NCBI GenBank assembly: GCA_019638675.1
Contig: JAHBTE010000001.1
Location: forward strand, 1,024,605-1,088,604
Direction: 5' to 3'
Length of the DNA: 64,000 bases
From: Fimbriimonadaceae bacterium
GTDB taxonomy: Bacteria > Armatimonadota > Fimbriimonadia > Fimbriimonadales > Fimbriimonadaceae
Shown: positions 1-64,000 of the stretch, one piece after another
How the letters are laid out: each line of letters starts with the position of its first letter
Numbering within the stretch: the first letter of the stretch is position 1
The notes under the pieces: generated by a model
What the model was told of the DNA's origin: nothing
What the model saw: only the letters and a program-made list of their open reading frames with translations
Database searches by the model: none
Program-made: the position numbers and the translations under genes

Positions 1-730
1 CACGCTCTACAAATTCTGGGAAGCCCATACCAACCTCTACTTGAAAAACTCGGCTGAGGTGAAAATTTGAATATCCCGCTTTTTCGGCGGCGATGCTCAG
101 ACTCCAATACTGATCTGGGCAGCTACGAATCTCCTCTAGCAAGCGAGCAATGTTCTCGTTCTTCGGGGCTACACAGTTTGTGAGATAAGGTCGCTCGTAA
201 AGAGTGGTTGGGCATTCTTGAACAAAGTGGAGCCAGGCTCCCAGATAAGGGCCCTCAATTAGCCCTGCGCTGACTTTGTTCACTAGTGCGGTTGTGAGCT
301 GTTCAAAAATTGCGCAAGGGCGTGTGAGTTGGTTAATAATTTTGAGTTCGGTTCTTTGCTCAGTTTGTGGAATAGTGGGAATCGGTTTCGTTACCTTGAT
401 CCATTGATGGATTCCACGTCCAAAAACGAGTACAGATCTTAAACTTCCTGATGTCTCGATTGTTGTGCCCGGAGTTATGATGGTGGATGTTCCATCGGCA
501 AACTGACAAACGGCACTGCCTGTAATGGAATGAAGAATGAGGGATTGTGATAAATCTACTTGCTGAAACGAATACATGGGTTCACTGAGTTCGCCAGCAA
601 TGAACTCAACAGAGCATCCAGATTGCACTTTTTGAGCGATCACAGTGGAGGTGAGTGGCAAGCGGACATCCGATAAGGATTGCGGATAATGTTGATCAGA
701 GGTATTCGGTTTTTCAGAATTTATTGTCAT
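1..730 (-). CDS. AraC-family transcriptional regulator (partial, 3' end off the left edge)
   Basis: An open frame of 243 codons runs leftwards from an ATG at 728-730 and leaves the window without a stop. The last visible part (SLSIAAEKAGYSNFHLSRVF followed by a GFPEF motif) is a classic first helix-turn-helix of an AraC/XylS DNA-binding domain, and the second HTH must lie outside the window. The first 180 or so residues read as a sensing domain: a cupin-like beta stretch (SVEFIAGELSEPMYSF, then ILHSITGSAVCQF) is plausible, but I cannot name the ligand. The frame stays open upstream to another ATG at 776-778, so the start is not certain. The nearest complete gene, DAHP synthase, is divergent, so its target is unknown. 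Family assignment is secure; specificity is not. Confidence 0.82.
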   Translation of the reverse strand, partial: MTINSEKPNTSDQHYPQSLSDVRLPLTSTVIAQKVQSGCSVEFIAGELSEPMYSFQQVDLSQSLILHSITGSAVCQFADGTSTIITPGTTIETSGSLRSVLVFGRGIHQWIKVTKPIPTIPQTEQRTELKIINQLTRPCAIFEQLTTALVNKVSAGLIEGPYLGAWLHFVQECPTTLYERPYLTNCVAPKNENIARLLEEIRSCPDQYWSLSIAAEKAGYSNFHLSRVFQVEVGMGFPEFVER

Positions 731-915
731 GAGAAGTTGGTCGGTGCATCGTGACGCGGCAACGCACGAAAGCGCCATTTGGTGGGAAAGGGGCAGGACA
801 CTTTTATGCACACTAAACGTGATAACGTGACCTTCACAGGCAAAACTACCATAGTACAGTGGCAATAACTTGCGGATTTCGGGACTGATTTGCCAAGCAA
901 CGACCTTTGACCCAC

Positions 916-950
916 AAAAAAATCGGTGCGAATTATGCGCTTCGCACCGA
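916..950 (-). terminator. Rho-independent terminator reading leftwards
   Basis: A perfect 10-bp stem (TCGGTGCGAA at 923-932, TTCGCACCGA at 941-950) closes an 8-nt loop. Read on the minus strand it is followed directly by seven T residues (916-922). No minus-strand protein gene lies upstream of it, so it terminates either a small RNA from about 951-1200 or transcription entering from aroF-side DNA, or it acts as a leader attenuator for the AraC gene. Confidence 0.75.
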
Positions 951-1248
951 ATGAGAGGATTATGTTTTTGATCTTTCGAGAGATCGCTTTGATAACTTCC
1001 ATTCTCTTTGAAAGGGCTTTTCAGTTACGGAATGTGTAGTTTCGTTCGCAATGACGATAATGCCATGGAATTTACTGGAATTCAATGCCATGCGTTGAAA
1101 ATGACAAGAAAGTTATACACGCACGATATCGTTATGGGAATTTTGAGTCTGAAGAGCTTTTCTCTCAAAAACGTAGATAGTCCCGTCTGATCAGTTCCGT
1201 GAGCCTCATTACCCCCAGATGATAGTTTTCAGGCGTGGTACAAAACAT
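951..1248. other. Intergenic region between the AraC and DAHP synthase genes
   Basis: About 300 bases without a convincing protein gene. Short open frames on both strands (for example 1008-1190) have no ribosome-binding site and no recognisable protein character. The region must hold the promoter of the DAHP synthase gene and possibly that of an unannotated minus-strand transcript ending at the terminator at 916-950. I see no T-box, tryptophan-leader or other recognised aromatic amino acid riboswitch pattern. Confidence 0.4.
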
Positions 1249-2316
1249 ATGAGCATGGATCTTCCCATTGATGACGTTAGGATAAAAAACACACGGCCTT
1301 TGATCCAGCCTGCCATCCTGACGGAAGAAATTGCGAGAACGTTGGTTCAGAGCCAAAGAATCGCGCAATGGCGACGAGAAGTCGAAGCGATCGTCAAAGG
1401 GACAGACCAACGTATTTTGGTCGTGGCAGGGCCGTGCAGTATTCACTCTGCTGATGCTTGCCTAGAATATGCAGCGAAGCTTAAGGAGCTTCATGATCAG
1501 TTTTCTAGCGATCTATTTATTATCATGCGGGCTTATTTTGAAAAGCCGCGTACGGTTGGTGGCTGGAAGGGTTTAATTAACGATCCTGAACTTGATGGCA
1601 CCCACAAAATCAACACAGGATTGCGAGTTGCTCGCGGATTTCTGCGAGATTTAGCTGAACTTGGCATCCCGGCCGGAACCGAATTCCTGGATACGACTGT
1701 TCCCCAACACATTGCGGATTTCATAACCTGGGGAGCAATTGGTGCCCGTACCGTTGAGAGTCAAACCCATCGAGAACTTGCGAGCGGGCTTAGTATGCCG
1801 ATCGGGTTCAAAAATGCAACCGATGGACGAATTCAACCGGCGGTCGATGCTGTTCTTTCAGCCGAGCGAAGCCACTGGTTCCCAAGCACAACTAAAGATG
1901 GAGTCGCGGCACTGAGTGAAACAACGGGCAACGATACGTGCCACATCATTCTTCGTGGTGGACAGTCCGGGCCAAACTTTGAAACATTCCACGTTGCCGA
2001 AGCTTGCGAGCGACTCACTCACGCAGGTTTGCGCCCTAGTGTGATGGTGGATTGTAGTCATGGCAACAGCGGCAAGGACTATCGAAAGCAGCCAGCGGTT
2101 TGCGATTCGTTGATTTCTCAGATTGCTTCTGGATCAGGTCGAGTTTTTGGAGTGATGATTGAAAGTCATCTCGAAGAAGGCAGGCAGGATTACGTGCCAG
2201 GACGCGAGTTGCTCTACGGACAAAGCATCACCGATAGCTGTGTAAATCTTGCGCAAACGGTGCCGATGTTGGAAGGTTTAGCGTACGCAAACCAGAAACG
2301 ATTGAGCAAAGTTTAG
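1249..2316 (+). CDS. aroF: 3-deoxy-7-phosphoheptulonate synthase (DAHP synthase, class I AroFGH type)
   Basis: Catalyses the first step of the shikimate pathway, condensing phosphoenolpyruvate and erythrose 4-phosphate. The 355-residue protein follows E. coli AroG/AroF from end to end: an N-terminal DVRIKNTRPL segment, GPCSIHSADACLEYA, RAYFEKPRT, GWKGLINDP, GTEFLDTTVPQ, GAIGARTVESQ, HRELASGLSMPIGFKN, CHIILRGG, MVDCSHGN and GVMIESHLEEG, which carry the PEP, phosphate and metal ligands. An ATG at 1219 would add ten residues unlike the family; ATG 1249 (or 1255) gives the usual N-terminus. The N-terminal arm that binds feedback amino acids is present, but which amino acid it senses cannot be read. 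aroQ, another shikimate gene, lies far away at 60986-61426. Confidence 0.95.
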   Translation: MSMDLPIDDVRIKNTRPLIQPAILTEEIARTLVQSQRIAQWRREVEAIVKGTDQRILVVAGPCSIHSADACLEYAAKLKELHDQFSSDLFIIMRAYFEKPRTVGGWKGLINDPELDGTHKINTGLRVARGFLRDLAELGIPAGTEFLDTTVPQHIADFITWGAIGARTVESQTHRELASGLSMPIGFKNATDGRIQPAVDAVLSAERSHWFPSTTKDGVAALSETTGNDTCHIILRGGQSGPNFETFHVAEACERLTHAGLRPSVMVDCSHGNSGKDYRKQPAVCDSLISQIASGSGRVFGVMIESHLEEGRQDYVPGRELLYGQSITDSCVNLAQTVPMLEGLAYANQKRLSKV

Positions 2317-2330
2317 ATAAACTTTAATGC

Positions 2331-3404
2331 GTGACTTCGCTCGTCATGCTCGCGGTACTCATGCAACCGAACCAATTCACTGAAATGGGTTCTGAAACCC
2401 TGCAAATGATTCGGCGCGACTACTATATGCCTGATCGTAAATTGTACGGGGAATCCATAACTCCGGGCGCAAAGCCAAAGCAGGTTTCGTTTAATTGGGG
2501 AGTCGGGGTTATGCTTTCGGCACTAGCGGCGGGAGCAAAATCTGGCCCTCAATTCAAGCCATGGCTGGCGGAATATGCTGACCAAACCCACACTTATTGG
2601 AATCCCGCAGGGCCAGTTCCGGGATACGATGTCCTTCCCATGCCGAAGCCAGTCGACCGTTATTACGACGACAACGCTTGGATGGTGATGGCACTCTGTG
2701 AATCTTATCAATTGCTTGGCGACAAAAAGTATCTGACCTGGGCGCAGGAGGCTTTAGCTTATGTTCTGAGTGGTGAAGATTCAAAGCTAGGCGGCGGAAT
2801 CTACTGGCGTGAATCGGATAAGAAATCTAAGAACACATGTAGCAACGGGCCAAGTGCAGCGGCTTGTTTAGCGGTTTACGAGTTGACTGGCGACAAAAAG
2901 CTCCTCAATAAAGCGGTGGAGATCTACGCTTGGACGAAGAAGAATCTGCAAGATCCAAGTGACTCGCTTTATTGGGATAACGTGAACTTAGAAGGCAAAA
3001 TCGAAAGAACGAAGTGGTCTTACAACACGGCCCTCATGATTCGAACTGCAGCTCATTTGTACCGAGAAACTAGAAACCCTCAGTATCGGGAAGACGCGTT
3101 GCGGATGGTGAAGTCGAGTAAAGCTAAGTGGTTACCTGAAGGGCAGTACAAAGATATCGCTCGGTTCGCTCATCTGCTTCTTGAGTCGTGGCTAATCGCT
3201 AAAGAATTGATTCCTGAATCTAAAGTTGAATTTGGTGAGGTATCAGTTCCTCTGATGACTCTTCAAAAGATGCGTTCTCGCGAAGGGCATTATCCAGGAA
3301 ATTGGGCCGCTACCTCGCCAGAAAAGAAGCAAGAAATTCCTCTGATAGACCAGGCATCGTACGCCCGCGCTTGTTTCGTTTTAGCTCAAGCGAATAAAAA
3401 TTAG
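2331..3404 (+). CDS. Glycoside hydrolase family 76 (alpha-1,6-mannanase-like), secreted
   Basis: A 357-residue protein with the GH76 (alpha/alpha)6-barrel pattern. The adjacent aspartates in RYYDDNAWMVMA (D113, D114) are the conserved catalytic pair of the family. Aromatic-rich segments (YWNPAGP, GGGIYWRESD, YWDNVN, KWSYNTALMIR) line the expected substrate cleft. The N-terminus (MTSLVMLAVLMQP from GTG 2331, or from ATG 2346) is a short hydrophobic leader, so the enzyme probably acts outside the cytoplasm on alpha-mannan-type polymers. The gene follows aroF by 14 nt but has no functional link to it. A strong promoter-like sequence just after its stop separates it from the TetR gene. Confidence 0.85.
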   Translation: MTSLVMLAVLMQPNQFTEMGSETLQMIRRDYYMPDRKLYGESITPGAKPKQVSFNWGVGVMLSALAAGAKSGPQFKPWLAEYADQTHTYWNPAGPVPGYDVLPMPKPVDRYYDDNAWMVMALCESYQLLGDKKYLTWAQEALAYVLSGEDSKLGGGIYWRESDKKSKNTCSNGPSAAACLAVYELTGDKKLLNKAVEIYAWTKKNLQDPSDSLYWDNVNLEGKIERTKWSYNTALMIRTAAHLYRETRNPQYREDALRMVKSSKAKWLPEGQYKDIARFAHLLLESWLIAKELIPESKVEFGEVSVPLMTLQKMRSREGHYPGNWAATSPEKKQEIPLIDQASYARACFVLAQANKN

Positions 3405-3411
3405 AGAAAAC

Positions 3412-3476
3412 TTGACATAAAAGAGCACACTTATGTTATATTAGGTGATCGTTCAACAAATGTTAGTTGATCAATC
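3412..3476 (+). promoter_or_regulatory. Promoter and candidate TetR operator upstream of the TetR gene
   Basis: A consensus -35 TTGACA (3412-3417) is followed by an AT-rich -10 region (TTATATT, 3436-3442). Immediately downstream, between 3446 and 3476, is an imperfect inverted repeat with TGATC at both outer ends and AACAAATGTT at the centre. This is the size and shape of an operator bound by a TetR dimer and overlaps the expected transcription start, suggesting autoregulation of the three-gene operon. Confidence 0.55.
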
Positions 3477-3491
3477 AAGTAGGAACTCAAA

Positions 3492-4136
3492 ATGAGCACT
3501 GCAGCCACAGATACCAGAGCGAAGCTAATCGAATCAGCTCGTGATCTTTTTATGATTCAGGGGTACCACAGCACCGGAATCTCTCAGATTCTCAAGCGTG
3601 CTGAAGTGAACAGTGGGAGCCTGTACTATTTCTTCCCAACCAAAGAAGATTTGTTGCTTGCGGTTCTTGAGTGGTACCGCGATCACATTGAAGATGATCT
3701 TCTCGCCATCCACACGGCTCATGTTTCTGATCCCGTAGAAAAAATCTTTGCGTTGCTGGACGGTTATCGCCAAATGCTGCACATGTTCGAGTTTGAGATG
3801 GGATGCCCAATCGGCAACTTGGCTCTTGAAGTCACAAACACGCACCCAGCGGTCAGAAGTTTGCTGCTCGTGAACTTTGAGCAGTGGGTGGATTCCGTTG
3901 AAGGATTTTTGAACGAAGCGGCTGACCGATTTCCCGAAGACTTAGACCGTCGCGCGCTGGCTGTACACATTCTTGCGACGATGGAAGGCGGAGTTATGCT
4001 TGCTCGTACATACCGAAGTTTGCGAGTATTTGATAACGCCGTCAACCAACTCCGCGACTACATTGAGCGACTTTTGATAATTGGTTCAACTTGGAGCGCA
4101 CCTAAATCTGCAACAAAAATCGAGGAATCAATATGA
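3492..4136 (+). CDS. TetR/AcrR-family transcriptional regulator
   Basis: A 214-residue protein with a typical TetR N-terminal helix-turn-helix at roughly residues 8-55 (KLIESARDLFMIQGYHSTGI, then GSLYYFFPTKEDLL). The C-terminal ligand domain has the GCPIGNLALE pattern of the YxaF/LmrA-like branch, which often senses flavonoids, drugs or other small aromatics. It is probably a repressor acting on the palindrome in its own promoter. Its stop overlaps the start of the WD40 gene by four bases (ATGA), so the two are translationally coupled and the WD40 and SRPBCC genes are likely its regulon. The ligand is unknown. Confidence 0.9.
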   Translation: MSTAATDTRAKLIESARDLFMIQGYHSTGISQILKRAEVNSGSLYYFFPTKEDLLLAVLEWYRDHIEDDLLAIHTAHVSDPVEKIFALLDGYRQMLHMFEFEMGCPIGNLALEVTNTHPAVRSLLLVNFEQWVDSVEGFLNEAADRFPEDLDRRALAVHILATMEGGVMLARTYRSLRVFDNAVNQLRDYIERLLIIGSTWSAPKSATKIEESI

Positions 4137-6109
4137 GCCTCTTTGCTACCCTCACCCTGAGTGCTGTACTCCAACAAGATGCCTCTTTTGACAGCTACCG
4201 TGCCCATATTGAAGCCGCCAACGCAGCACTTGCAAGCGGAGATATCCGCCGTGTGCAGGCGTGGCTAGATTCTGCCCCCGCACAGCATCGCGGTTGGGAG
4301 TGGAGTTATCTCAGCCACCAAGTCGATCGATCAATTGCAACATTTCAAGCGAGTAACGAAGGCATCACCAAGCTGGCGATGAGCCCGAATGGAGAACTTA
4401 TTGCTTCAACCGGCAACGATGGAGTTATCCGGCTATGGGATACGCAGAATCATCAAAAGGTCGCCGAGCTCAAAGGTCATACAGCCGCTGTTTTTGGGCT
4501 TCAATTTTCTCCCGATGGCAGCATGATTGTTTCCACTTGCCGAGATAATTCGATTCGCATTTGGGATGTTGCTGACAAAAAGGAAATCGGTGTTTTAGGA
4601 GAACATCCGGTTTCTCCGTACAACGCCGCGTTTACACCAGATGGAAAACGAGTCGTCTCCGTTGGGTGGCGTATGCATCCCGAGAAAAAGCATCCGGTCG
4701 GTTTAATTCGAGTTTGGGATGTAGAAACCAAAAAGATGCTTTCCGATCAGGATTACACGACGCATCCTCTTTCGTGTTTGAAATTTAGCGCAGATGGCTC
4801 GACGTGTTTTATCGGTACCTGGGAATTCCAGGTCGCCGTGATGAATATGGATACGTACCAGATTGACCGAGAGATCAAGCCGCCCGAGGGGATCGCTTAC
4901 AGTGCGGTTGACTGGGTGGATTTAGATTCAACCGGCAAACTTTTGATGACGGCGACGAAAGACAAAGAAGCCAAGATTTTTGAATCGGAAACGGGCAAAT
5001 ACGTTCGGTCATTGCACCACAACGGCCACGTGACCTCCGCTCAGTTCAATGGAAAATACGCAGTCACCTCAAGCCAGGATAACTCATTGCGAGTTTTTGA
5101 TGTTGAAACGGGTGAGCTCGTTGTCCGGCTTTTGGGGCAAGGACGAGTCGTAACTTGCCTTGCAATTACGCCAGATGGTTCAAAACTGTTTTCATCCGAC
5201 GGAGCAGGGAATATCAAAGTCTGGGATTTGAGGGATCCGGGCAGTTACCAGCCGCAGGTCTCTCTAGGCGGAAGCTGGAGTTGCGTTTTCAGTCCAGATT
5301 CTAAACGCATCGCGGTTGGAACGAACGAAAATGACATCGTGATTCTGGATGCCGGAACTCGCCAAGTATTGAAGCGAGTTGGGAAGTTTAACAACCTTGT
5401 GGTCGACGTTGCCTGGTCTGCCAATGGGAACTCGGTTGCGGGTGGGAGCAACGATGGAACGTTCCGTGCTTATGATGTTGCGACCGACCAAGAACTTTGG
5501 AAGTTTTCCGGCAAAGGTCAAATGAGGAGTGCGGCCTGGTCACGCGATGGCAAGTATGTTGCCTCCGGCGATGGTGGAACTGGCATTGCTTACGTATGGG
5601 ATGCTAAAACGGGCAAGGTAGTCGCTCAGCATCAAATGGAAGCGCTGACTCTCAACGCGGCATTTTCGCCCGATTCAAAAACTGCATATTTTGGATCGGG
5701 CAAAAAGTTAGTTGCGGTCAACATTGCTTCCGGAAAGGTTAGCCAGCAATTTGCGGATGCATCTGCGGATATCGTTGATGTTGCGGTCAGCCCAAATGGA
5801 AAGCAAGTTACGGTTGGAACAAGTGGCGGTCGCATCCACAACTTCGATACGGCGAATGGAAAAATGCTCTGGACTGCAGTCACAGATGGCACTCAGTGGG
5901 GCGTGGATTGGAGTCCAGATGGAACCCGTATCGCGAGCACCGGCTACGATTTTGCAATGCATCTGTGGCACCCGCAAACGGGAAAGGAAGTTTTCGCAAT
6001 CCGTGAACTGCCTATTCAAGGGTTTGACGTGAGATTTTCACCAGATGGTGAACAACTTGCTTACATGGGTGGCAGTGGATTGGTTTGGTGGATTAACAAA
6101 GGAAAGTAA
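4133..6109 (+). CDS. WD40-repeat protein
   Basis: A 658-residue protein with a short hydrophobic N-terminus (MSLFATLTLSAVLQQ) that may be a signal peptide. An alpha-helical segment follows (residues 15-60, ending RGWEWSYL, a phrase common in WD40 proteins of Planctomycetes and Armatimonadota). About 13 WD repeats then run to the C-terminus, recognisable by motifs such as DGVIRLWD, DNSIRIWD, AGNIKVWD, GIAYVWDA and FAMHLWHPQTG at about 40-residue intervals. This predicts one or two beta-propellers used as a protein interaction platform. No enzymatic domain is visible. It is coupled by a 4-base overlap to the upstream TetR gene and followed by the SRPBCC gene, so it probably shares their control. 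The partner is unknown. Confidence 0.88.
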   Translation: MSLFATLTLSAVLQQDASFDSYRAHIEAANAALASGDIRRVQAWLDSAPAQHRGWEWSYLSHQVDRSIATFQASNEGITKLAMSPNGELIASTGNDGVIRLWDTQNHQKVAELKGHTAAVFGLQFSPDGSMIVSTCRDNSIRIWDVADKKEIGVLGEHPVSPYNAAFTPDGKRVVSVGWRMHPEKKHPVGLIRVWDVETKKMLSDQDYTTHPLSCLKFSADGSTCFIGTWEFQVAVMNMDTYQIDREIKPPEGIAYSAVDWVDLDSTGKLLMTATKDKEAKIFESETGKYVRSLHHNGHVTSAQFNGKYAVTSSQDNSLRVFDVETGELVVRLLGQGRVVTCLAITPDGSKLFSSDGAGNIKVWDLRDPGSYQPQVSLGGSWSCVFSPDSKRIAVGTNENDIVILDAGTRQVLKRVGKFNNLVVDVAWSANGNSVAGGSNDGTFRAYDVATDQELWKFSGKGQMRSAAWSRDGKYVASGDGGTGIAYVWDAKTGKVVAQHQMEALTLNAAFSPDSKTAYFGSGKKLVAVNIASGKVSQQFADASADIVDVAVSPNGKQVTVGTSGGRIHNFDTANGKMLWTAVTDGTQWGVDWSPDGTRIASTGYDFAMHLWHPQTGKEVFAIRELPIQGFDVRFSPDGEQLAYMGGSGLVWWINKGK

Positions 6110-6122
6110 AGGAAACGAACAA

Positions 6123-6704
6123 GTGAAAATTGAATTGAGAACTGATAATGAAGTGAGTGATGCCTCCTGTAAAGCATCGACAGGTAAGTCGTTAACCGAA
6201 TGGTTTGCTTGGATTGACCAGGAACAATCGGGCAAGGGTCGGCGGGATGCGATTCAAGCGATTTATGATGCTACCGGCCGTGGGAAAGACGTCTGGTGGC
6301 CGACCGTGATATGGGTGGAGTACGAAAAGAGCAAAGGCATTGTAAAGAAAGATGGCTTAGCAGAAGGATTCAATATCTGCTCAACCAAAACCATTGCTGC
6401 GAGCGTGGACGATTGTTATAACGCATTCGTAGGTTCGGCAAAAGAGGGAGAAGCGTATTCTGATGCTAGCGGGAATCAAGGAACTTGGACACGGCTCAGA
6501 CCAGGGAAGGATGCTCGGATCGCTTGGCAAACGGCGGGAGTTGAAACTCCGACTCAGGTCGATGTTGCTTTTGCCGACAAAGGTAAGGGCAAAACCGGTG
6601 TGACCCTCATTCATCAGCGAATTCAAACTCCAGAGGAATCAGATGGGGTTCGCCGAGCTTGGGGCGGTTATTTTGACGATATGAAATCAAAACTGGAAGG
6701 TTAG
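6123..6704 (+). CDS. DUF4287-SRPBCC (AHSA1-like) domain protein
   Basis: The reading frame extends upstream to 6045, but that part overlaps the WD40 gene. GTG at 6123 has a good ribosome-binding site (AAAGGAAAC at 6111-6119) and gives a 193-residue protein. Residues about 14-65 (TGKSLTEWFAWIDQ through WWPTVIWVEYEKSKG) match the DUF4287 pattern. The rest (INICSTKTIAASVDDCYNAF-like start, then VDVAFADKGKGKTGVTLIHQ and a C-terminal GGYFDDMKSKLEG) is an SRPBCC/START-like hydrophobic-pocket fold of the AHSA1 group. Such proteins bind small hydrophobic ligands or act as chaperone cofactors; no specific role can be given. It is the last gene of the TetR operon and ends at a strong terminator. Confidence 0.8.
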   Translation: MKIELRTDNEVSDASCKASTGKSLTEWFAWIDQEQSGKGRRDAIQAIYDATGRGKDVWWPTVIWVEYEKSKGIVKKDGLAEGFNICSTKTIAASVDDCYNAFVGSAKEGEAYSDASGNQGTWTRLRPGKDARIAWQTAGVETPTQVDVAFADKGKGKTGVTLIHQRIQTPEESDGVRRAWGGYFDDMKSKLEG

Positions 6705-6714
6705 TCACAAACTT

Positions 6715-6753
6715 AAAAAGTCAGGGAGGCTGATTCAGCCTCCCTGACTTTTT
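6715..6753. terminator. Bidirectional Rho-independent terminator
   Basis: A near-perfect 19-bp inverted repeat (AAAAAGTCAGGGAGGCTGA and its complement) with A-tract on one side and T-tract on the other. It lies between the convergent SRPBCC gene and the small zinc-ribbon gene and can serve both. Confidence 0.9.
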
Positions 6754-6952
6754 AGATCAAAAGCAGAATAAATACGATTGCCATTATCAAAATTACAGGG
6801 ATAACCGCGCACCCATAGCCCATCACCTTTTGCTTAGCGAGTTGTTCCGATTCCGAACCAGTGTTGATTGGTCTGGAATCGCCGCAGATCATACACATCT
6901 CGGTATCTTGAGCTTTGCCACATTTACAAATCCAGGGGTTAGAACTAGGCAT
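6752..6952 (-). CDS. Small zinc-ribbon membrane protein
   Basis: A 66-residue protein with two CxxC-type knuckles near the N-terminus (WICKCGKAQD and MCMICGDSRP), forming a probable zinc ribbon of the RanBP2 or rubredoxin-knuckle kind. A polar linker and one C-terminal transmembrane helix (AVIPVILIMAIVFILLLI) follow. It should be tail-anchored in the inner membrane with the zinc ribbon in the cytoplasm. I do not recognise a named family. Its stop lies inside the bidirectional terminator. A second protein of similar plan is at 8663-8863. Confidence 0.7.
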   Translation of the reverse strand: MPSSNPWICKCGKAQDTEMCMICGDSRPINTGSESEQLAKQKVMGYGCAVIPVILIMAIVFILLLI

Positions 6953-7039
6953 ACAACGATCATATCTTAGTCCAAAAAATTAATGCAAAAAACCTAAAAT
7001 ATTCCGAATTGTCTGCAACCTGGCATTCAATATGCCGTA

Positions 7040-7070
7040 ATATCATAGTGATATCATATTGATATCAAGG
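7040..7070 (+). repeat. Three tandem 11-bp repeats (candidate operator) upstream of the SPFH gene
   Basis: ATATCATAGTG (7040-7050), ATATCATATTG (7051-7061) and ATATCAAGG (7062-7070) form a head-to-tail series with an exact 11-bp period, about one helical turn. The junctions create palindromic TGATATCA elements. Ribbon-helix-helix repressors bind iterated short boxes at this spacing, and an Arc-type protein is encoded two genes downstream at 7953-8132. The ribosome-binding AAGG of the SPFH gene sits in the last repeat, so occupancy would block expression. Confidence 0.5.
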
Positions 7071-7078
7071 AAATTTTG

Positions 7079-7939
7079 ATGAACGAGAAATCGATTCGCG
7101 TTTTGCCGGGCATGATCATGTTGCTCGTGACGCTGGCACTGGGAGCCGGCATGCTGTACGGATTCATCCGTGGGGCGGCAACCGATGATGGAGGTCTGGC
7201 AATCATGGCCCTTGTCTGCATGGTGGCGCTTATCCTCATGCTGTCCGGATTCTTTGTAGTTGAGCCAAACGGAAGCAAAGTGCTGCTCCTGTTCGGAAAA
7301 TATGTCGGTACGGTTAAAAAAGATGGCTTCCACTGGACGAACCCGTTCCAATCCAAACGGAACATGAGCCTCCGGGTTCGCACGTTCAATGGCGAAAAGC
7401 TTAAGGTTAATGATGCGAGCGGTAACCCCATTGAAATCGCTATCGTGGTTGTTTGGCGGGTGGTCGACACATACGCTGCTAGCTTCGACGTCGATATGTA
7501 CGACAGCTACGTCCACTTGCAAAGTGAAACCGCGCTACGACATTCCGCAGGTTCTTATCCATACGATGCCAGCGATGACCAAGTGAGCCTCCGCCAAAAC
7601 GCGGACGAGGTCAGTCAGCACATCAAAGATGAACTTCAATCTAAGTTGAAAATCGCAGGTGTTGAAGTGTTGGAAGCGCGGATTGCTCACCTCGCCTACG
7701 CTTCCGAAATCGCTGGTGCGATGCTTCGCCGACAACAAGCCGCCGCGGTGATCGCCGCCCGCCAACTCATCGTCGATGGCGCCGTGGGAATGGTCGAACA
7801 AGCTCTTGAGCGAATGGATCGTGAGAAGATGATCAATTTGGATGAAGAACGCAAAGCGGCGATGGTCAGCAACCTCATGGTTGTGCTCTGCAGCGATCAT
7901 CAAGCCACTCCGGTTGTAAACACAGGGTCGCTCTATTAA
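7079..7939 (+). CDS. SPFH/Band 7 membrane protein
   Basis: A 286-residue protein with two N-terminal transmembrane helices ([19 protein letters not shown] and [19 protein letters not shown]), then an SPFH/prohibitin domain: [97 protein letters not shown], and an alanine-rich flotillin-like helix ([20 protein letters not shown]). Such proteins form oligomeric rings on the inner membrane that organise membrane domains or regulate proteases. ATG 7079 is preferred over TTG 7076 because of the AAGG at 7067. The Arc-type gene starts 13 nt after its stop, an arrangement seen in other bacteria. Expression is probably controlled through the upstream repeats. Confidence 0.9.
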
Positions 7940-7952
7940 GTAGGTAATTCCC

Positions 7953-8132
7953 GTGGCCGATAAAAAATCGTTCCCGCTCCGACTGCCGCCAGAACTGCAC
8001 GATGAACTGCAGCGTCTGGCGGCGGCTGAGTTGCGTAGCGTGAACGCTCAAATCGAAATCCTTCTGCGCGAAGGGTTGAAAAAGCGGGGCATAGAAATCA
8101 GGCGCAAAGGGTCAGAACCAGATTCCGACTGA
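7953..8132 (+). CDS. Arc-type ribbon-helix-helix DNA-binding protein
   Basis: A 59-residue protein starting at GTG 7953 with AGGT at 7942-7945. It begins ADKKSFPLRLPPELHDELQ and continues LRSVNAQIEILLREGLKKRG, the beta-strand plus two-helix signature of Arc/Mnt repressors; the SVNAQIE segment is the typical Arc helix B start. The C-terminal tail (EIRRKGSEPDSD) is charged and flexible. It lies in an apparent operon after the SPFH gene. It is a good candidate to bind the 11-bp repeats at 7040-7070 and so autoregulate the group. It is not obviously an antitoxin: the gene downstream is Doc-like but has lost catalytic residues. Confidence 0.85.
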   Translation: MADKKSFPLRLPPELHDELQRLAAAELRSVNAQIEILLREGLKKRGIEIRRKGSEPDSD

Positions 8133-8184
8133 TTTCGAGCGGGTCGGTCTACGAAAATCCGGCTCTGCCGAGCATAATAGAGTA

Positions 8185-8661
8185 ATGGCAACGCTTTCGT
8201 ACCTCACGGTTCAAGACATGATGTGGGTGAACCTGCAACTCACCAAAGAACCTCAACCGTGGAACTACGCAACTTTGGAAGAAGGCGTTTTTTGCCAGTA
8301 CGGGTACGGCACGAGTGTAGATTTAGTCGGGCAAGCAGCTTCATTTCTGACTGGATTTGCCAACAAGCGAGCCTTCAAATCCGGCAACGAAGCGTGTGCG
8401 TTTGTTGGGATGGTTGCCTTCTTAGAAATGAACGACCACACTCTCAACCTAACCGATGCGGAAGCAGGCGATTGGGTTGCGGTGGCCTTCAAAGAACCTG
8501 GCTCGGTGAAAGAGATGATCGAAGCGAAGCTCGGGCATATTCACACCCACACTCACCACGGTACGCCAGATGCGCGTGAGATTCTGGGCGATGTTTTGGC
8601 TCGCTATCCGCAAACCGTCGCGGGGTTGGTGAAGTCTGGCCACGTCGCGGCTTTAGTTTAA
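8185..8661 (+). CDS. Doc/Fic-fold protein with degenerate active site
   Basis: A 158-residue protein. Its N-terminal LTVQDMMWVNLQL, middle LVGQAASFLTGFANKRAF and GNEACAFVGMVAFLEMN segments align with the Doc death-on-curing fold, where the catalytic loop is HxFx(D/N)xNKR. Here the same loop (residues 62-70) reads RAFKSGNEA. The catalytic His is Arg, the Asp is Ser, and the terminal Lys-Arg is Glu-Ala; only Phe and Asn remain. The C-terminus carries a His-rich stretch (HIHTHTHHG), possibly metal binding. It is therefore probably not an active AMPylase or kinase. It lies 52 nt after the Arc gene on the same strand. The fold call is from pattern only; the function is unknown. Confidence 0.6.
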   Translation: MATLSYLTVQDMMWVNLQLTKEPQPWNYATLEEGVFCQYGYGTSVDLVGQAASFLTGFANKRAFKSGNEACAFVGMVAFLEMNDHTLNLTDAEAGDWVAVAFKEPGSVKEMIEAKLGHIHTHTHHGTPDAREILGDVLARYPQTVAGLVKSGHVAALV

Positions 8662-8662
8662 G

Positions 8663-8863
8663 TTGTTACCCATTCCTGGGTTGAAATGCAGGCAGTGCGG
8701 ATCGCCTGTGAAGGTGCGTGATAAGAGTTCGGGCACGAATTCCGGTTGTATTTCGGTTCTCAGTGCAATCCCTTGTTTATGGGTGCTAGCATTGCCGTTC
8801 GTTCTATTTGGAATGGAATTGCGTTGCATTAACTGCGATTCCCGCTATAAAATTAGAAAGTAG
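8663..8863 (+). CDS. Small zinc-ribbon membrane protein
   Basis: A 66-residue frame starting with TTG one base after the Doc-like stop (TTG 8681 is an alternative; there is no in-frame ATG near the start). It has a CRQCG knuckle at the N-terminus, a hydrophobic central helix (CISVLSAIPCLWVLALPFVLFG, two cysteines included) and a second CINCD knuckle before a basic end (SRYKIRK). The two CxxC pairs could form one zinc ribbon folded back by the membrane segment. It has no named family that I recognise. It resembles the protein at 6752-6952 in plan but with a different order. Confidence 0.55.
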   Translation: MLPIPGLKCRQCGSPVKVRDKSSGTNSGCISVLSAIPCLWVLALPFVLFGMELRCINCDSRYKIRK

Positions 8864-8899
8864 TAATTAATAAATAATCGGGGAGCGAAATCCAGGCCA

Positions 8900-9388
8900 A
8901 TGTTAGGTAAACGAGTTGTAAGAATTGTTGCTACCGTACTCTGTTTAGCTTGTGGATGGAGCGCATATCAACTTTTCTCTGTCCAGCAGTACGAGCAAAA
9001 AAACACCTGGAAAAAATCTCTATCTGGGAAAGTGCAATTCTTAGAGTCTTATATCAAAGCAGACCTTTATATCAACCCTAATTTTCCGGATCGTGTTCTT
9101 GCCGTGGTTCAGGATTTTGGTTGGATGGCAGACGCGCAGCTTGACCCTAAGCTAAAAGAAGTCACACTTTTTTGGATTGTCAAGAATAAACAAATCGATG
9201 TTTTAGACAAAAATTCATTCTACTGGGCTGGAAAGAACATTGTTGTGCGTGAGGAACTTTCCGGCTGGAATCTGCATATCGCTTTAGTCGACTATGAACC
9301 TGAAATTAAGTGGACTCAAGATGGAGTGAGTTTCTTGGCGGCGCCTAAGCAGAAAGTGATGGTTACTTACCCACCACAAAATAAATAA
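8900..9388 (+). CDS. Hypothetical protein with N-terminal membrane anchor
   Basis: A 162-residue protein. Residues 5-27 (RVVRIVATVLCLACGWSAYQLF) form a signal peptide or anchor with basic residues ahead of it. The remainder is soluble, lysine- and aromatic-rich, with no cysteine pairs or recognisable catalytic motif (for example VTLFWIVKNKQIDVLDKNSF and NLHIALVDYEPEIKW). It is probably periplasmic or exposed on the outer face of the inner membrane. Start ATG 8900 follows a GGGGAGCG ribosome-binding region at 8880-8887. The gene ends just before a tRNA gene on the other strand. Confidence 0.6.
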   Translation: MLGKRVVRIVATVLCLACGWSAYQLFSVQQYEQKNTWKKSLSGKVQFLESYIKADLYINPNFPDRVLAVVQDFGWMADAQLDPKLKEVTLFWIVKNKQIDVLDKNSFYWAGKNIVVREELSGWNLHIALVDYEPEIKWTQDGVSFLAAPKQKVMVTYPPQNK

Positions 9389-9395
9389 AAAATGG

Positions 9396-9466
9396 AGCGG
9401 GAGACGAGAATCGAACTCGCATAGCCAGCTTGGAAGGCTGGAGCTTTACCACTAAGCTACTCCCGC
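9396..9466 (-). tRNA. tRNA-Gly (anticodon TCC)
   Basis: A 71-nt cloverleaf on the minus strand. The acceptor stem GCGGGAG/CTCCCGC is perfect, with a U discriminator. The anticodon stem-loop CCAGC-CTTCCAA-GCTGG gives anticodon TCC, and the T-arm loop is TTCGATT. The discriminator U fits glycine tRNA. The 3' CCA is not encoded. Confidence 0.95.
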
Positions 9467-9544
9467 TCGCGGAAGATTCATGATACCCGAGCACTATTTG
9501 CCTCCGTCTAGGCCAGCAACCAGTTAAACTCGCAACCAGCGGCA

Positions 9545-11437
9545 ATGAACCTGTATCTCATCACCCCCGACCCAGCTTTGGCGCAGATGGCGGTGCAAGC
9601 CGGAGTAGATCGGATATTTGTGGATTTAGAGCTGGATGGCAAGGTGGCTCGGCAGGGTCATAGAGATACTGTCATCAGCCGTCACACGCTGGAAGATGTT
9701 CGCGCGGTTCGCAATGTGGTTCCGGCGGGCGGATTTCTGGTGCGTGTGAACCCTTGGGGAGCGAACTCCGAACTAGAAATCGAGCAAGTCATCGCCGCCG
9801 GAGCAGATTTGATCATGCTCCCGATGTTCACTACTGTCGGTGAAGTTCAAGCCTTCACCCGATGTGTGGATGGCCGCGCGATCACGATCGGGCTCGTCGA
9901 AACTCCGCAAGCTCTCGCCCGAATGTCCTCTATTTTAGAAAACGGTGGGCTGGAGGAAATCTACTTCGGACTGAACGATCTGCACTTAGCGATGGGGCTG
10001 GACTTTCTATTTGAAGTTCTTGCGGGCGGATTTTTAGACCAAGCCGCGCGGCTGTGCAGGGAAGCTCATGTGAGTTTCGGAATCGGTGGTGTCGCTCGAA
10101 TTGGTGAAGGCGATCTACCCGCCGAGCTTATTCTGGGCGAACATGAACGTCTCGGTAGTCAAGGAGTGATTCTTAGCCGAGCGTTCACGGGCAGAGCTCA
10201 GCGAGCCAGTGACCTACCAGATGATTTTGACTTACGTGCGGAAGTGATAAAGGTTCGGGAATGTGTTTCCCGGTTAGCTTTTCGCGCGGATCATGAGCGT
10301 ACGGCAGACCATGAAAAGTTAGTCGCTAAAGTCCACGAAATCGTAGCTCGGCAACCGGCGAAGCAAAAACCAAAGACTGCCCCGATTCGGATGGAGCAAC
10401 TTCTGAATCGACCGCCGATCCACACCGACTTAACAAACGCGAGATCGTACATTGCAGGCGAAACAGTGCTGATTACGGGCGGCGGGGGTTCCATCGGCTC
10501 CGAAATCGCTCGCCAGCTAATTCAACTCAAGCCAAAGGAAATCATCCTAGCCGGGAAAGGGGAAAACAGTGTTTTTGAAGCGAGGCACGATCTCCAATTG
10601 CTTGGATTTGATGACGTAACGGCAACAATTCTCGATGTTCAAAACCGGGCGGCGGTCGATCGCTTGTTGGAGAAAGTGGAGCCGTCGGTCGTATTCCATG
10701 CTGCAGCGTACAAGCATGTTCACTTTATGGAGAATGCGCCCATCCAGGCGGTTCAGAATAACGTTTTTGGAACCAAAAACGTAGCGGAGTTAGCCGCCGC
10801 TTATGGAGTGAAGAAGTTCATTTTGGTCAGCACTGATAAGGCCGTGAATCCCACCAATATCATGGGAGCGAGCAAGCGCGCGGCGGAAATGATCTTGCTC
10901 TCGCTGGCTGGCAAATCTGAAACTCAATTCACTTCCGTACGGTTTGGAAACGTACTCGGCAGTCGGGGAAGTTTGATTCCCATCTTGCAAAAACAGATCG
11001 CCGCTGGCGGGCCGGTTACAGTCACTGATGAACGCATGACCCGCTATTTTATGACAATCCCCGAGGCGGCGCAGTTGGTGATTCAAGCCGGGGCGCAGGA
11101 TGATCAAGGCACAATTTACATTCTTGATATGGGTGAGCCAGTTCGGATTGTAGAACTCGTGAACCGTATGCTTGACCTGCACGGTTTACGGGCAGGGCGA
11201 GATATTGAAGTTCAGTTTATTGGCGCGCGCCCCGGTGAAAAACTCCATGAAGAGTTGAATTGGTCATCCGAAGATTTAGAGCCAACTGGCACCTCAAAGC
11301 TGATGCGGCTCAAGTCATTCCCACGGTCAGACTGGACTCAATATGCAACCGATCTGGATTTTCTCGATCAATCTTGCGAACAAGGTAACGAACTTCAACT
11401 GCGTGAATTGCTCATGAAACTCATTGCTCAGTCATGA
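9545..11437 (+). CDS. Fusion of HpcH/HpaI aldolase domain with FlaA1/CapD-type sugar-nucleotide dehydratase
   Basis: A single 630-residue frame. Residues 1 to about 235 are an HpcH/HpaI (citrate lyase beta-like) TIM barrel: FVDLELDG, FLVRVNPWG, metal-ligand-type Glu in GLVETPQALARM (about residue 118) and Asp in FGLNDLHLAMG (about residue 143). A charged linker follows (about 240-290). Residues about 300-630 form a long-type SDR of the UDP-sugar 4,6-dehydratase family. It has the nucleotide loop TGGGGSIGSEIARQL (about 310-324), FHAAAYKHVHFME, VSTDKAVNPTNIMGASKRAAE (M-x-x-x-K at about 439-443 in place of Y-x-x-x-K, as in WbpM/PglF), RFGNVLGSRGS and ARPGEKLHEEL. The dehydratase part would act on UDP-GlcNAc-type substrates for glycan synthesis. 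The aldolase part's substrate is unknown. No frameshift or internal start site is evident. Confidence 0.85.
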   Translation: MNLYLITPDPALAQMAVQAGVDRIFVDLELDGKVARQGHRDTVISRHTLEDVRAVRNVVPAGGFLVRVNPWGANSELEIEQVIAAGADLIMLPMFTTVGEVQAFTRCVDGRAITIGLVETPQALARMSSILENGGLEEIYFGLNDLHLAMGLDFLFEVLAGGFLDQAARLCREAHVSFGIGGVARIGEGDLPAELILGEHERLGSQGVILSRAFTGRAQRASDLPDDFDLRAEVIKVRECVSRLAFRADHERTADHEKLVAKVHEIVARQPAKQKPKTAPIRMEQLLNRPPIHTDLTNARSYIAGETVLITGGGGSIGSEIARQLIQLKPKEIILAGKGENSVFEARHDLQLLGFDDVTATILDVQNRAAVDRLLEKVEPSVVFHAAAYKHVHFMENAPIQAVQNNVFGTKNVAELAAAYGVKKFILVSTDKAVNPTNIMGASKRAAEMILLSLAGKSETQFTSVRFGNVLGSRGSLIPILQKQIAAGGPVTVTDERMTRYFMTIPEAAQLVIQAGAQDDQGTIYILDMGEPVRIVELVNRMLDLHGLRAGRDIEVQFIGARPGEKLHEELNWSSEDLEPTGTSKLMRLKSFPRSDWTQYATDLDFLDQSCEQGNELQLRELLMKLIAQS

Positions 11438-11511
11438 GTTCCCGGGGCAAAGTGCCCGCCAAATCTTAAGGTTCAGCGAGAAAAATGGCGAGGCAAGTAG
11501 TATGAATTCGC

Positions 11512-13689
11512 ATGCTTTCTGCCGATGCAGACTCTGGATTGCGAGAGGGGGAAAGCTTTCTCGCAGAATTGGCGGCTGATCTTACTGAAGATGGGCGGTT
11601 TGGGATTCGTCATGTGCGAGTATCGGAATCTGCGGTTACGGTTACTAATGAAGCCGGGGCAATTATTCTCAATGTTCCAATTGCGGATCTAGAAGAAGCC
11701 AAAAATGCCTCGCTCGTCAGCGGGGGAAGGTTGGTTCTTCGCACGAAGTCGCACGAAGATATTGTCGCCGCTTCTTATTCACTGACCAGAGCTCAAGCGT
11801 TTGGTGAACTGGCCCGGGGAATCCAGCAACTTGCCAAAGGCGAAGAATTCAACGTCAATCTAGTCCAGCAAAAAATCCGTTGTGATAAATGCGGCCGGTT
11901 GCTTCCGGAAAAGGATGGGGTCTGCCCCAATTGTATTAATCGCGGCAAAACCATGTTGCGGTTGGGCTCGTTCCTCAAGCCTTATAAAAAGAAGGCGATC
12001 TTGCTCGGCGTCTACGCCACTGGCTCAACTGCGCTTGCTTTGTTGCCGCCAAAAATTCAAGGCGAAATTTTGGATGCCTTCAATGCGGGAAATCGGGAAA
12101 TTGGCCCTTTGATGCAGATGGTCGGGCTGTGGGCGTTGGTGCTGGTTGGCCTTGCCTGTTTGCAAGTTTTAAGCGGTCGGTTGAATACGTGGCTTGGCTC
12201 AAACCTTGCCAGCGACCTGCGAACGACCACTTACCGCGCAATCGAATTCCTAAACCTCAATTACTTCGACAAAAAGCCAGTCGGGGCGATAGCCAGCCGG
12301 GTGACCCAAGATACGGATCGGGTCTGGTTCTTCCTTGTTGATGGTTTGCCTTTTTTGGTTATCAACGGAATGATGTTGCTCGCGGTAGCGGCGATGATCT
12401 TCAGCATCAATTGGTTGCTGGCGATCATGATTCTTGCGCCGATTCCGCTGGTCGCGTTTATCTCCGTCAAGGTTTGGAAGCCGATCTCCAACCTGTTCTT
12501 CCGCACAAGCCAAAAAATGGCGCGAGTGCATATGCATCTCAACGAAAGTTTGATGGGAATTCGGGTCGTAAAAGCGTTCGCCAAGGAAGATAACGAATAC
12601 GCCAAGTTCAAAACTCGTAGCGAAGAACTCCGAAACGCCAACATCAAGGCCGATCAGACCTGGCACACGGCGTTTGGCGGGATGACTCTCTGCGTTACCC
12701 TTGGCACGGTCATCCACTGGGCGGTTGGTGGAACCATGCTCTACCGTGGTCAACTCACATTTGGCGAGTTTTATATGATCCATGCCTATCTGGGCATGGT
12801 TTACGGTCCGCTCCAATGGTTTGCTAGCGTGAACAACTGGTTCAGCCGGGCGATGGCTGGTGCAGAACGAATATTTGAAATCCTTGACACTAAACCAGAA
12901 TCTGCACTCGTTGGCGGGGATGTGCGTAAGATCACTGGTCAAGTGGAATTCCGCGACGTTCGATTTGGTTATGATAAGTCGAACCCCGTAATCAACGGTG
13001 TCAGCTTTACTGCTAAAGAAGGAGAAATGATCGGGCTTGTCGGTCACTCGGGTGCCGGAAAATCAACAACCATCAACCTCGTCAGCCGGTTTTATGAGCC
13101 AGATCAGGGCCAAATCTTGATTGATGGCATTGATTACCGCGAACTAGATCTTCGGTCTTATCGAAATCAAATCGGAATCGTGCTTCAAGAACCGTTTTTG
13201 TTCAACGGAACTATTGCAGACAACATCAAATACGGCAATCCAGATGCAACGATGGAGCAAGTCATGGAAGCCGCAAAGGCCGCGAACGCCCATGACTTCG
13301 TTTTAATGAAGTCGGATGGCTATGACACGATGGTCGGCGAACGCGGAGCTCGGATGAGCGGCGGCGAAAAGCAACGGATATCTATTGCTCGCGCAATTCT
13401 GCACGACCCTAAAATCTTGATTCTTGACGAGGCGACCTCAAGCGTGGATGTGGAAACCGAACGCAAGATTCAGGAGGCAATCCAACGCCTGATCGCTGGT
13501 CGAACGACGTTTGCGATTGCTCACCGACTTTCCACCTTGCGCAATGCGGACAGGTTGCTTGTTTTGGATCGAGGAAAGGTTGTAGAAGAAGGCACTCATG
13601 AAGAGCTGATGGATCGGAAAGGGCGGTTCTATGACCTTGTCCAAACTCAAAGTGCGGTCAACGAAATCATAGGAATCGGGACGGCTTAG
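11512..13689 (+). CDS. ABC exporter (permease-ATPase fusion) with N-terminal zinc-ribbon domain
   Basis: A 725-residue protein. Residues 1-115 form a soluble domain. A zinc ribbon follows (C124, C127, C138, C141). Six transmembrane helices of the type I exporter fold lie at about 155-450, and a nucleotide-binding domain at about 480-715. The NBD has Walker A GHSGAGKST (about 510-518), signature MSGGEKQR (about 616), Walker B KILILDEAT, D-loop and H-loop AIAHRLST. All catalytic residues are intact, so it is an active homodimeric exporter. The zinc-ribbon extension and the DUF1854 gene two bases downstream match the family described as the cyanophycin metabolism-associated ABC transporter with DUF1854 partner. 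No cyanophycin synthetase is in this window, so the substrate is inferred only weakly. Confidence 0.88.
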   Translation: MLSADADSGLREGESFLAELAADLTEDGRFGIRHVRVSESAVTVTNEAGAIILNVPIADLEEAKNASLVSGGRLVLRTKSHEDIVAASYSLTRAQAFGELARGIQQLAKGEEFNVNLVQQKIRCDKCGRLLPEKDGVCPNCINRGKTMLRLGSFLKPYKKKAILLGVYATGSTALALLPPKIQGEILDAFNAGNREIGPLMQMVGLWALVLVGLACLQVLSGRLNTWLGSNLASDLRTTTYRAIEFLNLNYFDKKPVGAIASRVTQDTDRVWFFLVDGLPFLVINGMMLLAVAAMIFSINWLLAIMILAPIPLVAFISVKVWKPISNLFFRTSQKMARVHMHLNESLMGIRVVKAFAKEDNEYAKFKTRSEELRNANIKADQTWHTAFGGMTLCVTLGTVIHWAVGGTMLYRGQLTFGEFYMIHAYLGMVYGPLQWFASVNNWFSRAMAGAERIFEILDTKPESALVGGDVRKITGQVEFRDVRFGYDKSNPVINGVSFTAKEGEMIGLVGHSGAGKSTTINLVSRFYEPDQGQILIDGIDYRELDLRSYRNQIGIVLQEPFLFNGTIADNIKYGNPDATMEQVMEAAKAANAHDFVLMKSDGYDTMVGERGARMSGGEKQRISIARAILHDPKILILDEATSSVDVETERKIQEAIQRLIAGRTTFAIAHRLSTLRNADRLLVLDRGKVVEEGTHEELMDRKGRFYDLVQTQSAVNEIIGIGTA

Positions 13690-13691
13690 CA

Positions 13692-14159
13692 GTGAAAGAA
13701 ATGCATTTGTTTTATGCGCCGGAAGGCCGTTTACGATTGACTCTGGGTAACCAGAGTTATATAGAAGTGGTTCTGGCGTGGGCATCTCCCCTTACTTACC
13801 CAGGGAAGTACCTTTCGTTTCTTGATGGCAAAGGGAAGGAGATTTTTATGGTCACCGACCCAGTTGCTGAACTCGCTCCTGAAGTCTGGAGTGTTGCGCG
13901 AGGTGAACTACAACGGAGATACTTGAACGGAGTGGTTCATAAGGTTCTCAGCACAAAAACGGAATTCGGTTCAACCTATTGGCACGTGATCACCGACCGA
14001 GGTGAAAAGGAATTCATCACGCAAAGTCTGCAAGAGAATGCCCAATGGCTTTCGCCGGACTACTTGCTGATTATTGATGTTGATGGCAATCGGTTCGAGA
14101 TTCCCAGTATCTCCGGGCTGGATGAAAAGAGCAAGCAGATTCTTTCGGTGACGGTTTAA
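13692..14159 (+). CDS. DUF1854 family protein, partner of the ABC exporter
   Basis: A 155-residue protein without membrane segments (GTG 13692, or ATG 13701). The pattern PLTYPGKYLSFLDGKGKEI, then LAPEVWSVARGELQRRYL, LSTKTEFGSTYWHVITDRGE and YLLIIDVDGNRFEIPSISGL is that of DUF1854. This domain is regularly encoded beside or fused to ABC exporters of the preceding type. Two bases separate it from the exporter gene and one base from the NamZ-like gene, so the three are co-transcribed. It is probably a cytoplasmic accessory subunit; its biochemical role is not established. Confidence 0.82.
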   Translation: MKEMHLFYAPEGRLRLTLGNQSYIEVVLAWASPLTYPGKYLSFLDGKGKEIFMVTDPVAELAPEVWSVARGELQRRYLNGVVHKVLSTKTEFGSTYWHVITDRGEKEFITQSLQENAQWLSPDYLLIIDVDGNRFEIPSISGLDEKSKQILSVTV

Positions 14160-14160
14160 G

Positions 14161-15342
14161 ATGCAAACCCTCACCGGGCTTGATGTCTGTATTCGCGACC
14201 AATTTTCACGGTTTTCAGGGAAATCTGTCGGAATCGTCTGCCACCAAGCGAGCATTGCTCGTGATCGAAAACACATTCTTGACCATATCCTGCCGTACAA
14301 CAAATCCGGAGCGCTGAAAATCGCGGCTTGTTTTGGTCCGCAGCACGGAATCTGGGGGCACACGCAGGACAACATGATCGAGTGGGAGGGATACACCGAC
14401 TCACGCACCGGGCTACCGTTTTATTCGCTTTACGGTGAGCATCGTAAACCATCGGCAGAGATGCTCAACGGTGTTGAAGAACTCATTTTTGATGTTCAAG
14501 ATGTTGGTGCCCGCTACTACACTTTTATCTGGACTCTGGCTCACTGCATGGAAGCCTGCGCCGAATTTGGCATCCCGGTAACGATTCTGGATCGCCCGAA
14601 CCCGATTGGTGGAGAATTCACCGAAGGGCCGGGGCACGACATGAAGTTCAAAAGCTTCGTCGGCCTCTACTCATTGCCGGTTCGCCATGGAATGACAGTC
14701 GGCGAAGTCGGTTGGTACTTGCGCGACAAATATATTCCTCAGTGCCAGGTCAATGTCGTTGAAATGGAAGGCTGGTCGCGTTCCATGATGTTCTCGCAAA
14801 CTGGCCTCAGCTGGGGAATGCCATCGCCTAACATGCCAACTGAAGACACAGCATTGGTTTATCCTGGGCAATGTTTAGTGGAAGGCACCAAACTCAGCGA
14901 AGGTCGTGGAACAACAAGGCCGTTCGAGTTTTTTGGTGCACCTTATATTGATAGCTGGGAGCTTTGCGACACATTCAATGCCCTAAACTTGCCAGGCGTT
15001 TATTTGCGGCCAGTCCACTTTTTGCCGACGTTCCAAAAGTTCAAAGGCGAGATCTGCGGAGGTGCGTTTATGCACGTGACTGATCAAAAATCGTTCCGCC
15101 CAGTGCTAACGACTGCCGTCTGTCTGAGCGTGATTCGCCAACTCTATGGAGAAAAATTTGAGTGGTTGGCTCCACCTTACGAATACGAATATAAGCTGCT
15201 ACCAATTGATATCCTAGCCGGAGGTTCCCAACTCAGGGAGTTAGTAGATCAATGCGCTGGTGTTTCAGAAATGATGGATTTTGTTGATTCAACAGGTGCG
15301 GAACTGATTGCCGAAACTCGCCGCTATCATCTTTATTCTTAA
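14161..15342 (+). CDS. DUF1343 / NamZ-like exo-beta-N-acetylmuramidase (GH171)
   Basis: A 393-residue protein matching DUF1343 along its length: VGIVCHQASIARD, CFGPQHGIWGHTQDNM, GLPFYSLYGEHRKPS, FDVQDVGARYYTFIWTLAHC, VTILDRPNPIGGEFTEGPG, GLYSLPVRHGMTVGE, MPSPNMPTEDTALVYPGQC, EGRGTTRPFEFFGAPYI. The founding member, NamZ of Bacillus subtilis, releases terminal MurNAc from peptidoglycan fragments. No signal peptide is visible, so this enzyme should be cytoplasmic, acting in recycling, unless the start is wrong. It is the last gene of the ABC-DUF1854 operon, giving that operon a possible link to wall fragment transport or recycling. Confidence 0.88.
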   Translation: MQTLTGLDVCIRDQFSRFSGKSVGIVCHQASIARDRKHILDHILPYNKSGALKIAACFGPQHGIWGHTQDNMIEWEGYTDSRTGLPFYSLYGEHRKPSAEMLNGVEELIFDVQDVGARYYTFIWTLAHCMEACAEFGIPVTILDRPNPIGGEFTEGPGHDMKFKSFVGLYSLPVRHGMTVGEVGWYLRDKYIPQCQVNVVEMEGWSRSMMFSQTGLSWGMPSPNMPTEDTALVYPGQCLVEGTKLSEGRGTTRPFEFFGAPYIDSWELCDTFNALNLPGVYLRPVHFLPTFQKFKGEICGGAFMHVTDQKSFRPVLTTAVCLSVIRQLYGEKFEWLAPPYEYEYKLLPIDILAGGSQLRELVDQCAGVSEMMDFVDSTGAELIAETRRYHLYS

Positions 15343-15428
15343 GGAACAGTTATTAATAAAATTAGTTAACTTTGCAATAATATTAAGGTTCTGATTCGTG
15401 CGAAACACTCGATGAGAGGTATTCCCGC

Positions 15429-16388
15429 ATGAAGAAAGCATTCACATTGATCGAGCTTTTGGTTGTTATCGCCATTATCGCCATCCTAGCCGCAATCCTA
15501 TTCCCCGTTTTCGCCCAAGCTAAGGTCGCCGCAAAACGAACGGCTTCACTCAGTAGCGTCAAACAAGTTGGAACCGGACTTCACATTTACGTTGCCGATT
15601 ACGACGACATCCTTCCTCGGAACGACGACTGCACTCCCGAACTGATGAACAAGTCCTTGTCAAATGTTCCGTTTAATGCGACCGGGGCAGGTTGCACCTC
15701 ATCTGCTGGTGTGAACGGATTCCTTTACCGCAAGAATCACTTTACTTGGCAAGCCTGGATCATGCCTTATGTCAAGAACACAGACATTTTCTTCCTGCCC
15801 ACTCGGCAAAGAAACGAGGCAGCGTGGCTACAAAACAACATTATCGATCAGTTTGGATTGAACACTGGTATCACTGGTGCACTCAACACTTACGGCCCGG
15901 GCGGGTTGAATCGCAACGGTGCATTCCGCAACTCGTGGATAAACGGAAATATGACCGCAATTCCAAGTGTTTCCGAAACTTTCTTGCTCATGGAAATCGG
16001 TTCGCACGGTACGGCTCACATCACCCATGCAACGGTTGACCCGTTTGTGAATGTGCAAGAAACCTATCCGGTCGCATACCGAGAATTCTGGCGATACCGC
16101 TTGATGAAAGGTACAGCCGCCGACTGTGTGAACGGCACCAGCGGCGTTGAACCGGATAACCGAAAAACCAGCAGTGGAATGGTAACCCTCGGATTTGCGG
16201 ATAGCAGTGCCAAAGCAATGCCGGCGGCAAAATTCCTTTCGCGCACTCCGACCCTTGCCGAATTTGGAGCGAATGTCACATTCGGTGCAAATCTCAATTG
16301 TTCTTTTAGCAACATCAGCGGCAACGTCGGGATTAGCAACAAGCCAAATATCAACATTGACTATCCAATGTGGGGATTTGGTGGCTAA
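15429..16388 (+). CDS. Type IV pseudopilin-like surface protein, copy 1
   Basis: A 319-residue protein that starts [20 protein letters not shown], a class III (prepilin) signal with cleavage expected after Ala4, before Phe. Ala replaces the usual Gly at -1, as is common in Armatimonadota. The hydrophobic helix ends [13 protein letters not shown]. The C-terminal domain resembles DUF1559-type pseudopilins: VGTGLHIYVADYDDILP, a central WQAWIMPYVKNTDIFF, a late GMVTLGFADSSAKAMPAAKFL, and a terminal NINIDYPMWGFGG. It should be processed by a prepilin peptidase and either assembled or left in the envelope. The stop codon overlaps the ATG of a small lipoprotein gene (TAATG). Paralogues follow at 16818 and 18145. 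Confidence 0.9.
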   Translation: MKKAFTLIELLVVIAIIAILAAILFPVFAQAKVAAKRTASLSSVKQVGTGLHIYVADYDDILPRNDDCTPELMNKSLSNVPFNATGAGCTSSAGVNGFLYRKNHFTWQAWIMPYVKNTDIFFLPTRQRNEAAWLQNNIIDQFGLNTGITGALNTYGPGGLNRNGAFRNSWINGNMTAIPSVSETFLLMEIGSHGTAHITHATVDPFVNVQETYPVAYREFWRYRLMKGTAADCVNGTSGVEPDNRKTSSGMVTLGFADSSAKAMPAAKFLSRTPTLAEFGANVTFGANLNCSFSNISGNVGISNKPNINIDYPMWGFGG

Positions 16389-16624
16389 TGAATCGGCCAG
16401 CGAAACTATTCAGCTTGCTGCTTCTGGTTAGCTTAGTTGGCGCATTAATAGGATGCGACGATGAGTCAACAATTACGACCGAAGAAAGCGAGCAAGTCCG
16501 CAAGGAAATGTCGCAAGAAGCGTACGAGGATGCGATGATCAAAGCTGGACGTGGCGCGGAACTGGAGCAACAAAAAGCGGCCGAAGAAGCTCGGCGGCAG
16601 CCAGGTGCACAGGACGGGGTCTAA
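16388..16624 (+). CDS. Small lipoprotein coupled to pseudopilin copy 1
   Basis: A 78-residue protein starting at ATG 16388, the A of which is the last base of the upstream TAA. The N-terminal signal ends in a lipobox (LLVSLVGALIGC, Cys at 22). The mature part is highly charged and helical: DDESTITTEESEQVRKEM, then an EEARRQPGAQDGV tail, without aromatic residues apart from one Tyr. It is predicted to be lipid-anchored and exposed in the periplasm or at the outer membrane. The one-base overlap implies translational coupling with the pseudopilin. An equivalent gene follows pseudopilin copy 2. I know of no named family. Confidence 0.8.
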   Translation: MNRPAKLFSLLLLVSLVGALIGCDDESTITTEESEQVRKEMSQEAYEDAMIKAGRGAELEQQKAAEEARRQPGAQDGV

Positions 16625-16635
16625 AAATTGGCATG

Positions 16636-16662
16636 GTGCCTCCTTGCTTAACTAGGAGGCAC
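16636..16662 (+). terminator. Hairpin after the first pseudopilin-lipoprotein pair
   Basis: A 9-bp perfect stem (GTGCCTCCT at 16636-16644, AGGAGGCAC at 16654-16662) with a 9-nt loop, 12 nt after the lipoprotein stop. The following sequence (TTCAATAT) is only weakly T-rich, so termination may be partial. Confidence 0.55.
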
Positions 16663-16746
16663 TTCAATATGGAAACCATGAGACATTTGCCCTAAATTGG
16701 GCAAGGGTGTGTGAAAGTTTTTTCTTTCAAGACCTGTCGTTTATGA

Positions 16747-16803
16747 AACCCTACACAGGGTTATGGCAGACTAATGAGAGTAGTGCGTGAACTGATTACG
16801 CAC
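16747..16803 (+). promoter_or_regulatory. 5' leader hairpins of pseudopilin copy 2
   Basis: Two short hairpins precede the gene: AACCC/GGGTT (16747-16762) and GTGCGT/ACGCAC (16783-16803), the second ending 14 nt before the ATG. They may stabilise the mRNA or modulate ribosome access. No known riboswitch matches. Confidence 0.35.
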
Positions 16804-16817
16804 GGGAATCATTTCTT

Positions 16818-17726
16818 ATGCGAAAAGCATTCACCCTCATTGAGCTTTTGGTCGTCATCGCGATCATTGCTATTCTCGCCGCAATCTTGTTCCCCGTCTT
16901 TGCTCAAGCTAAAGTTGCTGCTAAGAAAACAGCTGCAATCAGCAACCAAAAGCAAATCAGCACATCACTGATTCTATACATTGCTGACTACGATGACCAG
17001 TATCCGCGTCGCTCGGGTTGCGAACTCAACACTTCGATCAACCCTAAGTTGAACGATGGCGTTTTGCGATGCTCTGGCGGTACCGGATTCGGTCACAGCA
17101 TGACTTGGCAAACCTGGCAGAAGTACGTCATGCCTTACATCAAGAACGTTCAAATCTTTGAACATCCTCTTCGAATCAAGGATGCAACCCAGTGGAATAC
17201 AAATGGTCAGTTGCTCAATGCGTTTGCGTTGAACCTTGGTCTGGTAGGTGCAGCACCAACTTCGACAATTGTTGCAACTCCTTGGACCGGTGGTGCTCAA
17301 ACTGGAATTCCAGATACAGCAAGTGCATGGATTCTCGCTGAGTTGCCGCACACTTACGCTGCTCCTATGGCAGTTCAAAGCGGACAGCCTGCTATTCAAA
17401 CTTCCTATAACTTTGCAGTTCGTGAGTACTGGCGCGCAATCTTCCTGAAGAATGCTGGTGGATGCACCACTACCGAAGAAATTGAACCAGTAGCAGCACC
17501 AGCAGGCGGATTGGTTCTTGGATTTGCCGACGGACACGCCAAGTTCTATCAAGTGAAGCGATTCCTTGCGGAGACACCAACCCTGGCTGAATACAATCCA
17601 GGTGCTTCATTCCCAGCAAACCTTGGTAGCAACTGTCGAAATGCAACCAACGCTTGGCTTTACACAGGTGGTTCAGTTGTTCCTAACTTGAACATCAACT
17701 ACCCACTGTGGGCACTGGGTCAGTAA
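16818..17726 (+). CDS. Type IV pseudopilin-like surface protein, copy 2
   Basis: A 302-residue paralogue of the protein at 15429. It has the same prepilin leader ([20 protein letters not shown]) and LFPVFAQAK helix end, and the same body layout: ISTSLILYIADYDDQYP, MTWQTWQKYVMPYIKNVQIF, GGLVLGFADGHAKFYQVKRFL, and the end NINYPLWALGQ. A cysteine pair in each half (SGCEL/LRCSGG early, GGCTTTE and SNCRN later) is shared with copy 1 and may form disulfides. The stop again overlaps the ATG of a tiny lipoprotein gene. The leader-region DNA is nearly identical among the three copies, consistent with recent tandem duplication or with constraint on the leader. Confidence 0.9.
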   Translation: MRKAFTLIELLVVIAIIAILAAILFPVFAQAKVAAKKTAAISNQKQISTSLILYIADYDDQYPRRSGCELNTSINPKLNDGVLRCSGGTGFGHSMTWQTWQKYVMPYIKNVQIFEHPLRIKDATQWNTNGQLLNAFALNLGLVGAAPTSTIVATPWTGGAQTGIPDTASAWILAELPHTYAAPMAVQSGQPAIQTSYNFAVREYWRAIFLKNAGGCTTTEEIEPVAAPAGGLVLGFADGHAKFYQVKRFLAETPTLAEYNPGASFPANLGSNCRNATNAWLYTGGSVVPNLNINYPLWALGQ

Positions 17727-17878
17727 TGAAGAAACTGAGCCTATTGCTTCTGGCAGTCATCGGCTTAGGAATTATTGTAGGTTGCGCAAAAACCGAAGTT
17801 ACTTCCAACGACGTACAAGAATATCAAAATGCTGGTCGCGAACCGGGTGATACACCACCCGATCCAAGTGGTCGGTAG
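17726..17878 (+). CDS. Very small lipoprotein coupled to pseudopilin copy 2
   Basis: A 50-residue protein from ATG 17726, overlapping the pseudopilin TAA by one base (TAATG). It starts MKKLSLLLLAVIGLGIIVGC with a lipobox Cys at 20. The mature part is only 31 residues, acidic at first and then proline-rich (REPGDTPPDPSGR). The position, overlap and lipid anchor mirror the gene at 16388, although the mature sequences share little. It is easily overlooked because of its length, but the conserved arrangement supports it being real. A hairpin follows at 17892. Confidence 0.78.
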   Translation: MKKLSLLLLAVIGLGIIVGCAKTEVTSNDVQEYQNAGREPGDTPPDPSGR

Positions 17879-17891
17879 ATAAGTAGCTGAG

Positions 17892-17921
17892 GCACCGGAG
17901 TTCATGTTTGAGCTCCGGTGC
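17892..17921 (+). terminator. Hairpin after the second pseudopilin-lipoprotein pair
   Basis: A GC-rich 9-bp perfect stem (GCACCGGAG at 17892-17900, CTCCGGTGC at 17913-17921), 13 nt after the lipoprotein stop, followed by an AT-rich but not T-only stretch (ATTAATATTTACC). Probable terminator. Confidence 0.6.
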
Positions 17922-18144
17922 ATTAATATTTACCTTTAGTGTGGGGTGGGCCGTTTGCTATATTTTTTCCAAACTAACCTTATAATTTTCCACACGCATT
18001 TTAACTTAAAGAGCCCGGAAATTATGCTTGTCTATATCGTTTATAGCTAGATTTGACTCACTTTGTTAACCATCTCATAACAAAAAACATTAAAATGATG
18101 GTCGAGTTGTTTCTGCGTCTGCAGAAGCAAGGAAATGACGCCCC
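17922..18144 (+). promoter_or_regulatory. AT-rich promoter/leader region of pseudopilin copy 3
   Basis: The 220 bases hold no gene. They are markedly AT-rich (for example ATAACAAAAAACATTAAAATG around 18076-18096) and end with a hairpin TTCTGC/GCAGAA with a GTCT loop (18111-18126) just before the ATG. A separate promoter for copy 3 is likely; I cannot fix its -35/-10 elements confidently. Confidence 0.35.
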
Positions 18145-19026
18145 ATGCGAAAAGCATTTACCCTCATCGAACTTTTGGTCGTTATTGCGATCATTGCCAT
18201 TTTGGCAGCCATCTTGTTCCCTGTTTTTGCTCAAGCAAAACAAGCCGCAAAGAAAACTCAAGGTCTAGCACAAGCTAAGCAAGTAGGTACTGCTCAGCAC
18301 ATCTACTTGGCAGACTACGACGACGTTCTTTACCTCTACCGAACGACTGAACAAAATCCAGACTACGCCAAATGCGTTGCTGCTGGTGGTGTTGGTTATC
18401 CGGCTGCTTGTACTACTTTGTGGGGCACTAGTACTCGAACCCGAACGTTCTGGAACCAAATTCTTCGCCCTTATGTAAAGAACGATGCGATCTTCAGATC
18501 ACCAGGCAACCCTAAAGCATGGGTGAACTACGATCCATCCGGAGCAGGTCAAGAACCAGCTTTCCGAAGCTACGGCGGTCAAAACTCGCTCGCTTCCAAC
18601 ACCATTATTTTTGAATCAGATGGAGGCGTTTCGATGTCCCACACCGCAATTGATAACGTTGCAAACACTCTGGTTCTGGTAGACGCAAGCTACTACAATG
18701 CACTTCCAAGATTCGATGGCAACCTGCGATTGTTCGCTGGCCGACCCACTTGGACAACTGCTTGCACCTCCACCGACCGACCTCAATACTGGAAAAACTT
18801 GGGTAACAGCTACCTGTTCAACTGGAATGGTTCTGCAACCGTTTACCCAACAGATGCAGAAGCTGAAAAGGCGATTGAACAAAGATACAGTGGTGCGCTG
18901 GTTGTTATCCACGCAGATAGCCACGCAAAGGCTTCTAACTACAAGTCAGTTATGTGGGATCTTCGAGATAACCCAACTAACTCAATGTGGGATCCTTGGA
19001 AGGCTGGCGTTCAAGCCTGCCCATAA
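18145..19026 (+). CDS. Type IV pseudopilin-like surface protein, copy 3
   Basis: A 293-residue paralogue with the identical leader ([29 protein letters not shown]) and the [16 protein letters not shown] motif. Its body then differs: [60 protein letters not shown], and no NINYPLW ending. The ending [15 protein letters not shown] is distinct. Unlike the other two copies it has no lipoprotein gene attached; 24 nt after its stop a terminator begins. It is likely a structural relative that has taken on another role in the same surface system. Confidence 0.88.
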
Positions 19027-19049
19027 GCTGAATTTCAGCTAGATACTTG

Positions 19050-19088
19050 CTGTCTCTGGTTCATTTAGGATCAGAGGCAGTTTTATTT
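19050..19088 (+). terminator. Rho-independent terminator after pseudopilin copy 3
   Basis: A 9-bp stem containing one G-U pair (CTGTCTCTG at 19050-19058, CAGAGGCAG at 19072-19080) followed by TTTTATTT. A second small palindrome (AGCTGAA/TTCAGCT) lies just upstream at the stop codon. Confidence 0.75.
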
Positions 19089-19137
19089 AGCTTGGCACTT
19101 GGTTCAGCTCTCATGCTTAGCTACAATAGAGATATAA

Positions 19138-19467
19138 ATGAAGCTCGTTGTTTGCGTTGTTCATAACCGAGACCGGAATCGGCTGACCGATGAGATGGTG
19201 AAGTCAGGATTTAAATTCACGATCATCGGATCGTCGGGAGGATTCTTGCGTGAAGGCAATACAACGATTCTGGTGGGGGTTGAAGAACCCGACCTCGAAA
19301 AGCTCAAGTCCGTTATTCAGGAGAATTGTGAGCAACGAGAACAGATGGTCAATGTCGCCCCGTTTGATTCCGGCGCACCAGGCGGGTTGCTACCAAATCC
19401 AGTAAGAGTTCCAGTTGGTGGAGCTGTTATGTTTGTGATGGACGTGGAGCAGTATTGTCGGTTCTAA
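19138..19467 (+). CDS. darA: PII-like cyclic-di-AMP receptor protein DarA
   Basis: A 109-residue protein very similar in pattern to DarA (PstA, YaaQ) of Bacillus subtilis. It starts MKLVVCVVHNRDRNRLTDEM and continues with the GSSGGFLREGNTTILVGVEE T-loop base, CEQREQMVNV, and the C-terminal VPVGGAVMFVMDVEQYCRF. The family forms PII-like trimers that bind c-di-AMP at subunit interfaces, so this organism probably makes c-di-AMP. Its stop overlaps the holB start by one base. In Firmicutes, darA also lies beside holB, and finding this order in a diderm lineage is notable. No output partner is known from the sequence. Confidence 0.92.
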   Translation: MKLVVCVVHNRDRNRLTDEMVKSGFKFTIIGSSGGFLREGNTTILVGVEEPDLEKLKSVIQENCEQREQMVNVAPFDSGAPGGLLPNPVRVPVGGAVMFVMDVEQYCRF

Positions 19468-20378
19468 TGGATGGCGGTGGCATCTCACGGCTGATCAGCC
19501 GGATCGTTTCTGGTGTAGCCGACCCTCAAGCGATCTTAGTTTACGGTAGTGATTCTGAACAGCTGGCTCAAATGGCTCATCAGCTGGTTGCGTTTTGGCT
19601 GAAAGGTGATGCGTCTGCTGAAGTAGATTTTTCACGGGAAGTGGATGTCCAGAAAATTGTTTCATCAGGAGCAGGTAATCAAATCGTCCTCAAAAACATT
19701 GTCCGCGTGAAATCGCCGGATGAAGACGAGAATCCGGTGATTCCAGTAGTCGAATATTTCCGAACGCGACCACTGATGATGCAAAAAAAAGCCGTCTGGA
19801 TTGAACATGCGGAGAGGTTGAATAACGACGCCTCGAACGCATTCTTGAAAACACTAGAAGAATTGCCCGACTATGCGCGCGCTGTTTTGACGACTACAAA
19901 TTTGGGTCGCGTACTTCCGACGATCAAATCTCGATGTCTCTGCGTTGCTGCTCCATTCGAGCAGTGGCAAGAACAAATTCCGGAATTGCCGCTCGAAATC
20001 GCATGGAGCAAAAATCAAGGCGAACTTGCGTTTATCCGTGAGAATTTGGAAAGCCATGAAAAGCTGTGGAGATTGCTCGAACTCAGCCAAGAAGCTCCGC
20101 CCATAGCGGCCATAAAATTTTCGGAAGAATCTAGAAAAATAGCGGAAGAGTTGTCTAAATCAACCACTCTTAGCATTCGCGAATCGCAGGTGTATATCGC
20201 CGAATTGATTGCTCGCTGGTGGCTTTCTGTGCGACCGTATGACCCATCAGTAGCGACCGCATGCTCCGACCTTTGCCGCATGATTCTTGGCTACGGCAAC
20301 GCTGGAATCGGCTTCGACGTGCTATTTGGCACAATACTCGTACACAATAGGGAACTGAGCAGGAATGTTTCCCGGTAG
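19467..20378 (+). CDS. holB: DNA polymerase III subunit delta'
   Basis: A 303-residue protein starting at ATG 19467, inside the darA stop (TAATG); the frame extends four codons further upstream but those overlap darA. It has the clamp-loader delta' pattern: QAILVYGSDSEQLAQMAHQL in place of a strict Walker A, and no catalytic loop, as expected for the non-hydrolysing subunit. Then come VEYFRTRPLMMQKKAVWIEH, AERLNNDASNAFLKTLEELP and VLTTTNLGRVLPTIKSRC, the AAA+ sensor region. It helps load the beta sliding clamp. No zinc-binding cysteine quartet is visible. The coupling with darA follows the Firmicutes order. Confidence 0.88.
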   Translation: MDGGGISRLISRIVSGVADPQAILVYGSDSEQLAQMAHQLVAFWLKGDASAEVDFSREVDVQKIVSSGAGNQIVLKNIVRVKSPDEDENPVIPVVEYFRTRPLMMQKKAVWIEHAERLNNDASNAFLKTLEELPDYARAVLTTTNLGRVLPTIKSRCLCVAAPFEQWQEQIPELPLEIAWSKNQGELAFIRENLESHEKLWRLLELSQEAPPIAAIKFSEESRKIAEELSKSTTLSIRESQVYIAELIARWWLSVRPYDPSVATACSDLCRMILGYGNAGIGFDVLFGTILVHNRELSRNVSR

Positions 20379-20402
20379 TGGAGGGAACAAGGAGTAGTTG
20401 GA

Positions 20403-20993
20403 GTGATTGTGTCGTGGATTAAATCCTTTTCGAAACCAGCGGAAGAAAGAAAACCGCTGTTTGAAAAGTTGATGTCGGATTCTTACCGGCAGGCTTATCA
20501 AATGGCTTATCGTTTTACGTCGAACCGCGTTGATGCAGAGGATTTGCTCCAGGAAACATACGTTCGGGCATACAGGTTTTTCCATCGATACGATGAGACC
20601 ATGCCGTTCACATCATGGCTTTATCGGATCATGACCAACATCCATATTGATAGCGTTCGCAAAAATTCGCGATTGAGAACCGTGAGTATTGACCAGGGTA
20701 ATCCAGAAACTGGTAGCACCTGGGAGATTGCTGATGATTCTAATCAAGCAGATCACAATATGGTTTCTAATAGTCTTGATGAGCCGTTCCAACTAGCGCT
20801 CAAAGCGATGACACCCGAATTTAGAATGGCAGTGATTCTTGCCGATATAGACGGGATGAGCTATGAGGAGATCGCGGATGTAATGGATACATCGGTAGGC
20901 ACTGTGCGATCTCGAATCCATAGGGGACGTAAGCAAATGAAGGAGTATTTACAGGCTTCTTTCCCTGATTCACTTCCGGAGGTCACAAATTGA
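20403..20993 (+). CDS. ECF sigma factor (RpoE/SigE-like)
   Basis: A 196-residue extracytoplasmic-function sigma factor. Region 2 is at about residues 25-95 (YQMAYRFTSNRVDAEDLLQE, TYVRAYRFFHRYDET, FTSWLYRIMTNIHIDSVRKN) and region 4 at about 130-185 (FRMAVILADIDGMSYEEIAD, VMDTSVGTVRSRIHRGRKQM). GTG 20403 follows an AAGGAG sequence at 20389-20394. The next gene, overlapping by four bases, is its zinc-finger anti-sigma factor, then an RseB-like protein and an HtrA protease. This set is the RpoE-type envelope stress circuit of diderms. The gap from holB is only 24 nt, so readthrough is likely. Confidence 0.93.
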   Translation: MIVSWIKSFSKPAEERKPLFEKLMSDSYRQAYQMAYRFTSNRVDAEDLLQETYVRAYRFFHRYDETMPFTSWLYRIMTNIHIDSVRKNSRLRTVSIDQGNPETGSTWEIADDSNQADHNMVSNSLDEPFQLALKAMTPEFRMAVILADIDGMSYEEIADVMDTSVGTVRSRIHRGRKQMKEYLQASFPDSLPEVTN

Positions 20994-21442
20994 GCAACTG
21001 CCACAGAATTAAGAGCTTGCTTTCGGCTTATATAGACCGGGAAATGACAGGCGAAGAGGCGTACCAGATACGAGAGCATATTTCTCAATGCGCTAGCTGC
21101 GAACTCGAATTCGAAGAATTACGAAGAGTTAAGCATTTACTTTCAACACTGCCAGCTGTTGAGCCTTCCGAGCATTTGTTAGATCAAGTTAAGGCAAACG
21201 TTTTTACCGATGAGCCAAAACCTGCAATTTCAAGAAAAGGAATAGTAGTGACAACCTCTATGGCTGCGGCAATGCTTTTCCTTACCTTTGCGCTGATGCA
21301 ATGGATTCAAGTTAAGCAAGGTGGTACGAACGGGCTGGTTCCCGCTGACGAAATGGTTGCTACGGACGTCAGAACTGTAGGAGACAGAGCTTCTGGGGCA
21401 CCAGTTTATATGCCTGTTAACCTAGCAAGTGCTCCAGAATAA
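20990..21442 (+). CDS. Anti-sigma factor with zinc-finger (zf-HC2) domain
   Basis: A 150-residue protein starting at TTG 20990, overlapping the sigma stop. The N-terminal zinc anti-sigma motif is visible: Cys in SNCHRIKSLLSAYIDREMT, then HISQCASC (His-x3-Cys-x2-Cys). A single transmembrane helix (VVTTSMAAAMLFLTFALMQWI) separates the cytoplasmic sigma-binding domain from a short periplasmic tail (about 45 residues, containing DEMVATDVRTVGDRASGAPV). It is predicted to hold the ECF sigma factor at the inner membrane until stress triggers its removal. The periplasmic tail is short compared with E. coli RseA, but it lies beside an RseB-like gene. Confidence 0.9.
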   Translation: MSNCHRIKSLLSAYIDREMTGEEAYQIREHISQCASCELEFEELRRVKHLLSTLPAVEPSEHLLDQVKANVFTDEPKPAISRKGIVVTTSMAAAMLFLTFALMQWIQVKQGGTNGLVPADEMVATDVRTVGDRASGAPVYMPVNLASAPE

Positions 21443-21455
21443 GAATTAGAGTCTC

Positions 21456-22418
21456 GTGAGACGCACACTTTTGACACTGATGACCAGTGCGCTTTTGCTC
21501 ACTGGTGGGGGGTCGGTTGCCCAAGGCGACCGGGTCGGCGATACGTTGCGCCGCGTCCTCAACGACAAATTTGACTTCACAGGAACAATGGTTGCTCGTC
21601 GTCAGCAATGGGATGAAGAACCAATGCTCATGGCAATTCAAGTGAGCAAGGATAAGGGCAGTAAGAGCACAGTCATCCACCCGAGTACTTCTCAAGGACA
21701 AGTTTTTATAGATGACGGTAAAGTTTTAAAGCAATATATTCCCGACCAAAAAACAATTCTAGTCCGACCATCTTTCTATACATTTTTCCCTTCAGGTGAC
21801 ACGTTAGCGAGGTGGGCTGAGCAAAACTACAAGGTCACGATTACCGATTCTTCTGGGACACGGCTGGGCAGGCCAGTGATGACCCTTTCGCTCAAGGCGA
21901 AGTATTCCCAAATGGGATCGCGGATGATGATTGTCGATCAGCAATTGCCTCTAACACATGTGTATGAAGCAACAGCTGAGGGTCGAACCATCAAACTTTT
22001 CGAGTTGGTTGACCTGAAACTTGCCAACGGTGGAGAAATCAGTCTTGATCCAGATGTTCCCCGCGAAGTGAGATCGAAGCAAATCTGGGGACCAAAAGCG
22101 GTCAAAGATATGAAGTATGCAGCTAGCCTGCTGGGATTCAGACCCCTCCAGGTTGACCGAATGCCTTTTAATTTTCAGATTTTTGTCCAGCAGTTAGTTG
22201 GATCAGAAAGCAATCCATTTTTTGTCACCCGAATGTCCGATGGTTTAGCAACCGCCCACGTTTACCAATGGAAATACAACGGCGGACAAACTCAAGAAAC
22301 ATTTGGAATCAAAGTGCGAAAAGTAGACCGGCGCAGAGACATAGCTTTGGCAATCGCGGGTGATTGTCCTCCAAATGCAGCCGACCAAATACTTGATGCT
22401 TTTATTGCGAGTCAGTAG
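21456..22418 (+). CDS. rseB: RseB/MucB-like sigma-E regulatory protein
   Basis: A 320-residue secreted protein starting with GTG 21456 and a signal peptide (RRTLLTLMTSALLLTGGGSVAQG). The N-terminal half (LNDKFDFTGTMVARRQ, QVFIDDGKVLKQYIP, YTFFPSGDTLARWAEQNYKV, ADGRT-type VYEATAEGRTIKLFELVDLK) follows the LolA-like fold of MucB/RseB. The C-terminal half (RPLQVDRMPFNFQIFVQQLV, VTRMSDGLATAHVYQWK) corresponds to the second RseB domain. In E. coli RseB binds the anti-sigma factor and senses misfolded outer membrane components. Position between anti-sigma and htrA supports the same job here. The gene symbol is used by analogy. Confidence 0.78.
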   Translation: MRRTLLTLMTSALLLTGGGSVAQGDRVGDTLRRVLNDKFDFTGTMVARRQQWDEEPMLMAIQVSKDKGSKSTVIHPSTSQGQVFIDDGKVLKQYIPDQKTILVRPSFYTFFPSGDTLARWAEQNYKVTITDSSGTRLGRPVMTLSLKAKYSQMGSRMMIVDQQLPLTHVYEATAEGRTIKLFELVDLKLANGGEISLDPDVPREVRSKQIWGPKAVKDMKYAASLLGFRPLQVDRMPFNFQIFVQQLVGSESNPFFVTRMSDGLATAHVYQWKYNGGQTQETFGIKVRKVDRRRDIALAIAGDCPPNAADQILDAFIASQ

Positions 22419-22502
22419 GACCAGGGAACGGTTCTTGCGTCTCTTCAGTTATTGGAAAGACATCAGAATGGAAATTTTGATGAGTGAAGCGAGATATAGA
22501 TC

Positions 22503-23990
22503 ATGTTGAAGAAACCATTTTTGGTCATTGCGATCGGCGCTGTTATTGGCGGGGCTGGTCTTGTTTATGGATTAAATCAATCGGGTGGAAAAAATCCGAT
22601 GGGAAGTCTTGTAAGCAAATCAGGGGTGGAATTACCGATCAAACTAGCTCGAGATATTGATGCTACCAAGGGCGCAAGCACACGCGGAATGGATATCCTC
22701 CGCGAACTTGATGATACGTTTGCCACTATCTCCGCTGCAGCCTCTGCTGGCGTGGTGAGTATCAGTAGCCCATCCGGCGGAAGTGGTTCGGGTTTTGTTT
22801 ACCGATCTGACGGCTGGATTATTACTAACGACCACGTCGTTGGCGGTGCTAGCGAAGTTGACGTTGCACTTCCTGATGGCAGAACTGTGAAAGGCAAAGT
22901 GACTCTTGCGGAAGATGATCAGATTGACCTTGCTGTCGTCAAAGTAGATGCTGATAATCTTTCCGCACTACCGCTTGCCGATAGCCGAAATGTAAGAGTT
23001 GGCGAATTCGCGATTGCTGTAGGTTCACCATTTGGTTTAGATGATACGGTTACGGTTGGTCACGTCAGTGCTCTCGGTCGAGGAAGCGTAGTTGCTGATC
23101 CTCGCCTTGGGGGAAGCCGCGGGTATTCCGGCTTGATCCAAACTGATGCTCCAATCAACCCAGGTAATAGCGGTGGACCCCTTCTTGATATCGATGGCGA
23201 GGTCATCGGTGTCAATAGCACCATCGTTTCAACCACCCAAGCAAGTGCAGGTATCGGCTTTTCGATCCCAAGTAATGTCGTTCGCGCAGTAGCGGACGAG
23301 CTTATTGCTAAAGGAAAATTTGATCGTGGCGTACTGGGTGCTTACATTCGAGAGTTGACTCCATTTGAAAAGTCAGATCTCAAGGTAAAAGGCGGTGCGT
23401 ACGTAGAAGGCGTGGAAGAGTCTGGACCAACTGCACAAGCTGGCCTGCAAAAGAACGACGTCATCACTTCGTTCAACGGCAAAGCATTGGATAATGAACT
23501 TGAGCTCCGAGTAGCTTTGTACAAGTCTTCTCCAGGCGATCAAGTCTCAATTGATTACGTTCGAGACGGACAAAAGAAATCTGCAAATCTTAAGCTTGAA
23601 GCACCTGTCCGCCAGCAATTAACGCGACAAATTCCTGAAACCGGAAATCCGTTCCGCGAGTTTCAACGCCAAAATCCAAATATGGATGTTCCGGTTAGGT
23701 TAGGAGTCGGTCTCCGGTTAGCTGACCCTACAGTTCGGAGCCAGTTCAAATTACCGTCAGATGTCAAAGGCACAGTTGTCTATCAAGTCGTAACCGGCAG
23801 TTTCGCTGACAAAGTGGGAGTAAAAGTCGGAGACGTCTTGGTAGAACTCAATGGCGAACCGATCAAGGATGTCAGTGAGGTTGGCAAGATTCTAGAAAAC
23901 GTGAGCTGGGGCGACACTGTGACGGTTGTTGTGAATCGATACGAAGGTGGATCAACTACTCGCCTAACGTTGACAGACCGAATCGGTTAA
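22503..23990 (+). CDS. htrA: HtrA/DegP-family serine protease with two PDZ domains
   Basis: A 495-residue S1C protease. Residues 5-25 (PFLVIAIGAVIGGAGLVYGL) form a signal or anchor. The trypsin-like domain (about 70-270) carries His in WIITNDHVVGG, Asp in QIDLAVVKV and Ser in NPGNSGGPLLD, so the triad is intact. PDZ1 is at about 275-370 (GVLGAYIRE, GLQKNDVITSFNGKALDN) and PDZ2 at about 395-490 (VKVGDVLVELNGEPIKD). It should degrade or refold damaged envelope proteins and is a probable member of the upstream ECF regulon. It may also activate the sigma factor by cutting the anti-sigma factor. A strong terminator follows. Confidence 0.95.
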   Translation: MLKKPFLVIAIGAVIGGAGLVYGLNQSGGKNPMGSLVSKSGVELPIKLARDIDATKGASTRGMDILRELDDTFATISAAASAGVVSISSPSGGSGSGFVYRSDGWIITNDHVVGGASEVDVALPDGRTVKGKVTLAEDDQIDLAVVKVDADNLSALPLADSRNVRVGEFAIAVGSPFGLDDTVTVGHVSALGRGSVVADPRLGGSRGYSGLIQTDAPINPGNSGGPLLDIDGEVIGVNSTIVSTTQASAGIGFSIPSNVVRAVADELIAKGKFDRGVLGAYIRELTPFEKSDLKVKGGAYVEGVEESGPTAQAGLQKNDVITSFNGKALDNELELRVALYKSSPGDQVSIDYVRDGQKKSANLKLEAPVRQQLTRQIPETGNPFREFQRQNPNMDVPVRLGVGLRLADPTVRSQFKLPSDVKGTVVYQVVTGSFADKVGVKVGDVLVELNGEPIKDVSEVGKILENVSWGDTVTVVVNRYEGGSTTRLTLTDRIG

Positions 23991-24001
23991 GAAGAATAGA
24001 T

Positions 24002-24038
24002 AAAATCCGCACTGATTGAATTCAGTGCGGATTTTTTT
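24002..24038. terminator. Bidirectional Rho-independent terminator
   Basis: An 11-bp perfect stem (ATCCGCACTGA / TCAGTGCGGAT) flanked by A residues on the left and seven T residues on the right. It lies between convergent htrA and the Fur-family gene, and the Fur stop codon is inside it. Confidence 0.92.
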
Positions 24039-24459
24039 GGCAGTTGTTGCAAGTGCCTTCAACTTCCACTCTGATTTTGCTCATGCGAAATCCGTGCGAC
24101 TCCGCTTGTTCAAGCAGGTCGTTGGTGGCGCAAGTCGGCATTGGAATTTCAGTAACTAAGCCGCAGGTGTCGCATACCAAGTGTTCAGTTTGGCGGTCGC
24201 TTTCGCAAGATTCCGTACAAAGCAAATAACCTTGTTGGCTCGGAATGTAATGGATTATCCCTAGTTCTTGGAGGACAGCCAATGTTCTGTAAACACTAAC
24301 GATGTGAACTTTCATTCCATTTGCCGTCATTTCATCTTGCAATCGGTAGGCACTTATTGGCTTTTCTGTAGAAATAAGAGCTTGCAAAATTAAAGATCGT
24401 GGCTTAGTAAGCCTTAATCCGTGGTCTTGTAAGCGATTGGTGAGTTCATTTAACGACAT
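24022..24459 (-). CDS. Fur-family metal-responsive transcriptional regulator
   Basis: A 145-residue Fur superfamily protein. The winged-helix domain spans about 1-80 (GLRLTKPRSLILQALIST, HIVSVYRTLAVLQELGIIHY). The dimerisation and metal domain contains HLVCDTCGLVTE and GTCNNC, the two CxxC pairs of a structural zinc site. The regulatory site ligands are less clear, so the metal (Fe, Zn, Mn or Ni) cannot be assigned. Together with the ABC ATPase at 63164 it could belong to metal homeostasis, but they are 39 kb apart. It shares a short divergent promoter region with the small gene at 24660. Confidence 0.9.
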   Translation of the reverse strand: MSLNELTNRLQDHGLRLTKPRSLILQALISTEKPISAYRLQDEMTANGMKVHIVSVYRTLAVLQELGIIHYIPSQQGYLLCTESCESDRQTEHLVCDTCGLVTEIPMPTCATNDLLEQAESHGFRMSKIRVEVEGTCNNCQKNPH

Positions 24460-24659
24460 GAGATTTGGTTTTTTTCACCGAATTTAGGGTTATTTTGACC
24501 TTAAAACGGGGGTTTATCGGGTTTTTTATGCAAAAGCCTTGCGAACCAGGTTCACTCTAGTTCAAACTACGCTCACTTGGGGTAGGAAATTTGCTTCTTT
24601 TTAGAATCAACTCCCGTCCTTAGAATTGCAACCACAAACCAGGTAGGTTGGAAGGCAAA

Positions 24660-24854
24660 ATGCAGTTTTACGACCTGAAAACTCGATCACACGTAGACGT
24701 TCCGGAATCTGATATCCGCAAGACCAAAATGATCCGCAAGACGAAGAATGGCGAACAAGTTCGCTATGCTTTGAAAGCAACTTATAACGGCAATACGCTG
24801 TTCAAGTTCGTTAACGAAGCAACATTCAAAGCGATGAACGTCGCAGAAGTTTGA
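24660..24854 (+). CDS. Conserved-looking 64-residue protein of unknown function
   Basis: ATG 24660 follows a good ribosome-binding site (GGAAGG, 24650-24655). The frame extends to TTG 24648 but the ATG fits better. The protein is basic and beta-rich: MQFYDLKTRSHVDVPESDI, KMIRKTKNGEQVRYALKATY, TLFKFVNEATFKAMNVAEV. The sequence of strands (a knuckle-like YDLKTR start, a V-P-E stretch, a KNG turn, a long strand and an FKFV end) resembles small DUF5679-type zinc ribbons, but all cysteines are absent. That comparison is my inference. It has its own terminator, so it is probably a single-gene, highly expressed unit. Function unknown. Confidence 0.65.
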   Translation: MQFYDLKTRSHVDVPESDIRKTKMIRKTKNGEQVRYALKATYNGNTLFKFVNEATFKAMNVAEV

Positions 24855-24882
24855 TCTAGTTTAACGAATTCATTTCGAAAGG

Positions 24883-24910
24883 GGGCCAGTCATCTTGACT
24901 GGCCCTTCTT
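24883..24910 (+). terminator. Rho-independent terminator
   Basis: A 10-bp perfect stem (GGGCCAGTCA / TGACTGGCCC) with a 3-nt loop, followed by TTCTT, 29 nt after the stop of the 64-residue gene. Confidence 0.85.
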
Positions 24911-24986
24911 CGTAACTTTTTGTTAACGCCACTGACCAATTACTAGTGTTACTGAACAGTTCTGAAAAGTGTGCGTTTGTTCGGAT

Positions 24987-26414
24987 ATGTTTCAATTAAG
25001 CGATGAGCAAAGGGTAGCGCATCTCCTCCGAAGGTTTGGCCTGGGGGCCAGCGAAGCCGAAATTGACTTTTACGGCGCGGGCGGATGGAAAAATGCCGTC
25101 GATCGCTTATTGAACTTCGAAGGATTCAATGAGCCGGTTATCTATACTGATGAATTTTTAAAGGATCAGAGCGGGAATATGCCTCCTAATCCGGCTCCAG
25201 CTCAGGCAATGTGTTACGCGTGGCTTTTGACCACCAACCGTCCGCTCCAAGCCAAGATGACTCTGTTTTGGCACGACCATTTTGCAACCAGTTCTGAAAA
25301 AGTTGCCAACGGCCCAGCAATGGCTCATCACTGGGAAACGCTAAAGGAGCATTCCGTCGGCACGTTTTCAGATTTGCTTCTATCCATCAGCCAAGACCCT
25401 TCCATGCTGTATTGGTTGGACAACATCGAAAACGTCAAAGGTCGTCCGAACGAGAACTTTGCTCGTGAAATCATGGAGCTATTCACACTCGGGGAAGGCA
25501 ATTACTCTGAAAAGGATATTCAAGAAGCCGCACGCGCATTCACAGGCTGGAGTTATGGATTTGAAGTTGGTCGATTTGTCCGTCCTAACCGCGGTCAAGT
25601 GCCCCGCCAAAACAGTAAGTATCTGTTTGATCGACCCAATCACGATACTGGCTCAAAGACAGTTTTCGGCAAAACAGGGTCGTACTCAGGCGAGGATGTC
25701 ATCGAGATTCTTTGTGCAATGCCAAGAACTAGCACGTACATCACAGAGAAAATCTGGAAATGGTTTGTTTATCCAAACCCGAGCAAGGCAGTTATTGAGA
25801 AACATGCAAAGGTCTTTAGCGAAAGCGGTCTGCAAATCAAAGCACTTTTGCGCTCAATCATGTTAGATGAAGAAACATATTCGGAAAAAGCAGTCCGCAA
25901 GATTGTCAAGAATCCAGTTGATTTCTGCGTGCCACCGATTCGCCAAGTCGGTTTAGGCGCGATCGTAGCTAATCAACTCAAGGATTACACGGCCCAAGAT
26001 GGTCAAGCTGGTCGAGCTCGTTTGGCAGTGCCAGCGGCAGTACGACGTTCTACTGCAGCTATGGGTATGGAACTGCTTACGCCGCCCGATGTGAGCGGCT
26101 GGCCAAGCATGGATCAATGGATTAGCACTAGCACGATGATTGAGCGCATCAAATGGGCAGATCAAGTGTTTGGCAATCAGTTACTCTCCAGGGTAGCCGT
26201 GCCGGCGGTCGGACAAATTGGTCAGTCGCCAACTCAAATTGTGGATGGAATTTTGAGTGTTCTCGATGTGAAATTGCCAACTGAAAAACGACAACAACTG
26301 ATTGATGCCGCCACGGACGAAATTGGCAGAGTCGCTACCTTGCGTACTCTGGCACCCGGAGTCGCCAAAGTTGTTCGATTGCTGTTTAGCACGCCGGAAT
26401 ACCAGTTCATGTAA
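24987..26414 (+). CDS. DUF1800 family protein, copy 1
   Basis: A 475-residue protein from ATG 24987 (the frame extends to GTG 24969). It has the DUF1800 hallmarks: HLLRRFGLGASEAEIDFYG, MTLFWHDHFATSSEKV, QDPSMLYWLDNIEN, GRPNENFAREIMELFTLGEG, YSEKDIQEAARAFTGW, DTGSKTVFGKTG, ITEKIWKWFVYP, NPVDFCVPPIRQVG, and the final GMELLTPPDVSGWPSMDQWI. No signal peptide is visible, although family members are often exported. The molecular function of DUF1800 is not established. A DUF1501 gene normally follows; here a second DUF1800 gene follows instead, 73 nt downstream. Confidence 0.9.
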   Translation: MFQLSDEQRVAHLLRRFGLGASEAEIDFYGAGGWKNAVDRLLNFEGFNEPVIYTDEFLKDQSGNMPPNPAPAQAMCYAWLLTTNRPLQAKMTLFWHDHFATSSEKVANGPAMAHHWETLKEHSVGTFSDLLLSISQDPSMLYWLDNIENVKGRPNENFAREIMELFTLGEGNYSEKDIQEAARAFTGWSYGFEVGRFVRPNRGQVPRQNSKYLFDRPNHDTGSKTVFGKTGSYSGEDVIEILCAMPRTSTYITEKIWKWFVYPNPSKAVIEKHAKVFSESGLQIKALLRSIMLDEETYSEKAVRKIVKNPVDFCVPPIRQVGLGAIVANQLKDYTAQDGQAGRARLAVPAAVRRSTAAMGMELLTPPDVSGWPSMDQWISTSTMIERIKWADQVFGNQLLSRVAVPAVGQIGQSPTQIVDGILSVLDVKLPTEKRQQLIDAATDEIGRVATLRTLAPGVAKVVRLLFSTPEYQFM

Positions 26415-26487
26415 ATGGTGTGAACTGAGCCGCTTGTTTCGCGTCTCGTATAGGTAGATCACGCCGATTTGAAAAGGGGACAAAGGG

Positions 26488-27927
26488 ATGCAAGCCGCAA
26501 ATTATTCTGAGACCGACAAGATCAAGCATCTTTTGCGCCGCTTCGGACTAGGGGCCAGCGAAGCCGAGGTCGAATTCTACGGCAAAGGCGGGTACAAATC
26601 GGCGGTTGACCGCTTATTAGCATCCGATCAGCACGAAGAACCAGTTGTCTTAGGCGAAGATTTCCTCAAAAATAACGACGGTCAGATTATTCAAAATCCT
26701 CGACTCGCTCAGCAGGTTTGGTATGCCGAACAACTCATCACCAATCGCCCGCTCACCTACAAAATGGCACTTTTTTGGCAGGATCACTTTGCCACAAGCG
26801 CACAGAAGGTTTCATCCGGGCCAGGAATGTTGGTTCACGTTCACCTATTGCGAGATAATGCGCTGGGCTACTTCCGTGATTTGCTCCTCAAAGTCAGCCA
26901 AGACCCGGCGATGCTGTACTGGTTGGATAATCAGAACAACCTGGTAGGCAAGCCCAACGAGAATTTTGCCCGTGAGATCATGGAGCTTTTCACCTTAGGT
27001 GAAGGCAATTACACAGAAAAAGATATTCAAGAAGCGGCTAAGGCGTTTACTGGGTGGACTTACGGCATCCGCCGTGGAAACCGCCTCCAACTCAACCGAA
27101 ATCAAGTTCCGAATGGGAACAGTGAGTTTATATTCGACGAAAAATCCCACGACAAAACCGACAAGGCAGTTTTTGGAAACAAAGGCCCCTGGATGGGAGA
27201 AGACGTTATCGGAATTTTGGTCGGCAATCCGCGAACGTCGCAGTATTTGGTTCAGAAGCTGTGGGAATGGTTTGTTTATCCCAAGCCGGAAAAAGCAATT
27301 ATCGAAAAGTATTCCACGCTATTCCGAGAAGGCGGCTCGAATATGAAGCCGCTTCTAAAAGCGATCATGCTTTCCGAAGAGTTCCAGTCAGTCAAAGCCC
27401 ACCGAGCGATTATCAAAAACCCCTTCGACTTTTGTGTGCCAATGATGCGGCAACTTGGAGTGGGCGCGGGCATGGTGAAACAAGTTTCTGCACTAGGAGC
27501 TGAAGAAAACGACCGTGGTCGTCGGCAAGCGATTGCACCAGCGGTTGCGCTTCGGCTGGCTACCGAACAAATGGGAATGGAATTAATGTATCCGCCCGAT
27601 GTCGCAGGCTGGCAAACCGGAACTCAGTGGATCACAACTTCCACGATGGTGGAGCGAATCCAATGGGGGCAGGAACTGTTCACAAGGAATGGCAATGCGA
27701 ACCAATATCCTGCTTTTGACGTGTTTGGATCTGATGGCAACATTGAAAAGCTCGTTGACCGAGTCATCAGTATTTTTGATGCAAATGTTCCCGCGGCAAA
27801 ACGCAGCCAACTAGTTGATGCTGCTAACGCAACCGCAAAGGGTGCGCTCACCCGCCGAAATACAAATCAAGTCTGCGGAGCCGTGACCAAACTGCTTTGC
27901 AGCACCCCAGAGTTCCAATTCGGCTAA
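26488..27927 (+). CDS. DUF1800 family protein, copy 2
   Basis: A 479-residue paralogue of the preceding protein with the same motifs: HLLRRFGLGASEAEVEFYG, MALFWQDHFATSAQKV, QDPAMLYWLDNQNN, NENFAREIMELFTLGEG, YTEKDIQEAAKAFTGW, LVQKLWEWFVYP, GMELMYPPDVAGWQTGTQWI. Start ATG 26488 has a strong ribosome-binding site (AAAGGGG, 26473-26479). Roughly half the residues are identical to copy 1 by eye, indicating an old tandem duplication. The last third differs most (GNANQYPAFDVFGSDGNIEKL insert region, compared with RVAVPAVGQIGQ in copy 1). There is no DUF1501 partner between or after them. Confidence 0.9.
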   Translation: MQAANYSETDKIKHLLRRFGLGASEAEVEFYGKGGYKSAVDRLLASDQHEEPVVLGEDFLKNNDGQIIQNPRLAQQVWYAEQLITNRPLTYKMALFWQDHFATSAQKVSSGPGMLVHVHLLRDNALGYFRDLLLKVSQDPAMLYWLDNQNNLVGKPNENFAREIMELFTLGEGNYTEKDIQEAAKAFTGWTYGIRRGNRLQLNRNQVPNGNSEFIFDEKSHDKTDKAVFGNKGPWMGEDVIGILVGNPRTSQYLVQKLWEWFVYPKPEKAIIEKYSTLFREGGSNMKPLLKAIMLSEEFQSVKAHRAIIKNPFDFCVPMMRQLGVGAGMVKQVSALGAEENDRGRRQAIAPAVALRLATEQMGMELMYPPDVAGWQTGTQWITTSTMVERIQWGQELFTRNGNANQYPAFDVFGSDGNIEKLVDRVISIFDANVPAAKRSQLVDAANATAKGALTRRNTNQVCGAVTKLLCSTPEFQFG

Positions 27928-27968
27928 GTCTGGGTTCAAATTTGCCTCAGCGGTAAAATTTGAACGGA

Positions 27969-29156
27969 ATGACGATTGACGAGCAGATTAACTTGCTTCG
28001 CCGAGGGACGGCGGAGATTATTGGTGAAGACGATCTGCGTCGTAAACTCGCCAGCGGAGTCCCTCTCCGAGCCAAACTTGGCGTTGACCCAACTGCGGCT
28101 CACGTGACTCTGGGTTGGGCGGTTGTTCTGCGAAAACTGCGAGATTTTCAAAAACTTGGGCACACAGCTTGCCTGATCATTGGTGACTTCACCGCGATGA
28201 TCGGTGACCCGAGTGGCAAAAGCAAAACCCGCAAGCAACTCACTCGCGAAGAAGTGCAAGCGAACGTCGAAGCAGTTTCCTCTCAGATTTACAAAATCCT
28301 TGATCCAGAAAAAACGATCATCTACTACAACAAGGATTGGCTCGGGGCAATAGGATTTGAGGACGTGATCCGCTTGGCATCGCGTTACACCGTCGCGCGG
28401 ATTATGGAGCGCGATGATTTCACCAATCGGTGGGAAGCTCATCAGCCAATCGCGATGCACGAACTGCTTTACCCCCTTTGCCAAGGAATGGATTCCGTGG
28501 AAATCAAAGCGGACATTGAATTAGGTGGGACTGATCAAAAATTCAACAATTTGGTTGGTCGCACTCTAATGGAGCAGTACGGCTTGGAAGCGCAAGCGGT
28601 TATGCTCTGCCCGCTTTTGGTTGGAACAGACGGTAAAGACAAGATGTCGCAAAGCCTGGGCAACTACGTGAGCGTGGTGGATACGCCGAACGACATGTTT
28701 GGCAAAACCATGTCCATCCCAGATGAACTCATCGCGAACTGGTTTGAACTCTGCACAGATGTTGCCATGGATGAAGTTAAAGATATGCTTGCGGAAGGCA
28801 AGAACCCGCGTGACGCAAAAATCCGACTGGCTAAAGAAATCGTTGCTCTCTACCATTCGGTTGAAATTGCAGACGAAGCAGAACGGTTCTTTATCGAAAC
28901 ATTCAGTAAGCGTAACCAACCAGTGGATGCGCCTGAGTTTGCGCTCAGCGTTTCTGAGCCTCTTTCAGTAGTGGATATCGTCGTCGCAGTTGGTGCGGCT
29001 GATTCTCGCGGTGCGGCTAAAAAGCTAGTACAAGCCGGAGCAGTTTCTTTGGAAGGCGAGAAAGTTTCTGATCTCGGGGCTACGTTTGGCTCGCGTGACC
29101 TCAACGGGAAAGTACTGCGGGTTGGCAAAAAGCTATTCCTGAAACTAGTCTGTTAA
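27969..29156 (+). CDS. tyrS: Tyrosyl-tRNA synthetase
   Basis: A 395-residue class I aminoacyl-tRNA synthetase of the TyrRS type. It has KLGVDPTAAHVTLGWAVVL (TLGW in the place of HIGH), LIIGDFTAMIGDPSGKSKTR, MHELLYPLCQGMDSVEIKAD, ELGGTDQKFNNLVGR and the KMSKS loop DGKDKMSQSLGNYV. It ends with an S4 RNA-binding domain (GAAKKLVQAGAVSLEGEKVS). It attaches tyrosine to tRNA-Tyr. ATG 27969 is preferred to TTG 27960, which is only three codons upstream. No T-box leader is seen in the 40 nt upstream, so regulation is probably not by that route unless it starts inside the DUF1800 gene. Confidence 0.95.
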   Translation: MTIDEQINLLRRGTAEIIGEDDLRRKLASGVPLRAKLGVDPTAAHVTLGWAVVLRKLRDFQKLGHTACLIIGDFTAMIGDPSGKSKTRKQLTREEVQANVEAVSSQIYKILDPEKTIIYYNKDWLGAIGFEDVIRLASRYTVARIMERDDFTNRWEAHQPIAMHELLYPLCQGMDSVEIKADIELGGTDQKFNNLVGRTLMEQYGLEAQAVMLCPLLVGTDGKDKMSQSLGNYVSVVDTPNDMFGKTMSIPDELIANWFELCTDVAMDEVKDMLAEGKNPRDAKIRLAKEIVALYHSVEIADEAERFFIETFSKRNQPVDAPEFALSVSEPLSVVDIVVAVGAADSRGAAKKLVQAGAVSLEGEKVSDLGATFGSRDLNGKVLRVGKKLFLKLVC

Positions 29157-29212
29157 CTCAGGTCCTAGCAACTCTCAACCGAGAACCTGCATTTATCGTC
29201 TAACGATTAGCG

Positions 29213-29491
29213 ATGAAAGCAAATCCGAACGTAGCAAAATCAACCTTACCGTGGGCAGGAATCATTAACCTTGCCGTCGCGGTGTTGTATGGAGCCTCGC
29301 CAATTGACTTGATTCCAGACGTTATTTTTGTCCTCGGATGGCTTGATGACGCGATTGCCGTACCGCTCTTCATCTTCCTTTCGATTCTCGGATTTATGCG
29401 CCATCGCAAAATGCAGGCTAAGGCTTCACCTGCCAATGCCTACGTGGATACTCAAGCACGAGAGCCAGTCATTCCGAAAAGCTACAAGTAG
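29213..29491 (+). CDS. DUF1232 membrane protein (YkvA-like)
   Basis: A 92-residue protein with the DUF1232 signature: LYGASPIDLIPDVIFVLGWL followed by DDAIAVPLFIFL. One or two membrane helices (GIINLAVAVLYG; AIAVPLFIFLSILGF) are followed by a polar tail (NAYVDTQAREPVIPKSYK). Its role is unknown; the family is widespread. Its stop abuts the stop of convergent ftsY with no gap. Confidence 0.85.
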   Translation: MKANPNVAKSTLPWAGIINLAVAVLYGASPIDLIPDVIFVLGWLDDAIAVPLFIFLSILGFMRHRKMQAKASPANAYVDTQAREPVIPKSYK

Positions 29492-30361
29492 CTACGAGAA
29501 TAAATTCTCAGCGAAGACCTCTGGATCAAAGTTCTGGAGGTCTTCTGGTTTTTCGCCCAGCCCGATCAGCTTAATCGGAATCTTAAACTTGTCGTAAATC
29601 CCGATGAGTGCACCGCCCCGAGCCGTGCCATCCATTTTAGTGAGCACCAAACCGGTAACGCCCGCCGCGGCTGTGAATTCTTCGGCTTGCCGAATCGCGT
29701 TTTGACCAGTGTTCGCATCTAGTACAAGAAGGGTTTCATCGGCTGGGCGACCGATTCCTTTTTCCACGACTTTCGCGATTTTCGCGAGTTCGTTCATCAA
29801 ACTGCCTTTGGTGTGTTGACGACCCGCCGTATCCGCCAGAACGTAATCGGCTCCGCGGGACTTCGCCGCTTGGATCGCATCAAAAATGACCGCCGCTGGA
29901 TCTGCTCCTGGTTGACCACGTACGATTTCTGATCCACTACGTTGCGCCCAGATTTCAAGTTGGTCAATCGCCGCGGCCCGAAACGTATCGCCACTGGCAA
30001 GGATGACTTTACGGCCCTCTTTAGTGAGCCTTGTAGCGAGTTTGCCGATTGAAGTGGTCTTCCCAACTCCGTTGACGCCAACGAATAAATACACGCAAGG
30101 AGGGAAGTTGCGGAAGAGCATCGTCTCCCCAGGCTGCGAAAATCGAGATTGTATAGATTCTTTAAGCCTGGCTTTGATCCCTTCGGGAGTTGTGACTTTT
30201 TCTTCCCGTACCGCTTTACGGAGTTCATCTAGAATCGCGCCTGTAACAGTAATAGATGTGTCGGCTTGGAGGAGGGCTTCTTCGAGTTCTTCGTAAAGGT
30301 CTTCGTCAATCACACCACGCCCGAGCATGCGATCGACTTTCTGCATCAAACCTTTGAACAT
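29492..30361 (-). CDS. ftsY: Signal recognition particle receptor FtsY
   Basis: The SRP-type GTPase that receives ribosome-SRP complexes at the membrane. The frame is open to 30445, but ATG 30361 with AGGCAG just upstream gives a normal short FtsY (289 residues) beginning MFKGLMQKVDRMLGRGVIDE. It has an NG domain: an N-domain four-helix bundle, G1 VGVNGVGKTTSIGKLATRL, DTFRAAAIDQLEIWAQ, G3 DTAGRQHTKGSLMNEL, G4 TKMDGTARGG and the closing IGLGEKPEDLQNFDPEVFAE. There is no acidic A-domain, so membrane targeting uses the N-terminal amphipathic helix, as in many non-proteobacteria. Confidence 0.96.
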   Translation of the reverse strand: MFKGLMQKVDRMLGRGVIDEDLYEELEEALLQADTSITVTGAILDELRKAVREEKVTTPEGIKARLKESIQSRFSQPGETMLFRNFPPCVYLFVGVNGVGKTTSIGKLATRLTKEGRKVILASGDTFRAAAIDQLEIWAQRSGSEIVRGQPGADPAAVIFDAIQAAKSRGADYVLADTAGRQHTKGSLMNELAKIAKVVEKGIGRPADETLLVLDANTGQNAIRQAEEFTAAAGVTGLVLTKMDGTARGGALIGIYDKFKIPIKLIGLGEKPEDLQNFDPEVFAENLFS

Positions 30362-30504
30362 CTGCCTTGAGTATGGCAGGCAGTACTGACTGTCTTTGGT
30401 TCCAAGGCAAACCCTTGAGTTCATCGCAGGTGGTTGAAGTATCAATTATTGTGGTCCTAGCCGCAAGAGTGTTTCATCGCCGCGAATTACGGCAAAATGG
30501 CTTT

Positions 30505-30906
30505 ATGTCGCGCAAATTGCTCGAAACTACATATCATGTCAAAGATTTAGAGGCGGCGATTCTCCATTACACTGAATCGCTTGGTGGAAAGCTAGTTAAA
30601 CGGCTCCCATGGGGGGTCGCTTTTATTGATCTGGATGGCAATGGCGGAATGATTAGCCTATTTGACGTTGAAACGTATTATTTGGAGAATCCGGGAGTTG
30701 AAGAATTCCCTGGCCCAAAAGTAATCCTTTCCGTGGACGATTTGGATGCTGAACGGGCTGACTTAATTACAAAGAACGTCAAGATCGGCGAAGTTCTGGG
30801 GGAAAAGGGAGATATTCGAGGATTTGAAGCATTTGATGCTGATGGCAACGTGATCTTTTACTTTGAAAACCCTAATGAATCAGTCACTAAAGAGTGGATG
30901 GCATAG
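30505..30906 (+). CDS. VOC (glyoxalase/bleomycin resistance-like) domain protein
   Basis: A 133-residue protein from ATG 30505; the longer frame from 30367 has no family-like sequence. It shows the VOC pattern of paired beta-alpha-beta-beta-beta units: LLETTYHVKDLEAAILHYTE, SLGGKLVKRLPWGVAFIDLD, PKVILSVDDLDAERADLITK, GFEAFDADGNVIFYFENP. The metal ligands expected in true glyoxalase I are not all present (His in TYHVKD, Glu in YFENP), so activity is uncertain. It could be a dioxygenase-like or binding protein. It is divergent from ftsY. Confidence 0.8.
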   Translation: MSRKLLETTYHVKDLEAAILHYTESLGGKLVKRLPWGVAFIDLDGNGGMISLFDVETYYLENPGVEEFPGPKVILSVDDLDAERADLITKNVKIGEVLGEKGDIRGFEAFDADGNVIFYFENPNESVTKEWMA

Positions 30907-30964
30907 TAACTTTTTAGAAATTTGAACCTAAAAAAGAAAGCAAGCTAGCAAAATTGCGAGCAAA

Positions 30965-30984
30965 TGTGGAAAACTTGTGAATAA
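30965..30984. promoter_or_regulatory. Two tandem DnaA-box-like sequences
   Basis: TGTGGAAAA (30965-30973) and TGTGAATAA (30976-30984) lie 11 bp apart in the same orientation. The second is a perfect match to the DnaA box TTATNCACA on the opposite strand; the first has one mismatch. Two small hairpins (GCGGC-GTTT-GCCGC; CTCGC/GCGAG) follow before the methyltransferase start. The 126-bp region is too short and lacks an AT-rich unwinding element for an origin, so a DnaA-regulated promoter is the better reading. Confidence 0.35.
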
Positions 30985-31032
30985 GCGGCGTTTGCCGCGC
31001 TCTCGCTAGGATGGCGAGAAGATTGATCACGG

Positions 31033-32160
31033 ATGAGATATCTCAGCATGTTTGCTGGGGCACTTGGGTTGGACTTAGGTTTAGAGCGCGCCGGATGGCA
31101 ATGCGTTGGGCTGAACGAGATCGACCGAATTGCTTGCCAGACCATACGGGCCAACCGCCCGGAAATCCCTTTAATTGAAGGCGATATACGTGATCTCACA
31201 CCTCAATCTCTCTGTACACAACTCAACCTAAAGATAGGAGAACTAGATGCGGTCGTGGGCGGCCCTCCTTGTCAAGCGTTTTCCACGGCTGGACGGCGTC
31301 AAGGCTTAAACGACGAGCGTGGCAACGTTTTTCTGCATTTCGTTGACCTCGCTCTTGCTTTAGAACCAAAAATCATCCTGATCGAGAATGTCCGTGGTTT
31401 GCTGAGCGTGCCGTTGCAGCACCGTCCTCATGACGAGCGAGGCGCAGATTTCCCTAATCTGAGCGACCAAGAGCAACGCGGCGGAGCCCTCAAAGAGATC
31501 CTCGCTAAATTTGAATCCGCTGGTTACGGTGTGAGCTTCAGGTTGTACGATACAAGCCGTTTTGGTATCCCGCAGGTTCGGGAACGGTTAGTAATGGTCG
31601 CCGCCAAGGGAGGAAAGATCATGCCTCACTTGGTACCAAACGAAAAAGTTAAGACCGTGAGACAAGCCTTTAAGGGTTTATCTGGACAACACGATTTTCT
31701 GCCACTTCGTCGCCGTGCACTGCCTTATATGCAGAAAATCAAAGCGGGAGAGAATTGGCGAGTTTTGAACGCCGCTGATGCAGCTGAAGCAATGGGTAAC
31801 GCATTTTTTAGTTCTGGCGGAAGAACTGGCTTTCTGCGCCGAATCGCCTGGGATAAGCCGTCTCCTACTCTGCTAACACTTCCAAATATGCCAGCCACTC
31901 TGCTTGGACACCCAGAAGAACTCAGGCCACTCAGTGTTCAGGAGTACAAGCGGTTGCAAACATTTCCGGATGAGTGGATTGTGTGCGGATCAGTAGCTGA
32001 TCAGTACAAGCAACTCGGTAACGCAGTTCCGGTTGAGTTTGCGAGGCTCGTTGGTGAGCATATTTCCGCGTGGCAAGCAGGTGCCAAACGGCAAAACGCG
32101 ATTCGCGAAACCAGTCGCTACCGGGCAACCGATGAATCGAGCTGGATAGCAGTTAGCTAA
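31033..32160 (+). CDS. DNA (cytosine-5-)-methyltransferase
   Basis: A 375-residue C5 methyltransferase with all core motifs in order: I (MFAGALGLDLGLERAGW), IV with the catalytic Cys (VVGGPPCQAFSTAGRRQGL), VI (ILIENVRGLL), VIII (GIPQVRERLVMVA), a target recognition region (about 200-300), IX (YKRLQTFPDEW) and X (QLGNAVPVEFARLV). It is complete and should be active. No restriction endonuclease or Vsr gene is adjacent, so it is an orphan, and its recognition site cannot be read from the sequence. Its 3' end overlaps the 3' end of the convergent nitronate monooxygenase gene by 8 bp. Codon use does not look foreign. Confidence 0.93.
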   Translation: MRYLSMFAGALGLDLGLERAGWQCVGLNEIDRIACQTIRANRPEIPLIEGDIRDLTPQSLCTQLNLKIGELDAVVGGPPCQAFSTAGRRQGLNDERGNVFLHFVDLALALEPKIILIENVRGLLSVPLQHRPHDERGADFPNLSDQEQRGGALKEILAKFESAGYGVSFRLYDTSRFGIPQVRERLVMVAAKGGKIMPHLVPNEKVKTVRQAFKGLSGQHDFLPLRRRALPYMQKIKAGENWRVLNAADAAEAMGNAFFSSGGRTGFLRRIAWDKPSPTLLTLPNMPATLLGHPEELRPLSVQEYKRLQTFPDEWIVCGSVADQYKQLGNAVPVEFARLVGEHISAWQAGAKRQNAIRETSRYRATDESSWIAVS

Positions 32161-33589
32161 CCGAAACAGGCAATTTTGAAGTCAGCATTGCGATGACATC
32201 TTCGGCCGTGTAATCGGTTTGACCTTCTGGAATGTAGCGAGCAATTTTTACAAGATCGTTACCCGCGGTAACAAGAACAGGTTCATGAGTGCCGTCTTTC
32301 CTGGTTTGACCAAGGTCAACGGTGGACATGAGTCCATTACAAACGCACATCCGCCCTTCAGTGTCTTCAATCGAGCCACCCTTCTTTAGGTAGTCATCAA
32401 CCGGTTCTGCGGGGCATCGATAACCAATTTTTCCATCTTCTTGCTTGTAGCAAGTGCGAAGATAACCGAGGTCGCAAATTCTGGTGCGATTTTTGTAAGT
32501 TTCAATATCGCTCAGAGTGCCTTTGACCCGTGCGATTTTGAATGGGAATCCTGTGGGAGATGCCACAGCACTTGTATGGACTTCCACTTCACCAGCGAGA
32601 CATTGCCTGATGATTTCCGCCTTCATCGTTGGCTCGATTCCGCTTTCGTTGCAGAATGCGAATGCGGTTCCAACCTGAATTCCTTGAGCGCCGTTTTCGA
32701 GAGCGTGGTTCAGCATTTCTGGTTCACCGTAAGCTCCAGCAAGCCAGAAAGGCGCACCTAACGCCGCGAATGATGGCAGGTCGACTTCGTCCTTCGGCCC
32801 GTAAATCGGCTCGTTGTTTTCGTCCAGGGTAATTCCACCCCGAGGAGGTGCGTTGTGTCCGCCGGCGAGTGGCCCTTCAATCACAAATCCATCTACGGGA
32901 GGTGTGCACTTTTTGAGCAAGTTTTGCGCGAGAGCAGTGCTGCTAACAATCGCCAAGAAGAACGGTCGCTTGAGCGTATCAGTTGTCCATTCGCCAAGTT
33001 CTTTAGGATCAAATTGAGTTTCGTAAACTTCACCTGGGCCAGCACCAGTGACATCAATTCGGTACGAAGTCGAATTGAGTTGACTCAGAGAATCTAGAAC
33101 CGCTGGGATTTGGCGAGGGATACCAGCCCCCATCAAAACGTAATCAACTCCCGCGAGCATTGCGCCGAAAAGAGAAGGAACGTGGGGAAGCTGAATCTTC
33201 TCAAGCAGATTGATTCCAATCGGGTTCGAATGTCCGCGCTTAGCCAGCCAGACTTCGACAAAATTGGCAACAACGGTGAGTTCAAGCCACGGTTTGCCCG
33301 GATTCATATTAGGCATCGGGCGCGAAATAAACGGTTTTGAATCTGCCTTACCGCCCGGAACAAAATACTTGTTCCAAACTCGCTCGGCCATTTCTTTCAG
33401 TGGAAATGCGTCAAATGCGGCTCGTAAATCGCCGTTTGGATCACCTTGTTGGAGGCGTCGGGCGAGAACCAAATCCATTGCGGTGCCCGAAATTACGCCG
33501 AGGTTTCCTGTTTTGGCGACTGCGTTTGCGAGAACGTAGTTAGAGACAGACACTCCCATGCCGCCTTGGATAATCATGGGGTGTTTCAT
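32153..33589 (-). CDS. Nitronate monooxygenase-like flavoprotein (2-nitropropane dioxygenase family)
   Basis: A 478-residue FMN-dependent TIM-barrel protein. ATG 33589 gives MKHPMIIQGGMGVSVSNYVL, the standard family start; GTG 33604 is possible. Further landmarks are GVISGTAMDLVLARRL, LGINL-like SNPIGINLLEKIQ, VDYVLMGAGIPRQIPAVLD, FVIEGPLAGGHNAPPRGG, ALGAPFWLAGAYGEPE and GAQGIQVGTAFAFCNESG. The C-terminal 100 residues carry several cysteines (RICDLGYLRTCYKQ, YRCPAEP, RMCVCNG), an extension typical of the longer members found in several phyla. It oxidises nitronates or acts as an enoyl reductase-like enzyme; the natural substrate is uncertain. Confidence 0.86.
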   Translation of the reverse strand: MKHPMIIQGGMGVSVSNYVLANAVAKTGNLGVISGTAMDLVLARRLQQGDPNGDLRAAFDAFPLKEMAERVWNKYFVPGGKADSKPFISRPMPNMNPGKPWLELTVVANFVEVWLAKRGHSNPIGINLLEKIQLPHVPSLFGAMLAGVDYVLMGAGIPRQIPAVLDSLSQLNSTSYRIDVTGAGPGEVYETQFDPKELGEWTTDTLKRPFFLAIVSSTALAQNLLKKCTPPVDGFVIEGPLAGGHNAPPRGGITLDENNEPIYGPKDEVDLPSFAALGAPFWLAGAYGEPEMLNHALENGAQGIQVGTAFAFCNESGIEPTMKAEIIRQCLAGEVEVHTSAVASPTGFPFKIARVKGTLSDIETYKNRTRICDLGYLRTCYKQEDGKIGYRCPAEPVDDYLKKGGSIEDTEGRMCVCNGLMSTVDLGQTRKDGTHEPVLVTAGNDLVKIARYIPEGQTDYTAEDVIAMLTSKLPVSVS

Positions 33590-33688
33590 GGCCGAAATTG
33601 ACACTAGTGCAGTTTACTCGTTATGGTTCCAATTCAAGCGGGAATATGCATACTAAGGTTGTCTGGAAAATGCTGTACATATCTCGAA

Positions 33689-34387
33689 TTAAGATGGCCA
33701 CATGGTCATCAGCAGGATATTGTAAACAGTGTGGGCAATGATCGCGGGCCACAAGGAGCGAAACTGAATTCGGCTCCAAGCAAAAATAATTCCAAGCACA
33801 AAAATATCGATCAGCGGAAATAGCCCTTGATACAAATGATAAGAGGTGAAAGCTAAAGTTGACAGGAGTATTCCCACCCCGACTGAACGAGTGAAGTGAA
33901 CGAGATGTGTTTGCAAAATGCCACGAATCCCGATTTCCTCAACAAACGAGTTTGCAATCATTGCGGGAATTAAAATCACAGCCGCTAGACCCTTGGATTG
34001 CTGAAATAGTTGAGTGTTCAACCATGGCTGAGATTCGACTTGCGGATAAACACTATGTACTGCCCAATAAAAGTCGCCGTAAACATAGTAAGAAACGAAC
34101 ATAAGTGCCACAAGAATGCCTGCTTGCCAGAAATATTTTGGTAGTAGTTTCCCAAGGCCATGATCCGCCAATGACCAAGGTGACCTTGTAATGAGCACCC
34201 ATAGTATGGCTACAGCGCATAAGCACCGCATTAAAATATTGAAATTCGTCGTTAGGGGCGGCATATTTATAGCGTAATAGAAAGAAAAAATTGAGTCCAC
34301 GATACCGGGAGCGACGAGCAACGCCAGGATCGCAAGTATTTCAAGCCGCCTTTCTTTATTTAGATCAACAATAGGCGGAGGCTCCAT
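33689..34387 (-). CDS. CPBP-family intramembrane metalloprotease (CAAX protease-like)
   Basis: A 232-residue protein with about seven transmembrane helices. The start MEPPPIVDLNKERR (ATG 34387) is chosen because the longer frame from 34450 has no membrane-protein character. The active-site motifs are present: EEIGIRGILQTHL (EExxxR), a His in TSYHLYQGLF and a terminal HTVYN (HxxxN). Family members cut prenylated or bacteriocin-related peptides, or regulate anti-sigma factors. No peptide substrate gene is adjacent. It is divergent from the small membrane protein at 34439. Confidence 0.88.
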   Translation of the reverse strand: MEPPPIVDLNKERRLEILAILALLVAPGIVDSIFSFYYAINMPPLTTNFNILMRCLCAVAILWVLITRSPWSLADHGLGKLLPKYFWQAGILVALMFVSYYVYGDFYWAVHSVYPQVESQPWLNTQLFQQSKGLAAVILIPAMIANSFVEEIGIRGILQTHLVHFTRSVGVGILLSTLAFTSYHLYQGLFPLIDIFVLGIIFAWSRIQFRSLWPAIIAHTVYNILLMTMWPS

Positions 34388-34438
34388 ATTCAAGAGCCAT
34401 TTTAGACCGATACAGTTGATTTCGTGTACTTTAATTCC

Positions 34439-34705
34439 ATGAACGAACAAAAAGCGTTTTGGAAAGGATTCGTGCTGGCAAGTGGACTTGCAATTGTATT
34501 TGTGGCGGGCAGGGTAAGTGCAGCCCCAGATAAAGAAACGGTTGATGATGTTTCGAGAGCAATCGAAAGTATGACCAGGGAAGTGGATGGCATCGGTGAC
34601 AGCTTAAACTCAATTAAAGGCGATATTTCTCATGTGCGAAGTTACGGTATTCCCGTTCAAGTAGAAAATAAATCTGGTACGCGATTACGAACTGAGGCTA
34701 AGTAA
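34439..34705 (+). CDS. Hypothetical membrane-anchored coiled-coil protein
   Basis: An 88-residue protein (ATG 34439; the longer frame from 34424 is unlikely). It starts MNEQKAFWKGFVLASGLAIV with a hydrophobic segment ending in VAGRVSA, possibly a signal peptide cut after SAA. A heptad-like helix follows (VDDVSRAIESMTREVDGIGD, SLNSIKGDISHVRSYG). The short tail is basic. It is probably a small periplasmic or membrane-bound helical protein. No family is recognised. A terminator lies 7 nt after its stop. Confidence 0.6.
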   Translation: MNEQKAFWKGFVLASGLAIVFVAGRVSAAPDKETVDDVSRAIESMTREVDGIGDSLNSIKGDISHVRSYGIPVQVENKSGTRLRTEAK

Positions 34706-34711
34706 AGCAAT

Positions 34712-34742
34712 ACCACCCCGACAATCAGTCGGGGTGGTTATT
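34712..34742. terminator. Hairpin terminator between convergent genes
   Basis: An 11-bp perfect stem (ACCACCCCGAC / GTCGGGGTGGT) with a 5-nt loop between the gene ending at 34705 and the PEP-CTERM gene ending at 34760. The T-tract is short, so it may be a weak or bidirectional terminator. Confidence 0.75.
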
Positions 34743-34759
34743 GGAGGTTCAGGGTTAGA

Positions 34760-35473
34760 TCAAACCTTTCGTTTTCGTCGTGCTAGTGCTGCTAATCCAA
34801 GTCCGAGCGCAACCATGGTTGCTGGTTCTGGAACTGCAGAAACATTGGTGATAGTGATGTCGTTTCCAGTTGGAAGATCAAGACCGATCGCGATTCCTTG
34901 GATATCGGCAAAATTCACACCACTGCCTTGGAAGATCACAAATGATGAGAAGTCTGCGTAAAAACTTCCGTTTCCTGCGGCAATAGGGGTGAACAGGACT
35001 GAATTGACGTTGAAGTTGCTATCCCAAACTTCAATATAAAGCTCGGTGCTACTTTGGTCGTTATTGATGTAATCCACGCGGATGCCAGCTTCAGTTGTGA
35101 GATCAACTCCAAGGCCAAAGAAATTGCTGCGAGAGAGAAGGCCCGGCCCTGAGTTAGCTGCGTTGATCACTCTTCCGGCCCAAACTACAAATGCTTGACC
35201 GTCAACCCCTGATCCTGCTTCTATGAACAGATTGCCTGGAGTTGCTGCACTTACTTCTGTTGAAATTGGTCGAACCAAAGGATTGCCAAAAAATCGATGG
35301 TCAACGTAGCGATGACCTCCTAAAGCACCAGCAGCGGCAGTATCGTAATAGAAACCGCTAGTTGTTGAACCTGAGTTAAAACCACTTGTGAAGTCGTCAA
35401 TCAAAATCGTTGCGTGGGCAGTTGATGCAACCGCACCCAAAACAAAAACCAGTAGTCCAGTTCGAATTTTCAT
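34760..35473 (-). CDS. PEP-CTERM sorting-signal exoprotein
   Basis: A 237-residue secreted protein. The signal peptide is MKIRTGLLVFVLGAVASTAHA. The body is rich in Ser, Thr, Gly, Asn and beta-strands, with few charged residues. It ends with AVPEPATMVALGLGLAALAR then RKRKV, the PEP motif, hydrophobic helix and basic tail recognised by exosortase. It should be processed and moved to the cell surface or an extracellular matrix. No exosortase gene lies in the window. The body has a CBM-like sandwich pattern (ILIDDFTSGFNSG start, ELYIEVWDSNFNVNSVLF) but no catalytic site that I can see. Confidence 0.88.
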   Translation of the reverse strand: MKIRTGLLVFVLGAVASTAHATILIDDFTSGFNSGSTTSGFYYDTAAAGALGGHRYVDHRFFGNPLVRPISTEVSAATPGNLFIEAGSGVDGQAFVVWAGRVINAANSGPGLLSRSNFFGLGVDLTTEAGIRVDYINNDQSSTELYIEVWDSNFNVNSVLFTPIAAGNGSFYADFSSFVIFQGSGVNFADIQGIAIGLDLPTGNDITITNVSAVPEPATMVALGLGLAALARRKRKV

Positions 35474-35614
35474 TATCAACCTCTCATAGTTACTTTATCA
35501 GATTCAAGTTAAGAATGCTTGAAGTCCGTGGATCGGAAAGCATTACTGGTATTTTTGCAGGGAAGATCTTTGTCAAGACGCTGATTTCGTTAGTGCTGCG
35601 GGTACGAGATTGAG

Positions 35615-35863
35615 CTAAAACTTGCCACAGCGGAGCTGGCGGGTGAGCTGAGCGAAGTCGAAGAATTTGCGGCCATCGCTGCTGGGCTGGATGGTGTTAC
35701 CTTGCCAAACGATTTCGCCTTGCCAAGTGTTATCGTCGGCGGAGATGTTGCCGCGCTTTTTGTGGACGAGTGCGATGAGGACGGATTTGCCTTCGAATGG
35801 TGTATTGATGGCGATGGTGAGGTGCCTAGCGGTGACTAAGATAGCCAGTGATCCAAATGTCAC
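35615..35863 (-). CDS. Possible small hypothetical protein
   Basis: An 82-codon frame beginning with GTG and lacking an obvious ribosome-binding site. The second half (ADDNTWQGEIVWQGNTIQ, then RKFFDFAQLTRQL) has the cadence of small conserved proteins with a TWQG-x-V/I-x-W core and a FRS-x-LEL-like helix, which I recall from Clostridia. This is a weak resemblance. The flanking genes are on the same strand, so it could be the end of that transcript. It may also be a decayed fragment. Low confidence. Confidence 0.35.
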   Translation of the reverse strand: MTFGSLAILVTARHLTIAINTPFEGKSVLIALVHKKRGNISADDNTWQGEIVWQGNTIQPSSDGRKFFDFAQLTRQLRCGKF

Positions 35864-35881
35864 TTTTACAGAGTATCGAGG

Positions 35882-36604
35882 TTAGGGGAGCACCTTATTA
35901 ATGTGAGGAATAACTTTATCACTAAAAAGTGCAAGAACTTGTCCTGCAAGTACGGCGTCTTTTGAAAAGTCCTTCATTATGCCCCAGCTTCTCTTTACGG
36001 CTTCACGAATTGTGTCTTGATCAAAATCGCTTCGTCCCTTAAATCTGGAGGTTAGGTTGGCTATATCTATTAAAGCATCGGAAATAGCTTCCGAGCCTAC
36101 GAGGCGATACCGAGCTATAAAGAGCCGGAGGATCATAATGTATTCGAGGGCAAATCTAAAGTTATCGCCCTTGAGGACTTTCCTTAAATCTTCTTCCAGA
36201 CTATCAAGTGCCTCACTGAGATCAGACATCTTTTCTGAATCAAATGTGACCTCCTCAAGGGTTATATATTTAGATAAAAGCCTAATTTTGTGAGAAGATT
36301 GCCGGACTGCTTCTCGCATTACGGGAGTTGTATTCACTGCAAGCTGACTCGGTCGTGAAATTTCCCTTAAGGGCCCGATTACAGCATTGGCATCTTCACT
36401 ACTGTGATCATTAGCAATGAGAGACTCATAAAGATAATTTATGTTCTCATTTACGGCATTCAACCCGGTGAGCAATTCTTGATCTTTGACTACAGAGTCT
36501 TCCGCCTGGCAAAAAACGCGTTGCCAATGATTAATGAGCGGCTGATTTGAGATATCTTCCAAAAATGCTTCTAACGTATTGTTTAGTAGGTCTAGACGAT
36601 TCAC
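35882..36604 (-). CDS. Hypothetical alpha-helical protein downstream of lepA
   Basis: A 240-residue, almost entirely helical protein without membrane segments or cysteine pairs (one Cys). It starts MNRLDLLNNTLEAFLEDISN and includes SEKMSDLSEALDSLEEDLRK and a C-terminal DAVLAGQVLALFSDKVIPHI. The composition is more AT-rich than its neighbours. It starts 10 nt after the lepA stop on the same strand, so it is co-transcribed with lepA. I do not recognise a family. The helical make-up would fit an adaptor or immunity-like protein, but this is not supported by any motif. Confidence 0.6.
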   Translation of the reverse strand: MNRLDLLNNTLEAFLEDISNQPLINHWQRVFCQAEDSVVKDQELLTGLNAVNENINYLYESLIANDHSSEDANAVIGPLREISRPSQLAVNTTPVMREAVRQSSHKIRLLSKYITLEEVTFDSEKMSDLSEALDSLEEDLRKVLKGDNFRFALEYIMILRLFIARYRLVGSEAISDALIDIANLTSRFKGRSDFDQDTIREAVKRSWGIMKDFSKDAVLAGQVLALFSDKVIPHINKVLP

Positions 36605-36613
36605 CCCGATATT

Positions 36614-38410
36614 TTACTCAGCAACTTTGAGAACACTCAAAAAGGCTTCTTGCGGGACTTCGATCGAGCCGATGTTCTTCATGCGCTTTTTCCCTTTCTT
36701 CTGCTTCTCAAGAAGCTTGCGCTTTCGTGAAACGTCGCCGCCGTAGCACTTGGCTATGACGTTTTTACGGAACGGCTTAATCACGTCGGCAGAAATGATC
36801 TTTGCGCCGATCGCCGCCTGAATTTTGACTTCGTACTGCTGCCTCGGAACAACTTTGCGGAGTTGTTCCACAATGGCCTTGCCACGCTGGTAGCTGAACT
36901 GCCGGTTGACAATAAAACTGAGCGCATCTACCGCATCGCCATTGAGCAGAATATCTACCTTGACCAAATCTGACTGCTGGTAGCCGTCGAATTCGTAGTC
37001 GAAACTCGCATAGCCTTTGGTGGAGGATTTGAGTTTGTCGAAGAAGTCGAGCAGGATTTCGCCGAGCGGCAAAGTGTAGTACACCATCGCCCGAGTGGGA
37101 GTGATGTATTCCGTGCGTTTGTAAACCCCGCGCCGGTCTTGGCAGAGGGTCATTACAGCGCCGACCCATTCGTTCGGAGCCATGATCGTGGCGCTGACTA
37201 CTGGTTCTTCGATGCTTGCGATGTGGTTGCTAGGAGGCAGTTCCGATGGGTTTGAAATATGAAGCATCGCTCCATCGGTCTTGAAAACGTGGTAGTCAAC
37301 GCTCGGGGCCGTGAGGATGAGGTCAAGATCGAATTCTCGCTCAAGCCGCTCCCGCATGATGTCCATGTGAAGCAAACCAAGGAATCCGCAACGGAACCCA
37401 AATCCTAGCGCGGCGGATGTTTCTGGCTCGTATTCAAGCGAAGCATCGTTGAGTTGAAGCTTTTGAATCGCGTCGCGTAGGTCTTCGTATTGGTCGCTAT
37501 CGGTGGGATATAGCCCGCAGTAGACCATTGATTTGGCTTTGCGGTAACCAGGAAGCGGAATCTCTGCCGGGTTTTCGGCTTGAGTAATCGTATCACCGAC
37601 ACTTGCATCGCCGATGGTTTTGATCGCACCGGTTAGAAATCCAACTTCGCCGGTTTCGAGTGAGAGTCCTCGTTCCAATCGGGGACGGAAAACGCCGACT
37701 TCGTCCACATCAAACGCTTTGCCTGTGGACATCATCTTGATCTTGTCGCCAGGTTTGACGGCTCCGTCAATTACGCGGCAGTAGGCGACTGCGCCTTGGT
37801 AGGTATCAAAGTGGCTATCGAAAATGAGTGCTCTGAGGGGAGCTTTTGAATCGCCTTTCGGAGCAGGAACTCGCTCGACAACCGCTTCCAAAATGTCTTG
37901 AATCCCCATCCCAGTTTTTGCCGAACAAGGAATCGCCTCGCTGGCATCAATCATCAGAGTGCCTTCGATCTCATCCTTTGCCATTTCGAGGTCGGCATGG
38001 GGAAGATCCATCTTGTTCACCACGGGGATGATTTCAAGGTTCTGGTTCATCGCCATGTTGGCATTGGCGATGGTTTGAGCTTCAACGCCTTGTGTGCTAT
38101 CAACAATTAAGATCGCGCCTTCGCATGCATAAAGCGCACGTGAGACTTCGTAAGTGAAGTCAACATGGCCGGGCGTATCGATCAAATTGAATTGGTATGT
38201 TTGACCATCTTTTGCCGTGTATTCCATCCGCACGGCGGTCATTTTGATGGTGATGCCACGTTCCCGCTCCAGTTCCATCGTGTCGAGCATCTGCTCTTGG
38301 GCGGTTCCACGCACGGCTCCGCAAAACTCAAGAATTCGATCTGCAAGTGTGGACTTGCCGTGATCGATGTGAGCAATGATACAGAAATTGCGGATGCGAG
38401 ATTGATCCAT
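36614..38410 (-). CDS. lepA: Elongation factor 4 (LepA)
   Basis: A 598-residue translational GTPase of normal length. G1 is [15 protein letters not shown], switch [12 protein letters not shown]3 [11 protein letters not shown]4 [11 protein letters not shown] and G5 [12 protein letters not shown]4-specific features are present: the missing domain IV, and the C-terminal domain ending in [40 protein letters not shown]. LepA back-translocates or remodels ribosomes and aids initiation and biogenesis, binding as GTP form. It is followed at 10 nt by a gene for an unknown helical protein. Confidence 0.97.
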
Positions 38411-38496
38411 AGGGGTTTGCGTGGGCCGGGGTGGATTTTACTCGCTGGAATCAATCCACCCAGGGTACGCAACACAAGCCTATGGGCCGTTAGAAT

Positions 38497-40017
38497 CTAC
38501 TGCCACAAAGCCAGTTCTTCGGGAGAAGCATGTGAAGCAACTAAATCTGCATTTGCAGACTCTTTCAGCTTTTCGTAATGCATTTTCGCGTCTTCGAAGC
38601 TCATGGTTGGATTTGAGTGCTTCAATCCCTTTGCGGCAAGCATGATATCAAACAAGGTCGTATTCTTAGTTAGTCCAGCGGCAAATCCATTGCCTGGCCC
38701 GACTGCCGTAAGCATCACGTGCTCCGAGGTGTGGTTACCGCTAGTCCATGTGATCTTCGAGTGATTGCCAAGAACCATCGCGAGCGTGCTGCTGAAACTT
38801 CGTTGGAATTCCGAAAGGCCAAACGCGTACTTATTTGAGAGTGCGCCAGTAATCGCTGCCGCCTCTTCCGATTTAAGCTGGAAGCCAAGGCGATTCTCAA
38901 TTACATCTTGAACCAACTTGTCGCTTGGAGTTTTTCCGAGGTCGTTTTGGATGACGCCGTACGTGGCTTTCATTCCCATGACTGAGTGCAGACCTGCGGT
39001 GCTATCAAAGTATTCGTCGCCCGCTCCATTCAAAGAAGGGCCGCCCGTTGCATGGTCGGATGTGATGATTACGAGGGTTTCACCATCTTTGAGAGCGAAA
39101 TCAACTGCGACTTTGACTGCATCTTCAAATGCGAGTTGGTCGTAAAGCATCGCCGCTACGTCGTTGGCGTGTCCACCATGATCTACCTTGCCGCCTTCAA
39201 TTTGTAATAGAAATCCGTTTGGTGAATCCTTTAAATTATTGATTGCGATTGAGGCCATTTCTGCAAGCGTCGGCACAGATTTGCGCAAGGCTTCATCATT
39301 GTTGCGGTCGATCGTAAAGGGTAGGTGGCTGTCACTAAAAATTCCGAGCAATTTATCGCCACGCCAGCCCATCACTTCATCTCGTGACTTTGCGATTTTG
39401 TATCCTGATTTTTGGTAATCGGTGTATACATCTTTCTTATCTTTGCGCTTTTCAGCGGAAAAGTTTTTATCGCCTCCGCCCATCAGGATGCTCACTCCGG
39501 CATCAATGTATTTTTCGGCAATTCCCGGTTCGTCGTCGCGTCGCATTGAGTTGACAGCAAAACCAGCGGGAGTAGCATGCGTCATGGTTGTTGTTGTCAC
39601 CAAGCCACACTTCACTCCCGCCGAACTCATGAGGCTCGTGAGAGTTCGCAGCTTAGTTCCGTCCGGGAATACGTTGACTTGACCGTTCCAAATGCGTCGC
39701 CCACTGCCCCAGGTTGAACTTGCGGCGGAAGAGTCCGTAACGATTGAACTGAGAGATCGTGTTTCTTCCAGGCCGTTGACCGCGAAATCTTGCTCCATCA
39801 ACCATGCCCAGTACGATTGCTTCCCGTAGATCATCTGGTGTAGTTGGTCAGCCATCGAAAGGGTTTGCATTGCCATGCCATCCACAACGCAGAAAATGAT
39901 GTTCTTGACTTGCTTAGGTTTGTGTTCTGGAATGATAGGGATGCCACTGATTCCAAATGCCGAGGCGGCAGCACCTGTTAAACCAGCACCAATCAAAGAA
40001 CGTCGCGAAAGCTTCAT
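38497..40017 (-). CDS. Alkaline phosphatase (PhoA family), Tat-exported
   Basis: A 506-residue protein with a Tat signal (KLSRRSLIGAGLTGAAASAF). It has the PhoA-type active site: IIFCVVDGMAM, the nucleophile region VTDSSAASSTW (Ser96 after Asp95), HATPAGFAVNS, GGGDKNF, QIEGGKVDHGGHANDVAAM and LVIITSDHATGG, which hold the two zinc ions and magnesium, and a C-terminal HTSEHVMLTAVGPG. The enzyme hydrolyses phosphomonoesters outside the cytoplasm, folded with metals before export. No PhoB box was identified. It lies upstream of lepA on the same strand with an 86-nt gap, probably as a separate unit. Confidence 0.94.
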   Translation of the reverse strand: MKLSRRSLIGAGLTGAAASAFGISGIPIIPEHKPKQVKNIIFCVVDGMAMQTLSMADQLHQMIYGKQSYWAWLMEQDFAVNGLEETRSLSSIVTDSSAASSTWGSGRRIWNGQVNVFPDGTKLRTLTSLMSSAGVKCGLVTTTTMTHATPAGFAVNSMRRDDEPGIAEKYIDAGVSILMGGGDKNFSAEKRKDKKDVYTDYQKSGYKIAKSRDEVMGWRGDKLLGIFSDSHLPFTIDRNNDEALRKSVPTLAEMASIAINNLKDSPNGFLLQIEGGKVDHGGHANDVAAMLYDQLAFEDAVKVAVDFALKDGETLVIITSDHATGGPSLNGAGDEYFDSTAGLHSVMGMKATYGVIQNDLGKTPSDKLVQDVIENRLGFQLKSEEAAAITGALSNKYAFGLSEFQRSFSSTLAMVLGNHSKITWTSGNHTSEHVMLTAVGPGNGFAAGLTKNTTLFDIMLAAKGLKHSNPTMSFEDAKMHYEKLKESANADLVASHASPEELALWQ

Positions 40018-40111
40018 GAAATGAGTCTACTCGCATCGCGTTTGATTGTTAAGGGTGTATCTGGCGCGTTATTCAGATCTTAACGATGAGACTTTGCGTA
40101 AACTTTGTCCT

Positions 40112-40615
40112 GTGGAAATAATCATCCGGAGGTGGACGGAAAATGACGATCCCGTCGCCCTAACGGAAATGATCCACCGGGCTTACAGCCAATTAGCCAA
40201 TCAGGGACTGAATTACATCGCGACTAACCAGAGCGTGGAGACAACTATGGAGCGATTAGCCGAAGGAGAAAGTTGGTGTGCCGTAGTGGATGGGCACGTA
40301 GTTGGCACAGTTACGATTTTCGCACCCGGTGAGCAAACTGGCTGTAACTACTATCGAAACGAACGACCATGCGCATTTGGTCAGTTCGCGATAGAACCGA
40401 TTCACCAGGGAAAAGGAATCGGCAAATTACTTTTAGATGTAGCAGAACGTCGTGGTCGAGAATGGGGAGCAACGACGTTAGCTTGTGATACAAGTGAACT
40501 AGCCCACGATCTGATTTCGATGTATCGAAAATGGGGATTTGAGATCGTTGGGGAAGCAGATTGGCGTCCTTCGGTCAATTACAAAAGTGTGATCTTAGGT
40601 CGCCCAATAAAATGA
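40112..40615 (+). CDS. GNAT-family N-acetyltransferase
   Basis: About 167 residues from GTG 40112; the frame is open to TTG 40046 and the start is uncertain. It shows the GNAT pattern: EIIIRRWTENDDPVALTEMI at the N-terminus, AVVDGHVVGTVTIFAPG (beta strands 2-4), the acetyl-CoA loop FAIEPIHQGKGIGKLLLDVA (Q/R-x-x-G-x-G/A type), and the late LISMYRKWGFEIVGEADW. The donor is acetyl-CoA; the acceptor is unknown. It is divergent from the alkaline phosphatase gene and convergent with the two cytochrome genes. Confidence 0.85.
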   Translation: MEIIIRRWTENDDPVALTEMIHRAYSQLANQGLNYIATNQSVETTMERLAEGESWCAVVDGHVVGTVTIFAPGEQTGCNYYRNERPCAFGQFAIEPIHQGKGIGKLLLDVAERRGREWGATTLACDTSELAHDLISMYRKWGFEIVGEADWRPSVNYKSVILGRPIK

Positions 40616-40640
40616 CACCCCCAACTAAAAGTTGGAGGTG
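40616..40640. terminator. Hairpin between the GNAT and cytochrome genes
   Basis: An imperfect 10-bp stem (CACCCCCAAC / GTTGGAGGTG, one mismatch). Read leftwards it is followed by a T-rich run (TCATTTTATT), so it mainly terminates the cytochrome operon. Confidence 0.6.
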
Positions 40641-40660
40641 CCGTAAACGAAATTTCTTGA

Positions 40661-41065
40661 TTAATCGTTTTTCGCGCCAGCATCTACCCATGCGGCGATG
40701 GTAGCAACATCCTCAGCGGAGAGAGCATCGTTCTTATCAGGTGGCATTTGTTTAGCACCGTCGCCAGTAAGAACCTTGACGATCATGCTTTCGGAGCTTT
40801 TGCCCGCCACAAAGGCTGGTTCTTTCCCGTCGTGAATTCCTTTGGCGAGGCCGTCGTATGACTCTAGGTTCAGCCCTTCAGCTGGCTTGTCGCCCGAGTG
40901 ACAACTCACGCAGTTTTTTGTGAGGATCGGTTGTACGTTTGCGCTAAAGGTTTTAGCGGCAGATGCCGTGCCTGAATCAGGAGCAGCTTCAGGTTCTGGC
41001 TGTTGAGCACAAGCCACCAAAGAAAAAATTCCGGCGGCAATGAGGAGAGGCGTAGTGTTCTTCAT
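40661..41065 (-). CDS. c-type cytochrome lipoprotein (planctomycete-type cytochrome domain)
   Basis: A 134-residue lipoprotein (lipobox LVAC, Cys at 19; mature start CAQQPEPEAAPD). It has one haem c site CVSCHSGDKPAEGLNLESYD and a distal Met region KQMPPDKNDALSAEDV, with IAAWVDAGAK at the end. This is the PSCyt1-type short cytochrome frequently associated with surface proteins. It would be an electron carrier or haem-binding protein in the periplasm. It is followed in the operon order by nothing, and preceded by the similar gene at 41067 with a one-base gap. Confidence 0.88.
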   Translation of the reverse strand: MKNTTPLLIAAGIFSLVACAQQPEPEAAPDSGTASAAKTFSANVQPILTKNCVSCHSGDKPAEGLNLESYDGLAKGIHDGKEPAFVAGKSSESMIVKVLTGDGAKQMPPDKNDALSAEDVATIAAWVDAGAKND

Positions 41066-41066
41066 A

Positions 41067-41450
41067 TTAATTCTTCAGTGCTCCTTGATCAATCCACTTC
41101 GCAATCAGCGAAATATTTGCGTCGGTTAGAGCAGGGCTTCGGCCGGGAGGCATCTTGCTTCCACCGGGCAGGCCCTTGATCGCTTTATACAAAACGCTTT
41201 CCGCGCTTTTGCCTGCGACAACCACCTTGCCGAATCGAGTGCCTTTCATCAAACCCTCGTGGGTGCTCAGGTCAAGGCCCTTAGAAGCGCGGTCACCCGA
41301 GTGGCAACGCAGACAACTTTGCTTGATGATCGGTTGAATTTCTTTAGCAAAACTCACTTTGGTTTCTTCTTGAACCTTGGTTTGCACAGGACTGATGCTT
41401 GCCGACGTTCCCAACAATGCGGCGGCCAAACAGAAAAGAGCAGTTTTCAT
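41067..41450 (-). CDS. c-type cytochrome (planctomycete-type cytochrome domain)
   Basis: A 127-residue exported protein (signal MKTALFCLAAALLGTSASI) with one haem site, CLRCHSGDRASKGLDLSTHE, and a distal Met in GSKMPPGRSPALTDANIS, ending LIAKWIDQGALKN. It is a clear paralogue of the downstream gene product (shared AKEIQPIIKQSC / SANVQPILTKNC, and VVAGKSAESVLYK / FVAGKSSESMIVK). The pair is probably co-translated. It lacks the lipobox of its partner, so it may be soluble. A c-type cytochrome maturation system must exist elsewhere. Confidence 0.88.
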   Translation of the reverse strand: MKTALFCLAAALLGTSASISPVQTKVQEETKVSFAKEIQPIIKQSCLRCHSGDRASKGLDLSTHEGLMKGTRFGKVVVAGKSAESVLYKAIKGLPGGSKMPPGRSPALTDANISLIAKWIDQGALKN

Positions 41451-41507
41451 AACGCGTTACCCATTGTAACGAATTAAGCTAGAAAAGAGTTCAACAAATT
41501 AGTCAAC

Positions 41508-41542
41508 AAAAATCCTGGTGACATATTTGTCACCAGGATTTT
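41508..41542 (-). terminator. Rho-independent terminator
   Basis: A 15-bp perfect stem (AAAATCCTGGTGACA / TGTCACCAGGATTTT) with a 4-nt loop, between the saccharopine dehydrogenase-like gene and the cytochrome pair. It ends the transcript of the former. Confidence 0.88.
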
Positions 41543-41553
41543 ACGAAGCTGGC

Positions 41554-42732
41554 TTAGTTAAAAACAGTTTCCGTAGTTTTTTGAATTTGGATATCGATCC
41601 CGCGGCGGTGCAGTTGCTTCAAGAAATCAGTTCCTCGCATCGCATTTTCGTACCGCACGGCGCCTTTGTCAACGTTGCCTTGAACGACCTCTTGAGCGAT
41701 GATACTTGTGCTGAACCCAGTCAATCGCTCCATGGAAGTAAATCCAGTATCGGGGCATTGCTTGTCAAAAATGTCGATTTGGATTCGCGTGGGTTGACCT
41801 TTGTCCATTCCAACACCAACGCCGCGCACCGCGCACAAATCCTGATCCACAAACTTTTCTAGCTCAGGGCCAAATGTTGCATTGAATACATCCTTTGGAA
41901 CGATTTCAGTGCCTTTCACATTGATCTTGCCCTCGTTCCAGAATCCGAAATCCTTGAAGATTTTCATCAGATGAGCGTGACCAGGGAAACGAATCGTTTT
42001 GTATTCGTAGTTGGTGACTTTTCCTTTCAGCGTGTGAGGAGCGGTTGAAGTACCACCAGATGTCACAAAGGCTTCCATATCACCTAGTTGCTTGATGTGC
42101 AAGTCTTCAACTTCAGTCAAGGTTGGAACGGTAGCGATTTCGCCGTTGCGGAGAACGATCGCTTCGTAATCGTATTCGGTGACCAGTCCTTCCATATTAA
42201 AGGTCAATTTGTAGTTGAACGGCGGCTTTGGATTTTGAGGAAGAACTCCGCAGTACAGCTTGACCGAGTCGCACTTTTCAATGTTTTCAATCATGTAAAG
42301 GCCGATGTTGTTCACCAAACCAGGAGCAAGGCCAGTGTCCGGTACCAGAGTGACTTCTGCATCCTTCGCCGCTTGGTCAAGCGCCAAGGTCTTCATGGTG
42401 ATATCTGTGTTCCCACCAAGGTCAACCATGTCCGTGATCGTATCAATGGCGACTTTGGCAATGTGCGGGTGCATCCAATACGGAACGCAACTAATGACAA
42501 TGTCTGCTTCATGAAGGAATGCGCTCAGGCTTTCCTCATTCATCGCATCAACTTGGCGAGGGATGCAGATTTCTTTGCCAACGAGTTGGTTCACTCGGTT
42601 TGCACTTTTCGTCGCCTGTTCCAAACTCATATCGCCCATCAGTACCTGTGGGTCATCAGCAAACTTGGCAATGTCGTAGGCAGCGGCCGTGCCCTGCATT
42701 CCGGAACCGAGGATGGCAAATGTATTCTGCAT
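41554..42732 (-). CDS. Saccharopine dehydrogenase-like oxidoreductase
   Basis: A 392-residue protein of the saccharopine/homospermidine/lysine dehydrogenase superfamily. The Rossmann fold starts FAILGSGMQGTAAAYDIAKF. Further motifs are ADIVISCVPYWMHPHIAKVA, VDLGGNTDITMKTLALDQAA, VTLVPDTGLAPGLVNNIGLY and FVTSGGTSTAPHTLKGKVTN, typical of the LysDH-like group (L-lysine 6-dehydrogenase or saccharopine reductase). It probably performs NAD(P)-dependent amine oxidation of a lysine-type substrate. It is not adjacent to lysine pathway genes. It is divergent from rplA and ends at a strong terminator. Confidence 0.86.
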   Translation of the reverse strand: MQNTFAILGSGMQGTAAAYDIAKFADDPQVLMGDMSLEQATKSANRVNQLVGKEICIPRQVDAMNEESLSAFLHEADIVISCVPYWMHPHIAKVAIDTITDMVDLGGNTDITMKTLALDQAAKDAEVTLVPDTGLAPGLVNNIGLYMIENIEKCDSVKLYCGVLPQNPKPPFNYKLTFNMEGLVTEYDYEAIVLRNGEIATVPTLTEVEDLHIKQLGDMEAFVTSGGTSTAPHTLKGKVTNYEYKTIRFPGHAHLMKIFKDFGFWNEGKINVKGTEIVPKDVFNATFGPELEKFVDQDLCAVRGVGVGMDKGQPTRIQIDIFDKQCPDTGFTSMERLTGFSTSIIAQEVVQGNVDKGAVRYENAMRGTDFLKQLHRRGIDIQIQKTTETVFN

Positions 42733-42892
42733 AAGAGTGGGTTTCCTTGCCGACGCCGAATTATTTGCAAATGCAATCCGACGTCGTTGTCTTGCCGAGC
42801 AGGTTACCTACCCCCTTGAGGGCCAATCTCGGGATGCTGGGCCGGAATACCGGACCCGGTGTAGGCTCAAATGAGCGTGGTACCATACGCGC

Positions 42893-42932
42893 CAGTGGGA
42901 GGTTCTGCGTGCAGAACTGCTTAGTACCACGG
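42893..42932 (+). promoter_or_regulatory. L1-binding mRNA leader upstream of rplA
   Basis: GTGGGAG (42895-42901) pairs through GTGG with CCAC (42927-42930). It encloses a perfect inner hairpin GTTCTGC/GCAGAAC (42902-42917) and an asymmetric strand CTTAGTACCAC. This imitates the 23S rRNA L1 site, where a GTGG-type strand pairs across from an ATACCAC strand. It sits 10 nt before the rplA start, so L1 can bind its own message and block translation, as known for other L1 operons. Confidence 0.6.
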
Positions 42933-42939
42933 AGGCCAC

Positions 42940-43665
42940 ATGGCAAAGAAAACTAAAAAGAAGAGCGCACACTCCGTGCGATTTATTGAATTGACTAAGG
43001 GTGTTGACTTTGAGCAAACCTTTACCGTTGATGAAGCCATTAAGTTGGTGAAATCAAAAGCCACCGCTAAATTCCCCGAAAGCGTTGACCTTGCCATCAA
43101 GCTGGGCATCGACCCACGGAAGAGTGACCAAAACGTTCGAGGCATCACCAACCTTCCTCACGGAACTGGGAAGAACAAGACCGTTGCGGTATTGGCAAAG
43201 GGCGACTTGGCTAAAGAAGCTACTGCCGCTGGCGCAGACTTCGTTGGTGACGAAGACCTGATTAAGAAGATTCAAGAAGGCTGGAAAGGATTTGATGTTA
43301 TGGTCGCAGCAAGCGACATGGCTCCCCAAATCGGGAAAATCGGTCGATTCCTTGGCACCAAAACTCCAAACAAAAAGAACGGCACTGTGACCGATTCGGT
43401 TGGTCAAGCGGTTAAAGAAATCAAAACCGCCAGCCGCGTGGAATATCGCATTGATAAAGCTGGTGTTGTCCACGTGCCAATCGGACGAGCAAGTTTCACT
43501 GAAGACCAAATCAAGGAAAACTTCATTGCCGCTCTCGACGCTGTCATCAAGGCAAAGCCATCTAGCAGCAAAGGTCGATTCCTCCAAACCATCACCATCA
43601 GTAGCACCATGGGCCCAGGCGTGAAGCTTGATCCTACCGAAGCTGGCAAAGTCGCTGGTCACTAA
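42940..43665 (+). CDS. rplA: Ribosomal protein L1 (rplA), not linked to rplK
   Basis: A 241-residue L1 protein of normal length: SVRFIELTKGVDFEQTFTVD, ESVDLAIKLGIDPRKSDQNV, RGITNLPHGTGKNKTVAVLA, the second domain DVMVAASDMAPQIGKIGRFL, VEYRIDKAGVVHVPIGRASF and TISSTMGPGVKLD. The loop that normally reads GPRGLMPNPK here reads GTKTPNKKNG, with two residues fewer and the Met-Pro-Asn-Pro core lost. L1 is usually co-transcribed with rplK in the rplK-rplA-rplJ-rplL region. Here it stands alone with a good ribosome-binding site (GGAGG 42931-42935) and its own L1-like leader. Either L1 has moved, or this is a second copy. Confidence 0.94.
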   Translation: MAKKTKKKSAHSVRFIELTKGVDFEQTFTVDEAIKLVKSKATAKFPESVDLAIKLGIDPRKSDQNVRGITNLPHGTGKNKTVAVLAKGDLAKEATAAGADFVGDEDLIKKIQEGWKGFDVMVAASDMAPQIGKIGRFLGTKTPNKKNGTVTDSVGQAVKEIKTASRVEYRIDKAGVVHVPIGRASFTEDQIKENFIAALDAVIKAKPSSSKGRFLQTITISSTMGPGVKLDPTEAGKVAGH

Positions 43666-43685
43666 GCGAATAGCTTGTTCGGTAA

Positions 43686-43722
43686 TAAAAAATCCCTTTG
43701 GCAAATGCCGAGGGGATTTTTA
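43686..43722. terminator. Bidirectional terminator
   Basis: An inverted repeat AAAAATCCC... / ...GGGGATTTTT around GGC-AAAT-GCC, between convergent rplA and the nitrilase gene, A-rich on the left and T-rich on the right. Confidence 0.85.
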
Positions 43723-43730
43723 TTTAGTCT

Positions 43731-44606
43731 TCAATCGACCAGCTTGCTACCCATCCGAACAATATCAGCCCAGCGCTCTTTGAGATCGCTGGCTAACGGA
43801 GTTCCGGAGCGGGCTTGCGCAACCAGGCGGCGGTCAACCTGAGTCATGACGATTTGCTCACCGAAATTCTTGGCTTGCACTAAGCATTCTCCGTTAGGAG
43901 CAACGACCTGGCTTCCGCCAGTGAGGCCCTTTCCGCCTTCAAACCCACTCAGCATAGCCATGGCCGCGAAAACACCGTGTTCTTCGCATAGCGACTGAAG
44001 CATCCTGTCGTAACGGATTAAGTTACCGGGTTTATCCGATTGGAAATTCCGAGCCGGGCTGGCTGAGTGAACTAGGATAATTTCGCATCCCGCAACGCAA
44101 AGTAACGTGGAAAGTACGGAGTGCCAAACATCTTCGCAGACCAAGATACCGATTCGTCCAAATTTAGTGTCCACAACGCCGAGTTCTGAGCCTTCTTCAT
44201 GGAACCGGTGCTCATCAAAAACACCATAAGTGGGCAAGAAAATCTTTCGGTACGTGTGCAGTGGGGTCAGCTTCGCACCGTCAAAACTCAGATAGGCGGC
44301 TGAGTTAAATGGTCGGCGAGGATTGGATTCGTAGAATCCAATGGCGATGTCAAACGGTTTGCCCGCACTTTTGAACCGTGGCTCAAGCTCCGCACAAAGT
44401 TCTGCTGTAGTGAGGGATAAGGCGTCTACGCCGCCTTCTAAGACATATCCGGTAGTTGCAGATTCAGGATAGACAAGTAGATCGGCACCCTCGCTAACAG
44501 CTTGCAAAGCGGTTTCCGCCAAATGGTCGAGCGTTGCTTTCAGGTCGCCCTTAGTGGGTTGGAACTGCACACACGCCAACTGAAACTGCTGGATGGAATC
44601 CGCCAT
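43731..44606 (-). CDS. Nitrilase-superfamily carbon-nitrogen hydrolase
   Basis: A 291-residue protein with the Glu-Lys-Cys catalytic triad: DLLVYPESATTGYVLEGG (Glu), HTYRKIFLPTYGVFDE (Lys) and IGILVCEDVWHSVLSTLL (Cys). An NSAAYLSFDG and a late GSQVVAPNGECLV match the superfamily. The YRKIFLPTYGVFDE and VCEDVWH motifs resemble the glutaminase domain of NAD+ synthetase or an omega-amidase-type branch, so the substrate is an amide; which one is unclear. It lies 17 nt after the AddA-like gene, as the last gene of that three-gene minus-strand run. Confidence 0.9.
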   Translation of the reverse strand: MADSIQQFQLACVQFQPTKGDLKATLDHLAETALQAVSEGADLLVYPESATTGYVLEGGVDALSLTTAELCAELEPRFKSAGKPFDIAIGFYESNPRRPFNSAAYLSFDGAKLTPLHTYRKIFLPTYGVFDEHRFHEEGSELGVVDTKFGRIGILVCEDVWHSVLSTLLCVAGCEIILVHSASPARNFQSDKPGNLIRYDRMLQSLCEEHGVFAAMAMLSGFEGGKGLTGGSQVVAPNGECLVQAKNFGEQIVMTQVDRRLVAQARSGTPLASDLKERWADIVRMGSKLVD

Positions 44607-44623
44607 GTGTCTTGAGTCTACCG

Positions 44624-46885
44624 CTACCGATTTGATGCCGGGTGATGCTTGATTTTGAACTTAGGATAATCGGCCCTTGGGATTGGACGGAGCAGGGTTT
44701 CGGTAAGCGGGATTTTATTGCCCTTTGCGCTGGGTGGACGCACTCCGACGATCAATCGGTTTTGCGCCCTGGTAAGGGCGACGTAGAGCAATCTGAACTC
44801 CTCGGCAAGCTCACTTTCTGCATTCCGATTGACGATTTCTTGCCAGACGGCATTCGTTCCTTTGATGCATGTAAACGCCATTCCGTTGCGGAAATCTGTG
44901 ATGATGCGGGCTGTGTTGGCGGTGGCTTTTCGAGGAGTGAGGTCATGCCCGTACACAATGACATTCTTGAACTCCAAACCTTTGGATTTATGAATGGTCA
45001 TGATCCGCACGACCGGATCATCTGGATCATGAAGCGGAGCAGTTGGTTCGCGATGCGAAAGCACTTGCAAGTGCCGGAAGCGATCGGCAAACTGCAAAGG
45101 AGTTAAATCTTGATGAGTTGTGGCGATACTGAGAAGCTTTCGCGTATTGGCGATATTGCGTTCACCATTGATTTTTCTTCCCAGGTTCGCCAAATAGGGA
45201 GAATTGGTGAGCGCTCGGTTAATGATTTCGTAAGCTGAGTATCGGTCGCAAAACGCCTTAAGTTCCACAAACCAACTCAGGAAGTTCTCAACTTTCTCTT
45301 TATCTTCTGGGATGAGAGGTTCAAATTCCTCCAGTTGGTTGAAAATTCCAGGTGATTGCCCAAGCTGTACTATTGTATCAAGCGAAACTCCCACATAGGG
45401 ACTGTGAAGTAGACAAGCAAGAACAAAGTCGTTTTCCGGATGCACACAGGCGGTCAAGAGATTTGCCATGTCCCGAGCTTCCATGCGGGTGAAAAGTGAT
45501 TCGCTTGTGCCGCTTGCTTGGTTGGGAATTCCAAGTGCATCCAACGCCCCCTGGATAGAGGTAGCGCTGCTGGAATTGCGAACCAGCACGACGATATCTC
45601 CTGGTGGTTCACCTTGGTCGATCATGGTTTTTACAAAATTAGCCGTGGTTGCCGCGGGATGGTCAGGATGTGATTCGAGAATCTCAACCCCTTCAAAATC
45701 CAAAGGCTCGGTGGGTTGGTGAGCCCCCGGAGCCATAGGCGAATAATGCCCGGCCCAAGTTTTTTCATACAAATGGTTGACAAAATTAATAATTCCAGGA
45801 TGTGAACGGTAGTTGAGTCCAAGCTGGATTGGCTTATCTTGCGCCATAGTCTCAAAAATCTCTTTAATCGAACCTCGGAAGCGGTAAATAGACTGTTGGC
45901 TATCTCCGACTGTAAGGGAATTACCGAGATTCAATGCCGACAGGAAGCCAAACTGGTTAGGGTTAGCATCTTGAGATTCGTCCAGTAAAATCGCTCGGTA
46001 TTGAGACCGGATCCGCTCGGCGAGAGAAGGATGCTCGGTGAGTAACTCAATTGCTTTGCTTTCCAATAATGTGAAATCGTACTTATCAGTACGTGTCATC
46101 TCACGTTCGTACAATTCCCATGTTAGCGAGGCAAGTTGGCAGAGCCCAACCAAAAGGTTTACTTCTTGGTCGAAAACTACTCCGGTTGTATGGCGCTTAT
46201 CTGATTTGCCAAACTGCTTGACCTTCATGCCAAAGCTTAAATCAGGATCAGTCGGCCAGTTTTTGTCATCCAGATACTGCTCCCAGTTCTTTTGTATGGT
46301 TTTAGGGTGGTTGAAATTCTCGCGCAAGTACTGCCAGGTCATGCCAATGTTTCTGGCTGGTTCGATAACTTTGCCAATGACCTGCTCTCGTAGCAACGAA
46401 TCGAGTTCTAAGTAACTGCCCCACTTACGCTTACCGGCCGTAGCTTGGCGATACTGCTTGATTTCATCTTGGTTGGCTTCGTCGGAAGTGAGAACTTGCC
46501 GCAGGCAGAGATCCCACAAACGGTTGCTTTCGTAATCCGCAAGAATTTCAAAATCTGGATTTAATCCTGCCCAAACAGAGTTTTCACGCAAGAGCCGTTC
46601 GTAGAAACTGTGGATGGTTTGGATTGGGCCGGTTTCAGCAAGCTGTGCGGCCTCGAAAAGTTGGGCTTCGCGCAGTTCTTTAACGATGCGGTGTTTCATT
46701 GAGGCCGCCGCTCGATGTGTGTAAGTTACGGCGAGGATTTCTTCAGGTGAAAATCCAGAATCTTTTACATATCTAAGGTAGCGCTGAACTATGACTTCTG
46801 TTTTTCCTGCGCCTGCGGATGCAACCACGACCAAATGATCACGGGGTGAGGTGATTGCTTCTAATTGCTCGTCATTCCACCTCAT
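44624..46885 (-). CDS. UvrD/AddA-like superfamily 1 DNA helicase lacking a nuclease domain
   Basis: A 753-residue SF1A helicase. Motif I is VASAGAGKTEVIVQRYLR (Lys28), Ia AVTYTHRAAASMKHRI, Ib TIHSFYERLL, II AILLDESQDANPNQF, III TVGDSQQSIYRFRGS, IV LGLNYRSHPGIINFVN, V IMTIHKSKGLEFKNVIV, and VI EEFRLLYVALTRAQNRL. These are intact, so it should unwind DNA using ATP. AddA proteins are about 1200 residues with a C-terminal PD-(D/E)XK nuclease; here the chain ends soon after motif VI with PKFKIKHHPASNR. It starts 2 nt after the AddB-like gene, which fits an AddA/AddB-type complex in which neither chain cuts DNA. Confidence 0.88.
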   Translation of the reverse strand: MRWNDEQLEAITSPRDHLVVVASAGAGKTEVIVQRYLRYVKDSGFSPEEILAVTYTHRAAASMKHRIVKELREAQLFEAAQLAETGPIQTIHSFYERLLRENSVWAGLNPDFEILADYESNRLWDLCLRQVLTSDEANQDEIKQYRQATAGKRKWGSYLELDSLLREQVIGKVIEPARNIGMTWQYLRENFNHPKTIQKNWEQYLDDKNWPTDPDLSFGMKVKQFGKSDKRHTTGVVFDQEVNLLVGLCQLASLTWELYEREMTRTDKYDFTLLESKAIELLTEHPSLAERIRSQYRAILLDESQDANPNQFGFLSALNLGNSLTVGDSQQSIYRFRGSIKEIFETMAQDKPIQLGLNYRSHPGIINFVNHLYEKTWAGHYSPMAPGAHQPTEPLDFEGVEILESHPDHPAATTANFVKTMIDQGEPPGDIVVLVRNSSSATSIQGALDALGIPNQASGTSESLFTRMEARDMANLLTACVHPENDFVLACLLHSPYVGVSLDTIVQLGQSPGIFNQLEEFEPLIPEDKEKVENFLSWFVELKAFCDRYSAYEIINRALTNSPYLANLGRKINGERNIANTRKLLSIATTHQDLTPLQFADRFRHLQVLSHREPTAPLHDPDDPVVRIMTIHKSKGLEFKNVIVYGHDLTPRKATANTARIITDFRNGMAFTCIKGTNAVWQEIVNRNAESELAEEFRLLYVALTRAQNRLIVGVRPPSAKGNKIPLTETLLRPIPRADYPKFKIKHHPASNR

Positions 46886-46887
46886 GG

Positions 46888-49779
46888 TTAAATATCCTCG
46901 AATAGCGATTGAGATTCGCCAAACTGGTTGTGGCTACGGCAAAGGTCTCCCAGGGTGCAGCGTGTGCAATGATCGCCAGCAATTGGCACGGCTTCAGCTT
47001 TGGAAAGCCTTGCTCTTGCCTGAGCAATTTCAATCTGTAAGCGGGGCAAGATTCCACTTACTCGGTCATCTTCATCACGCGGTGTGAGGGAAGTGTGAGT
47101 AATTCCTGCGCCAAGCATTCCCCGCGTGAGAAAGCTCCGATCTTTTGTTTTTGTCACCAAGTGACGGTCGCCTTCCAATGTGTCGACCATAAGGCAAGTC
47201 TCCCCACCGGGCTTGCCGAGTGTCATCAAAAGCAAAGTCGCCCACAAGCTACTTTCGATGTCTTTCTGGGCATCATATAGATTCCAAGGGAGATAGGCGC
47301 CGTACAAAAATCCGATCCGCAGATTGTCGTTTTCATACAAACCATCCAGGTGATACTGTAGTTTTATCGGAGGATCACCTTTGAGAATGGCCCGAGTTTC
47401 GCCTTGCTGGCTGGAATAATTTGTCTGCAGTTTGAACTCGTGCAGATTGAGAACATCTCGGGCGAGAAACTCCCGATCTACCCACCCTTCAATAATGCGG
47501 ATAATTGCGTCGTGATAAAGAGTCTGCTCCCAATTATCCAAATGGTGGAGATGATCTTCTAGTTCACTTGCAGCAAGGCCAATTAACGTTCCTTTCGCCG
47601 CAGTTGCTGTCGGTTGCTTGATGAGTTGAGCTTTGCGCGGTAGGGAACGCAGAATACGAATCGGCAGGGAACTATCCGGTGCTTTGAACTCAACTCGGTG
47701 GCTCAAACTAGCTCGGAATGGGCAAGCAGCGGCCTGGGCAAGCTCTCGTACAGGAATAGGTTCACTTAAATCGGGGCGAACCATATCCCGGGTCTTTTCT
47801 TCCTGCAACCGAGGAAGTTCAAAGGAGTCTCGATCTCCGGCAAGTGCGGCTTGCAAGGTGCGGTCAGGCCAGTTTTTACATTTCTCTGCTGGCGGAGTGA
47901 GCTCAGATCGCTTATATGTGTGTTTTCTAACGGGCAACAATACTTCAAGCTCATCTAAATAAAAGGTGGCGATATTATCTCGATCTTCACCCGTTTCGGC
48001 ATGGCTGAAAGTGAGTGATTTTTGCGCTGCACTGCAAAGCGTGATGAATAAACTTCGCTCTTCTGAAGATATTTTTGTAGATAGCGGAAGCGGCGGGAAA
48101 TTAGGCAATGCTTCAGCTAGTAGCCGACGATCTGTATCATCCAATACTGCATCTTGCCGGCGACGTTTAGGCAGTGTGCCTTCCAGCATATTCAGGCAGA
48201 AAAGATGGTCAAATCCAACTAATTGGTTAGGGTTCGTGCACAACTTGACATTTGATTCTTGGTCGTGCCAAATAATTTGTTCGTCTTCCCAAAGCATGGT
48301 TGCCAAACTTAGGAACTCGGCAAATGTAAAGGTTGTGTTGCGATCAGTGGAAAGAGCGGCATCTCGAATTGTGCGCTGCATCAAAGTCCAGGCCTGACTA
48401 TCTCGCGTTTTTGATTCAGGCGGCCCGAGCAGAGCGTGGTCAAGGATAGGTGTATTCGCCCAAAGAGTGTGCAAAAACTGCGACCAAACGCTCAACGTCT
48501 TTGGGCTCGAAATCGCTTGTTCCCGCCACTCAACCAAGTGGTGTAGCCAAGCGTAATCCAAATTCTCCGTGATGACCAGTGCAAACTCCGACCAAGGATC
48601 TTCGTGTTGCGCTTGTAATGCGGTCAAAGATGTCAAGAGTTTCTCAAAATCGGGAGCCGGAACCTGAAAATAGCTGTTGGCCAGCGCAAACCGCAAAGTG
48701 CGAACGTCGTTTGATGCCAGACTTTTTAAAAGCTCCAGCGCAACGGCAACAAAACCGTTGGCATGCAGCGGAGTGGAGTGAGTGCCAGAAAGAGGCAAGC
48801 CCAGGCGTTCGGCGGCAATCGCCAGCAACGGAATATGGTCACCCGAGCCGCGAATGAATATCCCGATTTTATTTGCTGGCACATTATCTTGTAGTAGGTA
48901 CTGAATCTCGCGGATGATCCATTCGCACTCGGTGAGTGTGTCTCCCATTGTGAGCAGGTTCACAGTCACGGGAGAATTACTGAGTTTTGCTCGCCCCGGC
49001 TGAAACAGATTTTCAGTCCACTTTTCGTTTTGAGCGGCTCTGAGTGTCCAGTCTTCAATATCACCAAGCTCCTCTGCCCACGCCAGTTCTCGGACAAACG
49101 CACCTTGCTGATTCGGCCACGCAGCAATGATGCAATCCACTTGTACGCCTTGGCCAGCGAGCCATTTCAGCCAATCGTTGTAAATCGGGCTGGGTTCACC
49201 AGTAAGGATGACCACCAAATGCTTGATCGTGAAATGTCGCTTTTCCGTTTGAGCCAAACAGAATTCAGCACGCTCACTTGCAAATTCACGCCCGTTATCG
49301 TGGCAGAACTGCTCGTAGTTGGGGATCAATTCAGCCAAACCCCGTAGTCTGCCCGCAGTAATTTCATTGTCAATGTGGTCAGCCGCTTGAATCAGATCAT
49401 CAGCCGTGATCTTGTGGTAGCGCAGTTCGGTCAGGGCTTTTGCGAGATTCTTTGCTAAGCCGTATGAATAGCTTGCCGCCCTCAGCGGTGAATCCAGATT
49501 CTGTATTGCGGCGGCCCGCTGAATTAAGTGAATTGCCTGAGGGCCAGTGAGCCTTGGCAGGCCAGTATCCCCGCACATTGCGGCAATTCGACCGATGCAG
49601 CTAGCAAACGGGATGAGTTCTTCTACCGGATGCTCGACCAGCATCTGCTTTGCTGTGTGGAGAGCACTGTCTTCCAAAGCCGTAACAAAACTGCTCGGCG
49701 TCGAAATCTGTTGAAGGGCGTACTTGAGGCCTGCGCCTCCGGGAGGCACGATGACCACTCGAGGTCGTCGTTCTGCCAT
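46888..49779 (-). CDS. AddB-like protein with intact Fe-S cysteines but degenerate nuclease and Walker motifs
   Basis: A 963-residue protein. ATG 49779 avoids overlap with the divergent gene at 49795; the frame is open to 49896. Its plan is AddB-like: an N-terminal helicase-like region, inactive 1A/2A domains and a C-terminal PD-(D/E)XK region. The cysteines of the AddB iron-sulfur staple are present (Cys686 in AACPFR, then C938, C941 and C947 in CTRCTLGDLC) with the same +3/+6 spacing as the final three in B. subtilis AddB. The N-terminal phosphate loop (PPGGAGLKYA) lacks GKT. The nuclease Asp is kept (D812 in LDGLY), but the D/E-x-K strand reads RIGFLYG, so nuclease activity is predicted lost. 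It partners the helicase at 44624. Confidence 0.78.
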   Translation of the reverse strand: MAERRPRVVIVPPGGAGLKYALQQISTPSSFVTALEDSALHTAKQMLVEHPVEELIPFASCIGRIAAMCGDTGLPRLTGPQAIHLIQRAAAIQNLDSPLRAASYSYGLAKNLAKALTELRYHKITADDLIQAADHIDNEITAGRLRGLAELIPNYEQFCHDNGREFASERAEFCLAQTEKRHFTIKHLVVILTGEPSPIYNDWLKWLAGQGVQVDCIIAAWPNQQGAFVRELAWAEELGDIEDWTLRAAQNEKWTENLFQPGRAKLSNSPVTVNLLTMGDTLTECEWIIREIQYLLQDNVPANKIGIFIRGSGDHIPLLAIAAERLGLPLSGTHSTPLHANGFVAVALELLKSLASNDVRTLRFALANSYFQVPAPDFEKLLTSLTALQAQHEDPWSEFALVITENLDYAWLHHLVEWREQAISSPKTLSVWSQFLHTLWANTPILDHALLGPPESKTRDSQAWTLMQRTIRDAALSTDRNTTFTFAEFLSLATMLWEDEQIIWHDQESNVKLCTNPNQLVGFDHLFCLNMLEGTLPKRRRQDAVLDDTDRRLLAEALPNFPPLPLSTKISSEERSLFITLCSAAQKSLTFSHAETGEDRDNIATFYLDELEVLLPVRKHTYKRSELTPPAEKCKNWPDRTLQAALAGDRDSFELPRLQEEKTRDMVRPDLSEPIPVRELAQAAACPFRASLSHRVEFKAPDSSLPIRILRSLPRKAQLIKQPTATAAKGTLIGLAASELEDHLHHLDNWEQTLYHDAIIRIIEGWVDREFLARDVLNLHEFKLQTNYSSQQGETRAILKGDPPIKLQYHLDGLYENDNLRIGFLYGAYLPWNLYDAQKDIESSLWATLLLMTLGKPGGETCLMVDTLEGDRHLVTKTKDRSFLTRGMLGAGITHTSLTPRDEDDRVSGILPRLQIEIAQARARLSKAEAVPIAGDHCTRCTLGDLCRSHNQFGESQSLFEDI

Positions 49780-49794
49780 AGTTAGATAATCATT

Positions 49795-50400
49795 ATGTCT
49801 TCTGGGGAACGGCGGGTTTGGAATTTGTGGCGACAATTGCCAGGAAATTTGATTCCTGTCGTGCTCGTTTTGCCAATTTTGTGGCTCGCCATCCAAGAAA
49901 CATCACGAAATGGGCTAACGGTTAAAACCGTTCTGCTAGCCGCCGCCTTTTTTGCTTTTGGATGGTTGAGTGTTAATTTTCTCGGATTGGTCGGCAATCG
50001 TGGCTTAAAACGAAAACTTGATTTTCGATATCGCAATGAATTCCCTGAGGATCATTCAAAGCGGATATTCGTCGGATTTTCTCGCCCAGGCAAACACGGA
50101 TTGCTTGATCCGCATGAAGACTTAGGCTGGTTGGTATTTCAGGAATCCGGACTGCTTTTTTGGGGAGAAAAGCATCAAATAGAGCTTCCCTGGGCAGTGA
50201 TTCAAAGCGTTTCCAAACGCCGAAATATCCATAGCTGGATCGGCCTCGGAGGCTGGGTAGCCATTGAAGCACTGGTAGGCGATAAAAAAATTCGCCTTCA
50301 AGTAGAACCGCGTGTCAAGACCACACACTGGGGAAACAACCACTACCGAAACCTACTGATTTCCGATCTGAACACGATTCTTGCTGAGAAATCCGCATAG
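49795..50400 (+). CDS. Hypothetical membrane protein, two helices plus soluble PH-like domain
   Basis: A 201-residue protein. Two transmembrane helices lie at about residues 19-35 (LIPVVLVLPILWLAIQ) and 46-65 (LLAAAFFAFGWLSVNFLGLV). A soluble part follows (about 75-195) with alternating strands: WLVFQESGLLFWGEKHQIEL, PWAVIQSVSKRRNIHSWIGL, KKIRLQVEPRVKTTHWGNN, ending in a helix. This resembles a GRAM/PH-like membrane-associated domain. Its function is unknown. It starts 15 nt from the divergent AddB-like gene, so the two share a promoter region. Confidence 0.65.
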   Translation: MSSGERRVWNLWRQLPGNLIPVVLVLPILWLAIQETSRNGLTVKTVLLAAAFFAFGWLSVNFLGLVGNRGLKRKLDFRYRNEFPEDHSKRIFVGFSRPGKHGLLDPHEDLGWLVFQESGLLFWGEKHQIELPWAVIQSVSKRRNIHSWIGLGGWVAIEALVGDKKIRLQVEPRVKTTHWGNNHYRNLLISDLNTILAEKSA

Positions 50401-50509
50401 TTTTTAGTACCCGCAAAATTACTATTAACTTTTTCAACTTTTGCCTTCAAAAACATAAAGTAACTCCCGATAGAAATACCAGGGCGGAATAACTTTGCCC
50501 GGAGTTTGG

Positions 50510-52717
50510 ATGAATAGGTTCTTGCGCAAAACGGCTGATCGATCGGCCCGTGATCTCACTAAAGGTTTTGAACTTCGTTCCGCTGGGTCTTCCTTCGCAA
50601 CGGAGTTACAAGCGGCTTTGGGGCATCAGCGGGAACATCGGCACCACATGGCTGAGCCTATATACGAAAAGATTTTGGCGCACGATCCAGAAAACCTTGA
50701 TGCGCTCTACTTACTATCAACAGTTAAACTTGGTCACCAAGAATACGATGAAGCTATTGAGTTACTAAAGCACCTCACTCTGGCACATCCGCAATTTGCT
50801 GAAGCTTGGTCATCATACGGTTCGGCCCTCACAGGACAGGGCGAACTTGAAGAGGCGATGGCGGCCTTTCACCGAGCTTTGGATCTCAATCCGTCTCTTT
50901 CGGATACTCACTATCACCTGGCTCAACTCCATTTTGCGCTCAAAGAATGGCGAAGCGCAGCTGAGCATTTCCGTCTCGCAGTAGGTTACGATCCAAGCCA
51001 CGCTCAGGCTTACAATGAACTTGCAATCTGCTTTTATCACATGCACGAGTTCGATCAGTCAATGGCGGCTTGCCACTCGGCCTTGCTGATTGATAAAGGT
51101 TTTGTTCCAGCTTACAATTCGCTAGGATTGGCTCTTGCCGCCTTGGGTCAAAGCCACAGTGCTGAAGAAGCGTATCGCACGGCTATTCGCCTGAATCCTC
51201 GCTACGCCGAAGCGTACGGGAACCTTGGCAAAACATTTTTAGAACTTGGAAAACCCGCGCAAGCGCTAGAAGCTTGTATTCAGGCGACTCAAATTGACGA
51301 TAACTTGTCGGTTGCTTACTGTACTAGGGGTGAGGCTCTTCGCAGACTCGGTCGCTTAGATGAAGCGATGCAGAGTTGCCACCGCGCGCTCGGAATCGAT
51401 CCAAATATGTCGGATGCCCACAATTGCATCGGACTGATCTATTTGGACTCGAGCATGGTAGATGAATCGGTTCAAGCCTTTAGCCAAGCGCTAGTTCTCG
51501 ATCCCAACAATCGCCAATCGGCCAGCAACATCGTGCAGTCCATGGGTTGTAGCCTAATGGCGGGGCCTGAACTGGTCAAACAAGCGGCGCAGAACTGGTC
51601 AAAAAGATTTGCATTCGGTCAACCGCCAAGATCACCAAAGCCGCCACAGATTCGCCGGTTGGGATTCTTGGTAGGGAAAATCGAGGATACGCCCCAAGGC
51701 TATTGGTTAGAGGCTCTACTGAGTGGTCGTGATGCCGACAGGTGCCAAGTTTATGTTTATTCGAGCGAAGCTACCGACGGCAAACAATCAGAGCGAATTT
51801 CCGAACTTACTGATAAATTCCGACCGATGGTTGGTTTGGATGACCTCACAGTCTCGACAATTATCCGCGAAGACCATATTGATGCTCTTGTTGACCTCAC
51901 TGGGCATGGAGCAAACGGACGACTTGGGGTTCTGGTTCATCACGCCGCTCCTATCCAAGTCGCTTGTGCGACTGCCGGTTCAACTCTCGGCCTTGATTCA
52001 GTCGGCACCTTCCTTGCGGACAAAGAGGTTGTCCCGCAAGGCGGAGAAGCATGGCTTACAGAAAAAGTCTTGCGGCTGAGTCGCTCGATTTACGGATTCG
52101 TTCAGCCAGAACTGGAAACGCCGCTTTCCGCTCCACCTTGCACTAAGGGTGAGCCTTTCACATTCGGAAGTTTTAACCAGACTCGTAAGCTAAACAAGCT
52201 GGTTATCGAAGTCTGGGCAGATATTCTACGCGCTACGCCGGGTAGTCGGCTCTTGATCAAGAATCGAACTTTAGCTTCGGGCAGTTTGCGAAGGCAGTAT
52301 CTTGCTTGGTTCAAGAATCTGGGAATAGATACCGACCGAATTATTTTCCGCCAAGCTGGTGGACGAGTCGCCCACTTTGCGAGCTTCAATCAGGTGGATG
52401 TAAGCCTAGATCCGTTCCCATCATCTGGATCCATCACGATTATGGAATCACTTTGGATGGGAGTTCCAGTGATCAGTTTGAACCAAGCAGGATTAGGTGC
52501 TGGCTCTAGTCGGAGCATTTTGCAAGCAGTGGGCTACCAGCAATGGATCGCCCGAGATAGAAACGCTTATGTTGAGCAGGCAGTGGCATTCTTCAAAAAC
52601 CACCAAGAGCTTGAGGATTTACGATGTTCGCTTCGGAACCGGATGATCCTCAGCCCGATCTGTGAAACGAAAGAGCTATTCCGTGAGCTTGTGGATGCAC
52701 TCGAAGATTACGCTTAA
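50510..52717 (+). CDS. TPR-GT41 glycosyltransferase (SPINDLY/OGT-like)
   Basis: A 735-residue protein starting at ATG 50510 (GGAG at 50501-50504). Residues about 40-350 form roughly nine tetratricopeptide repeats (for example AEAYGNLGKTFLELGKPAQA and SDAHNCIGLIYLDSSMVDES). Residues about 380-735 form the GT41 catalytic region: IDALVDLTGHGANGRLGVLV, APIQVACATAGSTLGLDSVG, PFTFGSFNQTRKLNKLVIEV, LLIKNRTLASGSLRRQYLAW, SFNQVDVSLDPFPSSGSITI, ESLWMGVPVISLNQAGLG. The HAPIQ motif and the late DP-F-GSITI pocket match OGT. It probably attaches GlcNAc or fucose to Ser/Thr of proteins. It is convergent with flagellin, a likely substrate. Confidence 0.9.
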   Translation: MNRFLRKTADRSARDLTKGFELRSAGSSFATELQAALGHQREHRHHMAEPIYEKILAHDPENLDALYLLSTVKLGHQEYDEAIELLKHLTLAHPQFAEAWSSYGSALTGQGELEEAMAAFHRALDLNPSLSDTHYHLAQLHFALKEWRSAAEHFRLAVGYDPSHAQAYNELAICFYHMHEFDQSMAACHSALLIDKGFVPAYNSLGLALAALGQSHSAEEAYRTAIRLNPRYAEAYGNLGKTFLELGKPAQALEACIQATQIDDNLSVAYCTRGEALRRLGRLDEAMQSCHRALGIDPNMSDAHNCIGLIYLDSSMVDESVQAFSQALVLDPNNRQSASNIVQSMGCSLMAGPELVKQAAQNWSKRFAFGQPPRSPKPPQIRRLGFLVGKIEDTPQGYWLEALLSGRDADRCQVYVYSSEATDGKQSERISELTDKFRPMVGLDDLTVSTIIREDHIDALVDLTGHGANGRLGVLVHHAAPIQVACATAGSTLGLDSVGTFLADKEVVPQGGEAWLTEKVLRLSRSIYGFVQPELETPLSAPPCTKGEPFTFGSFNQTRKLNKLVIEVWADILRATPGSRLLIKNRTLASGSLRRQYLAWFKNLGIDTDRIIFRQAGGRVAHFASFNQVDVSLDPFPSSGSITIMESLWMGVPVISLNQAGLGAGSSRSILQAVGYQQWIARDRNAYVEQAVAFFKNHQELEDLRCSLRNRMILSPICETKELFRELVDALEDYA

Positions 52718-52734
52718 ATCAACTTGCACAAATT

Positions 52735-52767
52735 AAAAAAGCCCCTCCCGTTAGGGAAGGGCTTTTG
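52735..52767. terminator. Bidirectional Rho-independent terminator
   Basis: AAAAAAGCCCCTCCC (52735-52749) pairs with GGGAAGGGCTTTT (52754-52766) around a GTTA loop, between the convergent glycosyltransferase and flagellin genes. Confidence 0.9.
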
Positions 52768-52786
52768 TTCTGTTCGCTTGTCCGAA

Positions 52787-54190
52787 TTATCGGAGAAGTG
52801 AAAGAACTGATTGTGGTGCTTGGTTTGCTTGAGCCAGCATCGAGAGACCGGATTGTTGAAGGATTTGCAACTTGGTGTAGTTGGTCATTTCTTCTGCAAC
52901 GTCGATTTCTCGGATTGAGCTTTCGGTTGCAGCGAGGTTTTCCTTCGCAATACCGAGGCTGCGAACGTTGGACTCAAGGGTGTTCTTCATGAACGAACCG
53001 ATCTTGCCTCGAGCATCAGCAACCTTAGAGATCGCTGCGTCGATTGCATTCATCGCACCGCTCATGTCGGTACCGGAGATGTCGCTGTTCGAAGCGGTGA
53101 AGCCAAGAGCAGCTTGTCCGAAGTTACCGAGCGAAAGGCTAGCGGTTTGACCTGCGTTTCCACCGATTTGGAAGCTAGCTGCTCCGCTGTCGATTTGGAT
53201 AGCGTTGGTCAAGGTTGCAACAGCGTTTCCAGCAACTCGAAGATTAACGGTGTTACCATCAGCATCCTTGAGTTCAAGACCCTTACCCTTGTTGAAGGTT
53301 GAAGTGAAGGTGCTTGTACCATCGGTGTAGCTAACAGTAGCAACAGCATCCACACCAGCAGCGCCGACTACGCCAGCAGCGGACTGGATGATGCCGTTTG
53401 CATCAACGAGGTCGATCCGGTTAGCACTACCATATCCGGTTTGGGTCAGAACAATGTTGTTCGTACCGTTAACGCTAGCTTGGACACCAGTTTCAGCGGT
53501 TGCAGCGTTCAGCTGAGCCACCAATTGGTCTCGAGTTGTGGTCGAATCGGTTGAGAAGGACTTGCCGTTCAGAGTAAACGAACCAGCACCAACTGCAGTT
53601 GCACCAGTAGCGATTGCTCGAGTACCAGTGTGGCTTGCAATGGTAGCAGCCGTGGTCACGTCTACGTCGATAGCGTCAGCTGCGGTTACAGCACCGAGGC
53701 CGATTTTGCCGCCGAACGAAGCGCTAGCAATAGCGGTACCGGTGATAACGCTAGCTCGTGTACCAGCAGAACCGTTCAAAAGCTTTTTGGTACCGAAAGC
53801 AGTGTTAGAAGCAATTCGGTCGATAGACGCGAGGATGCTGTTCAACTGAGTTTGGTTAGCTTGCTTTTGGGTTGAGTCGAGCGTACCGTTACCGTTGGCA
53901 ACAGCCAAGGATCGAGCATCGCGAAGCAGTCGGTTGACTTCATCAAGACCACCTTCAGCGGTTTTGGAGAAGTTCAGGGCGTCTTGGTTGTTACGAAGAG
54001 CTTGATCAATACCGCTCAACTGTGCGCGGTAGCTTTCTGAAGCGATAAGACCTGATGGGTCATCAGCGCCGCTGTTGATTCGTAAACCCGTTGAGAGCCG
54101 AGTCGTAGATTTGCTCGCTTCCATCCCGGTCATACCGAGGTTGCGAAGCGCGTTCATTGCATTGATGTTAGTGTTGATTCGAAACGACAT
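52787..54190 (-). CDS. fliC: Flagellin
   Basis: A 467-residue flagellin with the conserved D0/D1 ends: SFRINTNINAMNALRNLGMT, STRLSTGLRINSGADDPSGL, SYRAQLSGIDQALRNNQDAL at the N-terminus, and AISKVADARGKIGSFMKNTL, LAATESSIREIDVAEEMTNY, QILQQSGLSMLAQANQAPQS, VLSLLR at the C-terminus. The central 250 residues (D2/D3 region) are Ala, Thr, Ser and Gly rich, with many potential O-glycosylation sites and no cysteine. The message has a 5' leader with a hairpin presenting GGA and a GGAAG ribosome-binding site. The convergent neighbour encodes a GT41 glycosyltransferase. No other flagellar genes are in the window. Confidence 0.97.
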   Translation of the reverse strand: MSFRINTNINAMNALRNLGMTGMEASKSTTRLSTGLRINSGADDPSGLIASESYRAQLSGIDQALRNNQDALNFSKTAEGGLDEVNRLLRDARSLAVANGNGTLDSTQKQANQTQLNSILASIDRIASNTAFGTKKLLNGSAGTRASVITGTAIASASFGGKIGLGAVTAADAIDVDVTTAATIASHTGTRAIATGATAVGAGSFTLNGKSFSTDSTTTRDQLVAQLNAATAETGVQASVNGTNNIVLTQTGYGSANRIDLVDANGIIQSAAGVVGAAGVDAVATVSYTDGTSTFTSTFNKGKGLELKDADGNTVNLRVAGNAVATLTNAIQIDSGAASFQIGGNAGQTASLSLGNFGQAALGFTASNSDISGTDMSGAMNAIDAAISKVADARGKIGSFMKNTLESNVRSLGIAKENLAATESSIREIDVAEEMTNYTKLQILQQSGLSMLAQANQAPQSVLSLLR

Positions 54191-54251
54191 GGTTTTTCTT
54201 CCGTGAATCCAGTTAAGGTTTCTGTTTGATCGTGCGGGCCGTTACCGACGC

Positions 54252-54264
54252 GGTCTTCCTGACC
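54252..54264 (-). promoter_or_regulatory. GGA-loop hairpin in the flagellin leader (possible CsrA site)
   Basis: On the minus strand GGTC-AGGAA-GACC forms a 4-bp stem presenting AGGA in the loop, the preferred CsrA/RsmA shape. It lies 62 nt upstream of the ATG. The ribosome-binding site itself (ACGGAAG, 54197-54203) carries a second GGA. In Bacillus, hag is repressed by CsrA at two comparable sites. No csrA or fliW gene is visible here. Confidence 0.35.
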
Positions 54265-54278
54265 ATCCGCCTGGAATC

Positions 54279-54319
54279 GTTTTGCCCGATTGATTACGGG
54301 GTTTTGCCCGAAGAATTAC
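54279..54319 (-). repeat. Two direct 19-20 bp repeats with 22-bp period upstream of flagellin
   Basis: On the plus strand GTTTTGCCCGA followed three bases later by ATTAC occurs at 54279-54297 and 54301-54319, an exact 22-bp period, about two helical turns. On the transcribed strand each unit reads GTAAT-NNN-TCGGGCAAAAC. Such spacing suggests side-by-side binding of a regulator on one DNA face near the flagellin promoter, 90-130 nt before the ATG. Confidence 0.5.
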
Positions 54320-54393
54320 CAGGGTGAAAAAACACTGGTATTTGTTACGGCTAGTCAAATTACCGGGATGGGAAACAGATAGAATTGAAGTCA

Positions 54394-54816
54394 ATGTCAT
54401 CGCAGTTGAACGTATTCGTGGCGGAAAAGAAACGAAAAATCTTTGATGAATTGAGGCGTGGTGAGTTTCCCAGCGAAGGCGAATACGACCGAGAAACTGT
54501 GATTGCAGGTCGGGAAAAGGGCGATGTTCAGATGGGAACCACCGTCTACGATCCTGACTTTTTGATGTTGGAGTTCACTTATCCCGATCCTCTCGGTTCA
54601 TCGTTGATCCTGAGCGTAAAAATCGTTCCGCCGGAGCGAATCGTTTTCTTACCGGTTCCCGATTGGGTGATCGAAACCATTTGGCAGGGCGAAGTCAGCG
54701 GTCGGTTTGTTTTTGAGAGCGAAGCAAAAGCTTATCTGGCTCACCTTGAATCCCAACTCGCGCCTGAAGCAAACAGAATCCTGTTCGCTCCCACTGGGCC
54801 AAAACGAAAAGAATAG
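54394..54816 (+). CDS. Hypothetical protein
   Basis: A 140-residue soluble protein (ATG 54394; TTG 54385 possible). It begins MSSQLNVFVAEKKRKIFDEL and continues RRGEFPSEGEYDRETVIAGRE, GTTVYDPDFLMLEFTYPDPL, GSSLILSVKIVPPERIVFLP, VPDWVIETIWQGEVSGRFVF, ending with an Ala-rich helix and the basic tail TGPKRKE. A mixed alpha/beta fold without cysteines or recognisable catalytic residues. It is divergent from flagellin, within 200 bp of its promoter, and convergent with the flippase gene by one base. No family recognised. Confidence 0.6.
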   Translation: MSSQLNVFVAEKKRKIFDELRRGEFPSEGEYDRETVIAGREKGDVQMGTTVYDPDFLMLEFTYPDPLGSSLILSVKIVPPERIVFLPVPDWVIETIWQGEVSGRFVFESEAKAYLAHLESQLAPEANRILFAPTGPKRKE

Positions 54817-54817
54817 T

Positions 54818-56212
54818 TTAAGTAGGGGATGCCAGGTCGTGCATTTCAAGGTTCCTCCGCTTAAGGAAGTGTAGGTAAGTGTAAATTGCTCTGGCCGAAT
54901 CTGCGCACACAATACAGATTCCTATTGTGATAAACCCGTTGAACTGGGAAGCAGGGTAGAAGACTAAAAGAGCGACAATTCCTTGAATGATTCCCCCCAT
55001 CGAGTTTTGGCGGAACATCCCGATAGACGTGCAAAGCGCAGCGAACCAGGCCATAAAAATATTGCTTAACAGAGCGAGTGCTAGGAAAAGACAATCTACA
55101 CTTGTGACTTCAAAACGAGCCGTGTAAAGCTTATTTAGAAGAAGTGGCCCCAAAAGCATTGCCAAAAATATTCCAACTATTCCCGAGAGAGCAATTCCGT
55201 ACCAAAGTTTGCGATTTGTGGTGTCAATCCACTTCCAATCTTTGGATTGAAATGCGTGGCTAATGGCGGGAGTAATAGCCCCGAGCACCATGTAAAACAC
55301 GGTAATGATAGTTTGAATCCAAACGATAAAGGTGCCGGCTTGCCCCGCCCCCAACGTAGAAATTCCAATGAATCCAATGGCGACTACTGGTAGTTGCCGA
55401 GAAGCCATGAGTCCAAAATCAGAAACGCTTTGAAGCATATTGCCTTTAAATATGCTGAGAGCTTCTGGTTTGGAGAACCACTTCCAGGATTGATTCAAAT
55501 AGGGGCGGTCAACTTTTAGAAGCCTATAGATCAATGTGAGGGGCAAAACTGCGGGAATTCCCATTATTACGACAAATGTCCAAAACATAGATTTTGTTGT
55601 AATGATCACTAAAGGAGCAAGCACGGCGCTCAACAGATAGCCGGCAGCCATTGTAAACCTAATCTTATGAACCTCCATGTATCCCGTGTACATGTTCACA
55701 GCAGTTCCCTGGAGGGCATACATGATGACAATGAAAGCCAGGAAGAATACTCCTGGGCGGAGCACATATTCGAAGGGAGTAAAAGATTTTCCGAAGATCA
55801 ATTCTATTGGGGCAAAACATCCAATCAGGATAACAATTGAGGCGACAATGAGGCTGGAACTCATTGCTGAGACAAATGATGATGCTAGGAGCATCCGTTC
55901 TTTGTCTTCGTCCTTGGATGTCGCGTATTTCGCTATTTTGTAAACGACTGCCGGGCCAATTCCGAGGTTAATCGCTGTAAATAATCCTCCCAAATTGACG
56001 AGAACCATAAAGGCATCGTAGGACTTGCCTAAGTGATAGGCTGCCAATGGGAGTGTTACTAACGGAAGAAATACGCCAAAGATTTTTGAGACAATCGAAG
56101 CAAAAATAGATAGCTTTATTCTCGATTTTCGAATATCGTCGTCAGATTCCGTGGAATTTGACTCAGCAAGATTCAATTCCGCAATTTCTTCGCTGTCGTT
56201 ATCTAGGTTCAT
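54818..56212 (-). CDS. Polysaccharide flippase-like membrane protein (Wzx/MOP superfamily)
   Basis: A 464-residue protein with about 12 transmembrane helices. After a soluble acidic N-terminus (about 30 residues: MNLDNDSEEIAELNLAESNS) the first helix SIFASIVSKIFGVFLPLVTL opens a Wzx-like pattern; GIGPAVVYKIAKYATSKDED, FFLAFIVIMYALQGTAVNMY and ASRQLPVVAIGFIGISTLGA follow. It probably flips lipid-linked oligosaccharides across the inner membrane. No polysaccharide biosynthesis cluster surrounds it, but the dehydratase fusion at 9545 and the GT4 at 61610 are in the same window. It is more AT-rich than its neighbours. Confidence 0.82.
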   Translation of the reverse strand: MNLDNDSEEIAELNLAESNSTESDDDIRKSRIKLSIFASIVSKIFGVFLPLVTLPLAAYHLGKSYDAFMVLVNLGGLFTAINLGIGPAVVYKIAKYATSKDEDKERMLLASSFVSAMSSSLIVASIVILIGCFAPIELIFGKSFTPFEYVLRPGVFFLAFIVIMYALQGTAVNMYTGYMEVHKIRFTMAAGYLLSAVLAPLVIITTKSMFWTFVVIMGIPAVLPLTLIYRLLKVDRPYLNQSWKWFSKPEALSIFKGNMLQSVSDFGLMASRQLPVVAIGFIGISTLGAGQAGTFIVWIQTIITVFYMVLGAITPAISHAFQSKDWKWIDTTNRKLWYGIALSGIVGIFLAMLLGPLLLNKLYTARFEVTSVDCLFLALALLSNIFMAWFAALCTSIGMFRQNSMGGIIQGIVALLVFYPASQFNGFITIGICIVCADSARAIYTYLHFLKRRNLEMHDLASPT

Positions 56213-56344
56213 TGACCTTCCGTAAGCTCTGACTTAATTACTCGAAAAAGTGAGTTGGGCTTTAAAATTCTACCAGCCGTGACCTAAGCGCCTGAATTGG
56301 TCACAATTTTGGGCTCTCTTATTTATGTTTGGTAGTATCGCTGG

Positions 56345-57226
56345 GTGAGAACGATTGTTTCGACGTGGAAACGACCAGGCGAAGTGGCAATTAGGGCCGC
56401 GTTAATCAAATCGAATGCAGGCGGGAGCTTGCTGGACTGCCTAGAAGCTGGTCTGACTGCGGCGGAAGATGATCCAGAACTCATTGCAATCGGTCGAGGG
56501 AGTCTCCCTAACACAGATGGCGAATTAGAACTCGACGCCAGTGTAATGATCGGAAGTGATCTATCCGCAGGAGCCGTTTGTGCGGTTCGTGGGTTGCTTC
56601 CCACCATTTCGATCGCCCGTTGGGTTATGGAACGCACCAATCACGTCATGCTGGCGGGGGATCAAGCTCGCAGATTTGGAATTGAGCAGGGGCTTGAGCC
56701 TCAGAATCTAGTGACCGCCGAAGTCGCTCGCCGATACGAAGAGTATCTCAAGAGCCCGGAGCGAAACAAAGCGTACGTTCACAGTGTTGAGGATGAACCT
56801 CCTCACGATACGGTGACGATGCTGGCAAGAGAAAATAACACATTTGTTGCCGCAAGCAGTACCAGCGGGATGCCGTATAAAAGGCCAGGAAGGGTAGGCG
56901 ATTCTCCGATCATTGGCGCAGGAATTTATGCAGACGATGAAGCGGGATGCGCGGGAGCTACTGGCTTGGGCGAAGAACTTTGGAAAGCTTGCGTGAGTTT
57001 TCGGGCCGTTGAATTCATGCGAAATGGAGCTTCTGCGATGGATGCGTGTAACGAAGTGGCCCAAATTATGAGAAAGCGTCAACCGAAAAGTTTGGAAATC
57101 CCTTGCGTTGTTCTTGCTTTGGATAAGCAAGGTGGCTTTGGGGCGGCAACCACAAGTGGTACGTTTGAATTGTGGGTTGCAGAGGGTGATTCGCTCCAAC
57201 GTCACGATTTCGTTCCTCAATCCTGA
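56345..57226 (+). CDS. Isoaspartyl peptidase / glycosylasparaginase-type Ntn hydrolase
   Basis: A 293-residue protein (GTG 56345) of the N-terminal nucleophile asparaginase family. It has GGSLLDCLEAGLTAAEDDPE, DASVMIGSDLSAGAVCAVRG, NHVMLAGDQARRFGIEQG, and the autocleavage site PHDTVTMLARENN, where Thr after HD becomes the N-terminal nucleophile. MPYKRPGRVGDSPIIGAGIY and AGCAGATGLGEELWKACVSF follow. It should self-cleave into alpha and beta chains and hydrolyse isoaspartyl peptides or N-acetylglucosaminyl-asparagine. No clear signal peptide is present, so it probably acts in the cytoplasm. It precedes selB by 11 nt on the same strand. Confidence 0.9.
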   Translation: MRTIVSTWKRPGEVAIRAALIKSNAGGSLLDCLEAGLTAAEDDPELIAIGRGSLPNTDGELELDASVMIGSDLSAGAVCAVRGLLPTISIARWVMERTNHVMLAGDQARRFGIEQGLEPQNLVTAEVARRYEEYLKSPERNKAYVHSVEDEPPHDTVTMLARENNTFVAASSTSGMPYKRPGRVGDSPIIGAGIYADDEAGCAGATGLGEELWKACVSFRAVEFMRNGASAMDACNEVAQIMRKRQPKSLEIPCVVLALDKQGGFGAATTSGTFELWVAEGDSLQRHDFVPQS

Positions 57227-57237
57227 TAAGCTAAGAA

Positions 57238-59073
57238 ATGGCCCAACTCATTGGCACTGCGGGTCACGTTGATCACGGAAAAACTAGCCTGATCCGGGCA
57301 TTAACCGGCACTGATACCGACCGTTTGCCGGAAGAACAGGCACGCGGCCTAACAATTGATATTGGTTTTGCTTCGATAAATCTTCCTGAAATTGGTCAAG
57401 TATCAATTGTTGATGTACCGGGCCACGAAAAGTTCGTTGGCAATATGCTGGTTGGTGCTCTCGGCATGGACGTTGTCATGCTCTGTGTGGCGGCAGATTC
57501 GGGCGTGATGCCCCAAACGATTGAGCATATTCAGGTTGTCAATCTCCTTCCAGTCCAGAAACTTGTGGTCGTGATCACCCGCGCTGACTTGGCGGATGAG
57601 GATTCCATTGAGTTGGTTAAGTTTCAAGTTTCGGACATGCTGGCAGGCACTCGATTTGAAGGGTCGGCGGTAATTTGCGTTTCGAGCACTAAGGGTACTG
57701 GGCTTGAAGAATTGAAATCCGAACTGGTGAGACTGTTGGAACTTGAATCAAAAGTACGCGAGGGGCTTTGGTATTTACCCGTCGATCGAGTTTTTTCTTT
57801 GCCTGGTTTTGGCACCGTTGTGACCGGCACAATGGCAAGAGGAACATTGAAAGTCGGCGAGCCGCTTGTATTATTGCCGCGCATTATTAAATCTAGAGCG
57901 AAGGGCATTCAAACGCATAGCAAGTCAGCATCAGAAGCGGAAGCTGGTCAGCGCGTGGCCGTCAATTTGGCGGGAATTGACTTAGAAGAAGTTCAGCGCG
58001 GAGATGTGATCTGTCATCCCGGGGCCGCATTTGTGACAGAAATTTTTGACACCAGTCTGAATTGGATTCAAAAGCCTAAACATGGAACTCGTGTAAGAGT
58101 TTCCGTCGGCTCGGATGAAGTGATTGCAAAGGTCTTCCTCAACGACAACGATGAAGAGCTGGTCCAGTTTCGATGTGAGCGATCAACCGTTGTTGCAAAA
58201 GATCAACCCATAATCGTCCGCAATTTCAGTCCAATTTATCTGTTAGGCGGAGGAAAGGTAACTGTTCCCGAAGCGCGGGTGCGGCGTAAGAATTCGTTTG
58301 CGGGCGAAAGAGGCTCGGCGAGTGGAAGCGATTTGGTAAAGGTTATTCACAGCGCGCCAGTTGGCATAATGGCAAGCGAGATTGCCCGTCTTCTTGGCAA
58401 AACAGTTCAGGAAATCGGCGATGAGATCGAACGATCAAAAACAGCCGGAGAAATCCTAGGTTTTGCCGGACTTTGGTTTACTGGCGAAAACTATCGTCTC
58501 GCTACCGACCGCTTTCTTTCTGCCTTAAGAGTGATTCACGAAGACAATCCAACCAAAGCAATGATTCCGCGAGAAATGGTTGCTAAAGCGGATGATCTGC
58601 CGTGGCGAGGCAAGCCGCTTGATCGCATGATTACCTTCTGGACACACGAACGACTGATCCGAGCTGAAGGAACAAACGTTGCCGACTGCGGGCATCGACC
58701 AATATTAAACAGCCGACAGCGAACACTTCTAGACCGCACGATCTCACACTTGAATGAAGGGAAAATGAGTTCACCATCGCCGTTTGAACTAGTTAAACTG
58801 CTCAATGTACCGACACAAGCGGTTGATGAGATTTTGCGTATCGGTGTGGAATCTGGCGAGTTGCTCCGCTTGGACGAAAATATTTATTACTCGGACAAGT
58901 TTTTGCATGAACTAATTGAAGAACTGAAAGCTAATTTCAAAAGCAAACGTTTTTCCGCTGCGGACGTCCGCGAGGCATTTTCTTCGTCGCGTAAATATGT
59001 GATTCCCTTCCTTGAATATTGCGATACAATTGGCGTGACAATGAGGCAAGGCGATCAAAGAGTTATTTTATGA
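57238..59073 (+). CDS. selB: Selenocysteine-specific elongation factor SelB
   Basis: A 611-residue translational GTPase of the SelB family: G1 [40 protein letters not shown] with G3 [11 protein letters not shown], and G4 [11 protein letters not shown]-Tu-like domains II/III follow ([20 protein letters not shown]), and then a C-terminal block of winged-helix domains (about 370-611) that in SelB binds the SECIS hairpin, ending [16 protein letters not shown]. It delivers selenocysteinyl-tRNA-Sec to UGA codons. Neither selA, selD nor tRNA-Sec is visible here, nor an obvious selenoprotein. Its presence implies selenocysteine use in this organism. Confidence 0.93.
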
Positions 59074-59081
59074 TCAGATAG

Positions 59082-59915
59082 TCAAAAAGTGAGTAAAGCT
59101 TCCTTGACTGTGGGTTCCTTCAGGACAACAAGCTTCACAGCCCCGTAGCCGTGGGTCAGCAATTGAGCGGCAACCGCTTGACCTTTGTGAGTGGTGATGG
59201 TGAGCGTTCCGGGAGATTGCTTTGCCGACAAAATAAACGGATCAACCATCGCCTGAACTGCGGATGGGTCAGCGCAATCAATAATGAGTTCAGCCGGGGC
59301 GGCGGCGGTCAACAACTCGCCAATACTGCCAGCGAAAATGGCTTCTTCATTTCGCAGAATCACTACTTGGTCGCATTGTTCGACCAACGAAGGCTGATTG
59401 CTTGAAATCACAAACGCCTTGCCAGTTTCTTGATCATCGTGGATTAAATTCATCACTCCATCAAGTGTCCAAGGGTCAAGAAGATCGAGGTGACCGTCAA
59501 TGATGCTCAGACCGATTTCTGGTACTAAGCAAGAAATCAAAGAGGCGGCAATCATTTGCCCCGGCGTCAGCCTCGCGACAGGTTCATCGCGCAGATCGGT
59601 GAGTTGGAGGGCGTTGAGCACAATCACAGCACGCTGGGAATCCCCACGGGGCAATGAAGCTTTAGCTAAGGAGAGAGGAGTAGCCCGCCGCGGAAACACC
59701 GGGTCTCCGCAAAAATGTGTTTCTTTTGGCTTCGAAATTTTTCCGCTGGCGGGCGAAGCCTCACCTGCCAGCGTTTCGAGTAAGTGAGACTTTCCCGATG
59801 CGGTGGCTCCCGTGACCGCAATGAGTTCGCCAGCATGAATCGGTAGGCTCAGACTCTTCGCATTTGGCTGAAGGCAAACGCGGTCAAGCTGAGCGATGAT
59901 TCGGCCGGAGTCCAT
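59082..59915 (-). CDS. ABC-type ATPase homologue with degenerate catalytic motifs
   Basis: A 277-residue protein with an ABC nucleotide-binding fold. Walker A is GATASGKS (residues 36-43, intact), but the signature is LTPGQ (116-120) instead of LSGGQ. Walker B LSIID (136-140) is followed by Gly141 in place of the catalytic Glu (family pattern IDE, here IDG). The H-loop position is Asn173 (VISSNQPS) instead of His. It should bind ATP but hydrolyse it poorly. The C-terminal part (about 200-277) resembles the substrate-side extension of ABC importers. Its start directly follows the pepP stop (59916), so the two are coupled. Role unknown. Confidence 0.75.
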   Translation of the reverse strand: MDSGRIIAQLDRVCLQPNAKSLSLPIHAGELIAVTGATASGKSHLLETLAGEASPASGKISKPKETHFCGDPVFPRRATPLSLAKASLPRGDSQRAVIVLNALQLTDLRDEPVARLTPGQMIAASLISCLVPEIGLSIIDGHLDLLDPWTLDGVMNLIHDDQETGKAFVISSNQPSLVEQCDQVVILRNEEAIFAGSIGELLTAAAPAELIIDCADPSAVQAMVDPFILSAKQSPGTLTITTHKGQAVAAQLLTHGYGAVKLVVLKEPTVKEALLTF

Positions 59916-60980
59916 TTAAACGATGATCAGTTCTTTGGGGAAGTGAGTCAAAATTTCCGGTTCGATATCGGTGATGTGAACATCATCCTCGATCCGAACA
60001 CCACCAAAATCTTCAATGTATACGCCTGGCTCAACTGTAAACACCATGCCTGCCATTAGCGGTTGATCAACCGTTGGACTGAGCCCACCCGGATCGTGGA
60101 CGTTCATTCCCAAACCGTGACCAAGTCCGTGCCCGAAGTATTGATCTAGCCCTTTTTCAGCGAGGACGGCCCGCGCGTGGGCATCTACGTCACGCCCGTT
60201 TTTCCCGACTCTGAGCGCGTCGCAACATTCGATTTCCGCTCTTAGAACTTGGTCATAAATCTCGCGATGCCGTTCAGAAGCGTCTCCAACAACGAATGTT
60301 CGCGTGATGTCGGAGCAGTAGCCATCCAGCAACGCGCCGCAATCAACGGTCACAAAATCGCCTCTTTGCAAAGCACGGTCGCTTGCTTTTCCGTGAGGCT
60401 TGGCTGAATTAGGGCCACTGACAACGATTGGCTCAAATGCGAGGTAAGCACCGTGGCGACGGTAAAAGAACTCAATATCGAGGTTGATATCAAACTCTTT
60501 GACTCCCTCTTGGATCAATCGAACCGTGTGCTCCATGCAGGCATCAGCCAATTGGCAAGCTGCTTTTATGCGTTTGACTTCCTCGTGAGTCTTGATTTTG
60601 CGTAGGTTGGTGAGGATTTCTCCGGCTTCAATCCATTCAAATTGTGAAAGGGCAGTTGATCGCTTTTGGTGAGCGGCGTACGATTGGCTGGTTTCGAAGG
60701 CAATCGTGCTGACTCCATATTTTGTTGCGTGCTCGGCAAGACACTCTTCCAGAGTTTGTGGTCGTGCAAAGATCACGACATCAAGTTCACTCACTTGCTG
60801 TTTGGCAACTAGCGTGTAGCGGCTATCAGTAATCAAACACGCATCGTTTGGAGTGACAAGAACAATGGCGGTTGAACCAGTGAAACCGCTCACCCATCGG
60901 ATGTTCAAAAGGTCGGTGATCAGAATTGCGGGAACGTTTTCCCGCACCATGGATTCGCGAAGGCGTTGGAGGTTGCTCAT
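59916..60980 (-). CDS. pepP: Xaa-Pro aminopeptidase (M24 family)
   Basis: A 354-residue M24 metallopeptidase. The creatinase-like N-terminal domain (LTPNDACLITDSRYTLVAKQ) precedes the pita-bread domain. The dinuclear metal ligands are visible: DCGALLDGYCSDITRTFVVG (two Asp), HGLGHGLGMNVHDPGG (His), VFTVEPGVYIEDFGGV (Glu) and RIEDDVHITD (Glu). It removes N-terminal residues preceding proline. It lies in an operon running GT4, Trm112-like, aroQ, this gene, then the degenerate ABC ATPase. Length is normal for the group. Confidence 0.92.
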   Translation of the reverse strand: MSNLQRLRESMVRENVPAILITDLLNIRWVSGFTGSTAIVLVTPNDACLITDSRYTLVAKQQVSELDVVIFARPQTLEECLAEHATKYGVSTIAFETSQSYAAHQKRSTALSQFEWIEAGEILTNLRKIKTHEEVKRIKAACQLADACMEHTVRLIQEGVKEFDINLDIEFFYRRHGAYLAFEPIVVSGPNSAKPHGKASDRALQRGDFVTVDCGALLDGYCSDITRTFVVGDASERHREIYDQVLRAEIECCDALRVGKNGRDVDAHARAVLAEKGLDQYFGHGLGHGLGMNVHDPGGLSPTVDQPLMAGMVFTVEPGVYIEDFGGVRIEDDVHITDIEPEILTHFPKELIIV

Positions 60981-60985
60981 AGGAT

Positions 60986-61426
60986 TTACGAACTCGGGGA
61001 TTCCAAGTACATCAGCGCACGAAGCGCGAGTGAATAGCCGACGGCACCTAATCCAGCGATTTGGCCAACCGTAACGGGGGCAATGACACTTGTTTGACGG
61101 AATTCTTCGCGTGCCGCGACGTTGCTAAGATGGACTTCAATTACTGGGGTGCGAACGCTGGCGAGGGCATCCCGGAGTGCATAGGAATAGTGAGTGAATG
61201 CTCCGGGATTGATGACGATAGCGTCAGCCCACTTTCTGTTCTCCTGAATCGTGTCGATCAAAACACCTTCGTGGTTAGATTGGAGAATTCTCACTTCAAT
61301 TCCCAAATCCTTTGCCGTTTTCTGGATTTCGTCGTCAATTTCAGCAAGCGGCTTTTTGCCATAAAGTTCAGGCTCACGAAATCCCGTGAGGTTCAAATTA
61401 GGGCCGTGTAAAACGAGGACTTTCAT
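60986..61426 (-). CDS. aroQ: Type II 3-dehydroquinate dehydratase
   Basis: A 146-residue type II dehydroquinase: [20 protein letters not shown] (with the active-site Tyr in the EPELYG loop), [60 protein letters not shown]. It converts 3-dehydroquinate to 3-dehydroshikimate in the shikimate pathway, as a dodecamer in known cases. The catalytic loop reads GFREPELYG where GRREP or GKREP is usual. Its start overlaps the Trm112-like stop by four bases. Confidence 0.94.
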
Positions 61427-61617
61427 ATTGACTCTTGCGTTTGCTGATCAGGACTTGGGGTTAAACCTTCTTTGATAATGAGGTGCGGAATGCCATCAAT
61501 CACTGGGTAGACCCGTTGGCAGACTTCGCATTTCCACCCATCGCTTGTTTTTACCAGCGACGGTCTTTCATCGCATGCTGGACAGGCGAGGATTTTGCTT
61601 AAGAATTCCTCATCCAT
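61423..61617 (-). CDS. Trm112-family zinc-ribbon protein
   Basis: A 64-residue Trm112/UPF0434-type protein: [40 protein letters not shown]. Two CxxC pairs bind zinc. Family members bind and stabilise methyltransferases or other partners. It sits between the GT4 gene (8-base overlap) and aroQ (4-base overlap), so it is co-translated with both. No methyltransferase is adjacent, so its partner is unknown. Confidence 0.88.
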
Positions 61618-62683
61618 TGGCTACCTCACCATAGGCTTCAATTGTGAGTTGAGCCGTTCTCTCCCAACTGAAAGCTTGCAGCCGTTCAGTCCCCCGTGAA
61701 ACCATCTCCTTCACTGTACCGGAATCGGCAAGGAGGTTTTGGATGGCTTGAGTCCAAGTTGATACTTCAAAATCTTGGGTGATAATAGCGGCTTCGCGAG
61801 CTACTTCTGGAATTGCCCCACCAGGTCCGGCAATTACTGGACACTTTGCAGAAAAAGCTTCCAGTATTGGAATTCCAAATCCTTCATGAAGACTAGGCAG
61901 GAGATAACATTCGGCGGCCGCATACAAAGGTGCGATCAGATCATGGTCAACGTAACCCAGATGGGTGGTCTCTGGCCCCAGTGGATCTCCCGGCCCGCAA
62001 GTGACGAGAGCGACTTCCTGGTTAGGGAATGCGGCCTTCCAAGCCTGATAGGCAAGCTCAGGGTTTTTCCGGGGCCAGCGTGAAGTAATCAAAAAAATGT
62101 AAGGGCGGTCAATTTTCACACGAGCGGCCACGATTTTTTTCGCATCCTCTTTTGTAGGAGGCTGGTATTCGGGATCAAGGGCATTCGGAGTAACTACGGT
62201 TTTCCCGACTGCCGCCGGGATGTATTTTTCAATTTCCTTTTTCGAAGTTTCGGAAACAGTGAGGATTCGTTTTGCCTGCCTTGCTGAGCGAGGAATCTGA
62301 CTCTTGAGTATCCAACGATCTTTTTGTGAATACCATTCGGGATTCACAAAAAAGGAAACATCATGGATTGTTGTAACGCCGATATTTCCCACGAACGGAC
62401 TTAAATTGTATTGCGTGTGGATTACATCGGCGCCATGCTTTTTTGCCGCTTGCGGAAAAGTGATCAAACTCCAAATCCTAGAATGCGGGGAATTGAGCGA
62501 TATCCACTCAAATTTTTCTATTCCGGGAACTCGTGGCGGAGTTGGATTGTCGGAATAGAGGCGAATCTTAGGACAATTGGGTAATTGAGCAAGTCCCCAA
62601 ATGAGGCCACGCCAATAGCTTGTATCTCCGGTGTTCCGAGTGCTGATCAAGCGAGCATCAATTGCAACCGTGAATTCGCGCAT
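61610..62683 (-). CDS. Glycosyltransferase family 4 / group 1
   Basis: A 357-residue GT-B glycosyltransferase. ATG 62683 (MREFTVAIDARLIST) is preferred over 62728. Features: an N-terminal Rossmann-like start, ADVIHTQYNLSPFVGNIGVT, TIHDVSFFVNPEWY, TVVTPNALDPEYQPP, FLITSRWPRKNPELAYQAWK, and the donor-binding E-x7-E in SLHEGFGIPILEAFSAKCPV, followed by GAIPEVAREAAI. It transfers a sugar from a nucleotide donor to an unknown glycan acceptor. It heads the minus-strand operon. Confidence 0.9.
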   Translation of the reverse strand: MREFTVAIDARLISTRNTGDTSYWRGLIWGLAQLPNCPKIRLYSDNPTPPRVPGIEKFEWISLNSPHSRIWSLITFPQAAKKHGADVIHTQYNLSPFVGNIGVTTIHDVSFFVNPEWYSQKDRWILKSQIPRSARQAKRILTVSETSKKEIEKYIPAAVGKTVVTPNALDPEYQPPTKEDAKKIVAARVKIDRPYIFLITSRWPRKNPELAYQAWKAAFPNQEVALVTCGPGDPLGPETTHLGYVDHDLIAPLYAAAECYLLPSLHEGFGIPILEAFSAKCPVIAGPGGAIPEVAREAAIITQDFEVSTWTQAIQNLLADSGTVKEMVSRGTERLQAFSWERTAQLTIEAYGEVANG

Positions 62684-62763
62684 GAATCTTAAAAATGGCC
62701 CGGATTCTGCAAGCCGGAACGAATACAATACCGTTATTCGTTGAAAGAAGCAGACGAGGAATT

Positions 62764-63153
62764 ATGCGAAACAAAAAATCTCCTGCAATGATGATCGTAG
62801 CCGCGGTGCTTATCCTCGGTTTTGCGTTCTTCTTGAATGCGACCAGTTTTATGACTCGGCCATTGTTACCTGAGGCTCCGAAGGAGCAACCAGATGCACC
62901 AAAAATGAGCTCATCTGACAGTAAACAAATGTTAACAAGAGCACTAAAACCGAGAACTGAAGATGGACTTGAAACCCCAAGTACTTCACTGGATGGAGGC
63001 GGTGGGATTCCAGATAAGCCTGCAATTCTCAAACCAAAGGTAGAACGATTTGAGCCCACTCTGAACCCAACGTCAACTGCCGCACATTGGTGGGATGATG
63101 ATGGCGTTCTTCAAAAACAAAGTGAAGAAACTCGCGAAAAGCGCGGATTCTGA
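62764..63153 (+). CDS. Hypothetical membrane-anchored proline-rich protein
   Basis: A 129-residue protein with a strong ribosome-binding site (GAGGAA 62756-62761) at ATG 62764. A basic start (MRNKKSPAMM) leads into one membrane helix (IVAAVLILGFAFFLNATSFM), then a long disordered region rich in Pro, Ser and charged residues (RPLLPEAPKEQPDAPKMSS; DGGGGIPDKPAILKPKVERF), ending WWDDDGVLQKQSEETREKRG. It is probably a periplasmic linker or anchor. No family is recognised. It is divergent from the GT4 gene. Confidence 0.65.
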   Translation: MRNKKSPAMMIVAAVLILGFAFFLNATSFMTRPLLPEAPKEQPDAPKMSSSDSKQMLTRALKPRTEDGLETPSTSLDGGGGIPDKPAILKPKVERFEPTLNPTSTAAHWWDDDGVLQKQSEETREKRGF

Positions 63154-63163
63154 TTTTGCAAAT

Positions 63164-63913
63164 TCAATCTAGATCTGGCCGAGCAAATGCTCGGCCAGAA
63201 CTGTTTTCGAGTACTTGAATCTTTACTCCAAGTGTTTGGGTGAAAATTTCTTCATCAAGCGAGTTAGCTGCAACTTTGCCTCGAGATAGCAAAATTATGT
63301 TGTTGGTTAGCCGAGTACCCCATTCAAGGTCGTGTGTGGTTACGACTAAGCATTTGCCATCCAACGCTAAGTTAGTCAAGATTTGCGAAAGCTCATGGCG
63401 ACTCTTCAAGTCTACGTGGGCGGTGGGCTCGTCAAGGAGCAGTACTTCAGGTTCTTGCGCCAAGCTCCTCGCGATAAGTGTCCGCTGACGTTCGCCACCG
63501 CTCAAGCTGGCGATACTTTGGTTTGCTAAGTGCTCCAAATTAAGTTGCCGGATCGCATGCTCAGCCGCTTTGTGGTCTGCTTCGTTTTCCCAGCGGCTAT
63601 TGCTCCATGGGAGGCGCGCCATGAGAACGGTCTCTAAAACCGTGAATGAAAAAGGGATCGGTTCAAATTGAGGGACGAGTGAACATAATCTTGCTTTTTC
63701 TTGCAAGGTGTATTTCGTCCAGTCTTTGTTATCGTAGGTTAATGTCCCAGAACTCAGCGAATGCTCGCCAAGCAAAGCCCTGAGGAGTGTGGTTTTCCCC
63801 GAACCGTTTTCACCCAAAATAACGGAAATGGAGCCTGGCGTTAGAGTTAGACTGACCGGGCCAAGGGAGAAATTTTCGCTGAGATTAACGACAATGTCGG
63901 TGGCGGTCAGCAT
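63164..63913 (-). CDS. ABC transporter ATPase (FecE/ZnuC-like, metal or siderophore uptake)
   Basis: A 249-residue ABC ATPase with intact motifs: Walker A LGENGSGKTTLLRALLG, Q-loop LVPQFEPIPFSFTVLE, signature SLSGGERQRTLIARSLA, Walker B VLLLDEPTAHVDLKSR, and H-loop VTTHDLEWG. The pattern (IRQLNLEHLANQS; VLETVLMARLPW) places it near the FecE/BtuD/FhuC/ZnuC importer group. A permease and a binding protein should follow upstream in the operon, off the right edge. The neighbouring fragment ends 6 nt before its start. Confidence 0.88.
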   Translation of the reverse strand: MLTATDIVVNLSENFSLGPVSLTLTPGSISVILGENGSGKTTLLRALLGEHSLSSGTLTYDNKDWTKYTLQEKARLCSLVPQFEPIPFSFTVLETVLMARLPWSNSRWENEADHKAAEHAIRQLNLEHLANQSIASLSGGERQRTLIARSLAQEPEVLLLDEPTAHVDLKSRHELSQILTNLALDGKCLVVTTHDLEWGTRLTNNIILLSRGKVAANSLDEEIFTQTLGVKIQVLENSSGRAFARPDLD

Positions 63914-63919
63914 GGCATT

Positions 63920-64000
63920 CTAACCTAAAGTATCATCCAAAACGCCAGAAGTGAAAGCTCGATACATCCCAGCGTAAGCTTGATTTGCCGCCATCAAGTC
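63920..64000 (-). CDS. C-terminal fragment of a gene running off the right edge
   Basis: The last 26 codons of a minus-strand frame end with TAG at 63920-63922. The peptide reads DLMAANQAYAGMYRAFTSGV then LDDTLG. It ends 6 nt before the ABC ATPase start, so it belongs to the same operon. I do not recognise the ending as a permease or binding protein; the rest lies outside the window. Confidence 0.6.
   Translation of the reverse strand, partial: DLMAANQAYAGMYRAFTSGVLDDTLG

Follow-up and report, generated by a model that had tools for sequence, protein, structure and literature searches.

AddA and AddB homologues kept under selection after the loss of both nuclease sites in a clade of Armatimonadota

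AddAB and RecBCD are the textbook fused helicase-nuclease resection machines, and control of their nuclease at Chi is central to how they are understood. Two genes in a Fimbriimonadaceae genome raise the question of what remains of such a machine when neither subunit appears able to cut. The genes lie in a 64,000-nucleotide stretch of contig JAHBTE010000001.1, referred to here as the window. A preliminary description of the window, made from its letters alone, proposed that this AddA/AddB-like pair is either a conserved motor that hands unwound DNA to another nuclease or a repair or defence complex of a new kind. The coordinates, protein lengths and residue claims of that description all hold on re-translation (Table 1). 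We compared the genome of the window with 40 relatives (41 genomes in total) and surveyed 161 genomes of the phylum with a profile of intact AddB, retrieving the loci and their AddA matches.

Table 1. Features of the addB-addA locus, in window positions, and the solo nuclease gene, which lies outside the window
Feature	Position	Strand	Remarks
addB homologue, 963 aa	46888..49779	(-)	Helicase-like (Chi-reader-type) N-terminal part and nuclease-like C-terminal domain
addA homologue, 753 aa	44624..46885	(-)	SF1 UvrD/RecB-type helicase; ends 46 residues past motif VI
AddB residues 669-963, PD-(D/E)XK nuclease-like domain with dead active site	46891..47775	(-)	From profile alignment
Fe-S cysteine 1, C686	47722..47724	(-)	Present in 25/25 f1 and 7/7 f5
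Fe-S cysteines 2-4, C938, C941, C947	46939..46968	(-)	Present in 31/32 f1/f5 genomes; the exception is an assembly gap
D812, sole metal-site residue left in the AddB nuclease domain	47344..47346	(-)	Aligns with D837 of an intact f2 protein
Lost D/E-x-K position, L825-Y826-G827	47299..47307	(-)	D852/K854 of an intact f2 protein align with L825/G827
Carbon-nitrogen hydrolase (nitrilase family), third gene of the f1 addB-addA operon	43731..44606	(-)	PF00795, 3.4e-26
Solo Fe-S PD-(D/E)XK nuclease, 258 residues	L252:2227-3000 (G000:C1:1842726-1843499)		Outside the window

Judged by profile matches, the two genes, which are separated by 2 bases, are AddA and AddB homologues by descent. AddA matches the Pfam families UvrD-helicase (4.6e-54) and UvrD_C (2.5e-30), and its PDB matches are AddA, RecB and PcrA/UvrD chains. 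The single AddB sequence gave no match to solved structures and almost none in Pfam, and an AlphaFold model of residues 655-963 from the single sequence reached a pLDDT of 31. We replaced the single-sequence structure search with a profile of 34 relatives, which matches B. subtilis AddB (3u44_B) over most of its length with an E value of 4.3e-46. Both proteins score far under the NCBIfam equivalog cut-offs, AddA reaching 224 bits in the addA model against a cut-off of 708. RecC has no Fe-S cysteines and the RecB nuclease is active. We rejected RecBCD as the identity of the pair, as the helicase subunit here carries no nuclease, AddB has the Fe-S cysteines and the recB equivalog score is far below its cut-off.

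The motor of AddA is intact. The SF1 motifs, described earlier as complete, can all be read in the sequence (SAGAGKT at 23-29, DESQD at 302-306, QQSIYRFRG, MTIHKSKGLEF at 629-639 and VALTRA at 702-707) and are conserved in 37 relatives, with A22, G25, G27, K28, T29, D302, E303, Q305, D306, R360, R698 and others invariant in the alignment. With only 46 residues after motif VI, AddA lacks the RecB-type nuclease domain, in agreement with the preliminary description that the protein stops before a C-terminal PD-(D/E)XK domain. Short tails of 36-97 residues are found in families f1 (that of the window), f2 to f6, f8, f12 and f28. Tails of 289-389 residues with a nuclease motif are found in f10, f13, f14, f19, f21, f24, f27, f30, f35, f38 and f40; the comparison leaves out f25, and in f34 a simple motif pattern gave no match within a 369-residue tail. 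Nearly all outgroup AddA tails carry the D..DYK nuclease motif.

AddB keeps its nuclease-like domain with the active site destroyed. The four cysteines of the Fe-S staple noted in the preliminary description (C686, C938, C941 and C947) are all in place and persist in the homologues (Table 1). Also as described, the first nuclease aspartate, D812, is retained and the D/E-x-K strand reads RIGFLYG; in the alignment, L825 occupies the place of D/E and G827 that of K. R715 stands in for the GxxH histidine and W846 for the QxxxY glutamine. The C-termini of f2, f3 and f4 carry an intact GxIDRVD..DYK motif, whereas in f1 (25 genomes) and f5 (7 genomes) this motif is destroyed. Among the listed states, neither the D/E residue nor the K residue occurs in any of the 32 f1 and f5 genomes, while each is present in 9/9 genomes of f2-f4 and 20/22 outgroups; for the GxxH histidine the listed states give 0/32, 9/9 and 21/22. 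A scripted check found no f1 or f5 AddB with both D/E and K. The preliminary description had asked whether the loss of E/D-x-K is conserved among homologues, and it is: being common to all 32 f1 and f5 genomes and absent from the sister families, it is more than chance. Profiles of 29 dead and 29 intact domains align end to end (hhalign probability 99.8, E 2.5e-29). An intact D..D/E-x-K set elsewhere in AddB, named at the outset as the observation that would count against the reading, was looked for by this profile-profile alignment of the whole domain, which placed none.

The preliminary description also pointed to a phosphate loop in AddB that lacks GKT. The absence holds, and the first 120 residues contain no GxxxxGK[ST] motif, but it is not specific. 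Most AddBs of f2, with their intact nuclease, lack Walker A too, and the motor of AddAB is the other subunit, so the missing loop says nothing about the nuclease. We therefore rejected it as part of the nuclease-loss story. Across the families, Walker A is present in f4, f6, f28 and most of f12, and has degenerated, independently of the nuclease, in f1, f5 and most of f2.

AddA was matched in 41/41 genomes and AddB in 40, with the AddB of the 41st found as a partial ORF. In the AddA tree, the short-tail forms lie on one side of a branch with 99% SH-aLRT support, and f1 and f5 form a clade inside them with 100%. The AddB tree, built with the nuclease domain excluded, gives the f1+f5 clade 100% support as well, with long branches affecting its deeper placement. 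From the tail lengths and the two trees, it appears most simply that the AddA nuclease domain was lost first, once, in an ancestor shared by nine or more families, and that the AddB site would then have been lost once, in the ancestor of f1 and f5. Most families with a short AddA tail keep an intact AddB nuclease, which is there the sole nuclease of the complex. In family f12 the AddB site may have been lost again, independently, with DYK changed to DYT in G062 (L184) and HYR in G186 (L181). The site also appears dead in G164 (L200) and G190 (L199), both of which have a second AddAB.

The dead AddB domain is under strong purifying selection. Between the window and its closest relative, G003, dN/dS (calculated from the listed dN and dS values) is 0.018 for the dead domain, 0.034 for the helicase-like part of AddB and 0.018 for AddA. 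The values for G005 against G006 are 0.035, 0.064 and 0.033. In both pairs the dead domain thus falls below the helicase-like part of the same protein. Over longer timescales, conservation of the domain relative to the rest of AddB is 0.78 in f1 and 0.95 in f5, compared to 1.01-1.17 for intact domains. This pattern fits a domain that has lost catalysis and kept its structure. The loss of the nuclease is neither decay nor an oddity of one strain.

Known systems suggest what such a complex could do. B. subtilis AddAB binds the DNA end tightly, one AddA motor unwinds the duplex and each strand passes a nuclease domain on its way out (PMC4027173); to bind broken DNA, the enzyme requires its Fe-S cluster (Yeeles 2009, cited in PMC4027173). 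The pair in the window shares with this type of AddAB (RexAB) the SF1 motor of AddA, the helicase-like N-terminus and Fe-S C-terminal domain of AddB and the addB-addA operon. It differs in having zero nucleases where the B. subtilis type has two, as the AddA domain and the AddB site are both missing. In RecBCD, the partner subunit RecC likewise carries an inactivated nuclease-like domain that is kept in a structural or strand-guiding role (PMC1185551). Unlike in RecBCD, the motor subunit here has no nuclease. The E. coli recB1080 mutant is a helicase without a nuclease, in which RecJ degrades the 5′ strand, RecFOR loads RecA and recombination is supported (PMC3375238).

We consider it probable, on comparative grounds, that f1 and f5 carry a nuclease-free derivative of AddAB, a natural equivalent of recB1080, with resection of the 5′ strand performed in trans by RecJ and/or a solo nuclease described below. 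The two subunits would form a complex in which AddB uses its catalytically dead, Fe-S-stapled domain to hold the end of a broken duplex, and guides the strands. With ATP, AddA would unwind the duplex by pulling on the 3′-ended strand, and no part of the complex would cut. Once unwound, the 5′ strand would be removed by RecJ, by the solo Fe-S PD-(D/E)XK nuclease or by both, and RecA would be loaded onto the 3′ strand via RecF/O/R. The argument for leaving the cutting to another enzyme is that both cutting sites are lost while the motor and the DNA-gripping parts are kept. The comparative data, with an ordered loss and purifying selection on the motor and the Fe-S domain, favour the conserved helicase-only version of the preliminary description, in which a hand-off to another nuclease would follow. 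The RecB1080CD enzyme differs in being a laboratory point mutant of a single site with the domain still present, and E. coli cells carrying recB1080 have a lower fitness than the wild type (PMC3375238), whereas the state seen here is fixed over many genera. Given this cost, a fixed nuclease-free state must have been compensated somehow.

The candidates for a nuclease in trans come from the rest of the genome, which is 98% complete. It encodes only two proteins of the UvrD family, the AddA and a PcrA/UvrD-like one, and we found no other AddA/RecB-type helicase-nuclease in it. Two other f1 genomes, G018 (L269, G018:C17) and G015 (L270, G015:C42), have an additional large helicase-nuclease with PDDEXK_1 matches that was possibly acquired. 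The window's genome has one strong PDDEXK_1 protein, the solo Fe-S-type nuclease of Table 1, with motifs GRVDRID..IIDYKSG, four cysteines, GxxH and Q. RecJ and RecO are present in 41/41 genomes, and RecF is above the cut-off in 37/41. Families f2-f4, whose AddB site is intact, have RecJ, RecO and the solo nuclease too, so the presence of these proteins does not set f1 and f5 apart. SbcD gave no match in the genome of the window, and we rejected SbcCD as a substitute nuclease there. Many f1 genomes also gave no SbcD match, and weak matches were seen in most of f5 and in f2.

The solo nuclease could instead be a stably bound third subunit that took the place of the AddA nuclease domain first and of the AddB site next, leaving the complex a helicase-nuclease. 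PDDEXK_1 matches occur in 41/41 genomes, mostly to a solo protein of about 250-300 residues, and the clade without an AddA nuclease has the solo orthologue in 12/12 tested genomes, vs 2/19 outgroup genomes. Its H-D-D-K set and four cysteines are intact in 20/20 f1 and f5 sequences read, in the same genomes where the AddB site is dead. A Fisher test on the orthologue counts gives 6e-7 with related genomes treated as independent, and for this reason the co-occurrence amounts to one clade-level association; the contrast between clades reflects one or two evolutionary events. In addition, the solo gene is unlinked to addBA, and the orthologue also occurs in G168 (f40) and G136 (f38), both of which have a full-length AddA. 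These points make a third subunit doubtful. It is also unlikely that the gene is a split-off AddA nuclease domain, as its product has Fe-S cysteines and scores best against AddB/Cas4-type domains.

It is less likely still that AddAB no longer resects at all and serves as a stalled-fork helicase or anti-recombinase, with breaks resected by RecJ/RecFOR and another helicase. The presence of RecJ, RecO and RecF means that most of a second presynaptic pathway exists. However, the Fe-S end-binding domain is kept under strong purifying selection, and most f1 and f5 genomes read have addA next to addB, as expected of an end-binding, unwinding complex.

PD-(D/E)XK sites can migrate, and AddB might then be a cryptic nuclease whose active site has been rearranged to use D812, which is kept in the species group of the window (10/25 f1 genomes) and in 7/7 f5 genomes, and other residues. 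Several observations make this very improbable. D812 is missing from the other 15 of 25 f1 genomes, and the AddB of the window retains none of the GxxH histidine, D/E, K and Q. The sole near-invariant acidic or lysine position in the domain across f1-f5 is E770, which is also found in intact AddBs, and relative conservation of the domain has fallen from the intact range to its f1 value. Slow pseudogenisation, to which that same lower conservation in f1 might point, can be set aside almost entirely, since the genes have no internal stops in f1 and f5 genomes, dN/dS is 0.02-0.06 for all parts and the helicase motifs are conserved.

Parts of this picture are already known from other bacteria. The dead partner nuclease has its precedent in RecC. 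In AddA of isopod Wolbachia, a premature stop removes the nuclease domain (PMC4224334), a natural loss like the one seen here. The passages of that source on AddA describe a recent event in a few endosymbiont strains and report no loss of the AddB nuclease site. The open-access literature searched yielded no description of an AddAB that is nuclease-free in nature, or that has become fixed in this form in a clade, and an earlier mention may exist. That selection maintains the rest of the complex in a clade without either nuclease indicates that a motor with end binding is worth keeping by itself. It is tempting to speculate, as a tentative possibility, that the resection machine has been split between an AddAB that acts only as a helicase and a solo Fe-S nuclease that cuts in trans, a modular arrangement as in eukaryotes (BLM/Sgs1 with Dna2 or Exo1). 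The clade offers a natural system for asking whether bacterial resection can be modular, with the sister families that have an intact AddB as a ready-made control. It also raises the questions of how such cells handle invading linear DNA without degradation by AddAB and what Chi means when there is no nuclease to switch.

Finally, the other proposal of the preliminary description, a defence complex of a new kind, finds no support. AddB has no match in PADLOC, AddA has only generic UvrD/GajB matches, the pair is near-universal in relatives and no defence genes were seen beside addBA among the neighbourhoods read. Gabija and other UvrD-based defence systems were rejected too, with AddA being a generic UvrD match and its partner AddB rather than GajA. 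About 30 genomes showed no conserved nuclease next to addBA; the neighbours are the nitrilase in f1 and, ahead of addB in f5, a transporter that by reading is a cation-diffusion facilitator. The nitrilase gene follows addA in 19 sampled genomes, with the addB-addA-nitrilase order conserved in f1, and it is probably outside AddAB function. Elsewhere in the window, a flagellin-like gene (50495-52717, plus strand) is convergent with a gene for a TPR protein (52787-54190, minus strand) that by reading resembles a glycosyltransferase of the O-GlcNAc-transferase type, possibly forming a flagellin glycosylation pair.
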